In this document: positions 1 through 64,000 of the stretch, piece after piece
Numbering within the stretch: the first letter of the stretch is position 1
Layout of the letters: each line of letters opens with the position of its first letter
Assembly (NCBI GenBank): GCA_029564595.1
Contig: JAKQPS010000082.1
Coordinates: 112,558 to 176,557 of the forward strand
From: a bacterium
GTDB lineage: Bacteria > UBP15 > UBA6099
Direction: 5' to 3'
DNA length: 64,000 nucleotides
Made by a program: the position numbers and the translations under genes
The notes under the pieces: generated by a model
What the model was told of the DNA's origin: nothing
The model's input: the letters and a program-made list of their open reading frames with translations, nothing else
Databases searched by the model: none

Positions 1-560
1 TACTGGCAACTCAAATATGCGTCCAGAGCCGGCATGTCAATTTCAGGCGGGATATCGGTGGCGGCGCGCAAACACTTTATTTCAGAGCCGAAAAGGAATT
101 CGTCTCCGCGCCGCGTCCAGTAAAGAGGCTTGACGCCCATTCTGTCTCTGATGAGAGTGAGTTTTCTGCGTTTTGCGTCCCAAACTGCTATAGCGAACAT
201 TCCAATAAGTTCATTAGCGAGCGCGGCTCCGTGTTCTTCATAAAGATGAACGATTACTTCTGTGTCGGACTTGGTTGAGAATGAGTGGCCTTTAGATTCA
301 AGCGACGCGCGGAGTTCTACATAGTTGTAGATTTCGCCATTGAAAATCACTGAAACAGAGCCGTCTTCGGAAGAAACGGGCTGCGCGCCTGTTTCCAAGT
401 CGATTATGGAGAGGCGCCGCATAGTCATGCCGAAAGAGCCGTCAATAAGAGTCCCGTCGTCGTCGGGGCCGCGGTGGCGAATGCTCTCACCCATGCGCGC
501 AAGTCTATTTGGTTCTATCGGAGCGCCTGAGAAATTATATATTCCCGCGATTCCACACAT
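1..560 (-). CDS. asnB: asparagine synthase (glutamine-hydrolysing), N-terminal part
   Basis: The reverse strand from 560 reads MCGIAGIYNF, then RHRGPDDDG and FNGEIYNY, the hallmarks of the class II glutamine amidotransferase domain of AsnB-type enzymes. Cys2 is the expected glutaminase nucleophile after Met removal, which fixes the start at 560. Only about 186 residues are present; the gene leaves the window on the left, so the AMP-forming synthetase domain is not seen. Members make asparagine from aspartate, or amidate sugars or peptides in surface-polysaccharide clusters. The divergent glycosyltransferase next door would fit a polysaccharide role, but this is inference. Confidence 0.9.
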   Translation of the reverse strand, partial: MCGIAGIYNFSGAPIEPNRLARMGESIRHRGPDDDGTLIDGSFGMTMRRLSIIDLETGAQPVSSEDGSVSVIFNGEIYNYVELRASLESKGHSFSTKSDTEVIVHLYEEHGAALANELIGMFAIAVWDAKRRKLTLIRDRMGVKPLYWTRRGDEFLFGSEIKCLRAATDIPPEIDMPALDAYLSCQ

Positions 561-675
561 CGATTCATCGCCGTATTCTAATAACGCGAGGCCGCTATGA
601 GGCCGAAGCGTTGTTGTTTCGTAAATCGCATTATAAAATATATGACGGTATTTTCCAAAGGTGTATAGTATTTAT

Positions 676-1845
676 ATGGGCAAGCCGGTCAGGACACTTT
701 TCGTAACACACGCCGCTGAATTCGGCGGCGCGGAGCTTTCGCTACTTGAGATTCTTGAACGGTTGGACCGAGATAGAATCGAGCCGGTTCTTGCGAGTTT
801 TTCAGACGGCCCTCTTGTGGAGGCCGTGAAGGAATCAGGCATTGACGTCAGAGTAATTAATGGCGCGGACTCGTTTGTGAAGGCGAAGCGAGCAGAAATG
901 GCGGAAGTGTTATCAAATGGTTCTGCTATTTTTAAAGCTATGGCAGCTATTCCAGCGGCTTTAGAATTGGCGAAATTTGTGAAAGAGAGAAGAGTTGACG
1001 TGGTTTATACGAACTCCAGCAAAGCTCATGTGTTGGGAGGCGTAGCTGGAAGGATGGCGAGCGCGCGTGTCGTATGGCATTTCAGAGATATATTTCCTCA
1101 AGCGATATTAAAAAAGTTTTTTGCAACATCCGCAAATATGCTGGCTGAAACGGTGATATGTAATTCTCGGGCGACATCCGCTCAATTTGAATCGCACAAA
1201 GATTGCAGGGTCGTTTACAACGGATTGCCGGTGGAGAAGGTCAAGGCGATTAGAGGAATGGTGGATGTCAGGAATGAGCTAGGATTGAATGAAGACGCGA
1301 GAATCATTGGAATGGCCGGAAGGCTACAAAGATGGAAAGGAGTTCATGTCTTCTTAGACGCGGCTGGGATCATAGCGAAAGGGTCGCCGAAGGCGAGATT
1401 TATTGTGGCGGGATCTCCGATATACGGAGATGAATCATATCTTTCTGAAATGATGGCGGCGGCTCGAGATCTGGGCATAGGCGAGAAAGTAGTATTTACC
1501 GGATTCAGGCAGGATATCTATGATATTGTAAATGCAATGGATGTATACGTGCATCCGTCCGAGACGCCTGAGCCGTTCGGGAGGGGTATAGTGGAAGCGA
1601 TGATGCTGGGCAAGGCAGTGGTGGTTTCTGACGCCGGAGGGGCGGCGGAGATTGTTTTGGATGGCAATACAGGGTTTCTTGTTACGGCGGGAGATGCGAG
1701 AATGTTGGCTAAGCGCGCAATAGAGCTAAATGATAATCCGGAGAAATCAAGGAGCATGGGCGAAGCGGGAAAAAAACGAGCGCACGAGTTGTTTAACGCA
1801 ATAAGGACTGTAGAGGCGGTATCCCGAGCGATCGAGAATTGTTAA
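676..1845 (+). CDS. glycosyltransferase family 4 (GT-B fold)
   Basis: About 389 residues. The N-terminal domain opens with a Rossmann-like strand and a GGAELS glycine motif, typical of GT-B enzymes. The C-terminal domain has GRLQRWKG and the ETPEPFGRGIVEAM motif, the E-x7-E nucleotide-sugar site of GT4. It would transfer a sugar from a nucleotide donor in the cytoplasm, probably onto a surface glycan. A GTG at 661 is in frame, but ATG 676 has AAAGGTG about 13 bases upstream and is preferred. Donor and acceptor cannot be told. It diverges from the asparagine synthase gene. Confidence 0.88.
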   Translation: MGKPVRTLFVTHAAEFGGAELSLLEILERLDRDRIEPVLASFSDGPLVEAVKESGIDVRVINGADSFVKAKRAEMAEVLSNGSAIFKAMAAIPAALELAKFVKERRVDVVYTNSSKAHVLGGVAGRMASARVVWHFRDIFPQAILKKFFATSANMLAETVICNSRATSAQFESHKDCRVVYNGLPVEKVKAIRGMVDVRNELGLNEDARIIGMAGRLQRWKGVHVFLDAAGIIAKGSPKARFIVAGSPIYGDESYLSEMMAAARDLGIGEKVVFTGFRQDIYDIVNAMDVYVHPSETPEPFGRGIVEAMMLGKAVVVSDAGGAAEIVLDGNTGFLVTAGDARMLAKRAIELNDNPEKSRSMGEAGKKRAHELFNAIRTVEAVSRAIENC

Positions 1846-1881
1846 CAATGTCGCAGATGCTTCAAATCGAAGATTTAATTG

Positions 1882-3111
1882 TCACAACTCAGCGATTTTC
1901 ACTGTCTCGATGTCAGTAATTTTGCCATCTGAAACTTTGACCAAATAAATTGCCACCGGATGTCCGTCGGCAGGACGGCTGGCCGCTGTGGGCACGGTCA
2001 CTATTTCGGTGTTTGCGTATCGTTCCCTGTAAATGCCGTGAACATGCCCGCAGAAGAAATAATCTATAGATTGCTTTTCAAAAAGCGATAGAAGCTCCAA
2101 GCGTCCTGTTTCAGTGAAAGGCACGATTTCGAACGGGCCGTTGACGTCTTTGACGGTGTTGGTCGGATTGTGATGGCCTAAAGCGATTTTTAGTTTGGAT
2201 GTTTGCTTCACTTCGGCAAACATCGCGTCCAAAGAGAGAAGCTGCTCGTCAGTCACATATCCGGAATCGACAACTTCTCCCAAGCCTCCGAAAATATTCC
2301 TCTTATCAGGGGAAGCATTATAAGTGTTCACTCCCAAGATTGCGGTATCTCCGTATGAGGCCGAATAATCAAGTACGCCAAAAGAGCGCGTCCATTGAGC
2401 CAGAGTGTCAAAATTGATTTTGCCCCCAGCTCCAGACGTATAGCCGTCATGATTGCCCGGCACTGTAAATGTGGGGAATTTCGCGGCGGATGTCAGCGCG
2501 TCCGCATAGTCAATTATTTCTTTCTTTGAGCGTGGCGGAAGAAAACTGAGATCACCGCAACATACGCAAAATTCAATCTGATTTTCATTTAGAATCTGTA
2601 TTTCTTTCTTGAATGTTTCCTCTACGCTGAAGTCCTTAATCATAGACGATATTCGCGGGTCTCCGAAATGCACGTCGGAGATGGCCCCGAAACAATAGTC
2701 GGTTTTGAATCGCTCAACGATTTTCACAGCGAGAGGTTGCTTTTCGAACCTTTTATTGGATCCCATGGAGACTTCGAGATACAAATCATACATTCCGGGG
2801 GGAGGGGGGACTGTTGGGATAAAATGACCGTTTTCAACAGAGAGAACAAACGGTTTTCCGCCGGGAGACGCAATCCATGCGCTGTCAATCGAGGCTCTCG
2901 CGCCAGAAGGAGAAAGCCTGAACGGAAACGACTGCCCGGAAAGCGCGATGGCCGGAGCCGCGAAAGAAGGTTGAATCACCGCGGAAGCGGCAAAAGCAGC
3001 TTCGCCGGATGAGGCGGAAAAAGCTATGCCCGGCAGAAATGCGATTGAAACGGCGCTTGCCGCGGCAATCCCTGTTGATTTTATAAACTCTCTTCTCGTT
3101 ATGAACTCCAT
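1882..3111 (-). CDS. Tat-exported calcineurin-like metallophosphoesterase
   Basis: 409 residues. The N-terminus contains TRREFIKSTG followed by a hydrophobic stretch, a twin-arginine export signal, so the folded enzyme should act in the periplasm or outside. The metal-site motifs are all present in order: DVHFGD (D-x-H), CGDLSF (GD), PGNHDG (GNHD), ALGHHNP and CGHVHG (GHxH). A dinuclear metal phosphodiesterase or phosphatase is therefore well supported; substrate is unknown. An Ig-like segment lies between the signal and the catalytic domain. It is convergent with the glycosyltransferase and lies downstream of the GH38 gene on the same strand, with about 145 AT-rich bases between. Confidence 0.88.
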   Translation of the reverse strand: MEFITRREFIKSTGIAAASAVSIAFLPGIAFSASSGEAAFAASAVIQPSFAAPAIALSGQSFPFRLSPSGARASIDSAWIASPGGKPFVLSVENGHFIPTVPPPPGMYDLYLEVSMGSNKRFEKQPLAVKIVERFKTDYCFGAISDVHFGDPRISSMIKDFSVEETFKKEIQILNENQIEFCVCCGDLSFLPPRSKKEIIDYADALTSAAKFPTFTVPGNHDGYTSGAGGKINFDTLAQWTRSFGVLDYSASYGDTAILGVNTYNASPDKRNIFGGLGEVVDSGYVTDEQLLSLDAMFAEVKQTSKLKIALGHHNPTNTVKDVNGPFEIVPFTETGRLELLSLFEKQSIDYFFCGHVHGIYRERYANTEIVTVPTAASRPADGHPVAIYLVKVSDGKITDIETVKIAEL

Positions 3112-3256
3112 TATTTTGCTCCCAAGTTAGCATTCAACGCTGCGCACATGATGATAATAAAAAAAAAGCGGCTCTTCTACAAATGATATTTCCAAGCAAT
3201 AACTTGCTACTGCTCAAATACTATTGTCGTAAAGAAAGTCTCCACAATAAAGAGTA

Positions 3257-6200
3257 TCATTTCAATATCGTTATATTCACCGGATCGGAATATGTGTAAT
3301 CGCCATCGCTCATGAGTTTCAGCACGAACCAGAAGCTGCCGCTTAAAGCTTTTTCATCAGCCTTGACGTTGACAGGGAATACGGATTCGTCAGACGCGGC
3401 GACTTCATAGGACGCTCTGAAAGGGGATAAACTCAACTGTAATGTGGAAGGCGATTCGCTCCATGTGCCTATTGGAGAAACGACGATTGCTTCGCCGGTT
3501 ATCTTTTGAGACGAAGGATTGGAAATTTTAATGTCGATGTTTTTCTCTTCGCCGGGGCTGACGACGATGGATTCGGGCGCTGAAATAGTCGGTTTATCAA
3601 TTTCACCCACATGAAGGGAGGCATAGAATCGCTGTTCTTCATCCGTGTAGATAGCTCTGATAATTCCACCTTTTGAGTTTTCAGCGGGCGTCACGATAAT
3701 ATCTTTAATTAAAAAAGCTCCGGGTTCCAAATCGTAACTAATCGCTGATGGTTCAACGCTCCAGCCTTCCGGAGCCAGCAACTCGATATTTCCCTTAGCC
3801 GATGAATCCGTGTATGAGCTTGCCACTTTGAGTTTGGCGGAGATGGTCGAGGCCGACTCAACGCTAACAGGATCAAAGCTCACAGTGAGAGGTTGGTATC
3901 CGAGCGGAGCCACGTTGTCATTGTGTCTCCAATATGCGGAATATACTGGTTGAACCGGTTCGGTTTCTCTTCCGATTCCGGCGTTCTTGCCTGAAGGCAA
4001 ATCAATGTCCATAACAAAAGTTTCTATCGCTCTGGGTTTGATGATGGACGAGACAATGTTGTTCTCAATGGAAAGCTTGCCGGTCTTGTTTTCTCTCATA
4101 TCAGCGAGATGGGCGGCTTTGAAAGAGAATCGAGAGGAAAGTTTGAAAGGAGCATCCGAATGAGAGTTGTTATACGCCCTTACAGCCAACGAGGGTTGTT
4201 TCCCGATTCGGGAGTAAACAGGAATCGAGTTGTCGGATGCTTTTACGGCGGAAACGATGACCGATTCCGGTTCAACGCTGAAGAACGACGCGCCCGAAGC
4301 AGGCAGAACGGCTTGTGGAGAGGATGCCGCAGGCTTCAAGACCGCCAATAGAGGACGATTAAATCCAAGCGCGGTTTGCTCAATGTTTTTAGTTTCGAAA
4401 TCGCCTTCGCCGGTCGCGACAGCGTATCTGAATCTGTGGTTCCAGTCTTCTTTTGAGAAAGTCCTGCTGAAAGCCTCTCCTCCGGGTCTTCCTGTGGCGC
4501 TTCTGAGGAGTTGGAGAGCGATTGACCCGTCGTGCTCAAAACGATATCCGTTGGAGCCGTTGTTGATAAGAGCAAAAGTGGCTGGTTTCAACGCGATATC
4601 CGGTACCGGCGACAACAGCATATCGTCTGAAAAATCGGCGCTGTTTTCAGACATGACGCTATTGAGAAGGTTCTCAGACGCTTCCGGGTCGGAAAATATT
4701 CTCTTCCCGATAAGCCAAATAGGCCTATCTCCGTCGAACAGAACCGCCATGCCTCTTCTGTTCACTGTGTGAAGAGCGGAGTTGAGATTAGAACCGAGCT
4801 TATCGACTAAAGGCTCGAAAGCTTCAGGGTCGCCGATATAAATAACCGAGTCTGTTGTAAGGTCTTCTTGCTGACTTTCAAAGAAGGTAACGCTTGGCGT
4901 TCCTCTTTTTATAAGAGCGGAAGCAAGGTTTTTGAGAAACTTTTGAGCTTCAGGCTCGTCTCTATTAACTACAATCGCGGGAACTCCCAGAGGGACAGAT
5001 TTTCCGGAGGCTCTTAGATTGAACGAGGTTGACCATCCGGCCCACATGTCGGCGGGGAACTCTTCGCCGCGTTTTCTGGACAAAGGAGCGAATCTCTCGC
5101 CGTAGACCGGAGTAAGCCCTTCGTGGCCTGAAACCGGGAAAAGCAATTTGAAGAGCTTGTTCTCTCCATTGAAGTCATGCACATAAGTGGTAAAATCAAT
5201 TCTGGGAACGCCTTTTTGCATATCGATGCGCTGCACGAGAGAAAAGCCGTCATGGCCGCTTCTTGATTCAATTCTTGTAAAAGCATTTCCACTAGTCACG
5301 CTGACGACAGCGGGAGAGTCGGTTGTGAGAAGTTTTGTGGAGTTTTCAGGGATATTGATTCTCCACAAGTCTCCTTTGTCCTCGTAAACGGCTATTGAAT
5401 TCATAAGCGCGCCGGAGGACTCTGACGCGCGGTTTGTTCCTGTGGCCTTATCCACAAGCTTCACGATTCCTCCGCCGCGTTTAGGATCGACCTCGACCGA
5501 ATAGAATTCGTTTTCGATTGAGGTTGCGCTTTGGGCAACGGACAAAGTGGATTCGGCTCCGCCGCGCGACGCGCGGAAGACGGAATATCCGAAAGCCGGT
5601 ATGTCTTTTGCAGTGAATCTCAGCTTATAAGCGCCGCTCGATGGAAAAACGTCAAAGGGAACATCCGCGCCATCAATGGTTTTAATCGAATTTACAGGAG
5701 AGGAAACAGTCATCTCGACAATGTCAGTTCTAGGGAAAGAGAGAGTATTGAACACAACCGCGATGTCTTCGTTGTCGGACGCAGAGACATTGATCGAAGA
5801 CGCGATATATTCCAACGCGTCGTCTCGGACTTCCTTTGAAAGAGATAAAGATTCGCGCCACCCGTAAAGAATATCAAGGTATGAAAGTTCGTTAGTGGTT
5901 CCCGGAATAGAGTCATGATGCTCGTTGTACATAAGCTCTCGGATGGCTTTATCGAGCGCGCGTGCGGGATGTTTCGCTCCAAGGAGGTTTGCGACTGTTG
6001 AAAGATATTCAGCGTCTAGGAACGTCGTCTCAGCTTCGCGGTTGGCGATCTTCAAGTCCGTTCTGGAAGAGTAGCAACCGGTAAAAACAGGGTTCAAGTC
6101 TTTAGTTGTGAATCTCTGATTCAGCTTGTCATCCTTTAACTGAAGAGCCACATCGTTGAAGTACGCGCTGGGCAATGAGAATCGAAGCGCTGGATAAATA

Positions 6201-7351
6201 TATTTTGAATTCCAATACCTTGTCAGCATGCCAAGCATTGGGACAGGAGGCATGAAATCGTCGCCGATAGGAAGAAAAAAAGATTTCGCGCTGTGGATGT
6301 CGCGAAGAGCGGCGAATGTGTCGGGAAGAACTTCGCGCTCCATCAATTCGAACAATTCCATAGTCGCGTCTTCGCGTTTATCAAGCTTGACGCGGCCTGA
6401 AAATACTTTGCCGAGGTCTTCTTTCATGTCTAGGTCGAAAGAAATAATTTCAGAGCCATCGGGAGCCATCCAGAAGAACTGGCGCGGGAATCCAATGGGG
6501 CCGCCGCGCAGAAATGTGAAAGAATCGAATCCGCTCTTGCGAAGAATCTGCGCGAACTGGGGAGTATGCCCGAAGTTGTCTATCTGCCATGCTGCGGTCG
6601 CGCCTCCCCCTTTGATAACAGAGTCCATATATAGTTTGCCGTAATATAAGTTGCGTATCAGACCCTCGCCGAACACGCTGCTCTCGTCGGGTTGAATGTA
6701 TGAGCCTCCGACAAGTTCAAGCTGTTTGCGGGAAATCAGGTCGCGCAAAGTGGCCCTGTCTTCGGGATATGTGTCCCAAAATGGTTTCAGATAAGGTATT
6801 TGTTCTAATACGAACGAATAGGTGATATCTACGCGGGCCGCGTTGATATATTGTTTTATAAGATCGAGAGCGACAAGAGCATAGCCGCGTTGTCCGTCCT
6901 TGTGAATCCAGACAGTGTCGTAATGAAAATGAGTGGCAAGGTGAATGCGCCGCCAGTCCGGAGGAATCCTATCGATGGAGACCTTCCAATCATAGGACTC
7001 ATCTTCGATAGAAGCATTTATCGAGAAGTCAGCCGTTCCGGAGCCGCCTGCGGGAAGAGCAGCAATTAATGCGCGGGCGAAAGCTGAAGCTCCCGGTTCT
7101 AAAGAAGAGATGGTTTCATTCCGCGGTTCGTCCATTAAAGAGCTGGAAATGGATATGGCAATATCTTTTACCGGCTCGCTTGAGTTGTTTTTGAATTTGA
7201 ATGATATCACCTCTCGCGGTCTTTCTTTAGAGCCTGAGAACATGCCGGTGGAAAAGGCGCGTTCCAACTCCAGAGAGGCGAACGCCTGCGACTGAACCGA
7301 CAACGCGACGATTGCCGCAAGAGCAATTAACAATGATTTAATAAAACGCAT
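3257..7351 (-). CDS. secreted GH38 alpha-mannosidase-like glycoside hydrolase
   Basis: 1364 residues with a Sec signal peptide (basic MRFIK start, hydrophobic core, SQAFA cleavage region). The catalytic N-domain matches glycoside hydrolase family 38: HFHYDTVW (His143 and Asp145 as zinc ligands), WQIDNFGH (Asp258 as nucleophile and zinc ligand) and NEHHDSIPGT near residue 478 for the last His ligand. The rest of the chain is longer than in minimal GH38 enzymes and ends in several beta-rich, Ig-like modules that may bind glycans or anchor the enzyme. It should remove alpha-mannosyl or related residues from glycans outside the cytoplasm. Nucleotidyltransferase, sugar kinase and phosphorylase genes follow upstream on the same strand, suggesting one glycan-use unit. 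Confidence 0.85.
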   Translation of the reverse strand: MRFIKSLLIALAAIVALSVQSQAFASLELERAFSTGMFSGSKERPREVISFKFKNNSSEPVKDIAISISSSLMDEPRNETISSLEPGASAFARALIAALPAGGSGTADFSINASIEDESYDWKVSIDRIPPDWRRIHLATHFHYDTVWIHKDGQRGYALVALDLIKQYINAARVDITYSFVLEQIPYLKPFWDTYPEDRATLRDLISRKQLELVGGSYIQPDESSVFGEGLIRNLYYGKLYMDSVIKGGGATAAWQIDNFGHTPQFAQILRKSGFDSFTFLRGGPIGFPRQFFWMAPDGSEIISFDLDMKEDLGKVFSGRVKLDKREDATMELFELMEREVLPDTFAALRDIHSAKSFFLPIGDDFMPPVPMLGMLTRYWNSKYIYPALRFSLPSAYFNDVALQLKDDKLNQRFTTKDLNPVFTGCYSSRTDLKIANREAETTFLDAEYLSTVANLLGAKHPARALDKAIRELMYNEHHDSIPGTTNELSYLDILYGWRESLSLSKEVRDDALEYIASSINVSASDNEDIAVVFNTLSFPRTDIVEMTVSSPVNSIKTIDGADVPFDVFPSSGAYKLRFTAKDIPAFGYSVFRASRGGAESTLSVAQSATSIENEFYSVEVDPKRGGGIVKLVDKATGTNRASESSGALMNSIAVYEDKGDLWRINIPENSTKLLTTDSPAVVSVTSGNAFTRIESRSGHDGFSLVQRIDMQKGVPRIDFTTYVHDFNGENKLFKLLFPVSGHEGLTPVYGERFAPLSRKRGEEFPADMWAGWSTSFNLRASGKSVPLGVPAIVVNRDEPEAQKFLKNLASALIKRGTPSVTFFESQQEDLTTDSVIYIGDPEAFEPLVDKLGSNLNSALHTVNRRGMAVLFDGDRPIWLIGKRIFSDPEASENLLNSVMSENSADFSDDMLLSPVPDIALKPATFALINNGSNGYRFEHDGSIALQLLRSATGRPGGEAFSRTFSKEDWNHRFRYAVATGEGDFETKNIEQTALGFNRPLLAVLKPAASSPQAVLPASGASFFSVEPESVIVSAVKASDNSIPVYSRIGKQPSLAVRAYNNSHSDAPFKLSSRFSFKAAHLADMRENKTGKLSIENNIVSSIIKPRAIETFVMDIDLPSGKNAGIGRETEPVQPVYSAYWRHNDNVAPLGYQPLTVSFDPVSVESASTISAKLKVASSYTDSSAKGNIELLAPEGWSVEPSAISYDLEPGAFLIKDIIVTPAENSKGGIIRAIYTDEEQRFYASLHVGEIDKPTISAPESIVVSPGEEKNIDIKISNPSSQKITGEAIVVSPIGTWSESPSTLQLSLSPFRASYEVAASDESVFPVNVKADEKALSGSFWFVLKLMSDGDYTYSDPVNITILK

Positions 7352-7383
7352 AAGTCCCCCGATGCGGCGGCGTCAATTCTCAA

Positions 7384-8112
7384 TCAACCAGAGCCGCGCT
7401 TTTTTATAATATAGCTCTCATATTCCTCGAATTCTTCTTTGGTTCCCACGTCGGACGTAAACCCCGTCACAGGCATCGCTCCCACGCGCTTGCCGCTTTC
7501 AACAAGCATGTTGACGGCTGTGGGAAGTTCGTATTCGCCTCTTGGACTTTTTTCAAGTCTTCGCACTTCATCGAAAATGACAGGAGTGAATATGAACAGG
7601 CCGCGATTGTTCCATTTTGTTGTCGATTCTCCTTGCGGAGGTTTCTCGATTAATTTTGTCACGATGTCGCCGTCAACGTAAACCGCCGCGCCCGCGTACG
7701 GGTCGTCCACTTCGTTCAACGTTATGGAAGCGTCGAATCCGCCTCGACTATGAAAATCGGCTAGAGCAGAGTAGTTTTCATGGTCAACCAGAACGTCGCC
7801 GAAACCGAGCATGAAGTCGCCGCCGTTTAGTTCTTTTTCGGCGAGCATCAGAGCGTGGCCGGTCCCGAGAAGCTCTTTCTGTTCAAGCCAAGCAAGGCGC
7901 ATCCCGGAATATTCCGAGCCGTAGTGGTTCCGCATAGCGTCTCCGAGATACCCGACCACAATGAACAGATCGTTCACGCCGGCAGCGGCGAATCCGTCGA
8001 GAATGTAATTAAGGATCGGCTGTCCGGCCATATTCAGCAAAGGTTTCGGCTTGTCGTCCGTCCACGGGCGCAGGCGGGTTCCTCTCCCAGCGGCAAGTAT
8101 AATGCCTTTCAT
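7384..8112 (-). CDS. sugar-1-phosphate nucleotidyltransferase
   Basis: 242 residues, a typical length for a single-domain nucleotidyltransferase. The N-terminus carries ILAAGRGTRLRP and a KPKPLL motif, the nucleotide and phosphate-binding signature of the RmlA/GalU/ManC superfamily. It would join a sugar 1-phosphate to an NTP, giving an NDP-sugar and pyrophosphate. Its start overlaps the stop of the upstream GHMP kinase by one base (TAATG), so the two are translationally coupled. A kinase that makes a sugar 1-phosphate plus this enzyme would form a two-step activation route, as in heptose or salvage pathways. The sugar and the base are not determinable here. Confidence 0.85.
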   Translation of the reverse strand: MKGIILAAGRGTRLRPWTDDKPKPLLNMAGQPILNYILDGFAAAGVNDLFIVVGYLGDAMRNHYGSEYSGMRLAWLEQKELLGTGHALMLAEKELNGGDFMLGFGDVLVDHENYSALADFHSRGGFDASITLNEVDDPYAGAAVYVDGDIVTKLIEKPPQGESTTKWNNRGLFIFTPVIFDEVRRLEKSPRGEYELPTAVNMLVESGKRVGAMPVTGFTSDVGTKEEFEEYESYIIKKRGSG

Positions 8113-9182
8113 TAAATGTCCTCCCTGAAACCGTTGTCGATAAAAACGCGTCTAGGTTTTCCTCCCGCTTCTGAGATTGCCTGTTCCACATTGTCGGCGC
8201 AATCAGCGCTAGTGTATGCGAACATGCAACCTCCTCCGCCAGAGCCGTTTATTTTGGCTCCCCATGCTCCGGCGAAAACAGCGGAATCTACCATTCTGTC
8301 AATTTTCTCCGTCGACACTCCTATCAACCCGCTTAAATTCCGATGCTGCTTCGTCATCAAAGCTCCGAGCGAATCCGGCGCAACATTGTTTTTGCGCAGC
8401 ATTTCGATGGCTTCTTTTGCTATGTCTCTGTTGTCAATATTCCCGAGCGCCGAGTTTACTGCTTCTATCGGAGCGTCCCGAAGCGCCTCGCGGGCGGTCT
8501 CGGCTGATATTATATTCCATTCGGCGGACGGCATGCTTTTTCTAATCAAATCCATAGCGAGCGACGCGTTCTTTTTTGCCGCTCCCAGAATTCCTGTGGT
8601 GTTTTTAGGTTGAAGCGAGTCGCCTAGAACAAACAAGCCTTCGAGAGGCGTTTTTAGTTGAAAAGCGCGCGCGTTTCCCGATGTCTCGATAATCAGCAGC
8701 CCGCCTATGGCGGACGCGTAATGATCCATCATGCCGCCGGGTTCGCCGAACTCCAGAACTTCCGCTCTGTGAGCGAGCCGGGCGCAGTCGGCAGAGGCAA
8801 GCGCGGGGCCTACAGTGGCGATTCGGCTCAGCAGCCCTATCCATGCCACAAGCATCGCCGACGAGCTTGAGCATCCTTTTCCGATTGGGATGTCGCTTCT
8901 GAAAACTATGTCGCGCCCTTTTTTAAATTTGTATCCTTCTCTTAGAAGGATGTTGACCCCGCTGAGCAGGTAGTCCCGGTTTGATGAATATTTCAACTGC
9001 GTTATAGGTTCAAAAGAAATTTCAGAGTCGATATCGGGCAGGCCGACGCGAAAAACCGAGTCTCCGTTTTCGACCGCCTCGAAACGGGCGCGAACATCAA
9101 CAGCCGCCGCTACGACAGGCAAACCGAGATAGTCCTGATGTTCCCCGAAGAGGCATATTCTGCCGGGAGAAGAAACCTTCAT
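8112..9182 (-). CDS. GHMP-family sugar kinase
   Basis: About 356 residues from the preferred ATG (an in-frame TTG lies at 9200). SSPGRICLFGEHQDYLG at the N-terminus resembles the galactokinase/GHMP substrate motif; PIGKGCSSSSAML is the ATP-binding motif 2; NGSGGGGCMFAY is motif 3. The enzyme phosphorylates a small sugar or similar metabolite with ATP in the cytoplasm. The N-terminal motif and the coupled nucleotidyltransferase argue for an anomeric sugar kinase rather than a mevalonate or homoserine kinase. Galactokinase, L-fucokinase, glucuronokinase and heptose kinase cannot be separated by eye. Confidence 0.85.
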   Translation of the reverse strand: MKVSSPGRICLFGEHQDYLGLPVVAAAVDVRARFEAVENGDSVFRVGLPDIDSEISFEPITQLKYSSNRDYLLSGVNILLREGYKFKKGRDIVFRSDIPIGKGCSSSSAMLVAWIGLLSRIATVGPALASADCARLAHRAEVLEFGEPGGMMDHYASAIGGLLIIETSGNARAFQLKTPLEGLFVLGDSLQPKNTTGILGAAKKNASLAMDLIRKSMPSAEWNIISAETAREALRDAPIEAVNSALGNIDNRDIAKEAIEMLRKNNVAPDSLGALMTKQHRNLSGLIGVSTEKIDRMVDSAVFAGAWGAKINGSGGGGCMFAYTSADCADNVEQAISEAGGKPRRVFIDNGFREDI

Positions 9183-9279
9183 CGCGCGAGCGCTCCGCAA
9201 AAAGCCTTTGTCAGACGTTAAAGATTATAACGCATCGCGTCTGTTATCGCTAAACAATATGCACCGCGCGGGGGCTTAA

Positions 9280-11793
9280 TCACTCGTCGACATGCAGCTT
9301 CTCTTCATATCGCACGCCGCTTTTATTCGAAGCAAGCTTGAATGTCGGCGCGTCAATCTCGAAACTGAACGGCAACAGCGGTTTCGGTTCAGCGGGGGAG
9401 AGCGAAGGCTCGACTCCGCAGAGCCTTATCAGGGACGCCACATATCCGGCGTGAAGATTCAGGTTCATAACCGGAAAATCGGTGGTGGGCGTGGGAATGT
9501 GGAAATATGTTTCTCTAGGTCTTTCCGCGTAGTCGGCATTGTATGAATCCGGCCCGCTCCAAATTCCGTACCAGATATCGGGATCGACCGTTGCTTTCAT
9601 AGCCATAGAGTTCTTCCTGAAAACGCGCCACGCTTTTTCCGGGTCTTTTCGTCCAATTCCCCATGCAAGGAGATAGTTTATGGCGAACCACACGCCTCCG
9701 TTCACATCCCACCCTTTGGCGAAGGTGTTGAAAAGAGCGTTTTTCGGAGGGTAGAGAACGAATTGCCCGAAAGCGGCAGGCGCGTCAAGTATGTCGAATA
9801 TGTTTTTGACAACGCTGGCGGATATGTCGTCGGGAAGGACGCCGCTGATGAGAAGCCATACGTGATGCTCTAGAAAAAGTTCGCTGTCGCCTATCGGCGC
9901 TCCTTTTCCATCGAAACCCCGAAAGAACCACTTTCCGTTGTAACAATCGAGCATCGCAATCTTCAGAGAGGCGGCCGTCTCGCGAAGTATTTTCGCTCTT
10001 GCGGGATCGAAATGATCGAGCAGATCGGCGACTCTCGGCAAAACATAAAGAGCCATTGCGGTGTTGAAAGAGCTTTCCCCGTTTTTGACGAATTTCGCCC
10101 TGTCTTTCACAAAGAAAGAAATGCCGTCGCTCCAATCGCCGTCTCCGACTCTTATCAGACCATGTTCGCCTATCCCGATTTTATTATGAATGTAATCGAC
10201 AGAGAGTTTGACGCGGTCGAGCGCGGATGATTCGCCTGACTTGCGAGGATAAAAAGGGACGACTCTGTCAAGGAAGTCGAAGTCGCGCGTAAAAAACACA
10301 TAATCCGTTATCGCCCACAGAAGAAAAAGCTGCAAGTCGCTCGGCGATGAATGTACGACTGCTCCGGCGTTACAACCATAGCCGTGCGCCGCATATTTGA
10401 TTTCTCCTTCGGAAGACACCATTCTCAGGCAATACTCCAAGAGTTCAGAGGCTCTCCGCGGAGAAAGATATATGAGGGCCTGATTGAAAAGAACTAAATC
10501 TCTTACCGCGCCGCGAAGCCCGTGAACGTATTCGTAAGCTCCGCCTTGAGGGAGATAATGATTCTCATAGTAATCATCATACAAGAGAGAGCCGCGAGTT
10601 TGACATGAATGCCAAGACAATTCTCGCGAAGCCCATTTCTCTTCGTCTGGAATATCGGGGATTGAAAACGCCGGCAGCCGAGGCGACCAGAGATCGGCGT
10701 TATACGAGAGTAGATCGCCTGATGAATCCGAAATATTTGAATATTGTTCACAAAGCTCAAGCGCCGCGTCCCGTTTTCCGTATCCGAAAAGAACGACTAA
10801 TCTTTCGGATTCGCCGGGATCAAGGGATACGTTTTGCCCGGCGCAAAGACATGGATGCTTTGAAGAGTCAGACGAGCCTCTTTTCAGTTTGTCTCTGAAA
10901 TTGCATTCAGAATCAAGCAGTTGTTTGGCGTCGGTTATGAAAAAGTCAGGCTCCCCGTGAACGACTGATATGAATAGCGGTTCAGGATAATAGTTTCTTG
11001 AAGAAACGGCGGATATTGAAGGGCGGCTGAACCTTGAATATGAAGGAATCACAGCCGCAATGTTGGAATCGAAAAAAACCGAGTCGAAATTAAAAAGACT
11101 TGAGAATCGCGCCCTGCGTTCTTCTATATCAAAAGCCTTTGTCAGTCCGAAAGCAGAAACTGCGGACATGAGAATCTTTCCAATTGCATTGTGGGCGTAA
11201 TGCTTCCTGTCGGCAGAGACACACAAAGGAGTAAAAATCATGTATTTTAAGTTTATGCCGAAAAAGGAGAGAATCGAAGAATCCGCAGGAGCGTCCCCGG
11301 CGTTGGTGACGATGATTTCGGCAAGCAGAACCGGGTCGTCTCCGAACGGGGCTATTATGCGACAATCGATTGAAAACTGCGACAAGCGGGAGATTTTTCT
11401 GAAATAGCCCGTCCCGAATATTCTTCTGTAACCCCTGTCAACTTCCCCTTTTTCATATAAGTCGCTATGCATTCCCGTCGAATCATTGACTAGCGTTATC
11501 CCGCCGCCGGGGCAAAGGCGGGACTGATTCCGATGATTCAGCCACTGCAAACCTCTGGAAGATTCTATCGCTTCGACATAACCGTAGTTAGTTGCGATTA
11601 CATTAAAACGGTCGTTGCCGAATTGATGCCAGTGCAATCTTGACGGCCCTTTGGTTGTGAAATATGAGGCGCTCGGATCGGAATCCTGATCGCAATCATA
11701 TTCGTATGCTGGCAACCCGTTTTCGTCATTAAACCAATGGCCGAAAGCGCCGTCAGGGAATAACTTGATTTGTTTCTCAGTTCTTTTTTTCAT
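9280..11793 (-). CDS. GH94-like glycoside phosphorylase
   Basis: About 837 residues from ATG 11793; the longer frame starts at a TTG (11820) and is less likely. The chain has an N-terminal beta-sandwich region and an alpha/alpha-barrel catalytic domain with GDGDWSDG, matching the GDWND catalytic Asp motif of cellobiose-phosphorylase-type enzymes, and SDLQLFLLWAITDY, like the barrel helix of that family. KGWDVNGGVWFAINY near the C-terminus also fits. No signal peptide is seen, so it should cleave imported oligosaccharides by phosphorolysis and release a sugar 1-phosphate. That product could feed the neighbouring nucleotidyltransferase. Other clan members are possible; glycan specificity is unknown. 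Confidence 0.78.
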   Translation of the reverse strand: MKKRTEKQIKLFPDGAFGHWFNDENGLPAYEYDCDQDSDPSASYFTTKGPSRLHWHQFGNDRFNVIATNYGYVEAIESSRGLQWLNHRNQSRLCPGGGITLVNDSTGMHSDLYEKGEVDRGYRRIFGTGYFRKISRLSQFSIDCRIIAPFGDDPVLLAEIIVTNAGDAPADSSILSFFGINLKYMIFTPLCVSADRKHYAHNAIGKILMSAVSAFGLTKAFDIEERRARFSSLFNFDSVFFDSNIAAVIPSYSRFSRPSISAVSSRNYYPEPLFISVVHGEPDFFITDAKQLLDSECNFRDKLKRGSSDSSKHPCLCAGQNVSLDPGESERLVVLFGYGKRDAALELCEQYSNISDSSGDLLSYNADLWSPRLPAFSIPDIPDEEKWASRELSWHSCQTRGSLLYDDYYENHYLPQGGAYEYVHGLRGAVRDLVLFNQALIYLSPRRASELLEYCLRMVSSEGEIKYAAHGYGCNAGAVVHSSPSDLQLFLLWAITDYVFFTRDFDFLDRVVPFYPRKSGESSALDRVKLSVDYIHNKIGIGEHGLIRVGDGDWSDGISFFVKDRAKFVKNGESSFNTAMALYVLPRVADLLDHFDPARAKILRETAASLKIAMLDCYNGKWFFRGFDGKGAPIGDSELFLEHHVWLLISGVLPDDISASVVKNIFDILDAPAAFGQFVLYPPKNALFNTFAKGWDVNGGVWFAINYLLAWGIGRKDPEKAWRVFRKNSMAMKATVDPDIWYGIWSGPDSYNADYAERPRETYFHIPTPTTDFPVMNLNLHAGYVASLIRLCGVEPSLSPAEPKPLLPFSFEIDAPTFKLASNKSGVRYEEKLHVDE

Positions 11794-11827
11794 GCGGGGT
11801 TCCCAACACAAGAATGTCAAAACCGGA

Positions 11828-12244
11828 TCAAAGCATCCCGATTTTTTTCGCCGCGTCTATTGCGTCGTTAAGGATAAAGGCGTGGTCAAAAGCAAGTTCG
11901 GGGTCGTCTTCAGGCCCCAGAATTCGCACATCGTCGGCGTCGTCGGCAGCTTTCATTTCCCCGCCGGTTGGGATCGCAAGATAGACGACGGTTACGGTAT
12001 GGCCTCTGGGGTCTCTGTTAGGGTCTGAATAGACGCCGAGCAGAGCGGCAAGGTCAACCTCTAGGCCGGTTTCTTCAAGAGCTTCTCTTCGCGCCGCGTC
12101 CTCGACTTTTTCCCCGATTTCGACAAAACCGCCGGGCAAAGCCCACATTCCTTTGTAAGGTTCGCGGCCCCTTTTGATCAACACGATTTTTCCTTCTTTG
12201 ATAATTACGACGTCTGCGGTCAAAGACGGGCTTTTTGGTTTCAT
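11828..12244 (-). CDS. Nudix hydrolase
   Basis: About 138 residues. A complete Nudix box is visible: GGFVEIGEKVEDAARREALEE is the G-x5-E-x7-R-E-x2-E-E pattern that binds the metal and the diphosphate. ATG 12244 follows GGAAGG and is preferred over the GTG at 12262. The overall look (PGG before the box, EETGLEVDL after it) resembles ADP-ribose or NDP-sugar hydrolases. It lies just upstream of the GH94-like gene on the same strand, so a clean-up role for nucleotide sugars is plausible but not shown. Confidence 0.88.
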   Translation of the reverse strand: MKPKSPSLTADVVIIKEGKIVLIKRGREPYKGMWALPGGFVEIGEKVEDAARREALEETGLEVDLAALLGVYSDPNRDPRGHTVTVVYLAIPTGGEMKAADDADDVRILGPEDDPELAFDHAFILNDAIDAAKKIGML

Positions 12245-12293
12245 ATCTCTTTCGCCTTCCACATTGTCTATTATAATAAGTCAGGATTGAATT

Positions 12294-13424
12294 ATGACGC
12301 GGCGAATTGGCAATTTCAACTGTGTGGCGGTGTGCGCCTTAACATTGTGTCTTTTATGTTCTGCCGCCGGCGCTGCATCGGCGGCGGAGTTCAGAACCCT
12401 CGAAAAGTGGGATAGAAGTCTATCAACAGGCGTATCATACACTCAGTATAGAATGACGATAAACGGTTTGCCTCTCAGAGCGCACGTGTTGTCCGTCTCT
12501 CTGGCGCATCCTGACGTTTATGTCAGACCGATGCTCGCCAACAACCGATTGGACTCGCTTGAAACGGTGCCTTCAATGGCGAGGCGAGAGGGAGCGCGGG
12601 CGGCAATCAACGGTTCTTTCTTCAACAGGAGCTCCAAAGACCCTTTCCCCGTAGGTTTCATTATGATAGACGGAAGAACGTTGTATTTTTCTCATTTGCA
12701 CAGGAGCGCTTTCGGCTTGACGGACAAGAATATTCCTTTGTTCGGATATCCGAAGACTCAAGGGATTGTGTATGTCGAGAAGACCGGAGAATATTTTTAT
12801 CTTTGGGGGATGAACCGAAGGAGAAGAGAAAACGAAGCGCTTGCGTACACTCCGGAATTCGGAACGACTACCGGAACAAACGAATTCGGCGTCGAAACGG
12901 TTGTTTCAGGCTCAAAGGTGGTCGCCATAAACAACGGGAATTCACAGATTCCTTCGGACGGTTTCGTGGTTTCGCTGCATGGAGACAGCAAGCGTCTAGC
13001 CCCAAAATTCCAAGTGGGGGATCGCGTTTCGCTGTTTTTTCTGGTGGAGCCTTCTTGGTTAAAAGTGAATAACGCGTTGACGGGAGGGCCTTTGCTCGTA
13101 CGCGGCGGGCGGCCGGTTGTAGACGAATCTACTGATGAAAAACTCCGACAAGGCACATCGAGCCGGATTCCTATTACAGCAGTCGGCAGCACGGCGGACG
13201 GCTATCTTCTTCTTGTGGTTGTTGACGGCAGACAGAAGAAATACAGCGTCGGTGTCACCTATTCTGAAATGGCTGATTTTATGAGGTCAATTGGAGCCGT
13301 CAACGCGATCGGCATGGATGGGGGCGGCTCAAGCGTCATGGTGATTGACGGCGAAATTAAGAATAGACCGAGCGACGGCTCAAGCAGGCCGGTCGCGAAC
13401 GGCATTGGTGTTTTTTTTAGGTAA
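12294..13424 (+). CDS. secreted phosphodiester glycosidase (NAGPA-like)
   Basis: 376 residues with an N-terminal hydrophobic signal segment ending near AGAASAAE. The NAGPA/DUF2233 family is recognised by AAINGSFF, ALTGGPLLV, a VVVDGRQ strand and the C-terminal GMDGGGSSVMVIDG motif with its glycine-rich turn. The animal relative removes GlcNAc from a mannose 6-phosphate diester; bacterial members act on phosphodiester-linked sugars in envelope polymers. It is divergent from the Nudix gene and followed after 18 bases by the flavin reductase. A CAGGA sits about 8 bases before the ATG, and a TATAAT-like box lies near 12275. Confidence 0.85.
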   Translation: MTRRIGNFNCVAVCALTLCLLCSAAGAASAAEFRTLEKWDRSLSTGVSYTQYRMTINGLPLRAHVLSVSLAHPDVYVRPMLANNRLDSLETVPSMARREGARAAINGSFFNRSSKDPFPVGFIMIDGRTLYFSHLHRSAFGLTDKNIPLFGYPKTQGIVYVEKTGEYFYLWGMNRRRRENEALAYTPEFGTTTGTNEFGVETVVSGSKVVAINNGNSQIPSDGFVVSLHGDSKRLAPKFQVGDRVSLFFLVEPSWLKVNNALTGGPLLVRGGRPVVDESTDEKLRQGTSSRIPITAVGSTADGYLLLVVVDGRQKKYSVGVTYSEMADFMRSIGAVNAIGMDGGGSSVMVIDGEIKNRPSDGSSRPVANGIGVFFR

Positions 13425-13442
13425 AAAAACGGAGGGCGGACT

Positions 13443-13907
13443 ATGGGCAATGTTTTGACCAAATTCACATACGGTATGTACGTCGTCGGAGTCAGGGCTG
13501 GGGATGTCAGAAACGGAATGGCCGCTTCATGGGCGGCTCAGGTTTCATTCGAGCCTAAACGCGCTATGGTGGCGGTTAAAAAAACGCGATTCACTCACAG
13601 CCTTCTGGATTCGGCGGGCGCTTTCACGATAAGCGTGTTGAGAAGAGATCAGGCGGACATCCTCGAAAGATTCAAAGGCGAGAAAGAAGTCACTGAAACA
13701 ACCATTGGCGGAGTTCCTGTGATCTCGGCTGAGAACGGAGCCCCGGCGCTGGCCGATTGTCTCGGATACATCGAATTGGAGAAGGTTCACGCGTTTGACG
13801 CCGGAGACCACACGCTTTTTGTAGGCGAAGTGACGCGCATGAAAACTATTTCTGAAGGCGGCCCGTTGACAAGCTCGGATTTGAATGGGCATTTCTATGG
13901 AGGATGA
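13443..13907 (+). CDS. flavin reductase-like FMN-binding protein
   Basis: 154 residues, the normal size for the flavin reductase-like split-barrel family. The start (FTYGMYVVGVR, then MAASWAAQVSFEPKRAMV) and VKKTRFTHSLL fit the FMN-binding fold, and a SVLR segment followed by ERF aligns with the flavin-contact region. In anaerobes such proteins reduce flavin with NAD(P)H or act as small flavin electron carriers. AACGGAGGGCGGACT just before the ATG gives a strong ribosome-binding site. Co-transcription with the phosphodiester glycosidase is likely from spacing, yet the functions are not obviously linked. Confidence 0.82.
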   Translation: MGNVLTKFTYGMYVVGVRAGDVRNGMAASWAAQVSFEPKRAMVAVKKTRFTHSLLDSAGAFTISVLRRDQADILERFKGEKEVTETTIGGVPVISAENGAPALADCLGYIELEKVHAFDAGDHTLFVGEVTRMKTISEGGPLTSSDLNGHFYGG

Positions 13908-14002
13908 TTAAGCCGGATTTTTCTTGCGTTAGATGCGGATTAGCGGTTCGGACATGCATGAAATAAGACTATAACGAAAGCATCGCGGTCAACAGCCTTG
14001 TG

Positions 14003-14311
14003 TCAATCTGAGAATTTGTTCTTCATGGCGTCCCTGATATCCTGAGAGCTGAACCTTTCGTCTTTTTGTTTCGCTCCTTGAGGGTCGTCCGGATTAAAAT
14101 CGGATCGCGGGGCTTCTCTGTTTCGCCTGATTTTATTCACAATATCGACAGCGTCTCCGTATTTTTTGCGGACGCTCTTCTTGAATTCCTCAATGTTCAA
14201 TCCGGTTTCGCGGAACTTTTTCTTCTTGTTTTCCGTCGTCAACATATACCCTTCGATTACTCGTTCCTCCTGATCGTAATATTCCATGACGATCTGCGGT
14301 TTTTGTTCCAT
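14003..14311 (-). CDS. small charged protein of unknown function
   Basis: About 102 residues starting at ATG 14311, chosen because GGAGGG lies 9 bases upstream; a longer frame to 14392 lacks a usable site. The protein is hydrophilic and rich in Lys, Glu and Asp, with MEYYDQEERVIEGYM, a basic NKKKKF run and an acidic-basic C-terminus. No cysteine pair, signal or membrane segment is visible. I do not recognise the family. It lies alone on its strand between the flavin reductase and radC. Confidence 0.6.
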   Translation of the reverse strand: MEQKPQIVMEYYDQEERVIEGYMLTTENKKKKFRETGLNIEEFKKSVRKKYGDAVDIVNKIRRNREAPRSDFNPDDPQGAKQKDERFSSQDIRDAMKNKFSD

Positions 14312-14513
14312 CAGGATTGTCCCTCCGCTCTGACCTCGCAAAAGAGCGCGGTCTTTTGTGTGCGACATCAATATAACATTAATCAACTTCATCCCGCCAC
14401 ATTTTGCGCTAAACAGTCGCCGTATGTTGTGTCTGAGGAATCGAGTATATAATACCGTTTGTCAAGAAGAGATATATTGAGGAAACAAGACGCAATCGAG
14501 AGGATCGTCAAAG

Positions 14514-15200
14514 ATGTCCACTTATAAAATGAAGGATCTGCCCGACCATGAACGGCCGAGAGAAAGAATGGTGGCCAACGGGCCGGGCGGGCTGTCTAAC
14601 GCCGAGCTTTTAGCGATTGTGCTGACGAGCGGGACCAGAGAAGAGACAGCAGTGGAGTTGGCTGCCGCTCTTCTAGCTGAACACGGCTCGTTGGAAAAAG
14701 TCGCCACCGCGAGCGTGGGCGAACTTATGAGCAGAAAGGGCGTGGGTCACGCGAAAGCATGTCAGATCGCGGCCGCTTTCGAGTTGGGCAGAAGGGTGGC
14801 GTCTCACAGAGATGGTCGAAGACCGGCGATAAACAGTCCCGAAGCTCTGGTTGAAATAGTGCAAGCGGAGATGGGGTCTCTGAATCATGAGATATTCAGA
14901 GTGGCTATGCTCAATTCCAAGAATGAACTGCTTAGAGTCGTAACGGTATCCGAAGGAACTCTTTCGGGGTCTCTTGTGCATCCGCGTGAGACATTCCGCT
15001 CCGCCATCGTCGAAGGTTGTTACAGCGTCATACTTCTGCACAATCATCCAAGCGGCGACCCGGAACCGAGCGGGGAAGACATAAAAGTGACGAGACAACT
15101 TGTAGAAGCCGGAAGAACCTTAGGAATAAATGTGTTGGACCACATCATTATCGCGCGCAACTGCTTCAAAAGCCTGAAAGATGCCGGCGTGATATCATAA
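14514..15200 (+). CDS. radC: RadC-family JAB/MPN domain protein
   Basis: 228 residues, the usual RadC length. The N-terminal half has the helix-hairpin-helix region (RKGVGHAKACQIAAAFELG) and the C-terminal half the JAMM metal motif HNHPSGDPEPSGED, including the two His and the Asp. RadC was once linked to DNA repair; its biochemical role is still unsettled, and relatives occur on mobile elements. A GAGAGG lies about 10 bases before the ATG. It converges with the PRPP synthetase gene, only 12 bases away. Confidence 0.92.
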   Translation: MSTYKMKDLPDHERPRERMVANGPGGLSNAELLAIVLTSGTREETAVELAAALLAEHGSLEKVATASVGELMSRKGVGHAKACQIAAAFELGRRVASHRDGRRPAINSPEALVEIVQAEMGSLNHEIFRVAMLNSKNELLRVVTVSEGTLSGSLVHPRETFRSAIVEGCYSVILLHNHPSGDPEPSGEDIKVTRQLVEAGRTLGINVLDHIIIARNCFKSLKDAGVIS

Positions 15201-15212
15201 GCTGAAAATATT

Positions 15213-16223
15213 TCACTCAAGCAAAACTTTTATCGATAGATTCTGATGGCAAATTTTTATCGCTTCGGCGTACAGCCCAGCGGATGTTACAACATGCATC
15301 GGAAATCCAAATTTTGATGTGTCATGCGTTACTGTGTCTGAACATATCAAACCTTTGATCCATCCCTGCTCATACATTTTCGCAAGCCGTTCAGGGCCGG
15401 AACCTGAAAGTATCGGGTGTGTGCAAACAAGCAGAATGTCTCCGGCTTTGTGAGTTTCTTTGAGTTCTCTGACTCCGCTGTATACAGTGCCTGCGGTGTC
15501 TATCATGTCATCGACTATAATAATGTTTCTTCCCTCTGCTTTGCCCAGAATCACAGTTTCTTCAATTTTCCTGTTTCCGGCCACAGAGTAATCCTTGAAT
15601 TTCTCGGCGGCTATCAATTCACACCCGCATTTTTGAGCGTAAAACTTTGCTCTTTGCAATCCGCCAAGATCGACGGATGCAAATGCAAGATTGTCGGTGT
15701 TCTTCATCGTTTCAGGATACAAGTCATATAAAGCTCTTATTAAATGTCTGGAAAAGTACAGGCTCTCGAATTTGACGCCGCTGAAACAACCGTGAGTCGC
15801 GTCGGAATGAACATCTAGAGTCATTACAAGATTCGCTCCGGCCACGCCGAGAGTGTCGGCCACCAGACGGATGGAAAGAGGCTCCCTGTCTTTTCTCTTA
15901 TGCTGTCTCGCCCTGAAAAAATTCGGCATTATTACAGTGACATATCCGTTGAACCCGTTGCTTCTGCGTATCGCGTCTACCGTTTCGGCAAGTTCCCAGA
16001 AGTTGTCGGCGGGGGATCTGTCGGACAATGGGTCGTCTATCAGTTGCACGACATAAGTGTCCGCGCCTCGAACGCTGTCTCCGATAATTGTGGTGAATTC
16101 GTTGTTGGAGAACATTTTTATTTCGGTGGACGCGAGATTCGTATCGAGTATCTTGGCGATTTTTTCCGCCAAAGGCCTTCCGCTTCGGCATGAAAACAAT
16201 ACTAATTTTCTGCTTAATTCCAT
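15213..16223 (-). CDS. prs: ribose-phosphate pyrophosphokinase-like protein
   Basis: 336 residues. It has two type I phosphoribosyltransferase-like domains, KDREPLSIRLVADTLG followed by a DVHSDATHGCF segment, and IIIVDDMIDTAGTV, the PRPP-binding loop. The expected reaction is ribose 5-phosphate plus ATP to PRPP plus AMP in the cytoplasm. Two sites depart from typical enzymes: the DLHA-x-QIQGFF signature reads DVHSDATHGCF, and the flexible-loop KRRPRPN-like stretch reads KFKDYSVAGNRK. It may therefore be a divergent Prs class or a specialised paralogue. It starts after a GAGG site and is not in an obvious operon. Confidence 0.82.
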   Translation of the reverse strand: MELSRKLVLFSCRSGRPLAEKIAKILDTNLASTEIKMFSNNEFTTIIGDSVRGADTYVVQLIDDPLSDRSPADNFWELAETVDAIRRSNGFNGYVTVIMPNFFRARQHKRKDREPLSIRLVADTLGVAGANLVMTLDVHSDATHGCFSGVKFESLYFSRHLIRALYDLYPETMKNTDNLAFASVDLGGLQRAKFYAQKCGCELIAAEKFKDYSVAGNRKIEETVILGKAEGRNIIIVDDMIDTAGTVYSGVRELKETHKAGDILLVCTHPILSGSGPERLAKMYEQGWIKGLICSDTVTHDTSKFGFPMHVVTSAGLYAEAIKICHQNLSIKVLLE

Positions 16224-16343
16224 GGTGGAAACCTCATTTCAATGTGTCAAAGCAAACTGATTATAAGACTTCAAAGAGACGCGCGCAAGCGAGTTCCCGA
16301 ACAATGCGAAACGATACAAAAAATTATGCGACTGTGAATATTA

Positions 16344-17228
16344 TTAGGCGTTTATCAGCGCGCCGGCGGGGATTTTGTGCGACTTAAGATTGAGCTTTTC
16401 CACCTCGGCTCCGAGAGCGAAAGCCACTAATTCGGCAATGTGAAAAACAGGGAACGTCCTAAGACCCGTTTTCTTTCTTTTTATGAGAGCTTGACCGGAG
16501 TCGAATTGAGAAAAGCATGTGGGGCAGCATACAGCCAACGCGTCAATTTCAGCCTCGTTCATCCAATTGATTTTTTCAGCGGCGATTTCAAGCGACTCTT
16601 CGGTCAATCCGTTATTGATGCCGAGCGCGGCCCCGCAACAAAGGTCCTGTCGGTTGTATTCAACCGGCTCCGCTCCCAAAGCCTCGATAATAAGTTCCAT
16701 AGAGTATGGCAAGGAATACCCGAGATCAAGTTTCTCATCCAGCATGATGTCGGAAGGGCGGAAATAGTGACAACCGTAATGAGTCGCTATTTTCATTCCG
16801 GTGAGAGGTCTTTTAAGTCGTTTTTGAATGAGGTCTAAGATGTCATTTCTCGCCAGCAGTTCGGGAAGCTGCAAAATCTTCATGGAGCCTTTGAACTCTT
16901 TTCCGTGGCTTGCGAGTATGTCGTGAACGAAAAGCCTTTTCTTTTCATCCATCGAAAGTATATGGTTCGTCTCCCGCAAAGTGTTGGCGCAACCTGAACA
17001 CAGTGTCGCGATATCCAGATTCTTTTCTTCAGCCAGACAAAGGTTGCGCGCGGCAAGCGCGAGCCATGCGTCGAAGTGAACGGTTTTCAGTCCGGTGGGG
17101 GCCGGGCAGCAGCCGAATTTGACATCCTCAAGCTCTATGTCCAACGCTCGCGCCAGTTCCCGCATAGCCGCTTCCATGCCGGGATATTTAATAGGAATCA
17201 CGCAACCTGTGAATAGCGATATTTTCAT
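16344..17228 (-). CDS. hdrB: heterodisulfide reductase subunit B-like protein (CCG domains)
   Basis: 294 residues with two CCG cysteine-rich domains: TGC near residue 9, GCCPAPTG, LCSGC, then HYGCHYF, DLCCGAALG and CCPTCF. These bind the non-cubane iron-sulfur clusters that carry out disulfide or similar two-electron chemistry in HdrB. Its start overlaps the stop of hdrC by four bases (ATGA). It is the last gene of the korDABC-hdrACB operon. In a non-methanogen the natural acceptor is unknown; a thiol/disulfide or another electron carrier is possible. Confidence 0.88.
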   Translation of the reverse strand: MKISLFTGCVIPIKYPGMEAAMRELARALDIELEDVKFGCCPAPTGLKTVHFDAWLALAARNLCLAEEKNLDIATLCSGCANTLRETNHILSMDEKKRLFVHDILASHGKEFKGSMKILQLPELLARNDILDLIQKRLKRPLTGMKIATHYGCHYFRPSDIMLDEKLDLGYSLPYSMELIIEALGAEPVEYNRQDLCCGAALGINNGLTEESLEIAAEKINWMNEAEIDALAVCCPTCFSQFDSGQALIKRKKTGLRTFPVFHIAELVAFALGAEVEKLNLKSHKIPAGALINA

Positions 17229-17692
17229 TTCAAATCCAGAATTTCGTCCAGTCCGGCTTCTTTGAAAATCTTCCTGATTTCCGCCGTGTCGGGACGTTTT
17301 AAGGGAGCAAGGCCGAGTTCAGTTCTTACTCTGTCTGATCGCGGCGTGGCTTGAATCGACCATCCGGTTTCCGCCATCAATGTCATCGCTGCCTTCATAG
17401 TGTCGGGCAGATTTCCCTTTTTTGCCGCAAGATTCTGTATGTGCGTCAGAAGTCCGCTTATCGTTATGTTGTGCGGACATCTTTCTTGGCAGGCGTGGCA
17501 TGTCGCGCAGTTCCAAATCTCCTTCATGCCCAGAACTTCGTCCTCTTCGCCGTAAAGGATGTATCTGAGAATGATTTCGCGCGGATTGAATCCTTCCACG
17601 ACGCGGGCAACAGGACAACTGCCTGTGCATATGGCGCACTGAAGGCATTTATAGAACTCTTCTTTTTCAAAAAGATCGAGCGCTTTTCCCAT
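17225..17692 (-). CDS. hdrC: heterodisulfide reductase subunit C-like 4Fe-4S protein
   Basis: 155 residues with two [4Fe-4S] motifs, CLQCAICTGSCP and CATCHACQERCP, separated by a helical linker as in HdrC. It should pass electrons from the HdrA flavoprotein to HdrB. There is no transmembrane segment, so this is the soluble HdrABC type, not HdrDE. It sits between hdrA (23 bases) and hdrB (4-base overlap), confirming an hdrACB order. Confidence 0.88.
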   Translation of the reverse strand: MGKALDLFEKEEFYKCLQCAICTGSCPVARVVEGFNPREIILRYILYGEEDEVLGMKEIWNCATCHACQERCPHNITISGLLTHIQNLAAKKGNLPDTMKAAMTLMAETGWSIQATPRSDRVRTELGLAPLKRPDTAEIRKIFKEAGLDEILDLK

Positions 17693-17715
17693 ATCTCAGT
17701 CCGCCGCGCGTCTTA

Positions 17716-20184
17716 TCACGCGTTAACGTCGGACGCTCCCCGCCGGAGTTTTTCAAGCCGTTTTCTTTCCCGGTCTCCAAAATACTTCATCGCACTTTTT
17801 ATTTCCTCGGAAGGAATGGTTTTCAATTTCTTGGACATCGAATTGATTTTTTCCTGAAACCGCTGGCCTTCCGCCGCGCTTACCCACACAAGTTCTAGGC
17901 GGCTCGGGTCAAGCTCCGCTTGTCGCATGATTCTACGCGTTTTGTTGAATCTCTTTTCAGCGTGGGTGTTAGCGTCGATATAGTGGCAATCCCCAATATG
18001 GCAGCCGGAAAGAAGAACCATTCCGATGCCTCTTGCGAACGCGTGTTCGATGAACGCGGTGGACACTCTGCCCGAACACATAGTCCTTATTATTCTGACT
18101 TCAGAGGAATACTGCATTCTTCCTATGCCTGCGAAATCCGCTCCGGCATAAGAACACCAGTTGCAGCAGAAAGCGAGAATTTTCTTTTCTGCTTCGTGTT
18201 CGGTGAACGCGTCGATCTGCGCGAGAATTTGGTCGTCTGTGAAATGCCGCATCTCGATGGCCGCGAAAGAACATTCAGCGCCGCAAGTTCCGCATCCGGA
18301 GCAAGCAGCCTCGACGACGACGGCTTTTTTATCGCCGTCCAGATGAATCGCCTGATAAGGACAAACCTTCACGCATGCTCCGCACCCTGCGCACAGTTCG
18401 CGATTAACTCGGGGAGTAATGGCCTCGACCGTGACTTTTCCTCTTCTCATGATTATGTTAGCGCGCGCCGCAGCCGCGCTCGCCTGCGTTACTGCTTCTT
18501 TTATGTCTTTCGGCCCTTCGGAACATCCGGCGAGGAAGACTCCTCTGGTTGCTGTGTCCACAGGCCGCAGTTTCGGATGAGCCACCATGAAGAACCCGCC
18601 GCTAGTGATCGACAACGTGAGAAATTTCCTTATAACCTCGCTGCCGATGCTCGGTTTAAGCCCTATCGAAAGCACAACCATCTCGGCTTCAATTTCGTAC
18701 AATTTGTTAAGGAGCGTCATTTCTCCCAGCAATCGAAGATTCCCGTTTTTAAGTTCAATGACTTCTCCCGGCAAGCCGCGAATAAACTGCACGCCTTCTT
18801 TTTTTGCCCGCTGGAACAAATCCTCGAAGCCTTTTCCGAACGCCCTGATATCTATATAAAAAACCTTAATCTCCGTCTCGGGCCAGTGTTCCTTTATGAG
18901 AAGCGCGTCTTTTATCGTATTCATGCAGCATACGTTGCTGCAATACGGATTGGTTTTCTCCGAACGCGAGCCGATGCACTGAATAAATGCCACAGTCTTT
19001 GGAATATTCCCGTCGGACGGCCTTATCAGATTGCCCCCCGTCGGGCCTCCCGCGTTGATTAGTCTCTCGAATTCGAGGCTTGTTATCACATTCGGCGCTT
19101 TTCCATAAAGATATTGCGGGATTTCTCTGGCGTCAAAGACGTCCACTCCTGTGCACACGACTATCGTTCCGACATCGAAACACTCCTCGCGGTCAACCGC
19201 GTTGAAATCTATGCATTTCCTTTCGCACGCTTCAACGCATTTCTCGCAAACTCTCACTCCGTTCCTATTGAGGCACGATTCCATGTCTATCAGATACTTT
19301 GAAGGAACGGCTTGAGCGAACGGTATATAAATAGCGCCGCGCGTCGCAAGCCCGATGTCAAACTCGTTCGGGGAGAGTTGCGGGCATGCCTTTGAACACT
19401 CTGAACACGCCGAGCAGTCTTCGGTGACATATCTGGCTTTGCGCTTGACCGTCACGTTGAAATTTCCCACGTAGCCTGAGATGTTCACAACCTCGGTGAG
19501 AGTCATAAGTTCTATGTTCGGGTGTCTGCCTGCTTCAGACATTTTGGGGGCGAGTATGCAGATCGAACAATCCATTGTTGGGAAAGTTTTGTCGATCTGG
19601 GCCATACGGCCGCCGATGCTAGGCTCTTTTTCCACAAGAACCACTTCATATCCGGAGTCGGCTAGGTCGAGCGCCGCCTGAATTCCGGCCACGCCTCCGC
19701 CTATGACCAGCGCCTTCTGTTTGACGGGGATGTCAATCTCTTCCTGCGGCTCTAGTAGTCTCGCCCGCGAAACCGCCATTCTGACGAGGTCTTTGGATTT
19801 CTCCGTGGCCGACGCCCGGTCATGCAAATGAACCCATGAGCAATGTTCGCGGATATTCGCCATTTCAAGCAGATAAGGATTCAGTCCGGCGTCCTGAACG
19901 CATTGCCTGAACGTAGGCTCATGCATCCTCGGAGAACACGCGGCCACTACAATCCGGTTGAGATTATGCTTCTCGATATCGCTCTTTATTCGTTCCTGAC
20001 CGGGTTCAGAGCACGTGTAAAGCTGGGCCTCGGAAACGACGACGTCTTCCAGTTTTGACGCTTCTAAAGCAAGCGCCTCGCAATCGACGGACCCGCCGAT
20101 GTTAAGTCCACAGTGACAGACATATACGCCTATGCGCGGTTCCTCGACTTCGCCGCCCGCCGTTATTTTATCTTCATCAGCCAA
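17716..20184 (-). CDS. hdrA: HdrA-type flavin iron-sulfur subunit with fused MvhD/FrhD domain
   Basis: About 822 residues. After the N-terminal YVCHCGLNIGG segment comes the FAD site VIGGGVAGIQAALDLA and an HdrA-specific TMDCSICILAPKMSE stretch. Iron-sulfur motifs follow: CSACSECSKACP, CEKCVEACERKC, then CAGCGACVKVCP and CSGCGTCGAEC. The last ~140 residues (FCCNWCSYAGAD, RTMCSGRVS, LSGCHIGDCHY) are an MvhD/FrhD-type [2Fe-2S] delta domain fused in the same chain. The fusion implies the subunit can take electrons from a separate dehydrogenase and may bifurcate them. Start: TTG 20184 has AGGGAG six bases upstream; an in-frame TTG at 20208 is the alternative. Confidence 0.87.
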   Translation of the reverse strand: MADEDKITAGGEVEEPRIGVYVCHCGLNIGGSVDCEALALEASKLEDVVVSEAQLYTCSEPGQERIKSDIEKHNLNRIVVAACSPRMHEPTFRQCVQDAGLNPYLLEMANIREHCSWVHLHDRASATEKSKDLVRMAVSRARLLEPQEEIDIPVKQKALVIGGGVAGIQAALDLADSGYEVVLVEKEPSIGGRMAQIDKTFPTMDCSICILAPKMSEAGRHPNIELMTLTEVVNISGYVGNFNVTVKRKARYVTEDCSACSECSKACPQLSPNEFDIGLATRGAIYIPFAQAVPSKYLIDMESCLNRNGVRVCEKCVEACERKCIDFNAVDREECFDVGTIVVCTGVDVFDAREIPQYLYGKAPNVITSLEFERLINAGGPTGGNLIRPSDGNIPKTVAFIQCIGSRSEKTNPYCSNVCCMNTIKDALLIKEHWPETEIKVFYIDIRAFGKGFEDLFQRAKKEGVQFIRGLPGEVIELKNGNLRLLGEMTLLNKLYEIEAEMVVLSIGLKPSIGSEVIRKFLTLSITSGGFFMVAHPKLRPVDTATRGVFLAGCSEGPKDIKEAVTQASAAAARANIIMRRGKVTVEAITPRVNRELCAGCGACVKVCPYQAIHLDGDKKAVVVEAACSGCGTCGAECSFAAIEMRHFTDDQILAQIDAFTEHEAEKKILAFCCNWCSYAGADFAGIGRMQYSSEVRIIRTMCSGRVSTAFIEHAFARGIGMVLLSGCHIGDCHYIDANTHAEKRFNKTRRIMRQAELDPSRLELVWVSAAEGQRFQEKINSMSKKLKTIPSEEIKSAMKYFGDRERKRLEKLRRGASDVNA

Positions 20185-20211
20185 ATCAAACTCCCTAATA
20201 ACGCGCAAAGC

Positions 20212-20775
20212 TTATCTGCCGTGCGCGTATCCGGCTTCGAACGCAGCCGTATTCAATTCCTCGGTTCCGGCAGGAATGCTCGCAAGAACCGCTTGTTTCA
20301 TTGATTCATATCCGACGACTCCTGCTTTTGACGCGATGAAACCAAGCATGACGATGTTGGCCACCATTACGCGCCCGAGTTTTTCAGCAATGGAAGTCGC
20401 GGGAATATAGAACAACTTGAGGTCTTCTCTGTCCGGCAGAGTTTTAACGAGGTTTTCATTTATTAAAACAATCGCATTTTCCGCCGCTGAATTTCCATAA
20501 GTTCGGGCGGCCTCTTCGGACATGATGACGAGAACGTCAGGAAGTGTCACTCTGGGGTAGTTGATTCGAGCGTCGGAAATCACCACGTCCGCGCTGCAAG
20601 CTCCGCCCCTTGCTTCAGGCCCGAAACTCTGCGTCATAACAGCATTGACATTCTCGTGCAGGGCCGCCGCCTTTCCCAGTATCATTCCGGCCAACACGAT
20701 GCCTTGCCCTCCGAAACCGGCAAGCCTGACCTGTTTTTTGCCGACGATTTTCGTCGTTTCTTTTGTCGTCTTCAT
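20212..20775 (-). CDS. korC: 2-oxoacid:ferredoxin oxidoreductase gamma subunit (Kor type)
   Basis: 187 residues. LAGFGGQGIVLAGMILGKAA near the N-terminus is the glycine-rich signature of the gamma domain of 2-oxoacid:ferredoxin oxidoreductases, followed by SFGPEARGGACSADVVIS. This subunit helps bind CoA and completes the alpha-beta-gamma-delta enzyme. It is four bases from korB and lies directly before hdrA, so oxidation of the 2-oxoacid and the Hdr module are co-expressed. Confidence 0.9.
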   Translation of the reverse strand: MKTTKETTKIVGKKQVRLAGFGGQGIVLAGMILGKAAALHENVNAVMTQSFGPEARGGACSADVVISDARINYPRVTLPDVLVIMSEEAARTYGNSAAENAIVLINENLVKTLPDREDLKLFYIPATSIAEKLGRVMVANIVMLGFIASKAGVVGYESMKQAVLASIPAGTEELNTAAFEAGYAHGR

Positions 20776-20778
20776 AGT

Positions 20779-21690
20779 CTAGCTTTTCTTTGATTTCTTT
20801 GGAGCGTTCGCGCGGCAGATAGCGCATTCGTCGTACATGTCCATGAATGTCGGTTTGTCGATATCCACGAATTCTCCCACGGCGATTTTTCCTTTCAATC
20901 CTATAGCGGTCTCTTCCGGATCAAGTTCAGTGGTCAGGACAGAGTTGTCACGGTAGCTCTTCATCATAGACAAGCCGTCGCCGAGTTTGTTTCTGCGGCC
21001 ATGCGCGGTGGGGCAGGGCGTGATCGCCTCCACAAAGCAGAAGCCGGGTTTGTTCACGGAATGAATAATAGAGTCCCTTAGTTCATGCGTGTGCAGCGCG
21101 GTCCACCTTGCCACATAAACCGCTCCCGACGCTTTCGCAAGATAAACAAGGTTGAAAGGATGCTCGCTGCAACCGTATGGGGTCGTTGTGGTTTTTGATT
21201 CGAGAGGAGTCGTCGGCCCGCCCTGTCCGCCGGTCATTCCGTAGTTGAAGTTGTTTGAACAGATTACCGTGATGTCAACGTTTCTGCGAGCGGCGTGGAT
21301 GAAGTGATTGCCGCCTATCGCGAATAGATCGCCGTCTCCGCTGATAACAACCACGTTCAGTTTAGGATTCGCGAGTTTCAGTCCTGTGGCGAAAGGAATG
21401 GCCCTGCCGTGCGTGGTGTGGTAAGTGTCGAGGTCCAAATATCCGGCGGCCCTTCCTATGCAGCCGATTCCTGACACGACGACTGTTTTCTTAGTGTCGA
21501 AGTTTCCCTTCTCCATAGCCTTTACGAAAGCGGCAAGAAGGATGCCGTTTCCGCAGCCCGAACACCAGATATGCGGGATTCGGCCTTTTTTAAGATATCT
21601 GTCGAGAGGGTGGTCTCCGTGCCCGGCCGCGAGGTTCTCAAAAATCCGCGAGGCGGGAGGAGCTTCGGCGTCTATGAAACGAATCTTCAT
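20779..21690 (-). CDS. korB: 2-oxoglutarate-type ferredoxin oxidoreductase beta subunit
   Basis: 303 residues. The thiamine-diphosphate site is visible as SGDGDLFAIGGNH with a downstream NFNYGMTGGQ, and WCSGCGNGILL near the N-terminus resembles the CPGCG cluster motif of beta subunits. It carries the ThDP and proximal Fe-S cluster and performs oxidative decarboxylation to acyl-CoA. It overlaps korA by four bases. The KorA sequence points to 2-oxoglutarate as substrate, giving succinyl-CoA or, in reverse, reductive carboxylation. Confidence 0.9.
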   Translation of the reverse strand: MKIRFIDAEAPPASRIFENLAAGHGDHPLDRYLKKGRIPHIWCSGCGNGILLAAFVKAMEKGNFDTKKTVVVSGIGCIGRAAGYLDLDTYHTTHGRAIPFATGLKLANPKLNVVVISGDGDLFAIGGNHFIHAARRNVDITVICSNNFNYGMTGGQGGPTTPLESKTTTTPYGCSEHPFNLVYLAKASGAVYVARWTALHTHELRDSIIHSVNKPGFCFVEAITPCPTAHGRRNKLGDGLSMMKSYRDNSVLTTELDPEETAIGLKGKIAVGEFVDIDKPTFMDMYDECAICRANAPKKSKKS

Positions 21691-22844
21691 TCCGCAGCCT
21701 CCCTGACAACGCGATACAATTCTTCAGGCGTGAAAATCCTGCCGCCCATGAAGCCAGCAAGAATAGTCTCGGCTTTCCCGCCCGCGCATCGCTCGACTTC
21801 GTACGCGATCTGTCCCGCGTTGATTTCGCAGACCACGAACTTTTTAACCCTTTCGAGTGCGGCCAGTTCAGAAATTTTTCTCTCGCAGAACGGCCACACC
21901 GTAATCAGCCTGATCATTCCGATCTTCATTCCGTCGGCTCGCGCAGTTTCAACCACCTCTCTCGCAGCGCGAGCAGAACATCCGTATGAAACCAATATGA
22001 TTTCCGCGTCGTCTAAAAACGCGTCTTCTGTCCTGATAATCTCTTCGACATGATTGCGGATTTTTCGGATTAGTCTTTGAACGAGCCGTTCCTGAGCGTC
22101 GGCATTAATCGCCGGATATCCTAGCTCGTCGTGAGTGAGGCCGGTGGCGTGAACGTGATATCCTTCTCCGGCTATCGCCATCGGCGGCACGTCGTCCTCT
22201 TCGTGAGCGTAGGGGATGAAGTTCTCAGGCTTCTTCTTCGGAAGCTTGCGCGACACCGTTTTGATTTTCTTCGAATCAGGGATAATCACCTTTTCCGTCA
22301 TGTGGCCCACAACTTCGTCGCTCAATAGGACAACGGGCGTTCTGTATTTTTCAGACAGGTTAAAAGCCTCGATAGTCAGTTCAAAAGCTTCTTGTGGCGA
22401 ATCCGGAGAGAGAGCTATCACTTCATAATCGCCGTGAGATCCCCACCTGCATTGCATAACGTCCTGTTGTCCCACAAGCGTGGGAAGGCCGGTGGACGGC
22501 CCGCCTCGTTGGATGTTCACCACGACGCATGGAACTTCCAGCATCGCGGCCAAGCCGATATTTTCCATCATAAGAGAGAAACCGGGGCCGGATGTGGACG
22601 TCATTGCTTTCGCGCCCGCGCATGAGGCTCCGATAATCGCGGCCATTGACGCGATTTCGTCTTCCATCTGAATATATACGCCCCCTACTTGAGGCAGCCG
22701 AATCGACATTCTTTCCGCCACCTCTGTCGCGGGAGTAATGGGATATCCGGCAAAAAACGAGCATCCGGCCGCCATGCCTCCTTCGGCGCATGCTTCGTCT
22801 CCGCTCATAAAATGAGCGCCGGTTCTGACAGCTTTGCTACTCAC
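21687..22844 (-). CDS. korA: 2-oxoglutarate-type ferredoxin oxidoreductase alpha subunit
   Basis: 385 residues. GCSFFAGYPITPATEVAE and STSGPGFSLMMENIG are the pyrimidine-domain motifs of alpha subunits. QRGGPSTGLPT is the form seen in 2-oxoglutarate:ferredoxin oxidoreductases rather than in Vor or Por enzymes, so I assign it to Kor by this motif. It overlaps korB by four bases and korD by eight, showing tight translational coupling. Confidence 0.88.
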   Translation of the reverse strand: MSSKAVRTGAHFMSGDEACAEGGMAAGCSFFAGYPITPATEVAERMSIRLPQVGGVYIQMEDEIASMAAIIGASCAGAKAMTSTSGPGFSLMMENIGLAAMLEVPCVVVNIQRGGPSTGLPTLVGQQDVMQCRWGSHGDYEVIALSPDSPQEAFELTIEAFNLSEKYRTPVVLLSDEVVGHMTEKVIIPDSKKIKTVSRKLPKKKPENFIPYAHEEDDVPPMAIAGEGYHVHATGLTHDELGYPAINADAQERLVQRLIRKIRNHVEEIIRTEDAFLDDAEIILVSYGCSARAAREVVETARADGMKIGMIRLITVWPFCERKISELAALERVKKFVVCEINAGQIAYEVERCAGGKAETILAGFMGGRIFTPEELYRVVREAAE

Positions 22845-23163
22845 GGCGAGTTCTTCTCCTTGAGCGCGACTGTGTTTTTACCACGTCTTCAGGCAGCAAG
22901 TTTCTAGGCTCAAGTTCAGTCACGAATATTGCGAACTCCGGACATATCGTTTCGCAATAGTTGCAGTTGACGCATTTCGCGTCGGATTTAACGTAAGGGG
23001 GATGATATCCTTTTTCGTTGAAGTCTTCTGATTCAGCGAGCGTGTTGCTTGGACAGAATTCAATACAATAGCGGCATCCTTTGCAACGATGGGAGATAAT
23101 GTTCACCTTGCCAAGAACAATCTCCCGCCTTACTGCGTCTAAAGGCATTCGCCAATAGCTCAT
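22837..23163 (-). CDS. korD: 2-oxoacid oxidoreductase delta subunit, 2x[4Fe-4S] ferredoxin
   Basis: About 108 residues with two ferredoxin motifs, CKGCRYCIEFCP and CVNCNYCETICP, and the GYHPP segment common in delta subunits of these enzymes. It would collect electrons from the KorB cluster and hand them to ferredoxin or to HdrA. It is the first gene of the seven-gene kor-hdr operon. ATG 23163 follows AAAGGA and is preferred to the TTG just before it. Confidence 0.9.
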   Translation of the reverse strand: MSYWRMPLDAVRREIVLGKVNIISHRCKGCRYCIEFCPSNTLAESEDFNEKGYHPPYVKSDAKCVNCNYCETICPEFAIFVTELEPRNLLPEDVVKTQSRSRRRTRRE

Positions 23164-23402
23164 CAATTTTCCTTTCAGAGTCGCCTTTTTGAAACCGCTG
23201 ATTCGGCATTATATCCAGAATATAAGCGTCGCTCAACTTTTTTCATAAAATCCAATTGCCACAGGGAGCGGAACAAACTACTCGCGCCGCCATTTTTAAT
23301 TGAATTCATTGCGCATGAGCATTCTTTCTTGCGCCTCTCAATAACTAGTTGGATTATGTTAATATTATCCAGCGATGTTTTATAAAATGGAGGCTAGAGC
23401 GT

Positions 23403-24116
23403 ATGCGGAAAGTGCAACTTGTGAGACATACTGCCGACCCTGACAGAGTGGTAGCGCTGGCCGCCCGAATCTGTTATTCAGGGATGGAATTCGATGATTT
23501 GAATGAAAAGATAACCGATAAGGCCGCAGCCGAGCTTGTGGCAATGTTGAGGAGAATGGGACATGAGTCTCCTTTCGAACATGCTTCATTCACATTCTGC
23601 GTTGAGGGCGTCTCGCGAACGGCCACGCATCAATTCGTAAGGCATAGAATCGCCTCCTACTCACAGCAGAGCCAAAGATATGTGAAAGCCGGCGAGGACG
23701 AGAAATTCGTGGTTCCTCCTGAAATCGAAGGAAATGCCGAAGCGAAAGAGAAAGTCTCGGCTCATTATCGCGTGGCTCTAAAGCTTTACTTCGAGCTGCT
23801 AGATATGGGAGTAAAAAAAGAGGACGCCAGATACGTCCTGCCCGAAGGGGCTGAGACCCGCATAATGGCGACGATGAACGCCCGAGAGTTATTTCATTTC
23901 TTTTCGTTAAGGTGCTGCAATCGCGCTCAATGGGAAATCCGCGCGGCGGCTGTTGATATGTTGCAAGAAGCGAAAAAAGTGGCTCCGCTGATATTCGAAG
24001 GGGCAGGGCCGGGATGTTTGCGCGGTCCCTGTCCAGAGAAGGAATACTCCTGCGGGAAATCCGCTGAAGTCCGCGAGTTCTTCAAAGCTCTGGATGAATC
24101 CATCGGCAAAAAATAG
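23403..24116 (+). CDS. thyX: flavin-dependent thymidylate synthase
   Basis: About 237 residues. The ThyX signature is present as RHRIASYSQQSQRYV (the RHRx7S pattern), and HESPFEHASFTF and RELFHFFSLRCCNRAQWEIR match the FAD and dUMP regions. It methylates dUMP to dTMP using methylenetetrahydrofolate and reduced FAD, a choice common in anaerobes without ThyA. The start at ATG 23403 has GGAGG nine bases upstream; the longer frame starts at a TTG. It is divergent from the kor operon and stands alone. Confidence 0.95.
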   Translation: MRKVQLVRHTADPDRVVALAARICYSGMEFDDLNEKITDKAAAELVAMLRRMGHESPFEHASFTFCVEGVSRTATHQFVRHRIASYSQQSQRYVKAGEDEKFVVPPEIEGNAEAKEKVSAHYRVALKLYFELLDMGVKKEDARYVLPEGAETRIMATMNARELFHFFSLRCCNRAQWEIRAAAVDMLQEAKKVAPLIFEGAGPGCLRGPCPEKEYSCGKSAEVREFFKALDESIGKK

Positions 24117-24194
24117 AAATCCGATGAATGAAATCAGCCGCTAGCCAAGAAACAATAGAGCACGGCAAAGCAAAATAAAAAGCTCACAACGAAA

Positions 24195-27100
24195 TTATTT
24201 CGATTCGGCTTTCCTCTTTATTTCTTGCGCCAGTTCTCTCGTCAACTTCTGGTTATCGCGATACTTTATGGCCGCGATGCCGAATCCTAATATGTTGCCT
24301 GCTTCCCAGATTTTGACCACCTGCTGCTTGCTTATCGCGCCGTAGCTGTAGTTGTCTATCATATTCATCATCGTCAGTATGAAAGTTTCGGCCATGCAAC
24401 CTAAAGTCGCGCCTGCGGCAAGGCCGGGGATGCCGAGGTCAATATATTCGGGCAGATGCCCGACGCCTCCCTGAATAGCGAGGACATCCGGGCGTTTCTT
24501 ATATATCTCATTGGATATTGCCGGCGGCAGGCTAGCGTCGTTGACTATCGCGCCCGGTTTTATCCACGACGGGTCTATGAAAGACTGATCCGCGCTGACT
24601 GCGGAAACGACGATGTCGGCGTTGCGAAGATATTTTTTCGCGTTCGTAGTCAGGATAATGTGCGGGTCTTTTCCGTGTTTGAGTTGTATCGCTTGAAACA
24701 CTTTTTTCCCGATGTCCGAGTCGGGGCGCTGATGGAATATCGACTTGACGAGATTAGCGATTTCTCGGTCGCGTCCAGTGTAGGTTTTGTTGATAAAGTC
24801 CGCGATTTTCTGTTCGTTAAACTTGAAATCGCGCGACATGAGAGCGGCGTAAGGCAATATGATATCCTGAGCGATAGCAGCCGGAAGCCCTTTGAGCTTT
24901 TCAGGCCTTGTTCCTCTGAGGATATCGACCGCGTCTGAATATATCGTGTAGGCGACGTTTCGAAGAGATTCAACGGCGTCTTTCCGTTCCCTGCCGATAA
25001 GTATAAGTTTAGGGCAGTCCTCGCTCAGAAGGCTGGCCGTGACGCTTCCGATATTGCCTGCGGCTCCTACGACGGCGCACACGCTTTTGTTCATGTTTAT
25101 TCCCATATAGTCCGCCGCCTTGAGAACGCTCTGCCACACCAACGCGGATGTGTATGAATTTCCGCTGGTTATCCTTATGAACGTGTCGTCCATGTCCGTT
25201 CCGTTGTGAGTGACAATCGATGTGAAAGCTCCCAACCCGCATATCTGAGCGCCGAGGGTGACGCCCATGTCGACCCCTTTCTGCACGCCGTCGATAAGTT
25301 GCTGAGGATTCTCGCGCCTCAGTTCCACCATCTGTTTGGTCGTGTAGAGAAAACCGATGAAATGCGCGCGCACCTTGTCCCCGGTCCTCGGCGATTTTAC
25401 ATTGACAATGCGGTAGATGAAGCAATCCATCAGAGGAACAAGAGTGTCCCAGTACAGTTCGCGTTCGGTGCGGTTGGTTCCCGGCACAATCTCGTTTGAG
25501 AAACTTTGCAGAGACGGATCGAAGTCTTCGACTATTTGGCGGATGTCGAGCGGATGGATGAGGAACGCCATGCGGCGCGATTCGTCGAACTCCGGGTCAT
25601 GCTTCTGCGCTCTTGTGTCGATATAGGTGAAATCCTGAATATCATGGTCCGAGCCGGGAGTTTCCTTGCCGACAACAAATTTTGTGAATTCGTACCCGTT
25701 TGATTTTTTTATAATCTCGCACGCGCGGCGCAATGCGGACACCACTCTGTCGATATCCTGCCGCGATATGTAAGCGGACGGTTCGATGCGAATAATGTTG
25801 GAGGGCTTTTTCGACACCAGCGAATTTAGAGGCGGAGCGGTGCGGATATGGTGCTCGTGCAACATGTAACCCGTCATGACCGAGCCAAGGACGCCTTGCT
25901 GTCCCATTCGGCTGAAGGTGAGGGCGCTGCTGTCAGCCAGCGTGTGAAACTCAATGCCTATCATTAGTCCTTGGCCTCGTACGTCCTTAACAACGCCGGG
26001 AAACTCGCTCTTTAGTTTCATCAACTCTTCGAGGAAATATTTCCCTTTCGTTTCGATGGACTTGATAAGGCGATTATTGTCGGCAGTCAGAAGTTCGAGC
26101 GTTTTCAGCCCCACTTCGCTTGAAACCGAGTCCTCAGCGAAAGTCGAAGTGTGAAGAAGTCCGAAACGCGGGTCGTGAATCGAATCCCTAATCATCAGGG
26201 CGCCTATTTTGTGCGTGCCGCCCCCGAGCGATTTTGACAAAACTATATAATCCACCGCGTCATAATCGACCCTGTATTTTTCGATAGCAAAAAGCTTTCC
26301 TGTGCGTCCCATCCCGCATTGAATTTCGTCCAAGCCCCACTCGAAGCCGTGTTTCTGCTTAAGTTTCTGAATGCCTCTCATATATTGCTGGGAAGCCACG
26401 ACGATCCCGCCTTCGCCTTGAACAGGCTCGACTATGAGCAAAGAAACATTTAGATGTTTTTCTTCGACGATTTTGAGGTCGTTGCCCTCGACCACAAGCT
26501 TTCGGATCGTGAAGTATGAATCGTCCAGAACTTTCGAGATTTCATCGAGATTTCCGAATTCGACGAATCGGGCATCAATAGCGCTCAGACGCGCGAAAGC
26601 CTCTCGATACATCGGGTTGCCTGTAATCTGAACCGCTCCGGCAGTCTTGCCGTGGAACGAGCGCTCTGCGCATATCACCACGGGAGGCATTGATTCGAGA
26701 GTTCGCGTCTGCATTATTATGTCGCCCAACAAAGCGTCCACGCCTTTTTCCCTGTATTCCTTTGGCAGACGCAGCGCGCTGTGCATCCTGTAATAGTCCC
26801 GCATCTTGTTATAATTGCGGAACAGCGACTTGCCGATCTCCATGAAACGGTTCATGCGGTTCATTTCGGCGTGTTTAAGAAGAGCCTCCACCGCCTCCGT
26901 TCCTGAATTGGAGAACATTACAATTCTTTTCTCTTTGCCGGGATAAAGCGAACTGAGGCGAGAGGCAAGTTTCCCGGCGGATTCTCTTACCGAGCCTTGC
27001 GCGTGCATCGGGATTTCCCTGTCGACGCATTTCTTTATTACTTTTTTAATCTCAGGGTGATTGTGGCCGAGGATGGTCGCGCCGAATCCGCCGGCAAGAT

Positions 27101-27251
27101 CAAGAACGGACACATCCTCGCCGGATTCATTCTTGTAATAAAGATAATCGCCCGCGCCTCGATTGTACTCTATATCCAGCCTCAATGTCTTAAGCAGATC
27201 GTACATCATCGGGCGCGTGAAAGCGCCATAGTCGGATTTGCGATCGTTCAT
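24195..27251 (-). CDS. fusion of class III aminotransferase and AAR-like acyl-thioester reductase
   Basis: 1018 residues. Residues ~1-520 are a class III PLP aminotransferase: SNSGTEAVEALL (112-125), GLDEIQCGMGRTG (306-318) with the ring-nitrogen Asp308, and LSKSLGGG with PLP Lys340. Residues ~560-1018 resemble cyanobacterial long-chain acyl-ACP reductase (AAR): CGLGAFTSIV (671-680), ITSGNSYTSALV (694-705), the NAD(P)H Rossmann motif VVGAAGNIGS (727-736), IQGGVGHLPEYID and GCMAETFIL with Cys952 where AAR has its acyl-cysteine nucleophile. About 90 extra residues sit after the Rossmann start. Predicted chemistry: acyl thioester to aldehyde to amine, within one protein (inference). GGAAGGAG precedes the ATG. 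No operon partner is close; the Lnt-like gene is 132 bases upstream on the same strand. Confidence 0.85.
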   Translation of the reverse strand: MNDRKSDYGAFTRPMMYDLLKTLRLDIEYNRGAGDYLYYKNESGEDVSVLDLAGGFGATILGHNHPEIKKVIKKCVDREIPMHAQGSVRESAGKLASRLSSLYPGKEKRIVMFSNSGTEAVEALLKHAEMNRMNRFMEIGKSLFRNYNKMRDYYRMHSALRLPKEYREKGVDALLGDIIMQTRTLESMPPVVICAERSFHGKTAGAVQITGNPMYREAFARLSAIDARFVEFGNLDEISKVLDDSYFTIRKLVVEGNDLKIVEEKHLNVSLLIVEPVQGEGGIVVASQQYMRGIQKLKQKHGFEWGLDEIQCGMGRTGKLFAIEKYRVDYDAVDYIVLSKSLGGGTHKIGALMIRDSIHDPRFGLLHTSTFAEDSVSSEVGLKTLELLTADNNRLIKSIETKGKYFLEELMKLKSEFPGVVKDVRGQGLMIGIEFHTLADSSALTFSRMGQQGVLGSVMTGYMLHEHHIRTAPPLNSLVSKKPSNIIRIEPSAYISRQDIDRVVSALRRACEIIKKSNGYEFTKFVVGKETPGSDHDIQDFTYIDTRAQKHDPEFDESRRMAFLIHPLDIRQIVEDFDPSLQSFSNEIVPGTNRTERELYWDTLVPLMDCFIYRIVNVKSPRTGDKVRAHFIGFLYTTKQMVELRRENPQQLIDGVQKGVDMGVTLGAQICGLGAFTSIVTHNGTDMDDTFIRITSGNSYTSALVWQSVLKAADYMGINMNKSVCAVVGAAGNIGSVTASLLSEDCPKLILIGRERKDAVESLRNVAYTIYSDAVDILRGTRPEKLKGLPAAIAQDIILPYAALMSRDFKFNEQKIADFINKTYTGRDREIANLVKSIFHQRPDSDIGKKVFQAIQLKHGKDPHIILTTNAKKYLRNADIVVSAVSADQSFIDPSWIKPGAIVNDASLPPAISNEIYKKRPDVLAIQGGVGHLPEYIDLGIPGLAAGATLGCMAETFILTMMNMIDNYSYGAISKQQVVKIWEAGNILGFGIAAIKYRDNQKLTRELAQEIKRKAESK

Positions 27252-27383
27252 AGATCAAGACTCCTTCCGTTGTGAATAATCAATATATTAGCATATAGAC
27301 TCTTGAATGCGCAAATAAACGGCAAATCCCTCGCGCGTTTCTTTTGTGCGCCCTGATATTTATCTTATTCATTTGCTAGTCAT

Positions 27384-28868
27384 TTAGGCTTTTGAACGGT
27401 CTTTTTCTCTCATGGCGAAGAAAATGAACATTGGAAAAAGTCCAAGCGCGCTCGCTCCAGTCAATATCGACAGCCATGGATGCGGGGTAGATGAGTTTAC
27501 AAAGGTTGCGTCAGCGATAGCGATTGCGCGTCCGTCGGGTGGATCGTCGAGTATTCTACCTTTGTGATCAACAATTATCGCTCCATTAATGACATCTGCT
27601 TTAACTAGACTTCGCCTATGCTCCACCGAGCGGAACATCTGCATGGCGGTGTGATGTCGAGTGAGCCATTGAGCCAGATCGTCGGAGGCTATGACGAACA
27701 TCTCGGCGCCCAATGCGGCGTACTCTCTCGATACATCTGGGAAATCCGCATCATAGCAAATCATTATCCCGACCAAGCCCGCCATCGTCGATACTAACTC
27801 AATATCCGTGCCCGTCGGGCCTTTTTCGATGTCTAAAGTGGTGACTCTATGACGCTTGACATACCTTGAAGCCACCCGGCCGTTAGGGGATATCACAACC
27901 GCCATATTTTTGTATGCCGGAACCTTTTCTTTCTCTTGTCCGGGCAGGAGAGAAACATAAGTGGCCACTAGATATATTTTGTTTCTTTTTGCGATCTTGC
28001 CGATTCTCAGAGCGATATCCGGGTAATCTTCAGGGTCGACATCGATGATGGTCTCAGGCCATACAACCAGTTTTGCGCCTTCCTGCGCGGCTCGATCAGT
28101 CATCGGTTCCAATATGTCCAACGCAGTGTGAGACGCTCCCAAACGGTCGTTGTTCTTTTGTTGCTCTATCCATTTCTCAAGGCCGGGATTGTCGCTCATT
28201 TCCCTTTTAAAACCGAACTGAACAGACGCAACCTTCATTATCCCGGTGATTTTGTCCTGACGGGCGTAAAGATACATGTTAACCGCCATGAGCGCCGCCA
28301 CAATAGCGACATTCAGGGCTATATGAAACTGAACAGTTTTTAGATTCCTGATATTGGCCGCCAATAGCGCTATCGCGCAGTTGGACAACACTATCATAAA
28401 CGTTATTCCGTAAACTCCGAAGAGGCTCGCTATTTGTATGACCGCTGGATTTGTGAACTGCGACACGCCGAGCGCTCCGTACAACGCTATCGGCGAATAC
28501 TGACGGGCAAACTCTATACCGATGAAACCAGTCGCCGACAGAGCCGTGAAATAACGGAAGTTATTCTTTAACGCTATCTCTCTCTGCCAGAAAATAATTC
28601 CGAATACGACGAAAAAAGCGATAGCGGGAATCGCGTACATTATTTCATATCCGCTTGGAACCCCCCAAATCAAACCGAGCAAAAACACAGAGATGCCAGT
28701 GGAAAAAAACAACCCGAATGAAAATCTGGAAGGCGCAAGCTTCATCATTGCCACAAACATCGGAGCAAGCGCAAACCAAATCAGCCAAGAAATCTTATGC
28801 GGCGGAAAACTGAGAAAAAGCAACATGCCCGATATTGCCGACAGTATCAATCCTGTTGCAATCTTCAT
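27384..28868 (-). CDS. lnt: apolipoprotein N-acyltransferase-like membrane C-N hydrolase
   Basis: 494 residues, the normal Lnt length. The N-terminal half has about six to seven hydrophobic membrane segments; the C-terminal half is a carbon-nitrogen hydrolase domain with catalytic Glu in VVWPETIID, Lys in the YVKRHRV region and Cys in GIMICYDADFP. Lnt adds the third acyl chain to lipoproteins in the inner membrane, consistent with the lipoproteins in this window. The triad surroundings differ somewhat from textbook Lnt (no WPEAA form), so another membrane nitrilase-family acyltransferase is possible. Confidence 0.8.
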   Translation of the reverse strand: MKIATGLILSAISGMLLFLSFPPHKISWLIWFALAPMFVAMMKLAPSRFSFGLFFSTGISVFLLGLIWGVPSGYEIMYAIPAIAFFVVFGIIFWQREIALKNNFRYFTALSATGFIGIEFARQYSPIALYGALGVSQFTNPAVIQIASLFGVYGITFMIVLSNCAIALLAANIRNLKTVQFHIALNVAIVAALMAVNMYLYARQDKITGIMKVASVQFGFKREMSDNPGLEKWIEQQKNNDRLGASHTALDILEPMTDRAAQEGAKLVVWPETIIDVDPEDYPDIALRIGKIAKRNKIYLVATYVSLLPGQEKEKVPAYKNMAVVISPNGRVASRYVKRHRVTTLDIEKGPTGTDIELVSTMAGLVGIMICYDADFPDVSREYAALGAEMFVIASDDLAQWLTRHHTAMQMFRSVEHRRSLVKADVINGAIIVDHKGRILDDPPDGRAIAIADATFVNSSTPHPWLSILTGASALGLFPMFIFFAMREKDRSKA

Positions 28869-28953
28869 GTCTCACCTTTCAATGCCTTGCGCGAATCTCG
28901 CGTCAATTTCACAAGCAATCCTTCATAGAGTTCGCCGAGGATTGCGGCGTACA

Positions 28954-28971
28954 GGATTAATGAATTAATCC
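28954..28971. promoter_or_regulatory. perfect palindrome upstream of the lnt-like gene, candidate operator
   Basis: GGATTAAT-ga-ATTAATCC has two perfect 8-base arms and a 2-base centre. On the minus strand it lies just after an AT-rich TATATATAAG stretch (about 28972-28990) and about 85 bases before the start of the lnt-like gene. This is where a dimeric repressor would block transcription. The placement is suggestive only; no regulator is encoded nearby. Confidence 0.35.
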
Positions 28972-29124
28972 CACTTATATATAATATCAATATTTTTGCC
29001 TTATCTATAAACCGAAACAGACAATTTTATTTAAAGCTTGTTTGTTAAAACGACTCCTGAATGCCAGATAATTGACAAATTCGCAACGATAAAAACAAAA
29101 CCGACAATACGGACAACGACAAAA

Positions 29125-29388
29125 TTATAAGGGATTCTCAAGATCATCATAATCGTCATTGAATTTGTCGGGGTTTCTCTGACGAGCGGCTGGGGCCCGC
29201 CCAGAGCCGCCAGACGCTCCGCCTTCTAGTAGTTGCTGGATTTTGAACAATTTGAATCCGATACCGTCAATATCCATAACTACGCATTTGGCGTATTGCT
29301 CGCCGCCTCCGCGCCACCATTCGCATCTTGTTTTTAAGCATTCTCTTTTTATCAAGGGACAAAACTTACCCTGTGTTCCTTCGCTCAT
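29125..29388 (-). CDS. small Cys/Trp-rich protein of unknown function
   Basis: 87 residues. The first 40 carry four cysteines in CPLIKRECLKTRCEWW and a later AKCVVMD, a pattern often seen in small clostridial and deltaproteobacterial proteins that probably bind zinc or an Fe-S cluster. The tail is low-complexity (GGASGGSG, then RAPAARQRN) and ends with an acidic run. GGGAGG eight bases before the ATG is a strong ribosome-binding site. I know of no assigned function. Confidence 0.65.
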   Translation of the reverse strand: MSEGTQGKFCPLIKRECLKTRCEWWRGGGEQYAKCVVMDIDGIGFKLFKIQQLLEGGASGGSGRAPAARQRNPDKFNDDYDDLENPL

Positions 29389-29577
29389 TGATTTGTCCTC
29401 CCTTAGCGCGAACTATCATTTTTTCGCTTGTGATTATCTATCTAATCGGCATCCGCGTCAAACTTGTCCGCCAGTTCGCTGTCCGAGTAAATTCATTAAC
29501 ATTAAGCGCCGCGTTCATAAGCGCGCGCAGGACGAAAGCGACAGAGGTCTGTCATCGGTCGGAATTGAGAGAATCAA
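29389..29577. other. gene-free spacer before the first repeat copy
   Basis: No credible coding frame or RNA gene is visible. The only structure is a perfect 7-base inverted repeat GAATTGA-n5-TCAATTC at 29562-29580, which abuts the left end of the repeat element and could be part of it or a weak hairpin between the two transcription units. Confidence 0.5.
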
Positions 29578-29765
29578 TTCAACCCGGATTCGTCGATAGA
29601 GCCGACGAACCGGGGCGATTTTCATAGCGGCGAACTGCTTCGTTGCCGCCGCATTTTTTGTTCATGAACCCTATGTTCTATTCACTGCAAAAATGCGCCT
29701 TGCGCCTCGCATTTCATCCGCTCTGAACAATCGCTTTCGAATCCTAATGACGGATTCGGGTTCAA
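29578..29765 (-). repeat. dispersed ~188-bp element, copy 1
   Basis: The same sequence occurs in inverted orientation at 60239-60427; I count about 11 mismatches and one single-base indel. The ends form an imperfect ~22-base terminal inverted repeat (TTCAACCCGGATTCGTC against TTGAACCCGAATCCGTC). Each end also folds on itself: CCCGGaTTCGTCG with CGACGAAcCGGG at the left, and CGAATCC with GGATTCG at the right. No ORF is inside. This fits a non-autonomous mobile element of the MITE or REP type, or less likely a structured RNA. No target duplication is obvious. Confidence 0.75.
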
Positions 29766-29796
29766 ACTTGATGGAAGAAAAATTTAAAATAATGTA

Positions 29797-29826
29797 TTGA
29801 TTTTTGCGGAAACATTGTGAAATAAT
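29797..29826 (+). promoter_or_regulatory. candidate promoter for the rnf operon
   Basis: TTGATT (29797-29802) and AATAAT (29821-29826) are separated by 18 bases and lie about 137 bases before rnfC, in an AT-rich stretch directly after the repeat element. The boxes match the sigma-70 consensus at four and five positions. It is the best candidate in this gap, but there is no experimental support. Confidence 0.35.
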
Positions 29827-29962
29827 TCACTTTGCCGGATGCGTTGGTTTTGATACAAGGTTCGCGTCCAATTACTATTAAAGCTATATAACCGGAAGCG
29901 CGCCGAACTTAAGAAGAATATTGTGGCGGCAAATCCGGAGAGCCGATTTGAAAAGGGTAGAG

Positions 29963-31318
29963 ATGAAGCTGACTGCTTTTAAGGGTGGGATACACCCCGC
30001 AGAGAATAAAATAACCGCCGGGATGCCGGTCGAACAGATGACCGCGCCGAAGATGGCGGTATTTCCTGTTTCACAACATCTAGGAGCTCCCGCGAAACCT
30101 GTGGTCAAGATAGGCGACAGGGTTCTGCGCGGTCAAATCATCGCCGAACCCGGCGGTTTTGTCTCGGTTCCTATTCATTCGTCGATTTCAGGCGAAGTCG
30201 TCGCGATAGGCGATTTTCCTCATCCTCTCGGACTCACAATGACTGCCATCGTGGTTGAAAACGACGGACTGGACGAAGAAATCGGATATGAGGAGATGGA
30301 TCCGTCAGGCCTAGACGCGGATGCTATCAAGAAGCGCATTCTTGCGGGAGGCGTGGTCGGACTCGGCGGAGCAACATTCCCGACTCATGTAAAACTTTCT
30401 CCTCCTAAAGAAAAGAAAATAGACACCGTGATATTGAACGGGGCTGAATGCGAGCCGTTCCTGACAGCGGATCACCGTTTGATGCTTGAGCAGGGCGACA
30501 GGATTCTTTCCGGATTGCTTATCATCATGCGCGCGTTGGGAGTAGAGCGTGGCTTTGTCGGTATTGAGAACAACAAACCTGACGCTATTGCAAGCTTGCA
30601 GGATTTGGCGAAAAAACACAAAAACATTGAAGTGGCAGGGCTGAAAGTGCATTATCCGCAAGGCGCGGAGAAGCAGTTGATTAAGACGTTGGTTAACCGC
30701 GAGGTTCCGCCCGGCGGGCTTCCTATGGATGTCGGGTGCGTGGTGCAGAACGTGGGCACGGCGGCCGCGGTGTACGACGCTGTGGCGTTGGGCAAACCGA
30801 TAATGGACAGGATTGTCACCGTGTCCGGCCCTGCTATGAAGAATCCGAAGAATGTTCTTGTAAGACTCGGAACGCCTTTCTTTGAGGTCATTGAATACTG
30901 CGGCGGGCTAAGCGAGGACACAGCGAAGGTAATCATGGGCGGCCCGATGATGGGTATTGCTCAGTACACTCTGAATGTCCCGGTAATTAAAAGCACAAGC
31001 GGCATACTGGCCTTCACGAAAAGAGATGTGGATGAAAACGCGCCCAGAGCATGTATCAGATGCGGCAAATGCGTAAACGCTTGTCCGATGGGGCTTATGC
31101 CGAATGAGCTTGTCAAAGCCATAGATAATAAAGATTGGGAACTTGCGGAAAAACTCAATGTTCTCAGTTGCATTGAATGCGGTTCCTGTTCATTCTCATG
31201 TATCGGCAGACGGCCGATTATACAGTTGCTGAAATACGGCAAGGCGGAAACGGCGAAGTTTAAAAGAAATAGAGAAGAAGCCGAAAAGAGCAAGGCCGAA
31301 CAGGCCGGGAAAAATTGA
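29963..31318 (+). CDS. rnfC: Rnf complex subunit C, NADH-side iron-sulfur flavoprotein
   Basis: About 451 residues. GGIHPAENK opens the protein; GGATFPTHVKLS and LNGAECEPFLTADHRLML are the NuoF-like NADH/FMN site, and CIRCGKCVNACP plus CIECGSCSFSC bind two [4Fe-4S] clusters. RnfC is the cytoplasmic subunit at the NAD end of the complex. ATG 29963 follows AAAAGGG by seven bases; the longer frame begins with TTG. It heads an operon in the order C-D-G-E-A-B, the arrangement of Acetobacterium and Thermotoga. Confidence 0.95.
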   Translation: MKLTAFKGGIHPAENKITAGMPVEQMTAPKMAVFPVSQHLGAPAKPVVKIGDRVLRGQIIAEPGGFVSVPIHSSISGEVVAIGDFPHPLGLTMTAIVVENDGLDEEIGYEEMDPSGLDADAIKKRILAGGVVGLGGATFPTHVKLSPPKEKKIDTVILNGAECEPFLTADHRLMLEQGDRILSGLLIIMRALGVERGFVGIENNKPDAIASLQDLAKKHKNIEVAGLKVHYPQGAEKQLIKTLVNREVPPGGLPMDVGCVVQNVGTAAAVYDAVALGKPIMDRIVTVSGPAMKNPKNVLVRLGTPFFEVIEYCGGLSEDTAKVIMGGPMMGIAQYTLNVPVIKSTSGILAFTKRDVDENAPRACIRCGKCVNACPMGLMPNELVKAIDNKDWELAEKLNVLSCIECGSCSFSCIGRRPIIQLLKYGKAETAKFKRNREEAEKSKAEQAGKN

Positions 31319-31331
31319 GAAAACGGCTGAC

Positions 31332-32303
31332 ATGGCAAAGAAGACGGTAGAAACCCCGGAAAGATACCAGTTGAGGCTGACAGTTTCGGCCTCGCCGCAT
31401 TTGCGCGCAGGGATAGAGATACCGCGCGTGATGTTCGATGTTCTGATAGCGTTGGCTCCGGCGCTCATAGGCGCAGTGTATTTTTTCAGACTCGGAGCAG
31501 TGAAGGTCGTGGCTGCTTGCGTCATATCTTCGGTCGCCACCGAATACGTTTGCTCCAAATGGCTGTTTAGAAAAAGAGTCATGATAGACGACTGGAGCGC
31601 CGTGCTTTGCGGGTTGCTCTTGGCATTCTGTCTGCCTCCGACGACTCCAGTCTGGGCGTCAGCCGTCGGCGGGATGTGCGCGATATTCTTCGGGAAGATG
31701 GTCTTCGGCGGGCTGGGACAAAACATATTCAACCCCGCCCTCGTGGGGCGCGCAATCCTTCTGATGTCTTGGCCTGTGGCGATGACGACATGGACCACGC
31801 CGATTGACGGCGTCACTTCCGCTTCGCCTTTGGCGATCGTTAAACAGGGCTTGAAAGATGTTCCCTTGCCCGGATATTGGGATTTGTTCATAGGCAACGT
31901 GCCCGGAAGCCTAGGCGAAACATCCGCATTGTTGCTTCTCTTAGGCGGTATCTATCTTCTATATCGAAAAGTTATCACATGGCACATCCCGGTCGCTTTC
32001 ATTGGAACAGTGGCGGTTATGTCGGGGCTTTTATCGCGCGACCCGATTTTTGAGATACTGGCCGGAGGCGTTTTCCTCGGCGCTTTCTTCATGGCCACAG
32101 ACATGGTGACTTCTCCGCTGACCCGAAAAGGCCAGCTTATTTTTGCAATCGGATGCGGCGTCATAACCTGCGTAATTCGCGGTTTCGGCGGATATCCGGA
32201 AGGCGTGTGTTATTCAATACTGGTGATGAACGCGGTGACTCCGCTTATAGACAGGTTCACTGTTCCTCGCGAATTCGGCAGAGTGCGGGGTAAGAACAAA
32301 TGA
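31332..32303 (+). CDS. rnfD: Rnf complex subunit D, membrane flavoprotein
   Basis: 323 residues with many hydrophobic helices. PHLRAGIEIPRVMFDVLIALAP, GGLGQNIFNPALVGRA and DGVTSASPL match RnfD/NqrB; the Thr in the DGVTSASPL region is the expected covalent FMN site. It forms part of the ion-translocating membrane core. It overlaps rnfG by four bases. Confidence 0.94.
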   Translation: MAKKTVETPERYQLRLTVSASPHLRAGIEIPRVMFDVLIALAPALIGAVYFFRLGAVKVVAACVISSVATEYVCSKWLFRKRVMIDDWSAVLCGLLLAFCLPPTTPVWASAVGGMCAIFFGKMVFGGLGQNIFNPALVGRAILLMSWPVAMTTWTTPIDGVTSASPLAIVKQGLKDVPLPGYWDLFIGNVPGSLGETSALLLLLGGIYLLYRKVITWHIPVAFIGTVAVMSGLLSRDPIFEILAGGVFLGAFFMATDMVTSPLTRKGQLIFAIGCGVITCVIRGFGGYPEGVCYSILVMNAVTPLIDRFTVPREFGRVRGKNK

Positions 32304-32848
32304 AAAGCGCGTTTGAGATAATGAAAATCGGAGCGTTTTTAATGGCGGTATGCGCGCTCGCCTCTTTTGGTCTTGCGTTGACGAACAGAGCGACGGCTCC
32401 GCTTATTTCCGAACAGAAAAGAATTGCAAGAGAGATGGCCATGAAAGAGGTGCTGCCGGGAGCGGTTGAATTCGAAGACATCGAATTGTCCGACGGCAGA
32501 CTGGCGTTCAATGGAAAGAATTCCTCTGGCGAAACAATTGGAATGGCAACCATCGTCAGTCCGAAAGGATACGGCGGGGTCATTGAGACGATGGTCGGAA
32601 TGGACGTCGATTTCAAAGTGACGGGGATAAAGATTCTCAACATGCAGGAAACGCCGGGGCTTGGAGCCAAAGCCGGCGATCCGGCTTTTTCGGGCCAGTT
32701 CAAAGGTAAAACAGGCGAGCAACTCTATCTTTCAGACAAAGACGTCAAAAAGGGCGAGATTGACGCTATAACCGCTTCCACAATAACGTCGAAAGCGGTT
32801 ACCGACGGAGTGCGCGAAGCGGTGGAGGCGATGAAAAATGCTGAATGA
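32300..32848 (+). CDS. rnfG: Rnf complex subunit G, FMN-binding
   Basis: 182 residues: one N-terminal membrane helix, then a periplasmic domain. DAITASTITSKAV carries the Thr normally linked to FMN by a phosphoester (flavinylation motif), and ETPGLGAKAGDP is conserved in RnfG/NqrC. ApbE is needed for the modification and is not seen in this window. It overlaps rnfE by 11 bases. Confidence 0.93.
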   Translation: MKSAFEIMKIGAFLMAVCALASFGLALTNRATAPLISEQKRIAREMAMKEVLPGAVEFEDIELSDGRLAFNGKNSSGETIGMATIVSPKGYGGVIETMVGMDVDFKVTGIKILNMQETPGLGAKAGDPAFSGQFKGKTGEQLYLSDKDVKKGEIDAITASTITSKAVTDGVREAVEAMKNAE

Positions 32849-33425
32849 ATTGACAAAAGGCATTTTCAGGGAGAACCCGCTTTTAAGGCTTCTTCTCGGG
32901 ACATGCCCGTCTCTCGCCGTTACATCTTCTCTTGAAAATGGCTTCGGGATGGGGGCCGCGACAACCTTCGTGCTTCTATGCTCGAACGCGATGATTTCGC
33001 TTCTTAAAGGGATAGTTCCTTCAAAAGTCAGGATTCCTGTTTTCATAGTCATAATAGCCACATTCGTCACAATAACCGACCTTAGCATGTCGGCTTATGT
33101 GCCTGATTTGCATAAGAATCTGGGATTGTTCATACCTCTTATAGTCGTCAACTGCATTATTTTGGGCCGCGCGGAAGCTTTCGCTTCAAAGAACGGGATT
33201 GTCCCGTCATTGCTTGACGGCCTAGGCATGGGCATCGGCTTTACTATGGCCTTGAGCTTGATAGGCTCTATAAGGGAGATTCTCGGAGCCGGCACATTGA
33301 TGGGGGCTTCCTTGTTCGGACCGTCTTATCAGCCGTTCCTGATGTTTGTTCTGCCTGCCGGCGCATTCCTGACTTTGGGATTGACTATGGGCGTTATGAA
33401 CTGGATGGAGAAGAGAAAAGCATGA
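32838..33425 (+). CDS. rnfE: Rnf complex subunit E, membrane
   Basis: 195 residues, almost all in six predicted helices. NPLLRLLLGTCPSLAVTSS at the N-terminus and LFIPLIVVNCIILGRAEAFA match the RnfE/NqrD family, whose paired Cys residues hold a membrane Fe-S centre with RnfA. It overlaps rnfA by four bases. Confidence 0.94.
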   Translation: MLNELTKGIFRENPLLRLLLGTCPSLAVTSSLENGFGMGAATTFVLLCSNAMISLLKGIVPSKVRIPVFIVIIATFVTITDLSMSAYVPDLHKNLGLFIPLIVVNCIILGRAEAFASKNGIVPSLLDGLGMGIGFTMALSLIGSIREILGAGTLMGASLFGPSYQPFLMFVLPAGAFLTLGLTMGVMNWMEKRKA

Positions 33426-34000
33426 TGAACGATATCGTTGTTCTTGTCATAGGCGCGATTTTCGTAAACAACTTCGTGTTGGCGCGCTTCCTCGGGATAT
33501 GCCCGTTCGTCGGCGTTTCCAAGAGGGTAGGGGACGCGGTAGGGATGGGGATGGCGGTAATTTTCGTAATGATACTCGCCTCCGTCGCCAGTTGGCTTAC
33601 TTTTTTTTACGTCCTAACTCCTTTAAAAATAGAATACATGACCACAATCGCGTTTATATTAATAATCGCGTCGCTGGTTCAGTTCGTCGAAAACGTTATT
33701 AAGAAGATGGCTCCTGCATTATACAAATCCCTTGGAATATATCTGCCGCTGATAACCACCAACTGCGCGGTTCTGGGGATTGCGTTGCTCAATGTGCAGA
33801 ACGGCTACACCCTGACACAGACGGTTTTACACGCGGTCGGAGCGTCTGTCGGTTTTACGATGGCTCTTGTGCTTCTTGCGGGCATCAGAGAGCGATTAGA
33901 AAGGGCGGACATCCCACCCTCGTTGAAAGGCGCTCCGATAACTTTCATAACATCGGGTCTTCTTGCAATCGCTTTTATGGGCTTTATAGGAATGGTGTGA
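33422..34000 (+). CDS. rnfA: Rnf complex subunit A, membrane
   Basis: 192 residues, six helices. NNFVLARFLGICPFVGVSKR and YLPLITTNCAVLGIALLN are the RnfA/NqrE signatures, including the Cys residues that share the membrane iron-sulfur cluster with RnfE. Together with D and E it builds the ion pathway. Whether Na+ or H+ is moved cannot be read here. Confidence 0.95.
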   Translation: MMNDIVVLVIGAIFVNNFVLARFLGICPFVGVSKRVGDAVGMGMAVIFVMILASVASWLTFFYVLTPLKIEYMTTIAFILIIASLVQFVENVIKKMAPALYKSLGIYLPLITTNCAVLGIALLNVQNGYTLTQTVLHAVGASVGFTMALVLLAGIRERLERADIPPSLKGAPITFITSGLLAIAFMGFIGMV

Positions 34001-34049
34001 ACAGTCGCGAAGGCTATGACGCGGAAATTTTGTTTTCTTTAGAGGAAAT

Positions 34050-34871
34050 ATGCCGACAGAACTGATTTATCCGATAGCAATGCTCGCCGGTTTCGGCTTG
34101 GCTCTAGGGATCGGACTTGCAATAGCCGCGAAAGTGTTTGCGGTCGAGGTCGATCCGCGCGTTGAAGCCATCGAAAAGCTTTTGCCCGGCGCGAATTGCG
34201 GCGGTTGCGGTTTTCCGGGATGCAGCGGATATGCCGAGGCTATGGTTCTCGCGGGCGCGTCCCCCTCGCTGTGCCCGGCAATTAAGGCTCCTGAACAGAA
34301 AAAAGTCGGTGAAGTTCTTGGCGTAGTCGTGGAAGAAAGAGCGCCCATGATGGCTGTCATTCGTTGCGCCGGCAAGGTATCCCCTGAGAATTTTAAATAT
34401 GATTATATGGGCGAGCCTGACTGCGCGACCGCCGTGCTGTTGGCCGGAGGGCCGAACCCATGCCGCTACGGATGCCTCGGCATGGGAAGCTGCGTGAAAG
34501 CGTGTCCGTTCGGGGCTATGACACTAAGGCCTGACCTTCCGCCCATTGTAGACCCTGAAAAATGCGTTGCCTGTGGGAAATGTGTCTCAGCTTGTCCGAA
34601 AGCGCTGATAACTCTAATGCCTGTCGACAGGCAGATTATTGTGATGTGCAGTTCTCTAGACAAAGGGAAGCCTGTCAAAGACTTATGCGCTGTCGGTTGC
34701 ATTGCCTGCGGGCTGTGCGCCAAGAAATGCCCGGAAACAGCCATAACCATGGAGAGAAATCTTCCGGTTATCGACTATGCCAAATGCACGTCTTGCGGCA
34801 CATGCGCGGAAGTGTGTCCGCAGAATTCCATTCTCGACAAGAACAGAAAAACTGTCGCGGCCGGCGTCTGA
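34050..34871 (+). CDS. rnfB: Rnf complex subunit B, ferredoxin-side polyferredoxin
   Basis: 273 residues. One N-terminal helix anchors it; residues 50-58 give the CGGCGFPGC cluster. The C-terminal half has four [4Fe-4S] motifs, near 142-152, 172-182, 213-227 and 246-256 (CVACGKCVSACP, CIACGLCAKKCP, CTSCGTCAEVCP). That is more than the two ferredoxin motifs of enterobacterial RnfB and resembles the acetogen type. RnfB takes electrons from reduced ferredoxin. The following gene starts three bases after its stop. Confidence 0.94.
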   Translation: MPTELIYPIAMLAGFGLALGIGLAIAAKVFAVEVDPRVEAIEKLLPGANCGGCGFPGCSGYAEAMVLAGASPSLCPAIKAPEQKKVGEVLGVVVEERAPMMAVIRCAGKVSPENFKYDYMGEPDCATAVLLAGGPNPCRYGCLGMGSCVKACPFGAMTLRPDLPPIVDPEKCVACGKCVSACPKALITLMPVDRQIIVMCSSLDKGKPVKDLCAVGCIACGLCAKKCPETAITMERNLPVIDYAKCTSCGTCAEVCPQNSILDKNRKTVAAGV

Positions 34872-34873
34872 TT

Positions 34874-35305
34874 GTGGAAGAGATAGGCGTCGTAAGATCG
34901 GTCGAAAACGGCATTGCGCGCGTCGAAATTAACAGAAGCGCGATGTGTTCGCGTTGCGGATGCTGCATTCAGACAGGGCCTGAAACGATGGAACTTGAAG
35001 CGACCGACGCAGTAGGCGTTTCCCCCGGCGACAGCGTCTCTCTGGAATTCCCGGATTATATGTTCGTCAAAGTTTCCTTCGCCGCTTATGGATTTCCCGC
35101 AATAGCGTTCTTCGTCTCTCTATTTGTTTGTTTGGAAGCGTTCAAACTGAACGAATGGCAATCCGCGCTTGCGGCTGTCGTCGCGACGGCGCTCTCATAT
35201 TTCATAGTCTCCAAAAACAAGTTCGCAAGATTCGGTTCAGATGACATGCGGCCAAAAATATTAAAACAGTCATCCGCCGACGAAAACGGATTAGAACAGA
35301 AATAG
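34874..35305 (+). CDS. RseC/MucC-like (SoxR-reducing) membrane protein
   Basis: About 143 residues starting with GTG 34874, two bases after the rnfB stop. VEEIGVVRSVENGIARVEI, then CSRCGCCIQ with a Cys cluster, and two C-terminal membrane helices are the RseC/MucC layout. Such proteins often accompany Rnf genes and in Escherichia coli take part in SoxR reduction. The start has no strong ribosome-binding site, so it probably depends on translation of rnfB. A longer frame runs back into rnfB but is not coding there. Confidence 0.8.
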   Translation: MEEIGVVRSVENGIARVEINRSAMCSRCGCCIQTGPETMELEATDAVGVSPGDSVSLEFPDYMFVKVSFAAYGFPAIAFFVSLFVCLEAFKLNEWQSALAAVVATALSYFIVSKNKFARFGSDDMRPKILKQSSADENGLEQK

Positions 35306-35401
35306 CAAGTTCTTGCTCTGATGTTGAACCAGAACCGCTTTGATGTCATTTATTTGTAGATGCCCGCATTTCGATCAATGCCGCGATGTTTCCCGCTATT
35401 A

Positions 35402-35932
35402 TCAGGGCAATAGCAACGTCGAAGATTCGGCGATTTCTTTTTCGTGAAGGCGAACATATTCGCAACTCGGAGTGTTGCCGCATTTTCGGCACGAGATATC
35501 ATATGCTGAATTCACAGTTCCGCACTCGGAACATGAATAGCGCTCAATCATCTCGACATACCATTTTTCAAAGCCAACTTCTTTTATCCGCTCCAGATTT
35601 TTCCACAGTTCGATACGGTGTGGATACTGCTTCTGAAATGTTTTCAAATCCTCGCAGGGATACTCATCGCATTCTCCGCAGAAATCCACGTTCTTTTCTT
35701 CTGCGCAACGACACATCTTGCATATATTTCTGCAAAAAAAAGAACGTTTGTCAGAGCGGCAGCCTAAGCATTCGAATTCTTCCTCAGGCATATTGAAACG
35801 CGCGGCAAGCCGCTTAATCCGTTCCGGCTCTTCACGGTTTCCTATATAAATTGAACATGCCGGACAGAATAATCCGCAGACGGCGGCAAGCCTGATGTCA
35901 GGAACTTTAAAGTCAAATTGCTCGACTGGCAT
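35402..35932 (-). CDS. DUF3795-type cysteine-rich protein
   Basis: 176 residues. CGLFCPACSIY, CLGCRSDK, CRNICKMCRCAEEKNVDFC and CDEYPCEDL form the DUF3795 cysteine pattern, followed by a C-terminal zinc ribbon CSECGTV...CRKCG. Metal or cluster binding is very likely; no reaction is known for the family. GGAG eight bases upstream of the ATG supports the start. It is convergent with the rnf operon end. Confidence 0.8.
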   Translation of the reverse strand: MPVEQFDFKVPDIRLAAVCGLFCPACSIYIGNREEPERIKRLAARFNMPEEEFECLGCRSDKRSFFCRNICKMCRCAEEKNVDFCGECDEYPCEDLKTFQKQYPHRIELWKNLERIKEVGFEKWYVEMIERYSCSECGTVNSAYDISCRKCGNTPSCEYVRLHEKEIAESSTLLLP

Positions 35933-35995
35933 GTTGCAATCTCCATTTATAAGAATTTGATAAACACGGATTTATCGATAGCGCATTTCTTGATG

Positions 35996-36898
35996 TTACC
36001 ATTTGTTATCATTATAGTCATATTTCCCTATTCCATCGATGGGAATGCGCGCGCCATCTATATTGACGGAGCCTTGCGCCTTAACCAGCAGTTCATGGTA
36101 ATCGATGTCAATGTAAGGCAATACGAAAGGGATTCTTTTAATTGTTCTGTGCGCGAGTATCGGCGACACATCTAGTTCGAGATCCGGCGACGTGATTTTC
36201 CAAGTGGCGAGAGGCGAGGCGGCATTGAACGAGAATTGAGCTGGCGAGTGAATATTTCTGTTCTCCGATCCTAGCCACACATAAGAATAGTTATGTGGCA
36301 CGGCGACGTCGTACAGGCAGTCCATCACGACTCCCGATGCGGCGGGAGACCAGAAATGCAGCCAATTCGCCTGCGAGCGGCGCGGCTGCACGCCCCACGC
36401 GTGTTCGCAGTATCCGTAGCCGCTCAGATCGCAGTCCCGCCCGCCGAACGACACTCTGCCCTCCATTCGATTGAGCGCCGATTGCAATATCGAGTAGTCT
36501 ATCTTTTTCGTCAGAAGCCTGTCGCGGCGCATGGCAGACACTTGGCGATGCTCAACTTTCGCGCGTATCGCGTCGGACTCGATTTCGATTACCCATTTAT
36601 CTTCAGCGCAACCGGAAAAACGAAGGCTGCCCCATTTGCCTTGCGCGGACACATCTACAGAGTCGCCGGGTCGCGCTTCCACCCCGGTCAGTCGTTCTAA
36701 TACAAACCGCCGCCCGTTTTTCAGATTTATCACAGTCAGCGAAACGTATCCCGATGGAAAACTTTGCATGGCCAGAAATACGAAATAGACGCCACGATCT
36801 TCGTCCATACCCTCGAACGACCACCATTGTTTCCTGCGGAGTAACGCTGCCGACCCTCGACCGCGCCATTTTATCGGTATAAAACCTTCGTCTATCAT
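35996..36898 (-). CDS. AttH/CrtC-like lipocalin-fold protein, unknown role
   Basis: 300 residues, no signal peptide or membrane helix. A beta-rich chain with GYGYCEHAWGVQ resembles the Y-x-E-H-x-W-G region of AttH/hydroxyneurosporene-hydratase-like lipocalin proteins. Family members include carotenoid 1,2-hydratases, but no carotenoid genes are nearby, so that activity is not implied. AGGAAACTGCGA precedes the ATG. It lies downstream of the amidohydrolase on the same strand with a gap of about 115 bases. Confidence 0.5.
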   Translation of the reverse strand: MIDEGFIPIKWRGRGSAALLRRKQWWSFEGMDEDRGVYFVFLAMQSFPSGYVSLTVINLKNGRRFVLERLTGVEARPGDSVDVSAQGKWGSLRFSGCAEDKWVIEIESDAIRAKVEHRQVSAMRRDRLLTKKIDYSILQSALNRMEGRVSFGGRDCDLSGYGYCEHAWGVQPRRSQANWLHFWSPAASGVVMDCLYDVAVPHNYSYVWLGSENRNIHSPAQFSFNAASPLATWKITSPDLELDVSPILAHRTIKRIPFVLPYIDIDYHELLVKAQGSVNIDGARIPIDGIGKYDYNDNKW

Positions 36899-37013
36899 TC
36901 GCAGTTTCCTGTTTTCGGCGATAACACAGCCCCGGTTTCAAATCCTTGTCTCAAAAAACGAAATTAACGCGCGCCATACGACATCAGCGACATCTGACAT
37001 ATCCTCAATGGTC

Positions 37014-38453
37014 TCAAATGTTCGACCGATAAAGACATCGGTCTTCGGGTTTCGGATCGAAAAACATATCGTTGTCCGGCCAGAATTCCGGCAGTTCCGG
37101 GTGTCTCGCGCGAAACCATCTACCGCCCTTTCCAATAATTCGCACTCGCCGCACGGCATCAATATCTTCGAGCGGGTTGCCTTCGAGCAGAACCACGTCC
37201 GATTCCATTCCGGGCTCAACAGAGCCTATCCTGTCGTCGATGCCCAGAAGTCGCGCCGCGTCTATCGTGGCCGCCTTAATCGCTCCGAGCTTCGACATTC
37301 CTATGTAATGCAGACGTCTGATTTCATCCACGGTTTCACCGGGAAATGATGTCACCGCGCCCATGTCCGTTCCCGCGCAAAACGGAACGCCAGCTTTGTT
37401 CAACAGTTCGGCGTTCCGAAGAATATATTTCAAATTTCCTTTCAGGCCGCGCGATGCTCCGAAACTTTTCAGGTAGCCTGGATCGGAGAAATCCATCCAT
37501 GTATCCGCAAGGGTTTTCAGAAACCCTAAAGCCTGCGGCTCAAACATATCCACAGCCCGCGCGCTCGATAGAAATTCCGACTTATCTTCAAACCGAAGCA
37601 CGCTGTCCGTCATTGTCAAAGTGGGAACAACTGTGGCTCCGCTCTGCCTTACATGCTCGATTTCCTCAGCGCTCATTTCTCTGTCGATTGGAAGATGTTC
37701 GATTGAATCCACATCGTGCCGCAGGATGCCCTGAAGGTCGTCCGCGCAGAAATGATGCACTGCTACTTTGAGGCCGAGCGAGCGCGCCGCGATGCAAATC
37801 GCTTCGAACACGTCTTCCGATATAGTCGGCAGAGGTCTATTCGCGCTCATTTCCGCATTGACTGAGGTATATCCAACTTTTATGACATCTATTCCCTGTC
37901 CGCTCAGGTGTTTTACGGCTGCCTCCGCCTCCGAGGGCGCTTGAAGATTTATCTTGGGCTGGCCTATGAATGCCGCGACCACTGACGATAGTGGTTCGAT
38001 GTAATCGGGATATCCGCCACGGCAACTGAGTATTGCGCCGGATGCGAGTATGCGCGGACCGATTATCTTTCCCGACGCGATGCCCTGCCTGTACCGGTTC
38101 ATGAGTTTTATGGGCGACAACATATCCCTGACGCAGACAACTCCGCACTCCAGAGTTGCCGCGAGGTTCCGGCGAATCTGACGCAGCGTCCATGCTCCGG
38201 GGACTCCTTTTTGTTCCGCGATGAACGGGCTGAGAATATGACAGTGGCAATCAATGAATCCGGGCGAAAGAGTAAGCCCGTTGCAATCTATCACATCGCA
38301 GTCGGCCGCGTTGTCCGGCGCGTCGATATTTTCAATTACGCCTTTTGAGACAAGCGCGCACGTTGGGGATGACAGATTTCCCATCTTCACATCCAACACG
38401 CGCACATTGCGCAGAAGCATTCTTATTCTTTTGGCTTCGATTCGATCCAGCAT
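37014..38453 (-). CDS. metal-dependent amidohydrolase (imidazolonepropionase-like)
   Basis: 479 residues. GFIDCHCHI is the first metal motif (H-x-H), IKVGYTS contains a possible carbamylated Lys, then VAVHHF, SIEHLPID and CAGTDMG supply the remaining His and the catalytic Asp. The VEPGMESDVVLLEGNPLEDI ending is typical of the amidohydrolase superfamily that includes imidazolonepropionase and prolidase-like enzymes. It would hydrolyse an amide or lactam bond in the cytoplasm, perhaps of a cyclic dipeptide or an amino-acid derivative. Substrate is unknown. Confidence 0.85.
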   Translation of the reverse strand: MLDRIEAKRIRMLLRNVRVLDVKMGNLSSPTCALVSKGVIENIDAPDNAADCDVIDCNGLTLSPGFIDCHCHILSPFIAEQKGVPGAWTLRQIRRNLAATLECGVVCVRDMLSPIKLMNRYRQGIASGKIIGPRILASGAILSCRGGYPDYIEPLSSVVAAFIGQPKINLQAPSEAEAAVKHLSGQGIDVIKVGYTSVNAEMSANRPLPTISEDVFEAICIAARSLGLKVAVHHFCADDLQGILRHDVDSIEHLPIDREMSAEEIEHVRQSGATVVPTLTMTDSVLRFEDKSEFLSSARAVDMFEPQALGFLKTLADTWMDFSDPGYLKSFGASRGLKGNLKYILRNAELLNKAGVPFCAGTDMGAVTSFPGETVDEIRRLHYIGMSKLGAIKAATIDAARLLGIDDRIGSVEPGMESDVVLLEGNPLEDIDAVRRVRIIGKGGRWFRARHPELPEFWPDNDMFFDPKPEDRCLYRSNI

Positions 38454-38554
38454 AAATGATGAGCCTCAAACGCAATTATATAATCAGTTAGCTTCATATG
38501 TTAAATCATTTATTATGCAATGCTTTTTAGTCTGAATGAAGCGCGCACAATGAT

Positions 38555-38583
38555 TTGACATCCTCAAAAAAGCGATTTATTAT
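38555..38583 (+). promoter_or_regulatory. strong sigma-70-like promoter
   Basis: A perfect TTGACA (38555-38560) is followed after exactly 17 bases by TATTAT (38578-38583). Transcription would begin near 38590, giving about 50 bases of leader before the gene at 38639. It is one of the two closest matches to the consensus that I found in the window. Confidence 0.65.
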
Positions 38584-38638
38584 AGAAGCAGGCATATTTG
38601 TGAAAAAAATAACTTGAAGGCGAGAAGGAGGGAATGAA

Positions 38639-39352
38639 ATGGCTTTGACAGCGGAAGAAAGAGAAATGAAGGCATGGGGAGCGGAGTCTTTCAAAGGGCC
38701 GTGGCTTGACCTTTGCGAAGTGTTTTCGAGACTGCACAACGGAGAAGAGCTTACAAAAGAAGAAGTGAAAATCGATCCGTATTTTTTGCCTTTTGACATC
38801 GACGCGCGGGTTCTTTTCAAAATCATGAAGGCGGGCGGAAAAAAGGCTATCCTCGGCGACAACGGAAGCATGCTCACAATAATCACCAACACGGTGGGAG
38901 ACGAAATCATCTGGGCCGCCATAGAGTTGGAAGAGGACGGCGCATACACGGAATTTCATCCGCTGGCCGACAAGCTCGGACAGGATTGGGATAAAAAAGG
39001 CGCTGAAATGATTTACAATGGCGACATGGAAGGCGCTTTCGACCATTTCAGTTCTTGGGTTAAAGAACAGAGCGGCATGTCTCACATAGAGCTTGGGATT
39101 TTGAAGGTCGCCAACATACAGTTCTTCGGCGCTTTCAAAAGAGCTTATGAGGAATCGGACAACGGCGCGAAAATCCTTCTAATGGGCATAAAGATGGTTG
39201 AGGCCGTAAGTGAGATTATGGAAGAGGGATGGGTGAAATTTTATCCTGATATCAATCTCAAGAAACTGCTCGAGACCATCGCTCCCGCTTTGAACATACT
39301 CAGCCCGGTTAACACCGCTCTTCAGGGCGCGTTGTCCAAGCTGCCGTTCTGA
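38639..39352 (+). CDS. orphan protein of unknown family, probably highly expressed
   Basis: 237 residues. AAGGAGGG six to seven bases before the ATG, the strong promoter at 38555 and a clean terminator just after the stop make this a single-gene transcript likely to be abundant. The protein is soluble-looking with no signal: alternating helices, an ILGDNGSMLTIITNT beta strand pair, an acidic middle and an amphipathic C-terminus with LNILSPVNTALQGALSKL. It has one Cys and no motif I recognise. I do not assign a function. Confidence 0.7.
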   Translation: MALTAEEREMKAWGAESFKGPWLDLCEVFSRLHNGEELTKEEVKIDPYFLPFDIDARVLFKIMKAGGKKAILGDNGSMLTIITNTVGDEIIWAAIELEEDGAYTEFHPLADKLGQDWDKKGAEMIYNGDMEGAFDHFSSWVKEQSGMSHIELGILKVANIQFFGAFKRAYEESDNGAKILLMGIKMVEAVSEIMEEGWVKFYPDINLKKLLETIAPALNILSPVNTALQGALSKLPF

Positions 39353-39378
39353 TTTAGTTATTGATGAATAAAGAAAAG

Positions 39379-39402
39379 AAAAAGGCTCGGAAGAGCCTTT
39401 TT
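39379..39402 (+). terminator. rho-independent terminator after the orphan gene
   Basis: GGCTC-ggaa-GAGCC flanked by A and T runs (AAAAAGGCTC / GAGCCTTTTT), 26 bases after the stop. The A-tract on the left means it could also work on the other strand. Confidence 0.8.
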
Positions 39403-39599
39403 CTGTTTTTAGAGCGTTTTCAAAGCGGTGAAACTGAAAGTATTAAGATTAACCGATATGAAAGCGAAGCGGATAAATATACAATCGAAGGGTTGCTTAA
39501 TCTCGGAAAAGCAGGTTTATGAGCGCCCTTTATGTTTTTTGTTCTCTATTAAAGCCTTTCGTCACTGAAAATGAAGAATCAGACATGCGTCGGATTCGC
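39403..39599. other. gene-free spacer between orphan gene and ior operon
   Basis: No coding frame, repeat or RNA gene is apparent in this stretch. It is moderately AT-rich and ends at the candidate promoter of the ior operon. Confidence 0.5.
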
Positions 39600-39628
39600 T
39601 TGACTTTGCTCATATATATTGATAGAAC
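39600..39628 (+). promoter_or_regulatory. candidate promoter of the ior-paaK block
   Basis: TTGACT (39600-39605) and TAGAAC (39623-39628) with a 17-base spacer that includes CATATATATT. It would give a leader of roughly 95 bases before iorA. The -10 box is a weak match. Confidence 0.4.
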
Positions 39629-39728
39629 TTTATGGTTTTAAGGAATCGAAATGGAAACGCGCGCGGGGGTTGAGCGCGAGCGAAAATCTGCGGCTGAACA
39701 ACATCTATAGCGGAAAGGCAGAACCGAT

Positions 39729-41462
39729 ATGAAACAACTGCTGACGGGCAACGAGGCGATAGCGCGCGGAGCGTGGGAGGCAGGCGTGTGTTTTGCGTCC
39801 GCGTATCCCGGCACTCCGAGCACGGAAATCACGGAAGCAATAGCCGGATACGGGGAAGTGAACGCTGAATGGGCTCCCAATGAGAAAGTGGCGCTTGAGG
39901 TCGGAATAGGAGCGGCGCTGGGCGGCGTCAGGACTCTGGTATGCATGAAGCATGTCGGCCTCAATGTCGCCGCAGACCCGTTCTGCACATTGAGCTACAC
40001 GGGGATTTCCGCCGGGCTGGTTCTTATCTGCGCTGACGACCCGGCCATGCACAGCTCTCAGAACGAGCAGGACAACCGCTACTACGCGCGTCTGGCTAAA
40101 GTTCCTATGCTTGAGCCTTCAACGAGCCAAGAGGCGAAGGACTTCGTCAAGCTGGCGTTTGAAATGAGCGAAAAATTCGACACGCCCGTCATGGTAAGGG
40201 TAACAACGAGAATCAGCCATTCGCGCGGAATAGTCGAGCTGAAGCCGCGAAAAAGCCTCGCGCGAAAAGTATTCAAACCCGACCCCAAGAAATACGTGAT
40301 GGTTCCTTCAAATGCCCGAATGAGACACAGGGTGGTTGTGGAGCGGCAGAAGAACATCGCGGAATACGGCGAAAAATCTCCTATCAACGCGATAGAGCCG
40401 GGAAAAGGGGATATCGGAGTGGTGTCTGCGGGAGTGGCCTATCAGTATGCGAGAGAGGTTTTTCCGCAAGCGCATTTTTTGAAGATTGGGCTTTCAAATC
40501 CATTGCCTAAGGAAATGGTTAGGAAATTCGCCAAAGGCAAAAAAAAGATATATGTCGTCGAAGAACTTGAACCGTTCATGGAAGAACAAATTGCGGCGAT
40601 GGGAATAGCGGTAGAGGGCAAATCGCGGCTGCCTGAGATAGACGAATTGAACCCGGATGTCGTTCGAGACGGTTTCGTGAAGAAAAGAAAGCCGCACAAG
40701 GCCGATGTCGTGGAAGGGCTGCCCAACCGCCCGCCCAACTTGTGTCCGGGATGCCCGCACAGAGGGTTGTTCTCAGCGATAAAGCCGTTGAAGCTTGTCA
40801 TATTCGGAGACATAGGTTGTTACACGCTTAGCGTGCTTCCTCCGCTCAGTACCCATGACAGTTGTGTGTGTATGGGAGCCAGCATAGGGATGTCTCACGG
40901 GTACAGCAAGGTGGGCGGAAATACTACTCAGAAGAGCGTGGGCGTGCTGGGCGACTCGACATTCATGCACAGCGGCCTGACAGGCGTCATGGAAATGGCG
41001 TACAACAAAGGCTCCAACACGGTCATAATACTCGACAACCGAACGACGGCAATGACGGGCGGCCAGAATCATCCGGGAACGGCCCGAACTCTCAAGGGCG
41101 AAGATACGGTGTCTTTGAATCTGGAGGAAGTCTGTCGCGCTCTCGGAGTGAAGCGCGTTTTTAGAGTTAACCCGTTCGAAGTGAAGGCAACCAGAGAGGT
41201 CGTGAAGAGAGAGGTTTCGATAGAGGAACCTTCGGTGGTCATCTCGACGGCTCCATGTCCGCTGATATTCAAAGTGAAAAGCGCGCCTCTGGCGGTGGAT
41301 GCGGATAAATGCAAAGAGTGCGGAGCCTGCCTGAAGATTAACTGCCCCGCTTTAACCAAGAGAGGCGAGAAGGCGTTCATTGTGGATTATCTATGCAATG
41401 GTTGCGGAGTGTGCGGACAGATTTGTCCGTTCGACGCGATTGGAGTTCCGGCATCGAAATAA
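39729..41462 (+). CDS. iorA: indolepyruvate ferredoxin oxidoreductase alpha subunit
   Basis: 577 residues. LLTGNEAIARGAWEAGV and SAYPGTPSTEITEAI are the pyrimidine-domain start; FGDIGCYTLSVLPP and LGDSTFMHSGLTGVMEMAYN form the ThDP site; CKECGACLKINCP and CNGCGVCGQICPFDAIG at the C-terminus bind two [4Fe-4S] clusters. IorA with IorB oxidises aryl pyruvates from Trp, Tyr and Phe to arylacetyl-CoA and reduces ferredoxin. The two downstream phenylacetate-CoA ligases fit that substrate class. GGAAAGG precedes the ATG. Confidence 0.95.
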   Translation: MKQLLTGNEAIARGAWEAGVCFASAYPGTPSTEITEAIAGYGEVNAEWAPNEKVALEVGIGAALGGVRTLVCMKHVGLNVAADPFCTLSYTGISAGLVLICADDPAMHSSQNEQDNRYYARLAKVPMLEPSTSQEAKDFVKLAFEMSEKFDTPVMVRVTTRISHSRGIVELKPRKSLARKVFKPDPKKYVMVPSNARMRHRVVVERQKNIAEYGEKSPINAIEPGKGDIGVVSAGVAYQYAREVFPQAHFLKIGLSNPLPKEMVRKFAKGKKKIYVVEELEPFMEEQIAAMGIAVEGKSRLPEIDELNPDVVRDGFVKKRKPHKADVVEGLPNRPPNLCPGCPHRGLFSAIKPLKLVIFGDIGCYTLSVLPPLSTHDSCVCMGASIGMSHGYSKVGGNTTQKSVGVLGDSTFMHSGLTGVMEMAYNKGSNTVIILDNRTTAMTGGQNHPGTARTLKGEDTVSLNLEEVCRALGVKRVFRVNPFEVKATREVVKREVSIEEPSVVISTAPCPLIFKVKSAPLAVDADKCKECGACLKINCPALTKRGEKAFIVDYLCNGCGVCGQICPFDAIGVPASK

Positions 41463-41489
41463 AAAATTCGTCACTTCGGAGACACTGAT

Positions 41490-42119
41490 ATGAAAACGGC
41501 ATCGACAGAGAAAAAAGCAGCCGGCAAGGCGACATCGAAAGAGCCGATCGACATTCTGATTGTGGGAGTCGGCGGACAGGGCATAATACTCGCGAGCAGA
41601 ATAATCTCTCAGGCGCTGGTGTACGCCGGATACGACGTGAAACAGTCGGAAGTCCACGGAATGGCGCAGAGAGGCGGAGCTGTTTCCAGTCATATCCGCG
41701 CAGGCGAGAAGGTTTATTCTCCGCTCATTCCTTATGATTCGGCCCGTTATATGCTGTCTTTCGAATCTCTCGAAGCTCTAAGGTACATGAGCTATATCTA
41801 CGCGGGTTCCACAGTGTTGTTGAACGACCAGAAGATAGACCCTCCCTCGGTCGCGTCAGGGCAGCAGCAGTATCCGCCCGACGTGATTGAGAGGATAAAG
41901 AAGAAGGCCAAAGACGTGAGAGTGATTCCGGCCGCGGATGTGGCTTTCGAACTGGGGAACGAAAGGGTCGTGAATGTGATTCTTACCGGGGCGTTGGCCG
42001 GCAATCTTCCTGTTAGCAGAAAAATATGGATGAAAACATTATCCGAACTTGTGCCTGCGAAACTCATGGAGATAAACACGAAAGCTTTTGAGCGAGGAAT
42101 GCAGTTCAGCAATAGATAA
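41490..42119 (+). CDS. iorB: indolepyruvate ferredoxin oxidoreductase beta subunit
   Basis: 209 residues. ILIVGVGGQGIILASRIIS is the gamma-like glycine motif, and SEVHGMAQRGGAVSSHIR is characteristic of IorB. It completes the two-subunit enzyme with iorA, 27 bases upstream. An N-terminal Lys/Ala-rich extension of about 20 residues is present. The paaK gene follows within about 55 bases. Confidence 0.93.
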   Translation: MKTASTEKKAAGKATSKEPIDILIVGVGGQGIILASRIISQALVYAGYDVKQSEVHGMAQRGGAVSSHIRAGEKVYSPLIPYDSARYMLSFESLEALRYMSYIYAGSTVLLNDQKIDPPSVASGQQQYPPDVIERIKKKAKDVRVIPAADVAFELGNERVVNVILTGALAGNLPVSRKIWMKTLSELVPAKLMEINTKAFERGMQFSNR

Positions 42120-42173
42120 AGCGGCGGATTGGCGGAGAGCGCCGCAAAAGACCCGATGAAAGAAGGATTGAGA

Positions 42174-43499
42174 ATGGCGAAAAAACATCTTATCTGGAAC
42201 GAGCGTTACGAATGCATGCCCGATTCGAAAAAGAAGGAATTGCAGCTTGAGAGGCTGAAGCTGCTTGTGAGCCGCGTGTACGACAAAGTCGCGCCGTACA
42301 AAGCAAAGATGGACGCCGCGGGCATTGCGCCGAAGGATATTAAGAAGCTCGAAGACATCGCAAAGCTGCCTTTCACCACGAAAGAGGATTTGGCGGCCAA
42401 CTATCCGTTCGGCATGTTCGCCGTGCCGATGAAGAAAATCATAAGGATACATTCATCTTCAGGGACGACGGGAAAGCCCAAGGTGGCCGGATACACGAAG
42501 AACGACATCAAGATGTGGGCTGACGTGATGGCGAGAACGCTCACATGCGGCAACACGACGAAGAACGACGTTGTGCAGAATGCTTACGGATACGGTTTGT
42601 TTACAGGCGGACTGGGCGCGCATTACGGCGTGGAAAAAATCGGGGCCACGGTTGTGCCGATATCGGGCGGCAACACGAAACGGCAGATTCTCGTTATGAA
42701 GGATTTCGGAGTCACCAAGATGTGTTGCACGCCGTCTTACTGCCTGTTTTTGTCGGAAGCTCTGCGAGAAGCCGGGCTGGAGCCGGGCAGGGACATCAAG
42801 CTGAACACGGCTTTTCTCGGCGCGGAACCGTGGACGCGGGAACTAAGGGAACAGGTGGAGAAAAATATCAGCATCGACGCAATAGACATCTACGGACTGA
42901 CTGAAGTGATCGGCCCCGGCGTTTCCAGCGAGTGCATGGAAAAAGTCGGATTGCATATATTCGATGACAACTTCTATCCAGAGGTTGTCGATCCAGATAC
43001 CCAACAGCCTCTGCCATTGGGGGAAAAGGGCGAGCTGGTTTTCACTACTCTTACCAAGGAAGCTTTCCCGGTCGTAAGGTACAGGACAAGGGACATAACA
43101 AGGTTGATCCCCGAGAAGTGCGCGTGCGGTCGAACGCACATCAGGATGGAAAGGCTTACCGGACGAACTGACGATATGCTGATAATCCGAGGGGTAAACG
43201 TTTACCCCAGCCAGATAGAGAGCGTGATAGTTCAGATTCCCGGCTTGGAGCCTCACTACCAGATACTTGTGGACAGGCAGGGCGCGATGGACATGCTGGA
43301 AGTCTGGATCGAGGTCTCTCCCGGAATTTTTACGGACAATATCAAAGGACTTGAAAAACTGGAGAAGAGGATCAGGGGAGAGATGGAGAGCGTGCTGGGG
43401 ATTGGAGTGAAGTTGAAACTGGTCGAGCCGAAGGCTATTCAGAGGTCCGAAGGAAAGGCGCAGAGGATAATCGACAGGCGGACTGTTTACGACAAATAG
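42174..43499 (+). CDS. paaK: phenylacetate-CoA ligase, copy 1
   Basis: About 441 residues from ATG 42174, which has GAAGGA six bases upstream; TTG 42129 is a less likely start. IHSSSGTTGKPKVAGYT is the AMP-binding P-loop, YGLTEVIGPG the adenylation motif and VRYRTRDITRL the hinge region. The enzyme activates phenylacetate or related aryl acetates with ATP and CoA; run towards ATP it could also use the arylacetyl-CoA made by Ior, but that is speculative. A second paralogue lies at 50138. Confidence 0.92.
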   Translation: MAKKHLIWNERYECMPDSKKKELQLERLKLLVSRVYDKVAPYKAKMDAAGIAPKDIKKLEDIAKLPFTTKEDLAANYPFGMFAVPMKKIIRIHSSSGTTGKPKVAGYTKNDIKMWADVMARTLTCGNTTKNDVVQNAYGYGLFTGGLGAHYGVEKIGATVVPISGGNTKRQILVMKDFGVTKMCCTPSYCLFLSEALREAGLEPGRDIKLNTAFLGAEPWTRELREQVEKNISIDAIDIYGLTEVIGPGVSSECMEKVGLHIFDDNFYPEVVDPDTQQPLPLGEKGELVFTTLTKEAFPVVRYRTRDITRLIPEKCACGRTHIRMERLTGRTDDMLIIRGVNVYPSQIESVIVQIPGLEPHYQILVDRQGAMDMLEVWIEVSPGIFTDNIKGLEKLEKRIRGEMESVLGIGVKLKLVEPKAIQRSEGKAQRIIDRRTVYDK

Positions 43500-43538
43500 G
43501 ATTTTGTTATAAAATATATAGCTTAAGCAATAGCCACA

Positions 43539-43558
43539 GAAGGAATGTAAATTCCTTC
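43539..43558 (+). promoter_or_regulatory. hairpin in the leader of the ACT-domain gene
   Basis: GAAGGAAT-gtaa-ATTCCTTC is a perfect 8-base-pair stem with a 4-base loop, 31 bases before the ACT start. A TATAAAAT stretch lies just before it (43510-43517). There is no following T run, so it is not a terminator; an RNA regulatory hairpin or operator is possible. Confidence 0.4.
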
Positions 43559-43588
43559 GGGGCGCGAGTCGAAAGGAGATTCCGGCGC

Positions 43589-44017
43589 ATGGTCAAACAG
43601 ATATCGGTGTTTTTGGAAAACAAGTATGGAAGAATGGCTGAAGCCACAGAGGCAATCGGAGAGGCGGGAGTCAACATACGCGCGTTGTCGGTGGCGGACA
43701 CATCCGATTTCGGAATATTGCGCTGTATAGTAAACGACACGGAGAAAGCGCTGAAAGTGTTGAGGGAAAAAGGATTCACTGCGAGCGCCACCCCGGTCGT
43801 AGCCGCTGAAGCTCCCGACGAGCCGGGAGGGTTGGCAAGACTTCTGAAAATCCCGCGCGACAACAACGTGAACGTGGAATATCTTTACGCGTTTGTGACA
43901 AAGTCGCGAGACAACGCCGTTGTGATACTGCGCGTGGATGAATATGAAAAACTGATATCGCTGCTGGAGAAGGGGGGGGTGAAAGTACTGACAGAGCAGG
44001 AAGCAGTTTCGCTTTGA
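43589..44017 (+). CDS. tandem ACT-domain protein, copy 1
   Basis: 142 residues made of two ACT domains: QISVFLENKYGRMAEAT with GVNIRALSVADT, then a second with LKIPRDNNVNVEYLYAF. Such stand-alone double-ACT proteins often sit next to ior and paaK in anaerobes and are thought to sense amino acids. A paralogue at 55172 accompanies the vor operon. AAAGGAG ten bases upstream is a good ribosome-binding site. Confidence 0.88.
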   Translation: MVKQISVFLENKYGRMAEATEAIGEAGVNIRALSVADTSDFGILRCIVNDTEKALKVLREKGFTASATPVVAAEAPDEPGGLARLLKIPRDNNVNVEYLYAFVTKSRDNAVVILRVDEYEKLISLLEKGGVKVLTEQEAVSL

Positions 44018-44099
44018 AGAAGGGCCGGTTGGAAGGCGGAATGCTCCGCCGAAATAAGCGCCGCACCCGCATGGCGCGAAAAAAAAAGAGGAGTTGACA

Positions 44100-45287
44100 A
44101 TGAAGAGTAGATTGAGGATGTTGTGTTCCCTCGCGATAATCACTGGGTTGGCAATGGCCGCCGGGCTGCTCGCAGGTTGCAGCCAAGCCAAGAAAGAAAA
44201 AGTTGAAGAAGTGAAAGAGCCGTACAAAATCGGAGCGATATTCGCTGTCACAGGGCGCGCCGCGCCCCTCGGCGAACCCGAAAAAGAAACCGCAGAAATG
44301 CTCGTCGCTCAGATCAATGAAGCCGGCGGGATTAACGGTCACAAACTCGAACTCATCGTCGAAGACGACGAGGGCGACGAAACAAAGTCCCTGATGGCCG
44401 CAAAAAAACTTATCGAAAAAGACCAAGTTCTTGCTGTTGTGGGCACCACGACCAGCGGAACCACCCTCGCCATCATGAAGACGTTTGAAGAAGCGCAGAC
44501 CCCGCTGGTTTCCTGCGCGGCAAGCGTGAAGATCGTCGAGCCGGTGAATCCTTGGGTGTTCAAGACCCCGCAGAGCGACAGAGACGCCGTTCTGAAAATC
44601 CTTGAATACCTCGAAGCGCAGGGCATCAACAAAATCGCTTTCATCAATGATTCCAACGCTTACGGCGTGAGCGGAAAGATTGAGATTGAAGCTCTCGCCC
44701 CGCAACGCGGCGTAGAAATAGTCGCGAAAGAGACTTTCGGCGGCGAAGACACTGACATGACGCCGCAGTTGACGAGGATTAAAGGAACGAAAGCCCAAGC
44801 CGTGATATGCTGGGGAACGAATCCCGGCCCGGCGATTGTCGCCCGCAACATGAAACAGCTTAAAATGTCCATCCCGCTCATTCAGAGCCATGGAGTGGCC
44901 AACGCTAAATTCGTCGAATTGGCAGGCGACGCTGCGGAAGGCGTGTTGTTGCCTTCAGGCCGCTTGATAGTGGCAGAGCAGCTTCCGGACGGTCATCCGC
45001 AGAAACAAATGCTTATCGACTATAAGACCGCTTACACGGGCAAGTACAACAAGCCTGTCAGCACCTTCGGCGGCCATGCGTATGACGCGATAAAGATTCT
45101 TGCCGGCGCTCTTGAAAGAGGGGGCGCGGACAAGGCGAAAATCCGCGACGAAATTGAAAACACCAAAAATTTCGTCGGAACCGCAGGCGTTTTTAATTAC
45201 TCGCCGGAAGACCATTACGGACTCGACGTGTCCGCGTTCTCCATGGTGGAGATTAAAGGCGGACAGTGGCAGCTAGTGTCTGAATGA
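44100..45287 (+). CDS. livK: branched-chain/aromatic amino-acid ABC transporter substrate-binding lipoprotein, copy 1
   Basis: About 395 residues. A lipobox LLAGC places the lipid-modified Cys at residue 27, so the protein is anchored in the membrane and works in the periplasm. EPYKIGAIFAVTGRAAPLGE and the ELIVEDDEGDETKS segment are typical of periplasmic-binding family 6 (LivJ/LivK). ATG 44100 follows GAGGAG; the frame also has TTG 44094. It is a close paralogue of the second gene at 48141. Confidence 0.92.
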   Translation: MKSRLRMLCSLAIITGLAMAAGLLAGCSQAKKEKVEEVKEPYKIGAIFAVTGRAAPLGEPEKETAEMLVAQINEAGGINGHKLELIVEDDEGDETKSLMAAKKLIEKDQVLAVVGTTTSGTTLAIMKTFEEAQTPLVSCAASVKIVEPVNPWVFKTPQSDRDAVLKILEYLEAQGINKIAFINDSNAYGVSGKIEIEALAPQRGVEIVAKETFGGEDTDMTPQLTRIKGTKAQAVICWGTNPGPAIVARNMKQLKMSIPLIQSHGVANAKFVELAGDAAEGVLLPSGRLIVAEQLPDGHPQKQMLIDYKTAYTGKYNKPVSTFGGHAYDAIKILAGALERGGADKAKIRDEIENTKNFVGTAGVFNYSPEDHYGLDVSAFSMVEIKGGQWQLVSE

Positions 45288-45304
45288 ACAAGCAACTATG
45301 ATAC

Positions 45305-45343
45305 GCGGGGGCGGGGATTATGATTTCCCCGCCCCGCTTTTTT
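45305..45343 (+). terminator. GC-rich hairpin with T-run between livK and livH
   Basis: GCGGGGGCGGGGA pairs with TCCCCGCCCCGC (one bulged G) and is followed by six Ts. It lies 18 bases after livK and ends 10 bases before livH, so it probably works as a partial terminator that keeps binding-protein mRNA in excess over permease mRNA. Confidence 0.75.
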
Positions 45344-45352
45344 AAGGCATCG

Positions 45353-46249
45353 ATGACTATAACAGAGCAGATTTTGCAGTATGTTTTGAGCGGATTGGTG
45401 ATGGGCAGCAGCTATGCTCTTATTGCTCTCGGTTTCACCATAATATATAACGGAACCAACATCATTAACTTTGCGCAGGGGGAATTTGTCGTAATCGGCA
45501 GCCTGCTGATGGTGACAATGACGGAAGTCTACGAGCTTCCGATGCCGCTGGCGTTTATTATAGCCGTGGCCGGCACTGCGCTAGTGGCTTTCGCGCTTCA
45601 ACGTCTTGCCATTCATCCTCTTAGAAACTCCAATGCGATGACCCTGATAATCGTGACAATCGGCGCGTCTATAGTTTTGCGCGGCATATCCATGTTTATT
45701 TGGGGAAAAGACGCATACGCTATGAGGCATTTCAGCGGAGAAGAGCCGATTGAAATTTTTGGAGCCACCATTCTCCCTCAAAGTTTCTGGGTTTTCGGGA
45801 TAACTATAGCGGCGGTTGTGTTGCTCCAGTTGTTTTACAGGAAAACGCTTATGGGAAAGGCGATGCTTGCAACCGCCGTAAATAAAACGGCCGCCAGACT
45901 CATGGGTATAAATGTCGAGAATGTGCTTTTAATATCATTCGTGGTCAGCGGAGCGCTTGGCGCGACCGCCGGAATCATCATCGCTCCATTAAATTTAGCC
46001 AAATACGACGCGGGAGTCATGCTGGGCCTGAAAGGATTCTGCGCTTGCATTTTAGGCGGGCTTGGCAGCAGCGGCGGCGCTATAATAGGCGGAATCCTTC
46101 TCGGCATTATAGAGGCCCTCGGCGCGGGACTTATTTCTTCCAGCTATCGCGACGCAATCGCGTTCGTCATCCTTCTGTTGGTTTTGTTCGTGAGACCGCA
46201 GGGTTTGGCCCCTCTCAAAGAGATGATGATGGGGCAGGAAAAACAGTAA
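45353..46249 (+). CDS. livH: branched-chain amino-acid ABC transporter permease LivH
   Basis: About 298 residues, mostly helical membrane segments. ILQYVLSGLVMGSSYALIAL and YNGTNIINFAQGEFV are the LivH start; GLKGFCACILGGLGSSGGA near the end is the permease loop that contacts the ATPases. ATG 45353 avoids the terminator hairpin; the longer frame from 45320 begins inside it. It overlaps livM in TAATG. Confidence 0.93.
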   Translation: MTITEQILQYVLSGLVMGSSYALIALGFTIIYNGTNIINFAQGEFVVIGSLLMVTMTEVYELPMPLAFIIAVAGTALVAFALQRLAIHPLRNSNAMTLIIVTIGASIVLRGISMFIWGKDAYAMRHFSGEEPIEIFGATILPQSFWVFGITIAAVVLLQLFYRKTLMGKAMLATAVNKTAARLMGINVENVLLISFVVSGALGATAGIIIAPLNLAKYDAGVMLGLKGFCACILGGLGSSGGAIIGGILLGIIEALGAGLISSSYRDAIAFVILLLVLFVRPQGLAPLKEMMMGQEKQ

Positions 46250-47250
46250 TGAAATCTTTGTTAAAAAATGATTACGGGATTCTGGTCGCGTTGATGTTCG
46301 TTCTAGCCGCTCCGCCGATACTTGTCAAATTCGGGGCGATGAATTCTTACTATATCAGCATTCTTATCTTTATGGCTTTGAATACGATGATTGCCGTGGG
46401 GTTGAACCTTTTAGTCTGTCACGCCGGCCAGATATCTCTCGGACACGCCGCATTCTACGGAATAGGCGCTTATACGTCCGCGATTTTGACCGTGGTTTAC
46501 GGTTGCCCGCTATGGGTGGATGTTATCGCGGCTATGGTTCTGTCCGGAGTCATCGCTTATCTGGTCGGCGCGCCCACTCTGAAGTTGAAAGGGCACTATC
46601 TGGCTGTGGCGACGATGGGCCTCGGCATAATAGCTTTCATCGTTATGAACGAGTGGCATTCCGTCACGGAAGGCCCTTCGGGAATCGTAGGGATTCCCCG
46701 TCTGAAGATTTTTGAAACCGTCATGAGGACGGATATGCAGGTGTATTACCTGTATTGGGCCATAGCTTTAATTGTTATTTTGGTGGCGATTAACATATTG
46801 AATTCCAGAGTCGGCAGGGCTTTGCGCGCGTTGCACGGAAGCGAGACGGCGGCGGCGGCTATGGGAGTGAATGTTAATTCCTACAAACTTAAAGTGTTTG
46901 TAATCAGCGCCGTGTTTGCCGGGCTTGCCGGAAGCTTGTACGCGCACTACATGACTTTCATAAGCCCTCCTTCTTTCGGGCTTCAGTTCTCGATAATGCT
47001 CGTGCTGATGATAATAGTCGGCGGAGCAGAGACCATCTGGGGCGCTTTGATCGGGGCGGTTCTGATAACGTCTATGAGAGCGTTTCTCGGAGAGGCTCTC
47101 GGCGCGTATAAAGACTACGATGTGATTGTCTACGGGCTTGTAATGATGGTGGTAATGATATTCATACCGGCTGGATTGGCGGGCGGAGTCTCCATTATCG
47201 CGCGAAAACTGAAGCGCGGTTCCGCTCAGCCTGAAGAGATCGGCGCATGA
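46249..47250 (+). CDS. livM: branched-chain amino-acid ABC transporter permease LivM
   Basis: About 333 residues starting at ATG 46249, which shares a base with the livH stop. MIAVGLNLLVCHAGQISLGH is the LivM motif, with about ten membrane segments and IMLVLMIIVGGAETIWGALI in the ATPase-contact region. It pairs with LivH to form the membrane channel. The longer reading frame back to 46045 overlaps livH and is not used. Confidence 0.93.
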   Translation: MKSLLKNDYGILVALMFVLAAPPILVKFGAMNSYYISILIFMALNTMIAVGLNLLVCHAGQISLGHAAFYGIGAYTSAILTVVYGCPLWVDVIAAMVLSGVIAYLVGAPTLKLKGHYLAVATMGLGIIAFIVMNEWHSVTEGPSGIVGIPRLKIFETVMRTDMQVYYLYWAIALIVILVAINILNSRVGRALRALHGSETAAAAMGVNVNSYKLKVFVISAVFAGLAGSLYAHYMTFISPPSFGLQFSIMLVLMIIVGGAETIWGALIGAVLITSMRAFLGEALGAYKDYDVIVYGLVMMVVMIFIPAGLAGGVSIIARKLKRGSAQPEEIGA

Positions 47251-47274
47251 AACTCTTTTAGGGGACGGCTGTAT

Positions 47275-48084
47275 ATGGCATTCGCTAGAGGCTCCGATAA
47301 ACAAACATTCGACGGACCTCTGCTTAACGTGCGGAATCTCACCATCAGGTTCGGCGGGCTGATAGCCGTAAACGATGTGAGCTTCAGCGTGAGATCGGGT
47401 TGTGTAAAGGCGATAATCGGCCCGAACGGCGCGGGCAAAACGACCATCTTCAATCTGATAAGCGGCATTTACAAACCTGCGTCGGGCGAGATATTTCTGA
47501 GGAACCACAGGCTGGACAAGATGCCGATGCACATGATGGCCGAACTGGGGCTGAGCCGCACTTTCCAGAACGTTCAGTTGTTTCACAATATGAGCGTTCT
47601 GGAAAACGCGATGGTGGGCTGTCACACTAGAACTAGGGCAGATTTGCTGCCTTCGATTCTGAGGACGCCGGGCATGAGGCGCGAAGAGCGCGAGTCTCGC
47701 GAGTGCGCGATGGAGAATCTTGAAAAAGTCGGGCTTGCCGGATTTGCGGATTTGCCGGCAGGCTCTTTGCCTTTCGGCAAGCAGAGAGTTCTGGAAATAG
47801 CCCGCGCTCTTGCGAGCGACCCGGAACTGCTTCTGCTCGACGAGCCTGCCGCGGGACTAAACACGACCGAGACCGGCGAAGTGGGCGAGATTATCACCTC
47901 GCTCAAGGAAAAAGGAATGACTATTCTGCTTGTAGAGCATGACATGAGCCTCGTGATGAACATTTCCGACGAGGTTGTCGTAGTGGACTACGGGAAAAAG
48001 ATTGCCGAAGGAACGCCGACTGAGGTGCAGAACGACGCAAAGGTTGTATCGGCGTATCTCGGAGCGGACTTGGAAGCGGTATAA
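47275..48084 (+). CDS. livG: branched-chain amino-acid ABC transporter ATP-binding protein LivG
   Basis: 269 residues. Walker A GPNGAGKTT, a Q-loop region around LSRTFQNVQLF, a degenerate signature (LPFGKQRVLEIARALA, where LSGGQ-like residues normally stand, as in LivG) and Walker B LLLLDEPAAGLN with the His switch VEHDMSLV are all seen. It energises import with LivF. GGGGACGG precedes the ATG. Confidence 0.93.
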   Translation: MAFARGSDKQTFDGPLLNVRNLTIRFGGLIAVNDVSFSVRSGCVKAIIGPNGAGKTTIFNLISGIYKPASGEIFLRNHRLDKMPMHMMAELGLSRTFQNVQLFHNMSVLENAMVGCHTRTRADLLPSILRTPGMRREERESRECAMENLEKVGLAGFADLPAGSLPFGKQRVLEIARALASDPELLLLDEPAAGLNTTETGEVGEIITSLKEKGMTILLVEHDMSLVMNISDEVVVVDYGKKIAEGTPTEVQNDAKVVSAYLGADLEAV

Positions 48085-48140
48085 AGTTTGCGGACTCGAT
48101 CAAATTGTCCGTTCCTATAAGGAGCGGCACGGGAGGCAAT

Positions 48141-49325
48141 ATGAAAAGGAACAGGTTTGGCGTGTTTTGTTCGACCGCTCTCAGCGTTGCGATACTCGCG
48201 CTCGCGCTGAGCGGGTGTTCGGGCGATAAGGGCGCAAAGAAGGAAGAATCCGCCGAACCTTATAAAATCGGCGCGATATTTTCCGTCACGGGCAGAGGCG
48301 CTCCCATCGGCCAGCCCGAAAGGGAAACCGCCGAGCTTATGCGCGATCAGATTAACGCGGCGGGCGGAATCAACGGAAGAATGATAGAGCTTATCGTCGA
48401 AGACGACGAAGGCGACGAGACCAAAGCTATGATGGCCGCGAAGAAACTTATCGAGAAGGACGGAGTCATTGCCATTATCGGCCCCAGCCTCAGCGGCCCG
48501 ACCCTTGCTATTTCGCAATATGTGGCGGAAGCTCAGGTCCCGATGGTCGCATGCGCAGCCAGTGTTAAAATTGTCGATCCGGTCAACCCTTGGGTTTTCC
48601 AAGTGGCTCTTACAGACAGGCATTCCGTAAACAAAATTCTCACCTATCTTACATCGCAGGGCATAAACAAAATCGCTTTCATCAACGACAGCAACGCCTA
48701 CGGGGTTAGCGGCAAGGCTGAGATGACTGCTTTGGCTCCGAAGAAAGGCGTCGAGGTCGTGGCATGGGAGGCGTTCGGCGGCGAAGACACCGACATGACT
48801 CCTCAACTGACCCGCGTGAAGGCTTCCGGCGCGGAGGCCATCGTGGTATGGGGAACCAATCCCGGCCCCGCCGTCATTACCAGAAATATGAAACAGTTGA
48901 AGATGACTATTCCTCTGGTGCAGAGCCACGGCGTCGCGAACATGAAGTACATCGAGCTTTCGGGCGATTCCTCAGAGGGCGTTGTTCTGCCCGCAGGCCG
49001 CCTCATCGTCGCGAATCAACTTCCTGATTCTGATCCGCAGAAACAGATTCTCCTCGATTATACCAAAGCCTTCACCGAGAAATACAACAAACCTCCCGAC
49101 CATTACGGCGGGCATGGATACGACGCGATTATGCTGACCGCGAAAGCCGTCGAGAAAGCCGGCGCGGATAGATCTCTCATCAGAGAGACTTTAGAGAAAA
49201 CAACAGGATTCATCGGCACGGACGGGATTTTCAACATCACGCCTGAAGACCATAATGGTTTATCTGAGGATTCTTTCGTGATGGTTCGCGTCGAGAACGG
49301 GCAATGGAAGCTTCTCGATCAGTAA
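48141..49325 (+). CDS. livK: amino-acid ABC transporter substrate-binding lipoprotein, copy 2
   Basis: About 394 residues, lipobox ALSGC with lipid Cys at 26. It is closely similar to the protein at 44100 throughout (both have IVEDDEGDET, FINDSNAYGVSGK, GGEDTDMTPQLTR, WGTNPGPA and GRLIVA), so this is a tandem duplication around the permease genes. Differences in the hinge and pocket loops could give a second ligand range. GGGAGG lies just before ATG 48141. It separates livG from livF. Confidence 0.92.
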   Translation: MKRNRFGVFCSTALSVAILALALSGCSGDKGAKKEESAEPYKIGAIFSVTGRGAPIGQPERETAELMRDQINAAGGINGRMIELIVEDDEGDETKAMMAAKKLIEKDGVIAIIGPSLSGPTLAISQYVAEAQVPMVACAASVKIVDPVNPWVFQVALTDRHSVNKILTYLTSQGINKIAFINDSNAYGVSGKAEMTALAPKKGVEVVAWEAFGGEDTDMTPQLTRVKASGAEAIVVWGTNPGPAVITRNMKQLKMTIPLVQSHGVANMKYIELSGDSSEGVVLPAGRLIVANQLPDSDPQKQILLDYTKAFTEKYNKPPDHYGGHGYDAIMLTAKAVEKAGADRSLIRETLEKTTGFIGTDGIFNITPEDHNGLSEDSFVMVRVENGQWKLLDQ

Positions 49326-49400
49326 TTAGCTTCGCTGCGCGATAGTTTGTGAATGACGCGATTTGTTTTTTGATTTTGCTCAACGAAGGCGTTGCGGGTT

Positions 49401-50138
49401 ATGCTGAAAGTTAAAAGCGTCAGAGCCGGATACGGCGCTATCAGAGCCTTGAAGGGCGTGTCTTTCCATGTGAATGAAGGGGAAATAGTCACGCTTATCG
49501 GAGCGAATGGAGCGGGCAAGAGCACGCTTCTGAACACGATCTCAGGGCTGGTCAGATCGACGGCGGGCGAGATTCTCCTCAGAGACAAGCCCATTCACAA
49601 GATGACTCCGGCTCAGATCGTCAGGCAGGGGATTTCTCAATCCCCGGAAGGCAGGCAGGTTTTCGCCTCTCTCAGCGTGCGCGACAATTTGATTCTGGGA
49701 GCCTATCCTCGGATGAGAAGTTCCACTCGCGCGGAAATCGCTCAGGACCTTGAACATGTCGAACAGCTTTTTCCCATTCTCAAGGAAAGAGACCGCCAGT
49801 CGGCGGGAACCCTCAGCGGCGGAGAACAGCAGATGCTAGCTATCGGCCGCAGCCTAATGGCGAAGCCGCGCATTCTCCTTCTCGACGAACCCACTATGGG
49901 GCTTGCCCCGATAATTACCGCCGAGATTCTTAAAACTGTCCGCAGGCTCCGCGATGAAGAGGGCGTCACCATAGTCCTCATCGAACAGAACGCGCGGGCG
50001 GCTCTCTCTATTGCCGACAGGGGATATGTCCTCGAAACAGGCCGCGTCTCTCTCGAAGGCAAAGTGGAAGAACTCTTGGAAAACAGCGAAGTAAAACGCG
50101 CGTACCTCGGAAAAGGGTACAAGGAGGTCTGGGAATAA
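49401..50138 (+). CDS. livF: branched-chain amino-acid ABC transporter ATP-binding protein LivF
   Basis: About 245 residues. Walker A GANGAGKST, the LivF-like SISQSPEGRQVF equivalent (GISQSPEGRQVFASLSVRDN), signature LSGGEQQMLAIGRSL and Walker B LLLDEPTMGLAP are intact. With livG, livH and livM it completes the transporter. Start ATG 49401 rather than TTG 49392. It overlaps paaK copy 2 at TAATG, so the ligase is translated with the transporter. Confidence 0.93.
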   Translation: MLKVKSVRAGYGAIRALKGVSFHVNEGEIVTLIGANGAGKSTLLNTISGLVRSTAGEILLRDKPIHKMTPAQIVRQGISQSPEGRQVFASLSVRDNLILGAYPRMRSSTRAEIAQDLEHVEQLFPILKERDRQSAGTLSGGEQQMLAIGRSLMAKPRILLLDEPTMGLAPIITAEILKTVRRLRDEEGVTIVLIEQNARAALSIADRGYVLETGRVSLEGKVEELLENSEVKRAYLGKGYKEVWE

Positions 50139-51448
50139 TGCCGATCTTCGACAAAGATGCCGAATTGATGAAACGCGGCGAAATCAGGCAGTTGCAGCTA
50201 GAGCGCCTTCAGGCAATCGTCTTTCGCTGCCACAAAAGCGTTTCCTTCTATCGGAAAAAATTCGAGAACGCCGCGCTCACCCCGGACGACATTCAGTCGC
50301 TCGACGACATCTCTCGTCTGCCTTTCACTACCAAGGCGGACCTCCGCGACAGCTACCCTTATGGCATGTTCGCCGTCCCGCTGCGCGAAATTGTTAGGAT
50401 ACATTCTTCCAGCGGCGCCACTGGCCTTCCGACCGTCGTAGGCTACACCAGAAACGACCTTAAAAACTGGAGCGTCCTGTGCGCCCGCATCATGTTCGCC
50501 GCCGGCGTGACCGCTGACGATGTTGTTCAGATAGCCTTTGACTACGGCATATTTACCGGCGCGTTCGGAATCCATCAGGGCGCAGAACGCATCGGCGCTT
50601 CCGTCATCCCCACCTCCGTCGGCAACACCGACAGGCAGATTAAAATCATTCAGGACTACAAGACGACCGCTTTGGCATGCACCCCAGCTTACGCGCTCGG
50701 CCTTGCCGAAAAAATGGCCGAGTCTGGCGTAGACCCGAACACCACCTCTCTCAAAATCGGCCTTTTCGGAGGCGAACCGTGGTCCGAATCGACCCGCGCA
50801 AAAATTGAAGACAAGCTTTTTATTCGCGCTATGGACAATTACGGAATAAGCGAAGTCCTTGGCCCCGGCGTCGCGGGCGAGTGCGAAGCCCGCTCCGGCC
50901 TTCACATCAACGAAGACCATTTCTACGCTGAAATAATCAATCCCGACACTCTCGAAAAACTCCCGGACGGCGTCGAAGGCGAACTCGTCCTCACCACTTT
51001 GACCAAAGAAGGCTTTCCGCTCATTCGTTACCGCACCGGCGACATCACAAAACTGAACACTGAGAAATGTTCCTGCGGCCGCGAACTAGCCAGAATGTCG
51101 AGAGTCTTTTGCAGAGCTGACGACACCATTATCGTTCGCGGGATAAATATCTATCCCGCCAGAGTCGAATCTCTGATAAAAACTCCAGAAGGCATATTGC
51201 CGGAATACCAGATAATCGTTGAAAACGTGGATTCTCAGGATCAGGTTCAGTTGCTCATAGAGGTTACCGAAGAACTATTCTTGGACGAGATGAGACGACT
51301 GAGGGAATACCATCTTAACTTGGAAAAAACACTCAAAGCCTCGCTCGGACTGGCAATCAAGGCGAAACTAGTGGAGCCGAAAGCGATTCCCCGCGAAGGA
51401 GGCTCCATCAAACGCATCGTCGACCGCCGATCAAACAATAGTTGTTGA
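50138..51448 (+). CDS. paaK: phenylacetate-CoA ligase, copy 2
   Basis: 436 residues. IHSSSGATGLPTVVGYT (P-loop), YGISEVLGPGVAGE and IRYRTGDITKL match PaaK. It is clearly homologous to the copy at 42174 but diverged, so the two may favour different aryl or branched acids. Coupled to livF by a one-base overlap; the block ends in a bidirectional terminator after it. Confidence 0.92.
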   Translation: MPIFDKDAELMKRGEIRQLQLERLQAIVFRCHKSVSFYRKKFENAALTPDDIQSLDDISRLPFTTKADLRDSYPYGMFAVPLREIVRIHSSSGATGLPTVVGYTRNDLKNWSVLCARIMFAAGVTADDVVQIAFDYGIFTGAFGIHQGAERIGASVIPTSVGNTDRQIKIIQDYKTTALACTPAYALGLAEKMAESGVDPNTTSLKIGLFGGEPWSESTRAKIEDKLFIRAMDNYGISEVLGPGVAGECEARSGLHINEDHFYAEIINPDTLEKLPDGVEGELVLTTLTKEGFPLIRYRTGDITKLNTEKCSCGRELARMSRVFCRADDTIIVRGINIYPARVESLIKTPEGILPEYQIIVENVDSQDQVQLLIEVTEELFLDEMRRLREYHLNLEKTLKASLGLAIKAKLVEPKAIPREGGSIKRIVDRRSNNSC

Positions 51449-51563
51449 CGTTTTAGGCAAGATTATAATGCCTTTTCATATATGGTTGCGCTAATCAAAA
51501 ATCTTGCTTTTCGAGAAGCGGGCTCAACGCAAACTCATCGAATATTGACATAAAACTAGACAA

Positions 51564-51593
51564 TAAAAAAAGCCTCTTTCCAGAGGCTTTTTT
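51564..51593. terminator. bidirectional terminator between paaK and acyl-CoA dehydrogenase
   Basis: A-rich arm, AGCCTCT-ttc-AGAGGCT and a T run form a symmetric hairpin that can end transcription from both sides. It lies 115 bases after the paaK stop and 36 bases after the acyl-CoA dehydrogenase stop (reading leftward). Confidence 0.85.
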
Positions 51594-51629
51594 ATTCTGC
51601 TAAATTGACTCAGTATCGCATTCTGCAAA

Positions 51630-53492
51630 TCAAACTTCGAGCATTGCTTCGAGAGCGCTTTTGTCTCCCGTGTTGAACATGAAATCCTTTGCGAAAACAT
51701 CAGGAAGAATATTCGAGCAGAAGAACTGGGCGGTCTTGATTTTATTGAAGTAGAATTTGGCGTCCGCGTTGTCTTCCCGCACCGCTTTTTTCTTGTCGTC
51801 GTCATCCGCGCCTTTGGCGCTGTAAATGGCTTCAAGTTTATCGCCCGCGACTTTTGCCTGCTCCAGCATCAGATAAGCGCAGACGATGTGACCGAATATG
51901 AAGAGGAACGGCGTGGCGCAGAGCACAGGATAATATGGGTCTTGTTTGCCAAGCTTAGGAAGCTTTGCCGTAATGCCCGCCAATTTGTCTCTGGCTTTTC
52001 CAAGCGTGTCAACGCCGGACGAGAGGAGCGGGTTGTCCTTGTTGTCGGCGAGGAACTTATTCAGCTCCATCAAGAAGCTCATCAGCACCATGCCGCCCTT
52101 CATCCCGACTTTTCTTCCCAGCAGATCAAGAGCCTGAATGCCTGTCGTGCCTTCATAAATATTCGTAATCTTCACATCCCGGTAATACTGTTCGAGAGGA
52201 TATTCGCGGCAATATCCGTAGCCGCCAAGAACCATAATGCCCAGTCCGGTCACATCGTTTGCCACTTCGGTGCAGTACGCCTTGCAGATGGGGGTGAGCA
52301 GTTCGAGGTAGCCGTGATACTTCTCTTTTTCTTTCGGGTCGTCGGCGCACATGGCAAAATCGGAGTAGTACGCGGCGCGGTATAGCAGGGCGCGAGTGGC
52401 CTCCGTGTACGCCTTCATCGTCATGAGCATCCGGCGGATGTCCGGATGTTTGACTATGGCGACGCGCGGCGCGTTCACGTCCGCCATATTCAGAATGTCG
52501 ACGCCCTGAATTCTTTCGTTGGCGTACGCGAGAGCTTCCTGATACGCCTGTCCGCTCTGAGACATCGCCTGCACGCCGACGCCTATCCGCGCCTCGTTCA
52601 TCATCTGGAACATCGCAACGATGCCTTTGTTCTTCTGTCCTATCAGCCAGCCTTGGCACTTTCCGTTCTCGCCGAAATTCAGCGTGCAAGTGGGCGAGCC
52701 GTGAATGCCCATTTTCTTTTCAATCCCGCCGCACGCCACGTCATTTGATTCGCCGAGCGAGCCGTCCGCGTTAATCTTGAATTTCGGAACGATGAACAGG
52801 CTGATGCCCTTCATGCCGGGCGCTTCTCCGTCCACGTGCGCCAGAACGAGGTGGATAATATTTTCAGTTATATCCTGATCGCCCGAAGTGATAAACGACT
52901 TCGTGCCGGAAATCATATAGAAGCCATCGGGCGCGGAAGGGTCCGGCTTGGCGGAAGTCTTAAGATCGCCTACCGCGCTCCCGGCGGACGGTTCCGTCAG
53001 GCACATCGTTCCCGCCCACTTGCCTGACACCATTTTATCAATGTACAAAGCTCTTTGTTCGTCCGTTCCGAAGCTCTCAATGACATGCGCCGCGGCGCGG
53101 GTGAGGCCGGGCGTCATCATGAAAGTCTCGCAGGCCCCAACGAACGCTTCTCCGATGGCAATGCCGACAACCGACGGAAAACCGCCCCCGCCGTATTCCG
53201 GATTCCCCGTCGGCGCGACCCACCCGTTATCGCAATACTCCTGATAGACGGGAATCTGGTCGGCCGGAACGCTTACCTTTTGTGTTGCCGGGTCATACTT
53301 CGCTCCGATTTCATCCGCGTTCTTGTTCAACGGCGCAATCTTCTCAGTAGCGAACCTTATCGCTTGGTCTATCACCATGTCGCAGTCTTCCGGGCCGTAA
53401 TCTTTGAAGGCCTGAAGCGATAGTGTTTTGTTGAAATCCAGAACTTCTTTGATGATGAACTGAGCGTCTCTTTTGTCAAAGCGGTATGCCAT
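51630..53492 (-). CDS. acyl-CoA dehydrogenase with C-terminal extension
   Basis: 620 residues, longer than the ~380 of classic acyl-CoA dehydrogenases. MCLTEPSAGSAVGDLKTSA is the FAD/substrate region, GYGYCREYPLEQYYRDVKI and NIYEGTTGIQALDLLGRK hold the C-terminal FAD contact and the likely catalytic Glu. About 150 residues follow, as in DmdC-like and 'long' acyl-CoA dehydrogenases. It introduces a 2,3 double bond into an acyl-CoA and passes electrons to ETF, whose genes are not here. A branched or aryl acyl-CoA from the neighbouring routes is a plausible substrate. Confidence 0.9.
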   Translation of the reverse strand: MAYRFDKRDAQFIIKEVLDFNKTLSLQAFKDYGPEDCDMVIDQAIRFATEKIAPLNKNADEIGAKYDPATQKVSVPADQIPVYQEYCDNGWVAPTGNPEYGGGGFPSVVGIAIGEAFVGACETFMMTPGLTRAAAHVIESFGTDEQRALYIDKMVSGKWAGTMCLTEPSAGSAVGDLKTSAKPDPSAPDGFYMISGTKSFITSGDQDITENIIHLVLAHVDGEAPGMKGISLFIVPKFKINADGSLGESNDVACGGIEKKMGIHGSPTCTLNFGENGKCQGWLIGQKNKGIVAMFQMMNEARIGVGVQAMSQSGQAYQEALAYANERIQGVDILNMADVNAPRVAIVKHPDIRRMLMTMKAYTEATRALLYRAAYYSDFAMCADDPKEKEKYHGYLELLTPICKAYCTEVANDVTGLGIMVLGGYGYCREYPLEQYYRDVKITNIYEGTTGIQALDLLGRKVGMKGGMVLMSFLMELNKFLADNKDNPLLSSGVDTLGKARDKLAGITAKLPKLGKQDPYYPVLCATPFLFIFGHIVCAYLMLEQAKVAGDKLEAIYSAKGADDDDKKKAVREDNADAKFYFNKIKTAQFFCSNILPDVFAKDFMFNTGDKSALEAMLEV

Positions 53493-53685
53493 ATCGTTCC
53501 TCCATTATTATTGATGCGAACTTTTTGAGTGACATCTTGTGCAATATATCACAAGCGCGCTCCTTTTGTAAAATAAAAATTACCTGCAAATTCTCGCATG
53601 ATTTTCAAATGCGGGCGATTGTCAAAACGCGCGCTTCAGTCTTTTTGTTCTTGTTTGAAATACTCTTAAAATTGAGGTCTTATTG

Positions 53686-54435
53686 TTATTCAACTGAGCC
53701 GGAGCGATCTTCGACGACTTTGCCGTACAGTCTCACGAGTTCCGGAAATTCATAGTACTCCACAAGCTCTCCATGTGAAAACACGACATATCTGCCGATG
53801 GGTATCCCATACAACGGATCTCCGTATCTCCATCTTTCAAGTATCTTTGCGCCTTTTGATATGATATCCTTGGCTACTGGCTCTCCTATCGCCGATACGA
53901 CCTGTTCGTAATTCATCCCTATCAACAGAAATCCTCTTGAAGCATAAAACGCTTTTACAGGGTCCCAATCGGGATTCACTCTAAGCAGTTCTGCCGTTCT
54001 CGGATCATTTATTATTGATTTCACTCCCATTTTTTCAATAGCTTTATCGTCGCCTGCGGATAACGCTTTATCCAGAGAGTCGGATTCGCATTCATCGATA
54101 ACCGCTATGCCGTAATTCTTCTCATCGCCTCTCGGAACAATCACTCTCCTGACTTTCAGGTCATACTCCTTGCCGTCGGCAGGGCATCTCTTCATTGTTC
54201 CGGTCAACACGGATGACGTAGGATTGCGGAAAGAGGCAATATAAACAAAAAGAATAACTGACGACGCGCAAAGAACAAATAACAATGCCGCGTAAAACCA
54301 TGACATTCCGGATGCTTGCCCGGAAAAACGATTCCCTGCGCCCTTGTATCCACCTTCGCAGCGCGGGCATCTATCCGCGCCGCGCGGAATAGGCGCGCGG
54401 CATTTTGAGCATAGCGATGTCCCTCTAATATCCAT
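53686..54435 (-). CDS. zinc-ribbon membrane protein of unknown function
   Basis: 249 residues. An N-terminal zinc ribbon (CSKCRAPIPRG...CPRCEGG) is followed by one membrane helix (YAALLFVLCASSVILFVYIA) and an outside domain of ~180 residues with AIGEPVAKDII and a WRYGDP segment, which resemble the repeats seen in small SmpA/OmlA-like outer domains. No further function is assignable. It is divergent from another zinc-ribbon gene, with about 150 bases between. Confidence 0.7.
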   Translation of the reverse strand: MDIRGTSLCSKCRAPIPRGADRCPRCEGGYKGAGNRFSGQASGMSWFYAALLFVLCASSVILFVYIASFRNPTSSVLTGTMKRCPADGKEYDLKVRRVIVPRGDEKNYGIAVIDECESDSLDKALSAGDDKAIEKMGVKSIINDPRTAELLRVNPDWDPVKAFYASRGFLLIGMNYEQVVSAIGEPVAKDIISKGAKILERWRYGDPLYGIPIGRYVVFSHGELVEYYEFPELVRLYGKVVEDRSGSVE

Positions 54436-54537
54436 GCTGAATTACCTTTGCTTCCGAACTCGGCGGATTTCATTTCGAGCCGCCGACTAAAGTATATTTT
54501 GTTTGCGGCGGATTGAAAAGCGCGACACTCTATATCG

Positions 54538-54566
54538 TTGACGATGCGGCAAACGGATGTTACTCT
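54538..54566 (+). promoter_or_regulatory. candidate promoter for the gene at 54584
   Basis: TTGACG (54538-54543), 17 bases, TACTCT (54561-54566). The expected start of transcription leaves only about ten bases before the ATG at 54584, so the mRNA would be nearly leaderless. Confidence 0.3.
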
Positions 54567-54583
54567 ATCATTGAGGCTTCTAC

Positions 54584-55087
54584 ATGGTGACTCTTGTCTA
54601 CATCTGCGGCAGTTGCAAAGGCGACATACAATCGCGAACGTTCGAAGTCGAGTACGCCGATGTTAGCGAAGCAGGCTCGGCTTCCGTCCCTCCTTGCCCG
54701 ACATGCAAGAAAAGCCGCAGCGTGACAAGGTATTTCGGACACAATATCTACTCCGCCCCGAAAAAGAAGGCAAGCTGCATTCCCTCAGGATACAAAACGC
54801 TTGAAAACTCCGAAAAAAAAGCTGTCGTTTCGTTAGGCGTCAGGGTGGACGACGAAGAAGAGCGAAAGGCGGTACAGCACACCATTGAAGAGCTTACAGG
54901 CGGTATTCCAGTTGAAGATTTGTCTGATGCCGACGTCGATGTTCCGGAAACCAGACTCGGTCTGAAAAAAGGAACTATGGACAGAGCCATTTTCGATATG
55001 CGTCAGAAGAAAATGTTTAAAGAATTGGCCGAAGGCAAGAAAGTGAGCGGATTCTACCTTCCACTCACCGGCGACACCGGAAACTAA
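54584..55087 (+). CDS. zinc-ribbon protein of unknown function
   Basis: 167 residues. CGSCKGDI near the start and CPTCKKSRSV about 30 residues later form a zinc ribbon. The rest is charged and helical with VEDLSDADVDVPETRLGLKK and a short C-terminal GFYLPLTGDTG. No signal or membrane helix. No family is recognised. Confidence 0.65.
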   Translation: MVTLVYICGSCKGDIQSRTFEVEYADVSEAGSASVPPCPTCKKSRSVTRYFGHNIYSAPKKKASCIPSGYKTLENSEKKAVVSLGVRVDDEEERKAVQHTIEELTGGIPVEDLSDADVDVPETRLGLKKGTMDRAIFDMRQKKMFKELAEGKKVSGFYLPLTGDTGN

Positions 55088-55171
55088 TCGCAAATCAACC
55101 GTAAAAAGCAAACTGCGCGCCGCTTCCGCGCGTTTCCGCAGACTTTATACTTGACAGTGACAGTTCTAATA

Positions 55172-55606
55172 TTACAAAGAATAAATAGTTTCGTCGACGA
55201 TAGCGATGTAGTTGTCTTTCAGCGTTTGAATCGCTTTTTCCGTGTCGCTCACGCGGAAAATCAAGATGGCGTTGTTCCTGAATTTTCTCAGGTAAGGATA
55301 AAGGTAGTGAACGTTGACGCCCGCCGCGCCTAACGGTTTCAGCACCGAGTTAAGCCCGCCGGGATGGTCGGGAGATTCCACCGCTATGACATCTCTCTGC
55401 CACACGTTGTAGCCCGCCGCAGAAAGAACCTGTTCAGTCTGGTCCGGGTTGTCGGTGATAAGCCTGATCGTGCTTTTGTCCGCGGATTCGGCAAGCGATA
55501 TCGCTCCGATGTTTATCCCGGCTTTCCCCAGAAGATCGCTGACTCCTGAAAGCGCTCCGGGCGCGTTGTCCAGTAGAACCGATACCTGCTTAATTGGTTT
55601 TGTCAT
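55172..55606 (-). CDS. tandem ACT-domain protein, copy 2
   Basis: 144 residues with two ACT domains (KQVSVLLDNAPGALSGVS and GAAGVNVHYLYPYL). It is homologous to the protein at 43589 and lies directly downstream of the vor operon. The pairing with a 2-oxoacid oxidoreductase cluster is repeated in the two loci, suggesting amino-acid-dependent control. It is the last gene of the leftward vor unit. Confidence 0.87.
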   Translation of the reverse strand: MTKPIKQVSVLLDNAPGALSGVSDLLGKAGINIGAISLAESADKSTIRLITDNPDQTEQVLSAAGYNVWQRDVIAVESPDHPGGLNSVLKPLGAAGVNVHYLYPYLRKFRNNAILIFRVSDTEKAIQTLKDNYIAIVDETIYSL

Positions 55607-55634
55607 GTCTGTCCGCCATGTTTGAAGTTGTCAG

Positions 55635-56204
55635 CTATGCCTCTATGCTCTCAAGCTTCTTGATTTGTTCTTTCGCATTGTCGTGCCCGGCCTTGATTGC
55701 CTTGATATTGAACTCGACAAGCTCTTTCTTTTTCTTCCCTGTAACCTCGCCGACCGCGTCGATTAGTGACTGGAAAGAAACGACGTTAGATACAGCGGCG
55801 TACGCGCCGAGCATCACCATGTTCGCCGAACGCATTGCTCCCAATTCTTCGGCGATGTCCGAGCCGGGAACCTGTATCTGGGTCACTCCGCTTCTTCCGA
55901 GTTCGACATTCACGAGAGAGGAGTTTGTGACGATATAACCGCCGGGTTTGATTATGTGTTGAAATCTGAGCAGGGAAGGATTGTTCATCGCCACCACGTA
56001 ATTGGGAGACGAAGCGATAGGCGAGGAAATCTCGTCAGTCGATATGGAAACGGTGCAGTTCGCCGTTCCGCCGCGAACCTCCGCGCCGTAGCTTGGCATA
56101 TAGGTTACGAATTTATCTTCGTTCATTGCGGCGGTCGCCACGCAAACACCCATCAGCAACACGCCCTGACCGCCGAATCCTGCGAATATCGTTTTAACCA
56201 GCAT
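55635..56204 (-). CDS. vorC: 2-oxoacid:ferredoxin oxidoreductase gamma subunit (Vor type)
   Basis: 189 residues. TIFAGFGGQGVLLMGVCVATAA and YGAEVRGGTANCTVSIS are the gamma signatures. Start overlaps the beta gene by 11 bases. The Vor assignment follows from the alpha subunit. Confidence 0.88.
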   Translation of the reverse strand: MLVKTIFAGFGGQGVLLMGVCVATAAMNEDKFVTYMPSYGAEVRGGTANCTVSISTDEISSPIASSPNYVVAMNNPSLLRFQHIIKPGGYIVTNSSLVNVELGRSGVTQIQVPGSDIAEELGAMRSANMVMLGAYAAVSNVVSFQSLIDAVGEVTGKKKKELVEFNIKAIKAGHDNAKEQIKKLESIEA

Positions 56205-56964
56205 CTTTTTTTGATCCCTTCCGGGAGTCCTTTATCACTCCGAGCGGAAAATACGGAGTCATGACCTCGTCTATCCACTTCCATGATTTGACAGGGCTCA
56301 TTTTCCAGTTTGTCGGGCACGGCGAAAGAATCTCTACCATCGAGAAACCTTCACCGTTCATTTGAGTGAGGAACGCTTCCCTGATCGCTTTTTTGGTTCT
56401 TCGGATTGCTCGCACTGAATTTACCGCGCAACGCTCGATATAGGTGGAGCCTTCGAGGGAAGCGAGAAGTTCGCTGACTTTTATCGGGTAACCCTCGCGA
56501 TGAGCTTCTCTACCAGCGGCGGCGGGGGAGGTCGTTGTGCGCTGGCCGAGTAGCGTCGTAGGGGCCATCTGCCCTCCCGTCATTCCGTACACCGCGTTGT
56601 TCACAAAGATAACCGTAATATTTTCGCTTCTGTTCGCTGAATGAACCGCCTCCGCCGTGCCGATTGCCGCGAGGTCGCCGTCTCCCTGATACGAAAAAAC
56701 GATCGATTCAGGATTCGCTCTTTTGATGCCGGTGGCGACAGCGCAGGCGCGGCCGTGCGGCGCTTCTATCATATCGACGTCGAAATAGAAATAAGCCAGA
56801 ACGGCGCAGCCGGCGGGGGGCACGCCCACAGCGCGGTCTGCTATTCCGAGTTCCTCGATTACTTCGGCTGTAAGCCTGTGGATAACGCTGTGTCCGCAAC
56901 CCTGACAATAATGGGTAGCAGCGTCTTTCATGGTTGACGGCCTTGCGGGCCTTCGTCTTTTCAT
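56194..56964 (-). CDS. vorA: 2-oxoacid:ferredoxin oxidoreductase beta subunit (Vor type)
   Basis: 256 residues. HYCQGCGHSVIHRL gives the CxxC of the Fe-S centre, and YQGDGDLAAIGTAE plus NAVYGMTGGQMAPTT is the ThDP-binding motif. LSPCPTNW near the C-terminus is conserved in Vor and Kor beta chains. The protein binds ThDP and carries out decarboxylation. It is separated from the alpha gene by one base. Confidence 0.9.
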   Translation of the reverse strand: MKRRRPARPSTMKDAATHYCQGCGHSVIHRLTAEVIEELGIADRAVGVPPAGCAVLAYFYFDVDMIEAPHGRACAVATGIKRANPESIVFSYQGDGDLAAIGTAEAVHSANRSENITVIFVNNAVYGMTGGQMAPTTLLGQRTTTSPAAAGREAHREGYPIKVSELLASLEGSTYIERCAVNSVRAIRRTKKAIREAFLTQMNGEGFSMVEILSPCPTNWKMSPVKSWKWIDEVMTPYFPLGVIKDSRKGSKKDAG

Positions 56965-56965
56965 G

Positions 56966-58048
56966 TTATTTCTCTCTCGCTATCTTGTTGTATGCTCTTG
57001 ATATCACTCTAAAAAGCTCGGCGGGGGTCGGCACCACGCCTCCGGGCCTTCCGTACATCAAAACTTCGGCTCTGCCTTTTACGCCCAGTTGCACATCCTC
57101 AACCATTTGACCTGTGCTCATCTCGAAACTCATGAAATGCTTGACCGTTTCGGCTGTTTTGTAAATGTGCTCGTAAGGGAACGGCCAAAGCGAAATCGGT
57201 CGTATCAGTCCGACCCGCATATTCTTCTCGACGCATCTCTTAACCGCGGCTTTTGCTATTCTGGCGGCGGTCCCGTACGCGACTATCGCTAACTCGGCGC
57301 CCTTCATATAGTATTCCTCATGCCTGATTTCGCGCCGCTCTATTCGCTGGTACTTTCTGTATAACCGCCAGTTCTGTTCTTCCTCGACATCCACATCCAG
57401 CAGAAGCGACCTTATGAATCTGCTGGGCCTGTCTTTTGCCCCTTTGACTGTCCACGGTTTGTCGGGAAGCTGTTCAGGCAAAATCTCCTTGTCGTTGAAC
57501 ACCACCGGCTCCATCATCTGTCCTAGCATTCCGTCCGCCAGCACAAGCACAGGCGTTCTATACTCGTCCGCCAATTCGAAGCTTTTGCGCGTAAGGTCGT
57601 AAAGTTCCTGAACGGAAGCAGGAGCAAGCACTATGGTGCGATAGTCGCCGTGGCCGCCGCCGCGCGTCGCTTGGAAATAATCGCTCTGAGCCGGGGCGAT
57701 GTTGCCGAGACCGGGTCCGCCTCGCACTATGTTCACTATAACGCAAGGAAGCTCCATCGCTGCTATGAATGAGATGCCTTCCTGCTTCAGGCTGATTCCC
57801 GGAGATGACGAGGATGTCATCACCCGCGCTCCGGTGGACGCCGCTCCGAGCGCCATGTTGATCGCGGCTATCTCGCTTTCCGACTGTAGAAACACTCTGC
57901 CGGTGTCCATCATCCGCCGCGCCATGTACTCTGTCAGTTCGTTCTGTGGAGTAATAGGATATCCGAAATAACACGCGCAACCGGCCCTCACAGCGGCCTC
58001 GCCTATCGCCTCTGAACCCCTCATTAACCTTTTTTCTTTATTCTTCAT
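56966..58048 (-). CDS. vorB: 2-oxoisovalerate-type ferredoxin oxidoreductase alpha subunit
   Basis: 360 residues. CYFGYPITPQNELTEYMA and TSSSSPGISLKQEGISF are alpha-subunit motifs. The GPGLGNIAPAQSDYFQATRG stretch is the form I know from 3-methyl-2-oxobutanoate (Vor) enzymes, unlike the GPSTGLPT of the Kor alpha at 21687. It should convert branched-chain 2-oxoacids to branched acyl-CoAs with reduction of ferredoxin. It overlaps the ferredoxin gene by 11 bases. Confidence 0.88.
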   Translation of the reverse strand: MKNKEKRLMRGSEAIGEAAVRAGCACYFGYPITPQNELTEYMARRMMDTGRVFLQSESEIAAINMALGAASTGARVMTSSSSPGISLKQEGISFIAAMELPCVIVNIVRGGPGLGNIAPAQSDYFQATRGGGHGDYRTIVLAPASVQELYDLTRKSFELADEYRTPVLVLADGMLGQMMEPVVFNDKEILPEQLPDKPWTVKGAKDRPSRFIRSLLLDVDVEEEQNWRLYRKYQRIERREIRHEEYYMKGAELAIVAYGTAARIAKAAVKRCVEKNMRVGLIRPISLWPFPYEHIYKTAETVKHFMSFEMSTGQMVEDVQLGVKGRAEVLMYGRPGGVVPTPAELFRVISRAYNKIAREK

Positions 58049-58247
58049 CGTAAACCTCTATCGACAACTCAGGACATACAATCATGCAGGATTCGCATCC
58101 GCTGCATTCCCCGTTTTCCACCGGCATAGCGGGGTGATACCCTTTGGAGTTAAGTTCTTTCCCTATGGCGATAGACTTTTTCGGGCATACTTCTATGCAC
58201 AGGTAGCAGCCCTTGCATGTTTCTTTGTTAATCACAATACACGGCAT
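58038..58247 (-). CDS. vorD: 2-oxoacid oxidoreductase delta subunit, 2x[4Fe-4S] ferredoxin
   Basis: About 69 residues from ATG 58247, preceded by GAGAGG; a longer frame starts at 58313 but its first 22 residues do not look like the family. CKGCYLCIEVCP and CSGCESCMIVCP are the two cluster motifs, with KGYHPA between. It heads the vorDBAC-ACT operon. Confidence 0.88.
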   Translation of the reverse strand: MPCIVINKETCKGCYLCIEVCPKKSIAIGKELNSKGYHPAMPVENGECSGCESCMIVCPELSIEVYDEE

Positions 58248-58386
58248 ATCGACGCCTCTCCATGCAGCGCCGCAAACTGCGGCGCGAACGAGATATTGTA
58301 TTCCCCCGCCCACTTTTTTTCAACTGAATATTTCTGTGAAAGGTTTCAGAATCGCCCGGAAAAAATTAAAGCAGGGGTGCGCGCAG

Positions 58387-60093
58387 TCAGGGCCGGCTTC
58401 GCTCGCCGCCGCTTTTTTCACATTCTCTCGCAACGGAATCAAAATCTATCAGGAACCTATTGTAAGGATAAAACTTCAATCCGGCATCGATTATTTCGCG
58501 CGCGTCCCCGCATTCTCTGTTCAACAAGCTTGTGTGCGCCAGATAAAGATAAAGCTTTTCATTAAAATAAGGCGGACATTCTCCAATCTGCTTTTTGCCG
58601 ATTTCAACGGCGGACATCACAAGTCCTTTCGAGCTTTCAATCACCGACTGGCGGTAAGAAAGCGCGCATCCGCCCGTGCTGCGCATCGTGTGTCCCGCAA
58701 AAACTGCCGACGCCGCTAGCAACGCTACAAATACTATTGCGCGGGGAACAACGCTTACTGTCCTTTTCGGACTTTCGAATGATTGTTCTTCCTCGCTTCC
58801 TTTCATCTTTATTAAAGCGAAACCCATAGCCATTAATAGCCAAAAATTAAGGAACTGGGGCAGGTTCTTCATCGGGAACTGAAAGAAAAAACTCTGAAAA
58901 GCAAAAACAAGGGCCGCGCACATTATTCCAAGAGTCAAAACCCTCGTTTCAATGTCGGTTTGCTTCCGAAGAACGGTTATTAAACTCATTGAAAAGAAAA
59001 TGCCTATCGCAGCAAGGTAGCAGAGCAGGGCAGGGACGCCGCCTTCCGCGCCTAGCTCGAAATAATCGTTGTATGCGTCAAAAGTCATGCCGTGAGGATT
59101 GTATTTGAGGTCTGTCTGGTCGCTGTAGGCGGGATAAAAACGGGAGAAATTGGTCAGCCCGACGCCCCATGCGGGCTTGTCTTTCATCATTTCCGTCGCG
59201 GCTCGCCAGTATGAAAGTTTCAGATAGCCCTGCTCGTCAAGAAAACCTTTTGCTGTTGAAACTCTTTTTGTTATCGAAATTGAATAAGGGTTTGCGCGGG
59301 GTATCGCCATGATAATCGCAGGCGCAATGAAAGCGATGACTATCAGCGCGGTTGCGGTTTTAGGCAGTTTAGATGGAAAAAAATTCCGGCGGCGCACAAA
59401 AACGATTGCGGCAAACAGAACAAGAGAGCAAACAACCGCAAGCCACGCGCTTCGACTGTATGAGAAAATCAGCGCCGTTACAATGATTGCCAACGAAACG
59501 AACCGGACGAATCTCAGCGAAGGTCGTATATCAGGCTGAATTGCTTTGCTCAGCGCGAGAGCGCATCCCATTCCGATGTATCCCCCGAATAGATTGGGGT
59601 CGTCGAAAGCCGAATCAACTCGCTCTCCCCAGTCAATCGGCCATGTCCAGAATTCGATTCCGAAGTTCTCAAGAATTCCGACCAACGACAGGAAGACGGA
59701 AACGCCTATGAGAACGTCCGTCAGCGTTGAGACGCGCTTTTTTGATGTCATCGCGGTGGCGGCGATAAAGTAAACAGCCGCTATCGCCGGAAACTGAGCG
59801 AAATACACCGCCGCTCCCCCCTTAATCGGAGCAACAGCGGTGGAAACGCCCAGCAACGCGACGAACAAAATGATAGAGATGTCAGCGGGCGTTCTGTTCC
59901 ATCGGGTGGCTTTCTTGAAGAGAAACTCGAACGCGAAAACATTGACAAGCGCAAGAGCGAAAAGAATAAAGAAGACCATTCTAGGCGTTCTATACATCGG
60001 GAACGGTTCCGGAACGAACACCAGCGGCAACGCGCAGACAAGAGCCGCTATGAGAGCGAAAGAAATTGTGTTTTGTCTATTGTTCTGCTTCAA
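58387..60093 (-). CDS. O-antigen ligase/polymerase-like membrane protein with C-terminal tail
   Basis: 568 residues with about ten or more membrane helices. AYNDYFELGAEGGVPALLCYL is the H/N-x-x-E-x-G-G region of the WaaL/Wzy O-antigen ligase family, and GVGLTNFSRFYP lies just before it. The last ~110 residues are soluble and helical (TPR-like look). It should join or polymerise glycan chains at the periplasmic side of the inner membrane. The start is a TTG (60093) after AAGAG; it sits upstream of the vor operon on the same strand with a gap, so co-transcription is uncertain. Confidence 0.82.
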   Translation of the reverse strand: MKQNNRQNTISFALIAALVCALPLVFVPEPFPMYRTPRMVFFILFALALVNVFAFEFLFKKATRWNRTPADISIILFVALLGVSTAVAPIKGGAAVYFAQFPAIAAVYFIAATAMTSKKRVSTLTDVLIGVSVFLSLVGILENFGIEFWTWPIDWGERVDSAFDDPNLFGGYIGMGCALALSKAIQPDIRPSLRFVRFVSLAIIVTALIFSYSRSAWLAVVCSLVLFAAIVFVRRRNFFPSKLPKTATALIVIAFIAPAIIMAIPRANPYSISITKRVSTAKGFLDEQGYLKLSYWRAATEMMKDKPAWGVGLTNFSRFYPAYSDQTDLKYNPHGMTFDAYNDYFELGAEGGVPALLCYLAAIGIFFSMSLITVLRKQTDIETRVLTLGIMCAALVFAFQSFFFQFPMKNLPQFLNFWLLMAMGFALIKMKGSEEEQSFESPKRTVSVVPRAIVFVALLAASAVFAGHTMRSTGGCALSYRQSVIESSKGLVMSAVEIGKKQIGECPPYFNEKLYLYLAHTSLLNRECGDAREIIDAGLKFYPYNRFLIDFDSVARECEKSGGERSRP

Positions 60094-60238
60094 TTCTCTT
60101 CACTTATAGTCAAGATATTCGCATGCCGTCTAGTTGAGATTTTGCGCCTAAAAAACAATCCCAAAACCATTATTATCATTGATTCTATTATATTACTTCT
60201 TTCAAACAAAACAGATTTGCTGAAAAAAGGATAGACCA

Positions 60239-60427
60239 TTCAACCCGAATCCGTCATTAGGATTCGGGAGCGATTGTTCAGAGCGGATGAAATGCGATGC
60301 GCAAGGCGCATTTTTGAAGTGAATAGAACTTATGGTTCATGAACAAAAAAATGCGGCGGCAACAAAGCAGTTCGCTGCTATGAAAATCACCCCGGTTCGT
60401 CGGCTCTATCGACGAATCCGGGTTCAA
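60239..60427 (+). repeat. dispersed ~188-bp element, copy 2
   Basis: Second copy of the element at 29578-29765, in the opposite orientation and about 94% identical by eye. Here the left end is a perfect hairpin CCCGAATCC-gtcatta-GGATTCGGG and the right end is CCCCGGTTCGTCG paired with CGACGAATCCGGG (one bulge). No ORF. It lies in an AT-rich intergenic zone after the O-antigen-ligase-like gene. Confidence 0.75.
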
Positions 60428-60527
60428 TGCTGATAGCTGAATATGACTCTCATGCCGAGATGATTCTCTTTTTTGGCGTCATTCTCGCAACATCGGGAAT
60501 CACTTTTATCTCCCCCCCGACATTCCT

Positions 60528-60797
60528 TTAGCGAGTCCCAACTTTCGCCCTAATAAAAATTACATATGCGCAAATAATAAAAGTCATCGGCATAAAGATG
60601 CTGATGACTTTTACGGAGAGGGCATGCCGCTCTGGAAGATACGGAGAAATGTATACCGCGAGCAGTGGAATCCCGGCTGGTTCTGGAACGGCAACATTAT
60701 CCCCGTTGGATGAAAAATACAATCTGCATAAACCCTTTTTAAGTTCTTGGGGTTTAATATCATGATGCTTACCGGTATATCGAACCCGTGAATTCAT
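60528..60797 (-). CDS. doubtful small ORF with a C-terminal membrane helix
   Basis: 89 residues from ATG 60797. The C-terminus has one hydrophobic stretch (VISIFMPMTFIICAYVIFI) ending in basic residues. There is no good ribosome-binding site and no recognisable family. It could be a real small membrane protein, a remnant, or chance. Confidence 0.25.
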   Translation of the reverse strand: MNSRVRYTGKHHDIKPQELKKGLCRLYFSSNGDNVAVPEPAGIPLLAVYISPYLPERHALSVKVISIFMPMTFIICAYVIFIRAKVGTR

Positions 60798-60816
60798 TTA
60801 AGAGAATTCTTCACAG

Positions 60817-61221
60817 TTGATTCAGATCGTCACCGCGCTCGCGCCGCTCATTGTGGCCGTGCTCGGAATCCTTTTCAAACTCGGCCATGACGCGAGGGAA
60901 GAGCTTGCTCACGCGACATCGAGCGCGTTGAAACGGCTCGCCGCCGGCGAGATTGATTCCACCCGCGCCAAAGAGCTGATTCTCGCCACCGGGGTCGTGC
61001 CTGAAAAGAAAGTGGCGGGCGTAGTCGCCGCCGTGGACGCCGTTAACTCAAAAGTAATCATTCGCAAAAAGAAGGGAGAACCCCTCGAAGTCTTCACCGA
61101 CACCCTCATCCCCGGCGTGGGCGTCACCGTCGATTCCACCGGAGCCGTCAAAATCGAGCCGACCACGCTCACAAACAAAATCGGCCACAAAGTCGGCAAA
61201 TGGCTGAAGAAAACATTCTGA
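60817..61221 (+). CDS. small membrane-anchored protein, possibly phage-derived
   Basis: 134 residues with a TTG start. Residues 1-20 (IVTALAPLIVAVLGILFKLG) form one helix; the rest is a soluble region of lysine-rich beta strands with LATGVVPEKKVAGVVAAVDAV, FTDTLIPGVGVTVDSTGAV and a basic tail. Codon use looks normal. A remnant with a typical phage N-terminus follows 13 bases later, so this may be part of a small phage-derived module. Function unknown. Confidence 0.5.
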   Translation: MIQIVTALAPLIVAVLGILFKLGHDAREELAHATSSALKRLAAGEIDSTRAKELILATGVVPEKKVAGVVAAVDAVNSKVIIRKKKGEPLEVFTDTLIPGVGVTVDSTGAVKIEPTTLTNKIGHKVGKWLKKTF

Positions 61222-61234
61222 GGGGGTGGTTCAT

Positions 61235-61303
61235 TTGACTGTAAATGAAGCCATCAGCGAGGCGGACGCCTTGCAACACATGGACACCCTGCACGGGAAA
61301 TAG
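61235..61303 (+). pseudogene. 22-residue remnant of a phage-like small protein
   Basis: TTG 61235 has an excellent GGGGGTGG site before it. It encodes a 22-residue peptide starting MTVNEAISEADALQ and stopping at TAG 61301. Many small phage proteins of ~100+ residues begin in this way (from memory of the family look), so I read it as a truncated member. It could also be an intact micropeptide. Confidence 0.4.
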
Positions 61304-61333
61304 GCAGTCCCCGAAAACGCCGAAACTCTCTCT

Positions 61334-61371
61334 GAACGCCGCTGCAATGCCGGGCGGCGTTCTTTGTTTTT
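61334..61371 (+). terminator. rho-independent terminator after the phage-like remnant
   Basis: GAACGCCGC-n11-GCGGCGTTC, perfect 9-base-pair stem, then TTTGTTTTT. It closes the small unit 60817-61303. Confidence 0.8.
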
Positions 61372-61484
61372 CAGTAGCCGGTCTTAATGGCTGTACCCAG
61401 CAATTTGGGTTTGATGATGATTGCTGATAAAAACTGAAGAAACTTTCAGTTGGTCGATCGCCAAGTCTGGAGGTAGTATAGGGT

Positions 61485-61808
61485 CTAACTTTCTCTGGAT
61501 CCTATTTTTAGCAGGAGAGCTGGGACAATAATAAGTCCCTGCATTCCACCGGCTGCTCCCCAGATCGTCATATTGAGAAGGAATTTGTTCGCCAGACTGT
61601 CTTTCTCACACAGGCTAACAAGTACATCCATGAGGGGTATTGCACCGAATGTTCGAATGTATACAAATGTGACACCAACTACAAATCCGAGCAACCCGCA
61701 CAATATCCCTAGAGGTTCCGCATTCCTGAGATTGCGGCCACCGACTCGTCTGATAATCCAAGCATATCCCTCGGCAAACAGATCGTAGCCATAGCCGTGC
61801 TCAACGCC
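61485..61808 (-). pseudogene. 5'-truncated membrane-protein gene abutting the CRISPR array
   Basis: The minus frame ending at 61485 stays open to 61808, inside the first CRISPR repeat, where the repeat supplies TAA. From 61796 leftward it reads GYGYDLFAEGYAWIIRRVGG, then two membrane helices (LCGLLGFVVGVTFVYI and a second near the C-terminus). No ATG, GTG or TTG occurs before TTG 61703, and the residues upstream of it look coding, so the 5' part seems to have been lost where the array begins. Family unknown. If TTG 61703 is a real start, a 72-residue protein would remain. Confidence 0.45.
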
Positions 61809-62487
61809 TTACGGCATCAGAGGGTTGGATCAGGCCGGGAACGACTAGGGCAATGTTCGCCGGGGCAAGTGCTCAACGCCTTACGGCATCAGAGGGTTGG
61901 ATCAGGCTATGCGCGGAATGGGACAACGAGTTGTGTTATGTGCTCAACGCCTTACGGCATCAGAGGGTTGGATCAGTACAAGAATTATCAAGTGGACGAG
62001 CTTGCCGAAACTGAGTGCTCAACGCCTTACGGCATCAGAGGGTTGGATCAGCCTCCACGTTCTCCGGGTCGACCTTGCATATCAGGTGCTCAACGCCTTA
62101 CGGCATCAGAGGGTTGGATCAGTGGTATGTCGCCTACCGGCTTCCACGCGCACTTCATGTGCTCAACGCCTTACGGCATCAGAGGGTTGGATCAGCCAGA
62201 AGCCGGGGCAACTTCGAAAGTTCTCAAATAATGTGCTCAACGCCTTACGGCATCAGAGGGTTGGATCAGACCGCTGGGCGTATGGCGCGCTCGGCGCGAT
62301 TGTTGGTGCTCAACGCCTTACGGCATCAGAGGGTTGGATCAGACTGCTCTTTTTGCCCTGTTTTTCGCAGAACGTTTCCGTGCTCAACGCCTTACGGCAT
62401 CAGAGGGTTGGATCAGCCTACCGACTTGAGCATCGGGGCGTCAAGCTTAGGTGCTCAACGCCTTACGGCATCAGAGGGTTGGATCAG
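61797..62487 (-). CRISPR. CRISPR array, 10 identical 37-bp repeats and 9 spacers
   Basis: Repeats start at 61797, 61869, 61940, 62015, 62086, 62159, 62233, 62306, 62380 and 62451; spacers are 34-38 bases. All ten repeats read the same (plus strand begins GTGCTCAACGCC and ends GGTTGGATCAG). The AT-rich leader and a good promoter lie to the right, and cas2-cas1 read leftward towards it, so transcription is most likely on the minus strand. In that direction the repeat ends ...TTGAGCAC and has a GATGCC-GTAA-GGCGTT stem (with G-U pairs) just before its last bases. I could not match any spacer to sequence in the window. Confidence 0.97.
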
Positions 62488-62509
62488 TCCACTTCAATTT
62501 CTACTAGGA

Positions 62510-62538
62510 TTTATACGTTTTTTTGAGGCTGTTTTCAA
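62510..62538 (-). promoter_or_regulatory. leader promoter of the CRISPR array
   Basis: On the minus strand TTGAAA (62538-62533), exactly 17 bases, then TATAAA (62515-62510). Transcription would start about 15 bases before the first repeat at 62487. This supports leftward transcription and makes the right side the leader end. Confidence 0.65.
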
Positions 62539-62873
62539 GCATATATCAGGATTGCTCAAAAATATAGAAGATAATGCGCCGAGCTGTGTATTAACTTTTC
62601 AAAGTTCAGAAAAAAATCCGTTTGTTGCGGATTGTTTTCATTCGGCAATGCTTTTCAAGCATCTCTTTTGTTGAATAATCGGCATTGTTTCTGTTGTCAA
62701 AGGCTTTTTTATTTTTGCTCCGTCGCTCTAGGTTAAAAACTCTCTGATGCTTGATTTTTGATTCCATTGCGCTTGTATAGAGTCTGTTTTATGTCGGTTT
62801 CATGTGTGAGAAAACCTAAAAAGGCGAACAAGCGGGAAGCAGCCGCGCTGATTTCGCATGTCCGGCGACCATG
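62539..62873. other. AT-rich CRISPR leader region
   Basis: No gene is visible between the array promoter and cas2. The stretch is AT-rich and contains TTTTCAAGCAT twice (near 62532 and 62653), which may be leader motifs used in spacer capture. I looked for a long anti-repeat (tracrRNA-like) and saw only a 7-base match (TGCTCAA near 62554). Confidence 0.5.
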
Positions 62874-63164
62874 TCAAACAACCTCGAAAGACGCAGGTTC
62901 GTCGGGCCATGCGCCTTTAGCGTGGGTTGATTTGAGTCGTTTGACGCAGTTTTCGCACAGTTCTATCATGAGCAGTTCGTCTTCGTCCTTCATGATTTTT
63001 TTGATTTCCCAGCGGAGTCGTTCGCGGCCCCTGTCGGTGAGGTAGCAGCAGTAAACGCTGAATTGTTTTCTTTCGCCGTAACCTTTCATTATTCTGCCGA
63101 CTTTTCGAAGTCTGGCGGGGTCGCAGACGTCATACGCGACCAGATGCCAAGATTTTTCTCTCAT
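62874..63164 (-). CDS. cas2: CRISPR-associated Cas2
   Basis: 96 residues from ATG 63164, two bases after the cas1 stop. WHLVAYDVCDPARLRKVGRI and GYGERKQFSVYCCYL give the ferredoxin-like fold with the conserved Asp (AYDV), as in Cas2 nucleases of the adaptation complex. A Cys pair (CENC) and a WPDEPASFEVV tail extend the C-terminus. The in-frame start at 63212 overlaps cas1 and is unlikely. Confidence 0.92.
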   Translation of the reverse strand: MREKSWHLVAYDVCDPARLRKVGRIMKGYGERKQFSVYCCYLTDRGRERLRWEIKKIMKDEDELLMIELCENCVKRLKSTHAKGAWPDEPASFEVV

Positions 63165-63166
63165 GA

Positions 63167-64000
63167 TTAACGCAGTCTCCCTCTTGCGAAAAGGCCGGGT
63201 TCTCCTGTCCATTCTTTTTCCAGCAACCTGACTTCAAGCTCGATGGTTCTGTAGTAAGACAGAGAGTAGTCGAGGATAGGGTGTTTCCATTTTTCTTCGA
63301 GTCTGGATTCGTAGAGGACGATTGCTTTTTTTCTGCCTGAAGCGGAAAGCCATACTTTTGCGTTTGTGACGTTGAAGTCTGCGGCGAGGTCCCACTGGAG
63401 CCGGTTCACGGAGCCGAGGAGGGGGATGTCCCAAAGAGCTACTCTGAACAAGTCCATGAGGTCCATAACCAGCGGGTAGGCCGAGGATCTCGGAGTGTGG
63501 AAATAGCCGACGGCTGGGTCGAGGCCGACGGCGACGATGGCTGTGAGCGTGGACTGGTAGAGCAGGGAGTATCCGAAGCTGAGCAGGGCGTTGAAGCGGT
63601 CTTGGGGAGGTCTGCGCGTTCTGCCGTCGGGGAGCATTTCTGCGGGAGCTCTGTTTTTGATGAGTTCGGGAAAAATGTCGAAGTACGCGCGAGCCGCCGC
63701 GCCTTCGCAGCCGCGAATTTCGTCTAGAGAGGCCGCGTTTGACATGTCTTTAACGCAAGCTCTGATTGAGTTTGCGGCGAGGACGCATGGTCGGGGCCTG
63801 CCTTGATGGGGGGCGGTGGCTCTCAACATGTATCGCAGTTGGCTTTCGGCTTTGGCGCGGGCGGTTCTTCTGGAAAGATCAATACAAATGGCCGGAGACG
63901 ATAAGGCTTTGAATTGTCTGAGTCGCCGTTGAACCGAGCCTGCTCCGGCGAGAAGTCCGGCGACGTAGCGTCCGCCGGCGGATATCCAATGAACGGGAAT
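63167..64000 (-). CDS. cas1: CRISPR-associated Cas1, partial (right edge)
   Basis: The frame is open to the window edge; at least 277 residues are visible. IPVHWISAGGRYVAGLLAG and LRQFKALSSPAICIDLSRR are the Cas1 core N-terminal side; the metal-binding triad appears as Glu in EIRGCEGAAARAYFD, His in GYFHTPRSS and Asp in VMDLMDLFRV. Cas1 inserts new spacers with Cas2. A Cas4 domain, if fused, would lie outside the window. Part of the gene beyond 64000 is not seen. Confidence 0.93.
   Translation of the reverse strand: MPVHWISAGGRYVAGLLAGAGSVQRRLRQFKALSSPAICIDLSRRTARAKAESQLRYMLRATAPHQGRPRPCVLAANSIRACVKDMSNAASLDEIRGCEGAAARAYFDIFPELIKNRAPAEMLPDGRTRRPPQDRFNALLSFGYSLLYQSTLTAIVAVGLDPAVGYFHTPRSSAYPLVMDLMDLFRVALWDIPLLGSVNRLQWDLAADFNVTNAKVWLSASGRKKAIVLYESRLEEKWKHPILDYSLSYYRTIELEVRLLEKEWTGEPGLFARGRLR

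Follow-up and report, generated by a model that had tools for sequence, protein, structure and literature searches.

What would a transaminase and an acyl-thioester reductase, joined in one chain, make in an apparently anaerobic bacterium? The question is raised by a gene on the minus strand of a 64,000-nucleotide stretch of bacterial DNA, referred to here as the window. ORF reading placed its start ATG at 27251-27249 and its stop at 24197-24195, with 1018 uninterrupted codons. The intact frame claimed by a preliminary description of this DNA was therefore upheld, and its orientation, a detail absent from that description, was added. The encoded domains run in the order class III transaminase, linker of ~40-50 aa, and AAR-like thioester reductase (Table 1). 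A comparison of 450 codons with the partial copy of a congener found 108 synonymous and 4 non-synonymous codon differences, and the fusion protein is therefore under strong purifying selection. Full-length fusion homologues, at 54-64% identity, are present in two other families of the same order. The frame is not a product of chance: its aminotransferase half matches Pfam Aminotran_3 (E 3e-61), its other half matches AAR structures (6e-10), and the full-length homologues and the 108-to-4 codon differences add to this evidence.

Table 1. Positions in the window of the fusion gene, its domains and predicted catalytic residues, and its upstream neighbor.
Feature	Residues	Window coordinates	Strand	Remarks
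Fusion CDS	1018 aa	24195..27251	-	Class III aminotransferase and AAR-like thioester reductase; TamH layout
Shine-Dalgarno-like GGAAGGAG		27261..27268	-	9 bases 5' of the fusion ATG; read directly
Class III PLP aminotransferase domain	10-520	25692..27224	-	CrmG/TamH subfamily
Helical insert of aminotransferase	131-189	26685..26861	-	In TamH and CrmG-like enzymes; absent from the other fusion subfamily
Asp308 codon	308	26328..26330	-	Invariant in alignments
Lys340 codon, predicted PLP Schiff-base lysine	340	26232..26234	-	Same column and number as PtTamH K340
AAR-like thioester reductase domain	560-1005	24237..25574	-
GxxGxxG nucleotide-binding motif	729-735	25047..25067	-	Equivalent to PtTamH G707xxG710xxG713
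Enlarged insert in Rossmann half	757-865	24657..24983	-	From alignment
Cys952 codon, predicted acyl-enzyme cysteine	952	24396..24398	-	Equivalent to PtTamH C887 by column match
Apolipoprotein N-acyltransferase (Lnt)-like neighbor		27384..28868	-	Ends 132 bp upstream of the fusion; LNT_N and CN_hydrolase; not shown to be part of the system

The two halves were assigned by sequence matches and by fold, using an AlphaFold2 model of the fusion generated from a 21-sequence alignment (pLDDT 89.7, pTM 0.82). The best 50 Foldseek matches of this model were aminotransferases only; the AAR matches came from a second comparison, by VIA-align. For the aminotransferase half, the best PDB sequence match was CrmG (5dds, E 3.5e-72), and the modeled half aligned with CrmG 5dds/5ddw at Z ~38 over ~506 residues (5ddw: Z 38.0, 507 residues). 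CrmG, the caerulomycin aminotransferase (PDB 5DDS), shares the fold and the helical insert of this half, but is a stand-alone aminotransferase without a reductase. Lys340 was present in every alignment row covering its column, and we take Asp308 to be the contact of the PLP pyridine nitrogen.

The C-terminal half matched the PigE reductase and three AAR sequences, the best AAR being 6jzq (E 5.8e-10) and the others weaker. Its match to TIGR04058 (AAR; E 2e-16) scored 60.2 bits, far below the equivalog cut-off of 449.7. Model residues 560-1005 nevertheless superposed on AAR 6JZY with Z 35.3 and rmsd 2.5 (323/342 residues aligned). Cyanobacterial AAR (PDB 6JZQ/6JZU/6JZY) has the fold of this half and its acyl-cysteine, but is a stand-alone enzyme partnered with an aldehyde-deformylating oxygenase. 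Identity as a plain dehydrogenase was ruled out by the AAR fold (Z 35) and the conserved cysteine, and Pfam matches to FolD/shikimate dehydrogenase cover a short Rossmann piece only. Only one of 33 reductase domains, that of an Embleya protein, lacks the equivalent of Cys952; the other 32 retain it. The gene for that Cys-less fusion (L049) adjoins a long ORF that, by eye, resembles a PKS. The Rossmann insert measures 109 residues in all copies from the window's order, compared with 25-79 in other fusions. Translation and alignment found Lys340, Asp308, the Rossmann motif VVGAAGNIGS (727-736) and Cys952 at the positions given by the preliminary description. Its reading of Cys952 as the catalytic acyl-cysteine was correct, the residue being the conserved equivalent of AAR Cys294 and TamH Cys887, and its pairing of a class III aminotransferase with an AAR-like reductase was confirmed by Pfam, PDB matches and fold.

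The claim that no characterised protein with this layout was known proved wrong, and we reject novelty for the arrangement. PtTamH from Pseudoalteromonas tunicata (tambjamine YP1) is a 941-aa protein with a transaminase at 1-500, a thioester reductase at 547-941, and K340, G707xxG710xxG713 and C887 (PMC9594044). Its activity was demonstrated in 2022: together with TamA, it carries C12 acid through C12-ACP and the aldehyde to the C12 amine, dodecylamine, using NADH and L-Glu (PMC9594044). TamH proteins of 941 aa, matching the published numbering exactly, were found in two Pseudoalteromonas genomes (L121 and L122), where their genes adjoin PigA/RedW-type prolyl-PCP dehydrogenase and serine-palmitoyltransferase/BioF-type genes (annotated in L121, syntenic in L122). 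The window protein resembles PtTamH in its N-terminal class III transaminase, short linker and C-terminal AAR-like reductase, in the helical insert of the transaminase, and in falling in the same clade in both domain trees. Its K340, G729/G732/G735 and C952 share alignment columns with K340, G707/G710/G713 and C887. It differs in identity, which is only 34% (transaminase) and 26% (reductase), in its very distant host, and in a Rossmann insert larger than those of other fusions. The genomic setting differs as well: genes of a tam or prodiginine cluster (PigA/RedW-type dehydrogenase, acyl-adenylating enzyme with ACP) were not identified in the ORF list of the flanks, and membership in a tambjamine pigment pathway was rejected on this basis.

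PigE (prodigiosin MAP biosynthesis, Serratia; PDB 4PPM), for which evidence of thioester reduction was published in 2021, also has both activities in one chain and a catalytic cysteine, Cys296, but places the reductase first and the aminotransferase second, the reverse of the window protein (PMC8341465). The window protein scored 356.5 bits against NCBIfam NF053554 (PigE), below the equivalog cut-off of 850. TamH takes its amino group from Glu and PigE from Orn/Arg, and therefore the donor and cofactor of the window protein cannot be deduced by likeness. A literature search for fatty-amine-forming fusions found none other than TamH and PigE.

Fusions of this kind form two subfamilies, according to whether the aminotransferase carries a helical insert of 45-70 residues. 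The insert-bearing subfamily comprises the copies of the window's order, TamH, CrmG-like enzymes and proteins of a Desulfobacterales bacterium, Myxococcota, Embleya and genome G034; the insert-free one comprises those of Syntrophomonadia, Pseudomonas, Undibacterium, Rhodococcus and others. Trees of the two domains (quick search, midpoint root, SH-aLRT as the only support, insert columns omitted for the transaminase) placed the window copy in the TamH/CrmG clade with SH-aLRT 100 for the transaminase and 94 for the reductase. Both trees give the same split, which suggests joint inheritance of the two domains. The analysis shows an unbroken frame, the expected fold in each half, a full set of catalytic residues and, for transaminase and reductase alike, common descent with TamH. 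Copies from the window's order group on their own in the trees, with two paralogues and the lineage-specific Rossmann insert. A copy was found in 5 of its 7 genomes, two of which hold two copies, and searches of two congeners, with genomes 67% and 92% complete, found no fusion. Its occurrence is patchy down to the level of the genus.

The distant, insert-free subfamily is a near-core feature of Syntrophomonadia, where 53 of 63 genomes had a match passing a threshold of E 1e-55; most of the matched frames are ~900 codons long. In the 15 loci examined, the fusion adjoins a gene for a small protein, of a single family throughout (DUF1285, from the member tested), and a DegV-family gene is also beside it in 7 of them. 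Besides the DUF1285-type and DegV proteins, the conserved neighborhood (L153-L166 and L028) includes a response regulator and a radical SAM-like protein. A search at E 1e-60 of 395 genomes from the phylum that includes the genome of L025 returned the already known locus as its sole match.

We propose that the window protein is probably a TamH-type bifunctional enzyme, converting a carrier-bound acyl group, likely fatty, to an aldehyde and then to an amine. An acyl group, probably fatty or fatty-like and carried on acyl carrier protein, would be passed to Cys952, and NAD(P)H, docked on the Rossmann motif (729-735), would reduce the acyl-enzyme to an aldehyde. The aminotransferase, with PLP on Lys340, would then convert the aldehyde to a primary amine by PLP/PMP transamination, with an amino acid such as glutamate as donor. 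The amine would probably be incorporated into a lipid or lipid-like metabolite rather than a tambjamine pigment, and an amino-lipid is a plausible product. As chemistry, the reductase and transaminase in series suggested by the preliminary description held up, given the TamH precedent, both folds and the catalytic residues. Its route to long-chain amines stands in part: the conversion of acyl group to amine is well founded, while the long chain and the amino-lipid or signaling product would be extrapolations. We infer the reaction and its direction, and likewise the chain length, carrier, cofactor, donor, channelling and fate of the amine.

Chain length is where the closest alternative arises. 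Small polar aldehydes are the usual substrates of class III aminotransferases, and that of CrmG is an aromatic aldehyde; such preferences would suit the same chemistry on a short or functionalised acyl-thioester (of diacid, hydroxy-acid or polyketide type) to give a small amine or amino acid. The equivalents of the residues lining the modeled TamH acyl and alkyl pockets are mostly still hydrophobic (F563, L568, V574, F577, I941; F56, L475, L365), but TamH L470 is replaced by Ala and L554 by Pro, so the chain length could differ from that of TamH. These replaced positions would fit the smaller substrate, as would the 3-acetyloctanoyl thioester used by PigE (PMC8341465). We nonetheless consider it unlikely, as the matched AAR fold is that of a long-chain reductase, the pocket remains largely hydrophobic, and close relatives adjoin lipid-type genes.

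The surroundings of the window copy do not form a recognisable pathway. By ORF reading its neighbors are 2-oxoacid:ferredoxin oxidoreductase, ThyX and Rnf genes, with Lnt recognised by domain match; neither an acyl-ACP ligase nor an ACP gene adjoins the fusion in the window. The Lnt-like gene is the sole Lnt match in the genome. A link between it and the fusion was judged weak, with the Lnt homologue located elsewhere in genome G004, not found in G005 and divergent in G006. Each of the three genes at positions 23349-28868 (ThyX, the fusion and Lnt) has a patchy distribution in close relatives, and ThyX was found only in G000 and G001. This pattern suggests that the run, flanked by the ferredoxin oxidoreductase and Rnf genes, is an accessory segment.

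Related copies have more telling neighbors. The orthologue in G004 (71%) is followed after ~50 bp by a sphingosine-1-phosphate (S1P)-lyase-like gene (L013:2397-3725; best PDB match 3mad, E 1.7e-133), homologues of which occur in every one of the order's seven genomes. A second fusion paralogue, in G005 and G006, follows a glycyl radical enzyme and its radical-SAM activase in an operon-like array (L010:5277-12305; L012:4193-11171). This glycyl radical enzyme has GCVEP and RISGY motifs and is eliminase-like; its N-terminal domain has the SCP2 lipid-carrier fold (for example 1ikt, Z 12.9, 111/115 residues), which was missed by Pfam and by hhalign against one sequence but detected by fold. Its orthologues occur in 7/7 genomes of the order, including without an adjoining fusion. 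S1P lyases and glycyl radical enzymes commonly release aldehydes, and with both genes so placed beside relatives, the aminotransferase might be fed mainly by these separate enzymes, leaving the AAR-like domain to balance aldehyde and acyl-thioester pools. Neither gene adjoins the window copy, however, and homologues of the lyase and radical enzyme are found in G002 and G003, genomes without a detected fusion, making this a distinctly unlikely account.

Elsewhere, Desulfobacterales and Myxococcota fusions adjoin UbiA, DUF3419, PS-decarboxylase or CarS genes (UbiA, DUF3419 and PS decarboxylase together at L025), and another Pseudoalteromonas fusion (L123) is located within a ketoacyl-synthase/ACP cluster. 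The contexts of relatives are circumstantial evidence that points to acyl-carrier and lipid substrates. In an Actinomycetota contig (L065:6339-9231), a class III aminotransferase, a Polyketide_cyc (START-like) protein and an AAR-like reductase are encoded by three neighboring genes, and this split arrangement independently supports a joint role for the two activities. The split genes adjoin GreA- and LysS-like genes (by reading), and L135 and L136 have stand-alone AAR-like genes close to GreA-like ones.

Transaminases are reversible, and some fusions of the other subfamily, which is widespread in the fatty-acid-oxidising Syntrophomonadia, adjoin acyl-CoA dehydrogenase genes (in L028 also an acyl-CoA ligase; ORF start, by eye), so that an anaerobe might instead deaminate alkylamines to aldehydes and oxidise these on the AAR-like domain to acyl-thioesters for beta-oxidation. 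This is the least probable of the alternatives: the contexts seen in the TamH clade, to which the window copy belongs, are biosynthetic; the thioester-to-aldehyde direction has been demonstrated with TamH (PMC9594044), with supporting evidence from PigE (PMC8341465); and beta-oxidation or amine-uptake genes were not recognised beside the window copy.

Our preferred reading, TamH-type amine formation, would here operate in an apparent anaerobe. A profile search for aldehyde-deformylating oxygenase (PF11266; Synechococcus control positive) found none in the window's genome, in agreement with the preliminary description, and haem-copper oxidase was not found in that genome. Absence of both is consistent with an anaerobic host, though not proof of one. 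What is new for a TamH-type enzyme is this apparent anaerobe host, the lack of adjoining pigment genes, and relatives located beside lipid genes.

Alkylamine lipids are known from bacterial membranes: Thermus and Deinococcus contain glyceroyl-alkylamine lipids, the biosynthesis of which was described as under study in a 2012 paper (PMC3398001), and our literature search found no later solution. In a probable Thermus genome (L138:4365-6026), PlsY (G3P acyltransferase) is fused to an AAR-like domain with an intact acyl-cysteine. Because Thermus and Deinococcus make these lipids, this fusion is a candidate gene for the glyceroyl-alkylamine pathway.

Published TamH-type fusions belong to marine bacterial pigment pathways. 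Related transaminase-reductase fusions are now seen in several anaerobic lineages, namely most Syntrophomonadia surveyed (distant subfamily) and the window's order (TamH subfamily, up to 2 copies per genome), and a role outside pigments is therefore likely. Tentatively, TamH-like fusions in anaerobes may catalyze the amine-forming step of a membrane amino-lipid (alkylamine) pathway, one version of which, in this order, would be an operon with the SCP2-bearing glycyl radical eliminase that couples lipid-bound radical chemistry to reductive amination. The locus is of interest chiefly for its host lineage and for the lipid-linked settings in which its relatives occur, especially the operon with the SCP2-glycyl radical enzyme, and transaminase-reductase fusions are candidate genes for bacterial alkylamine lipids.
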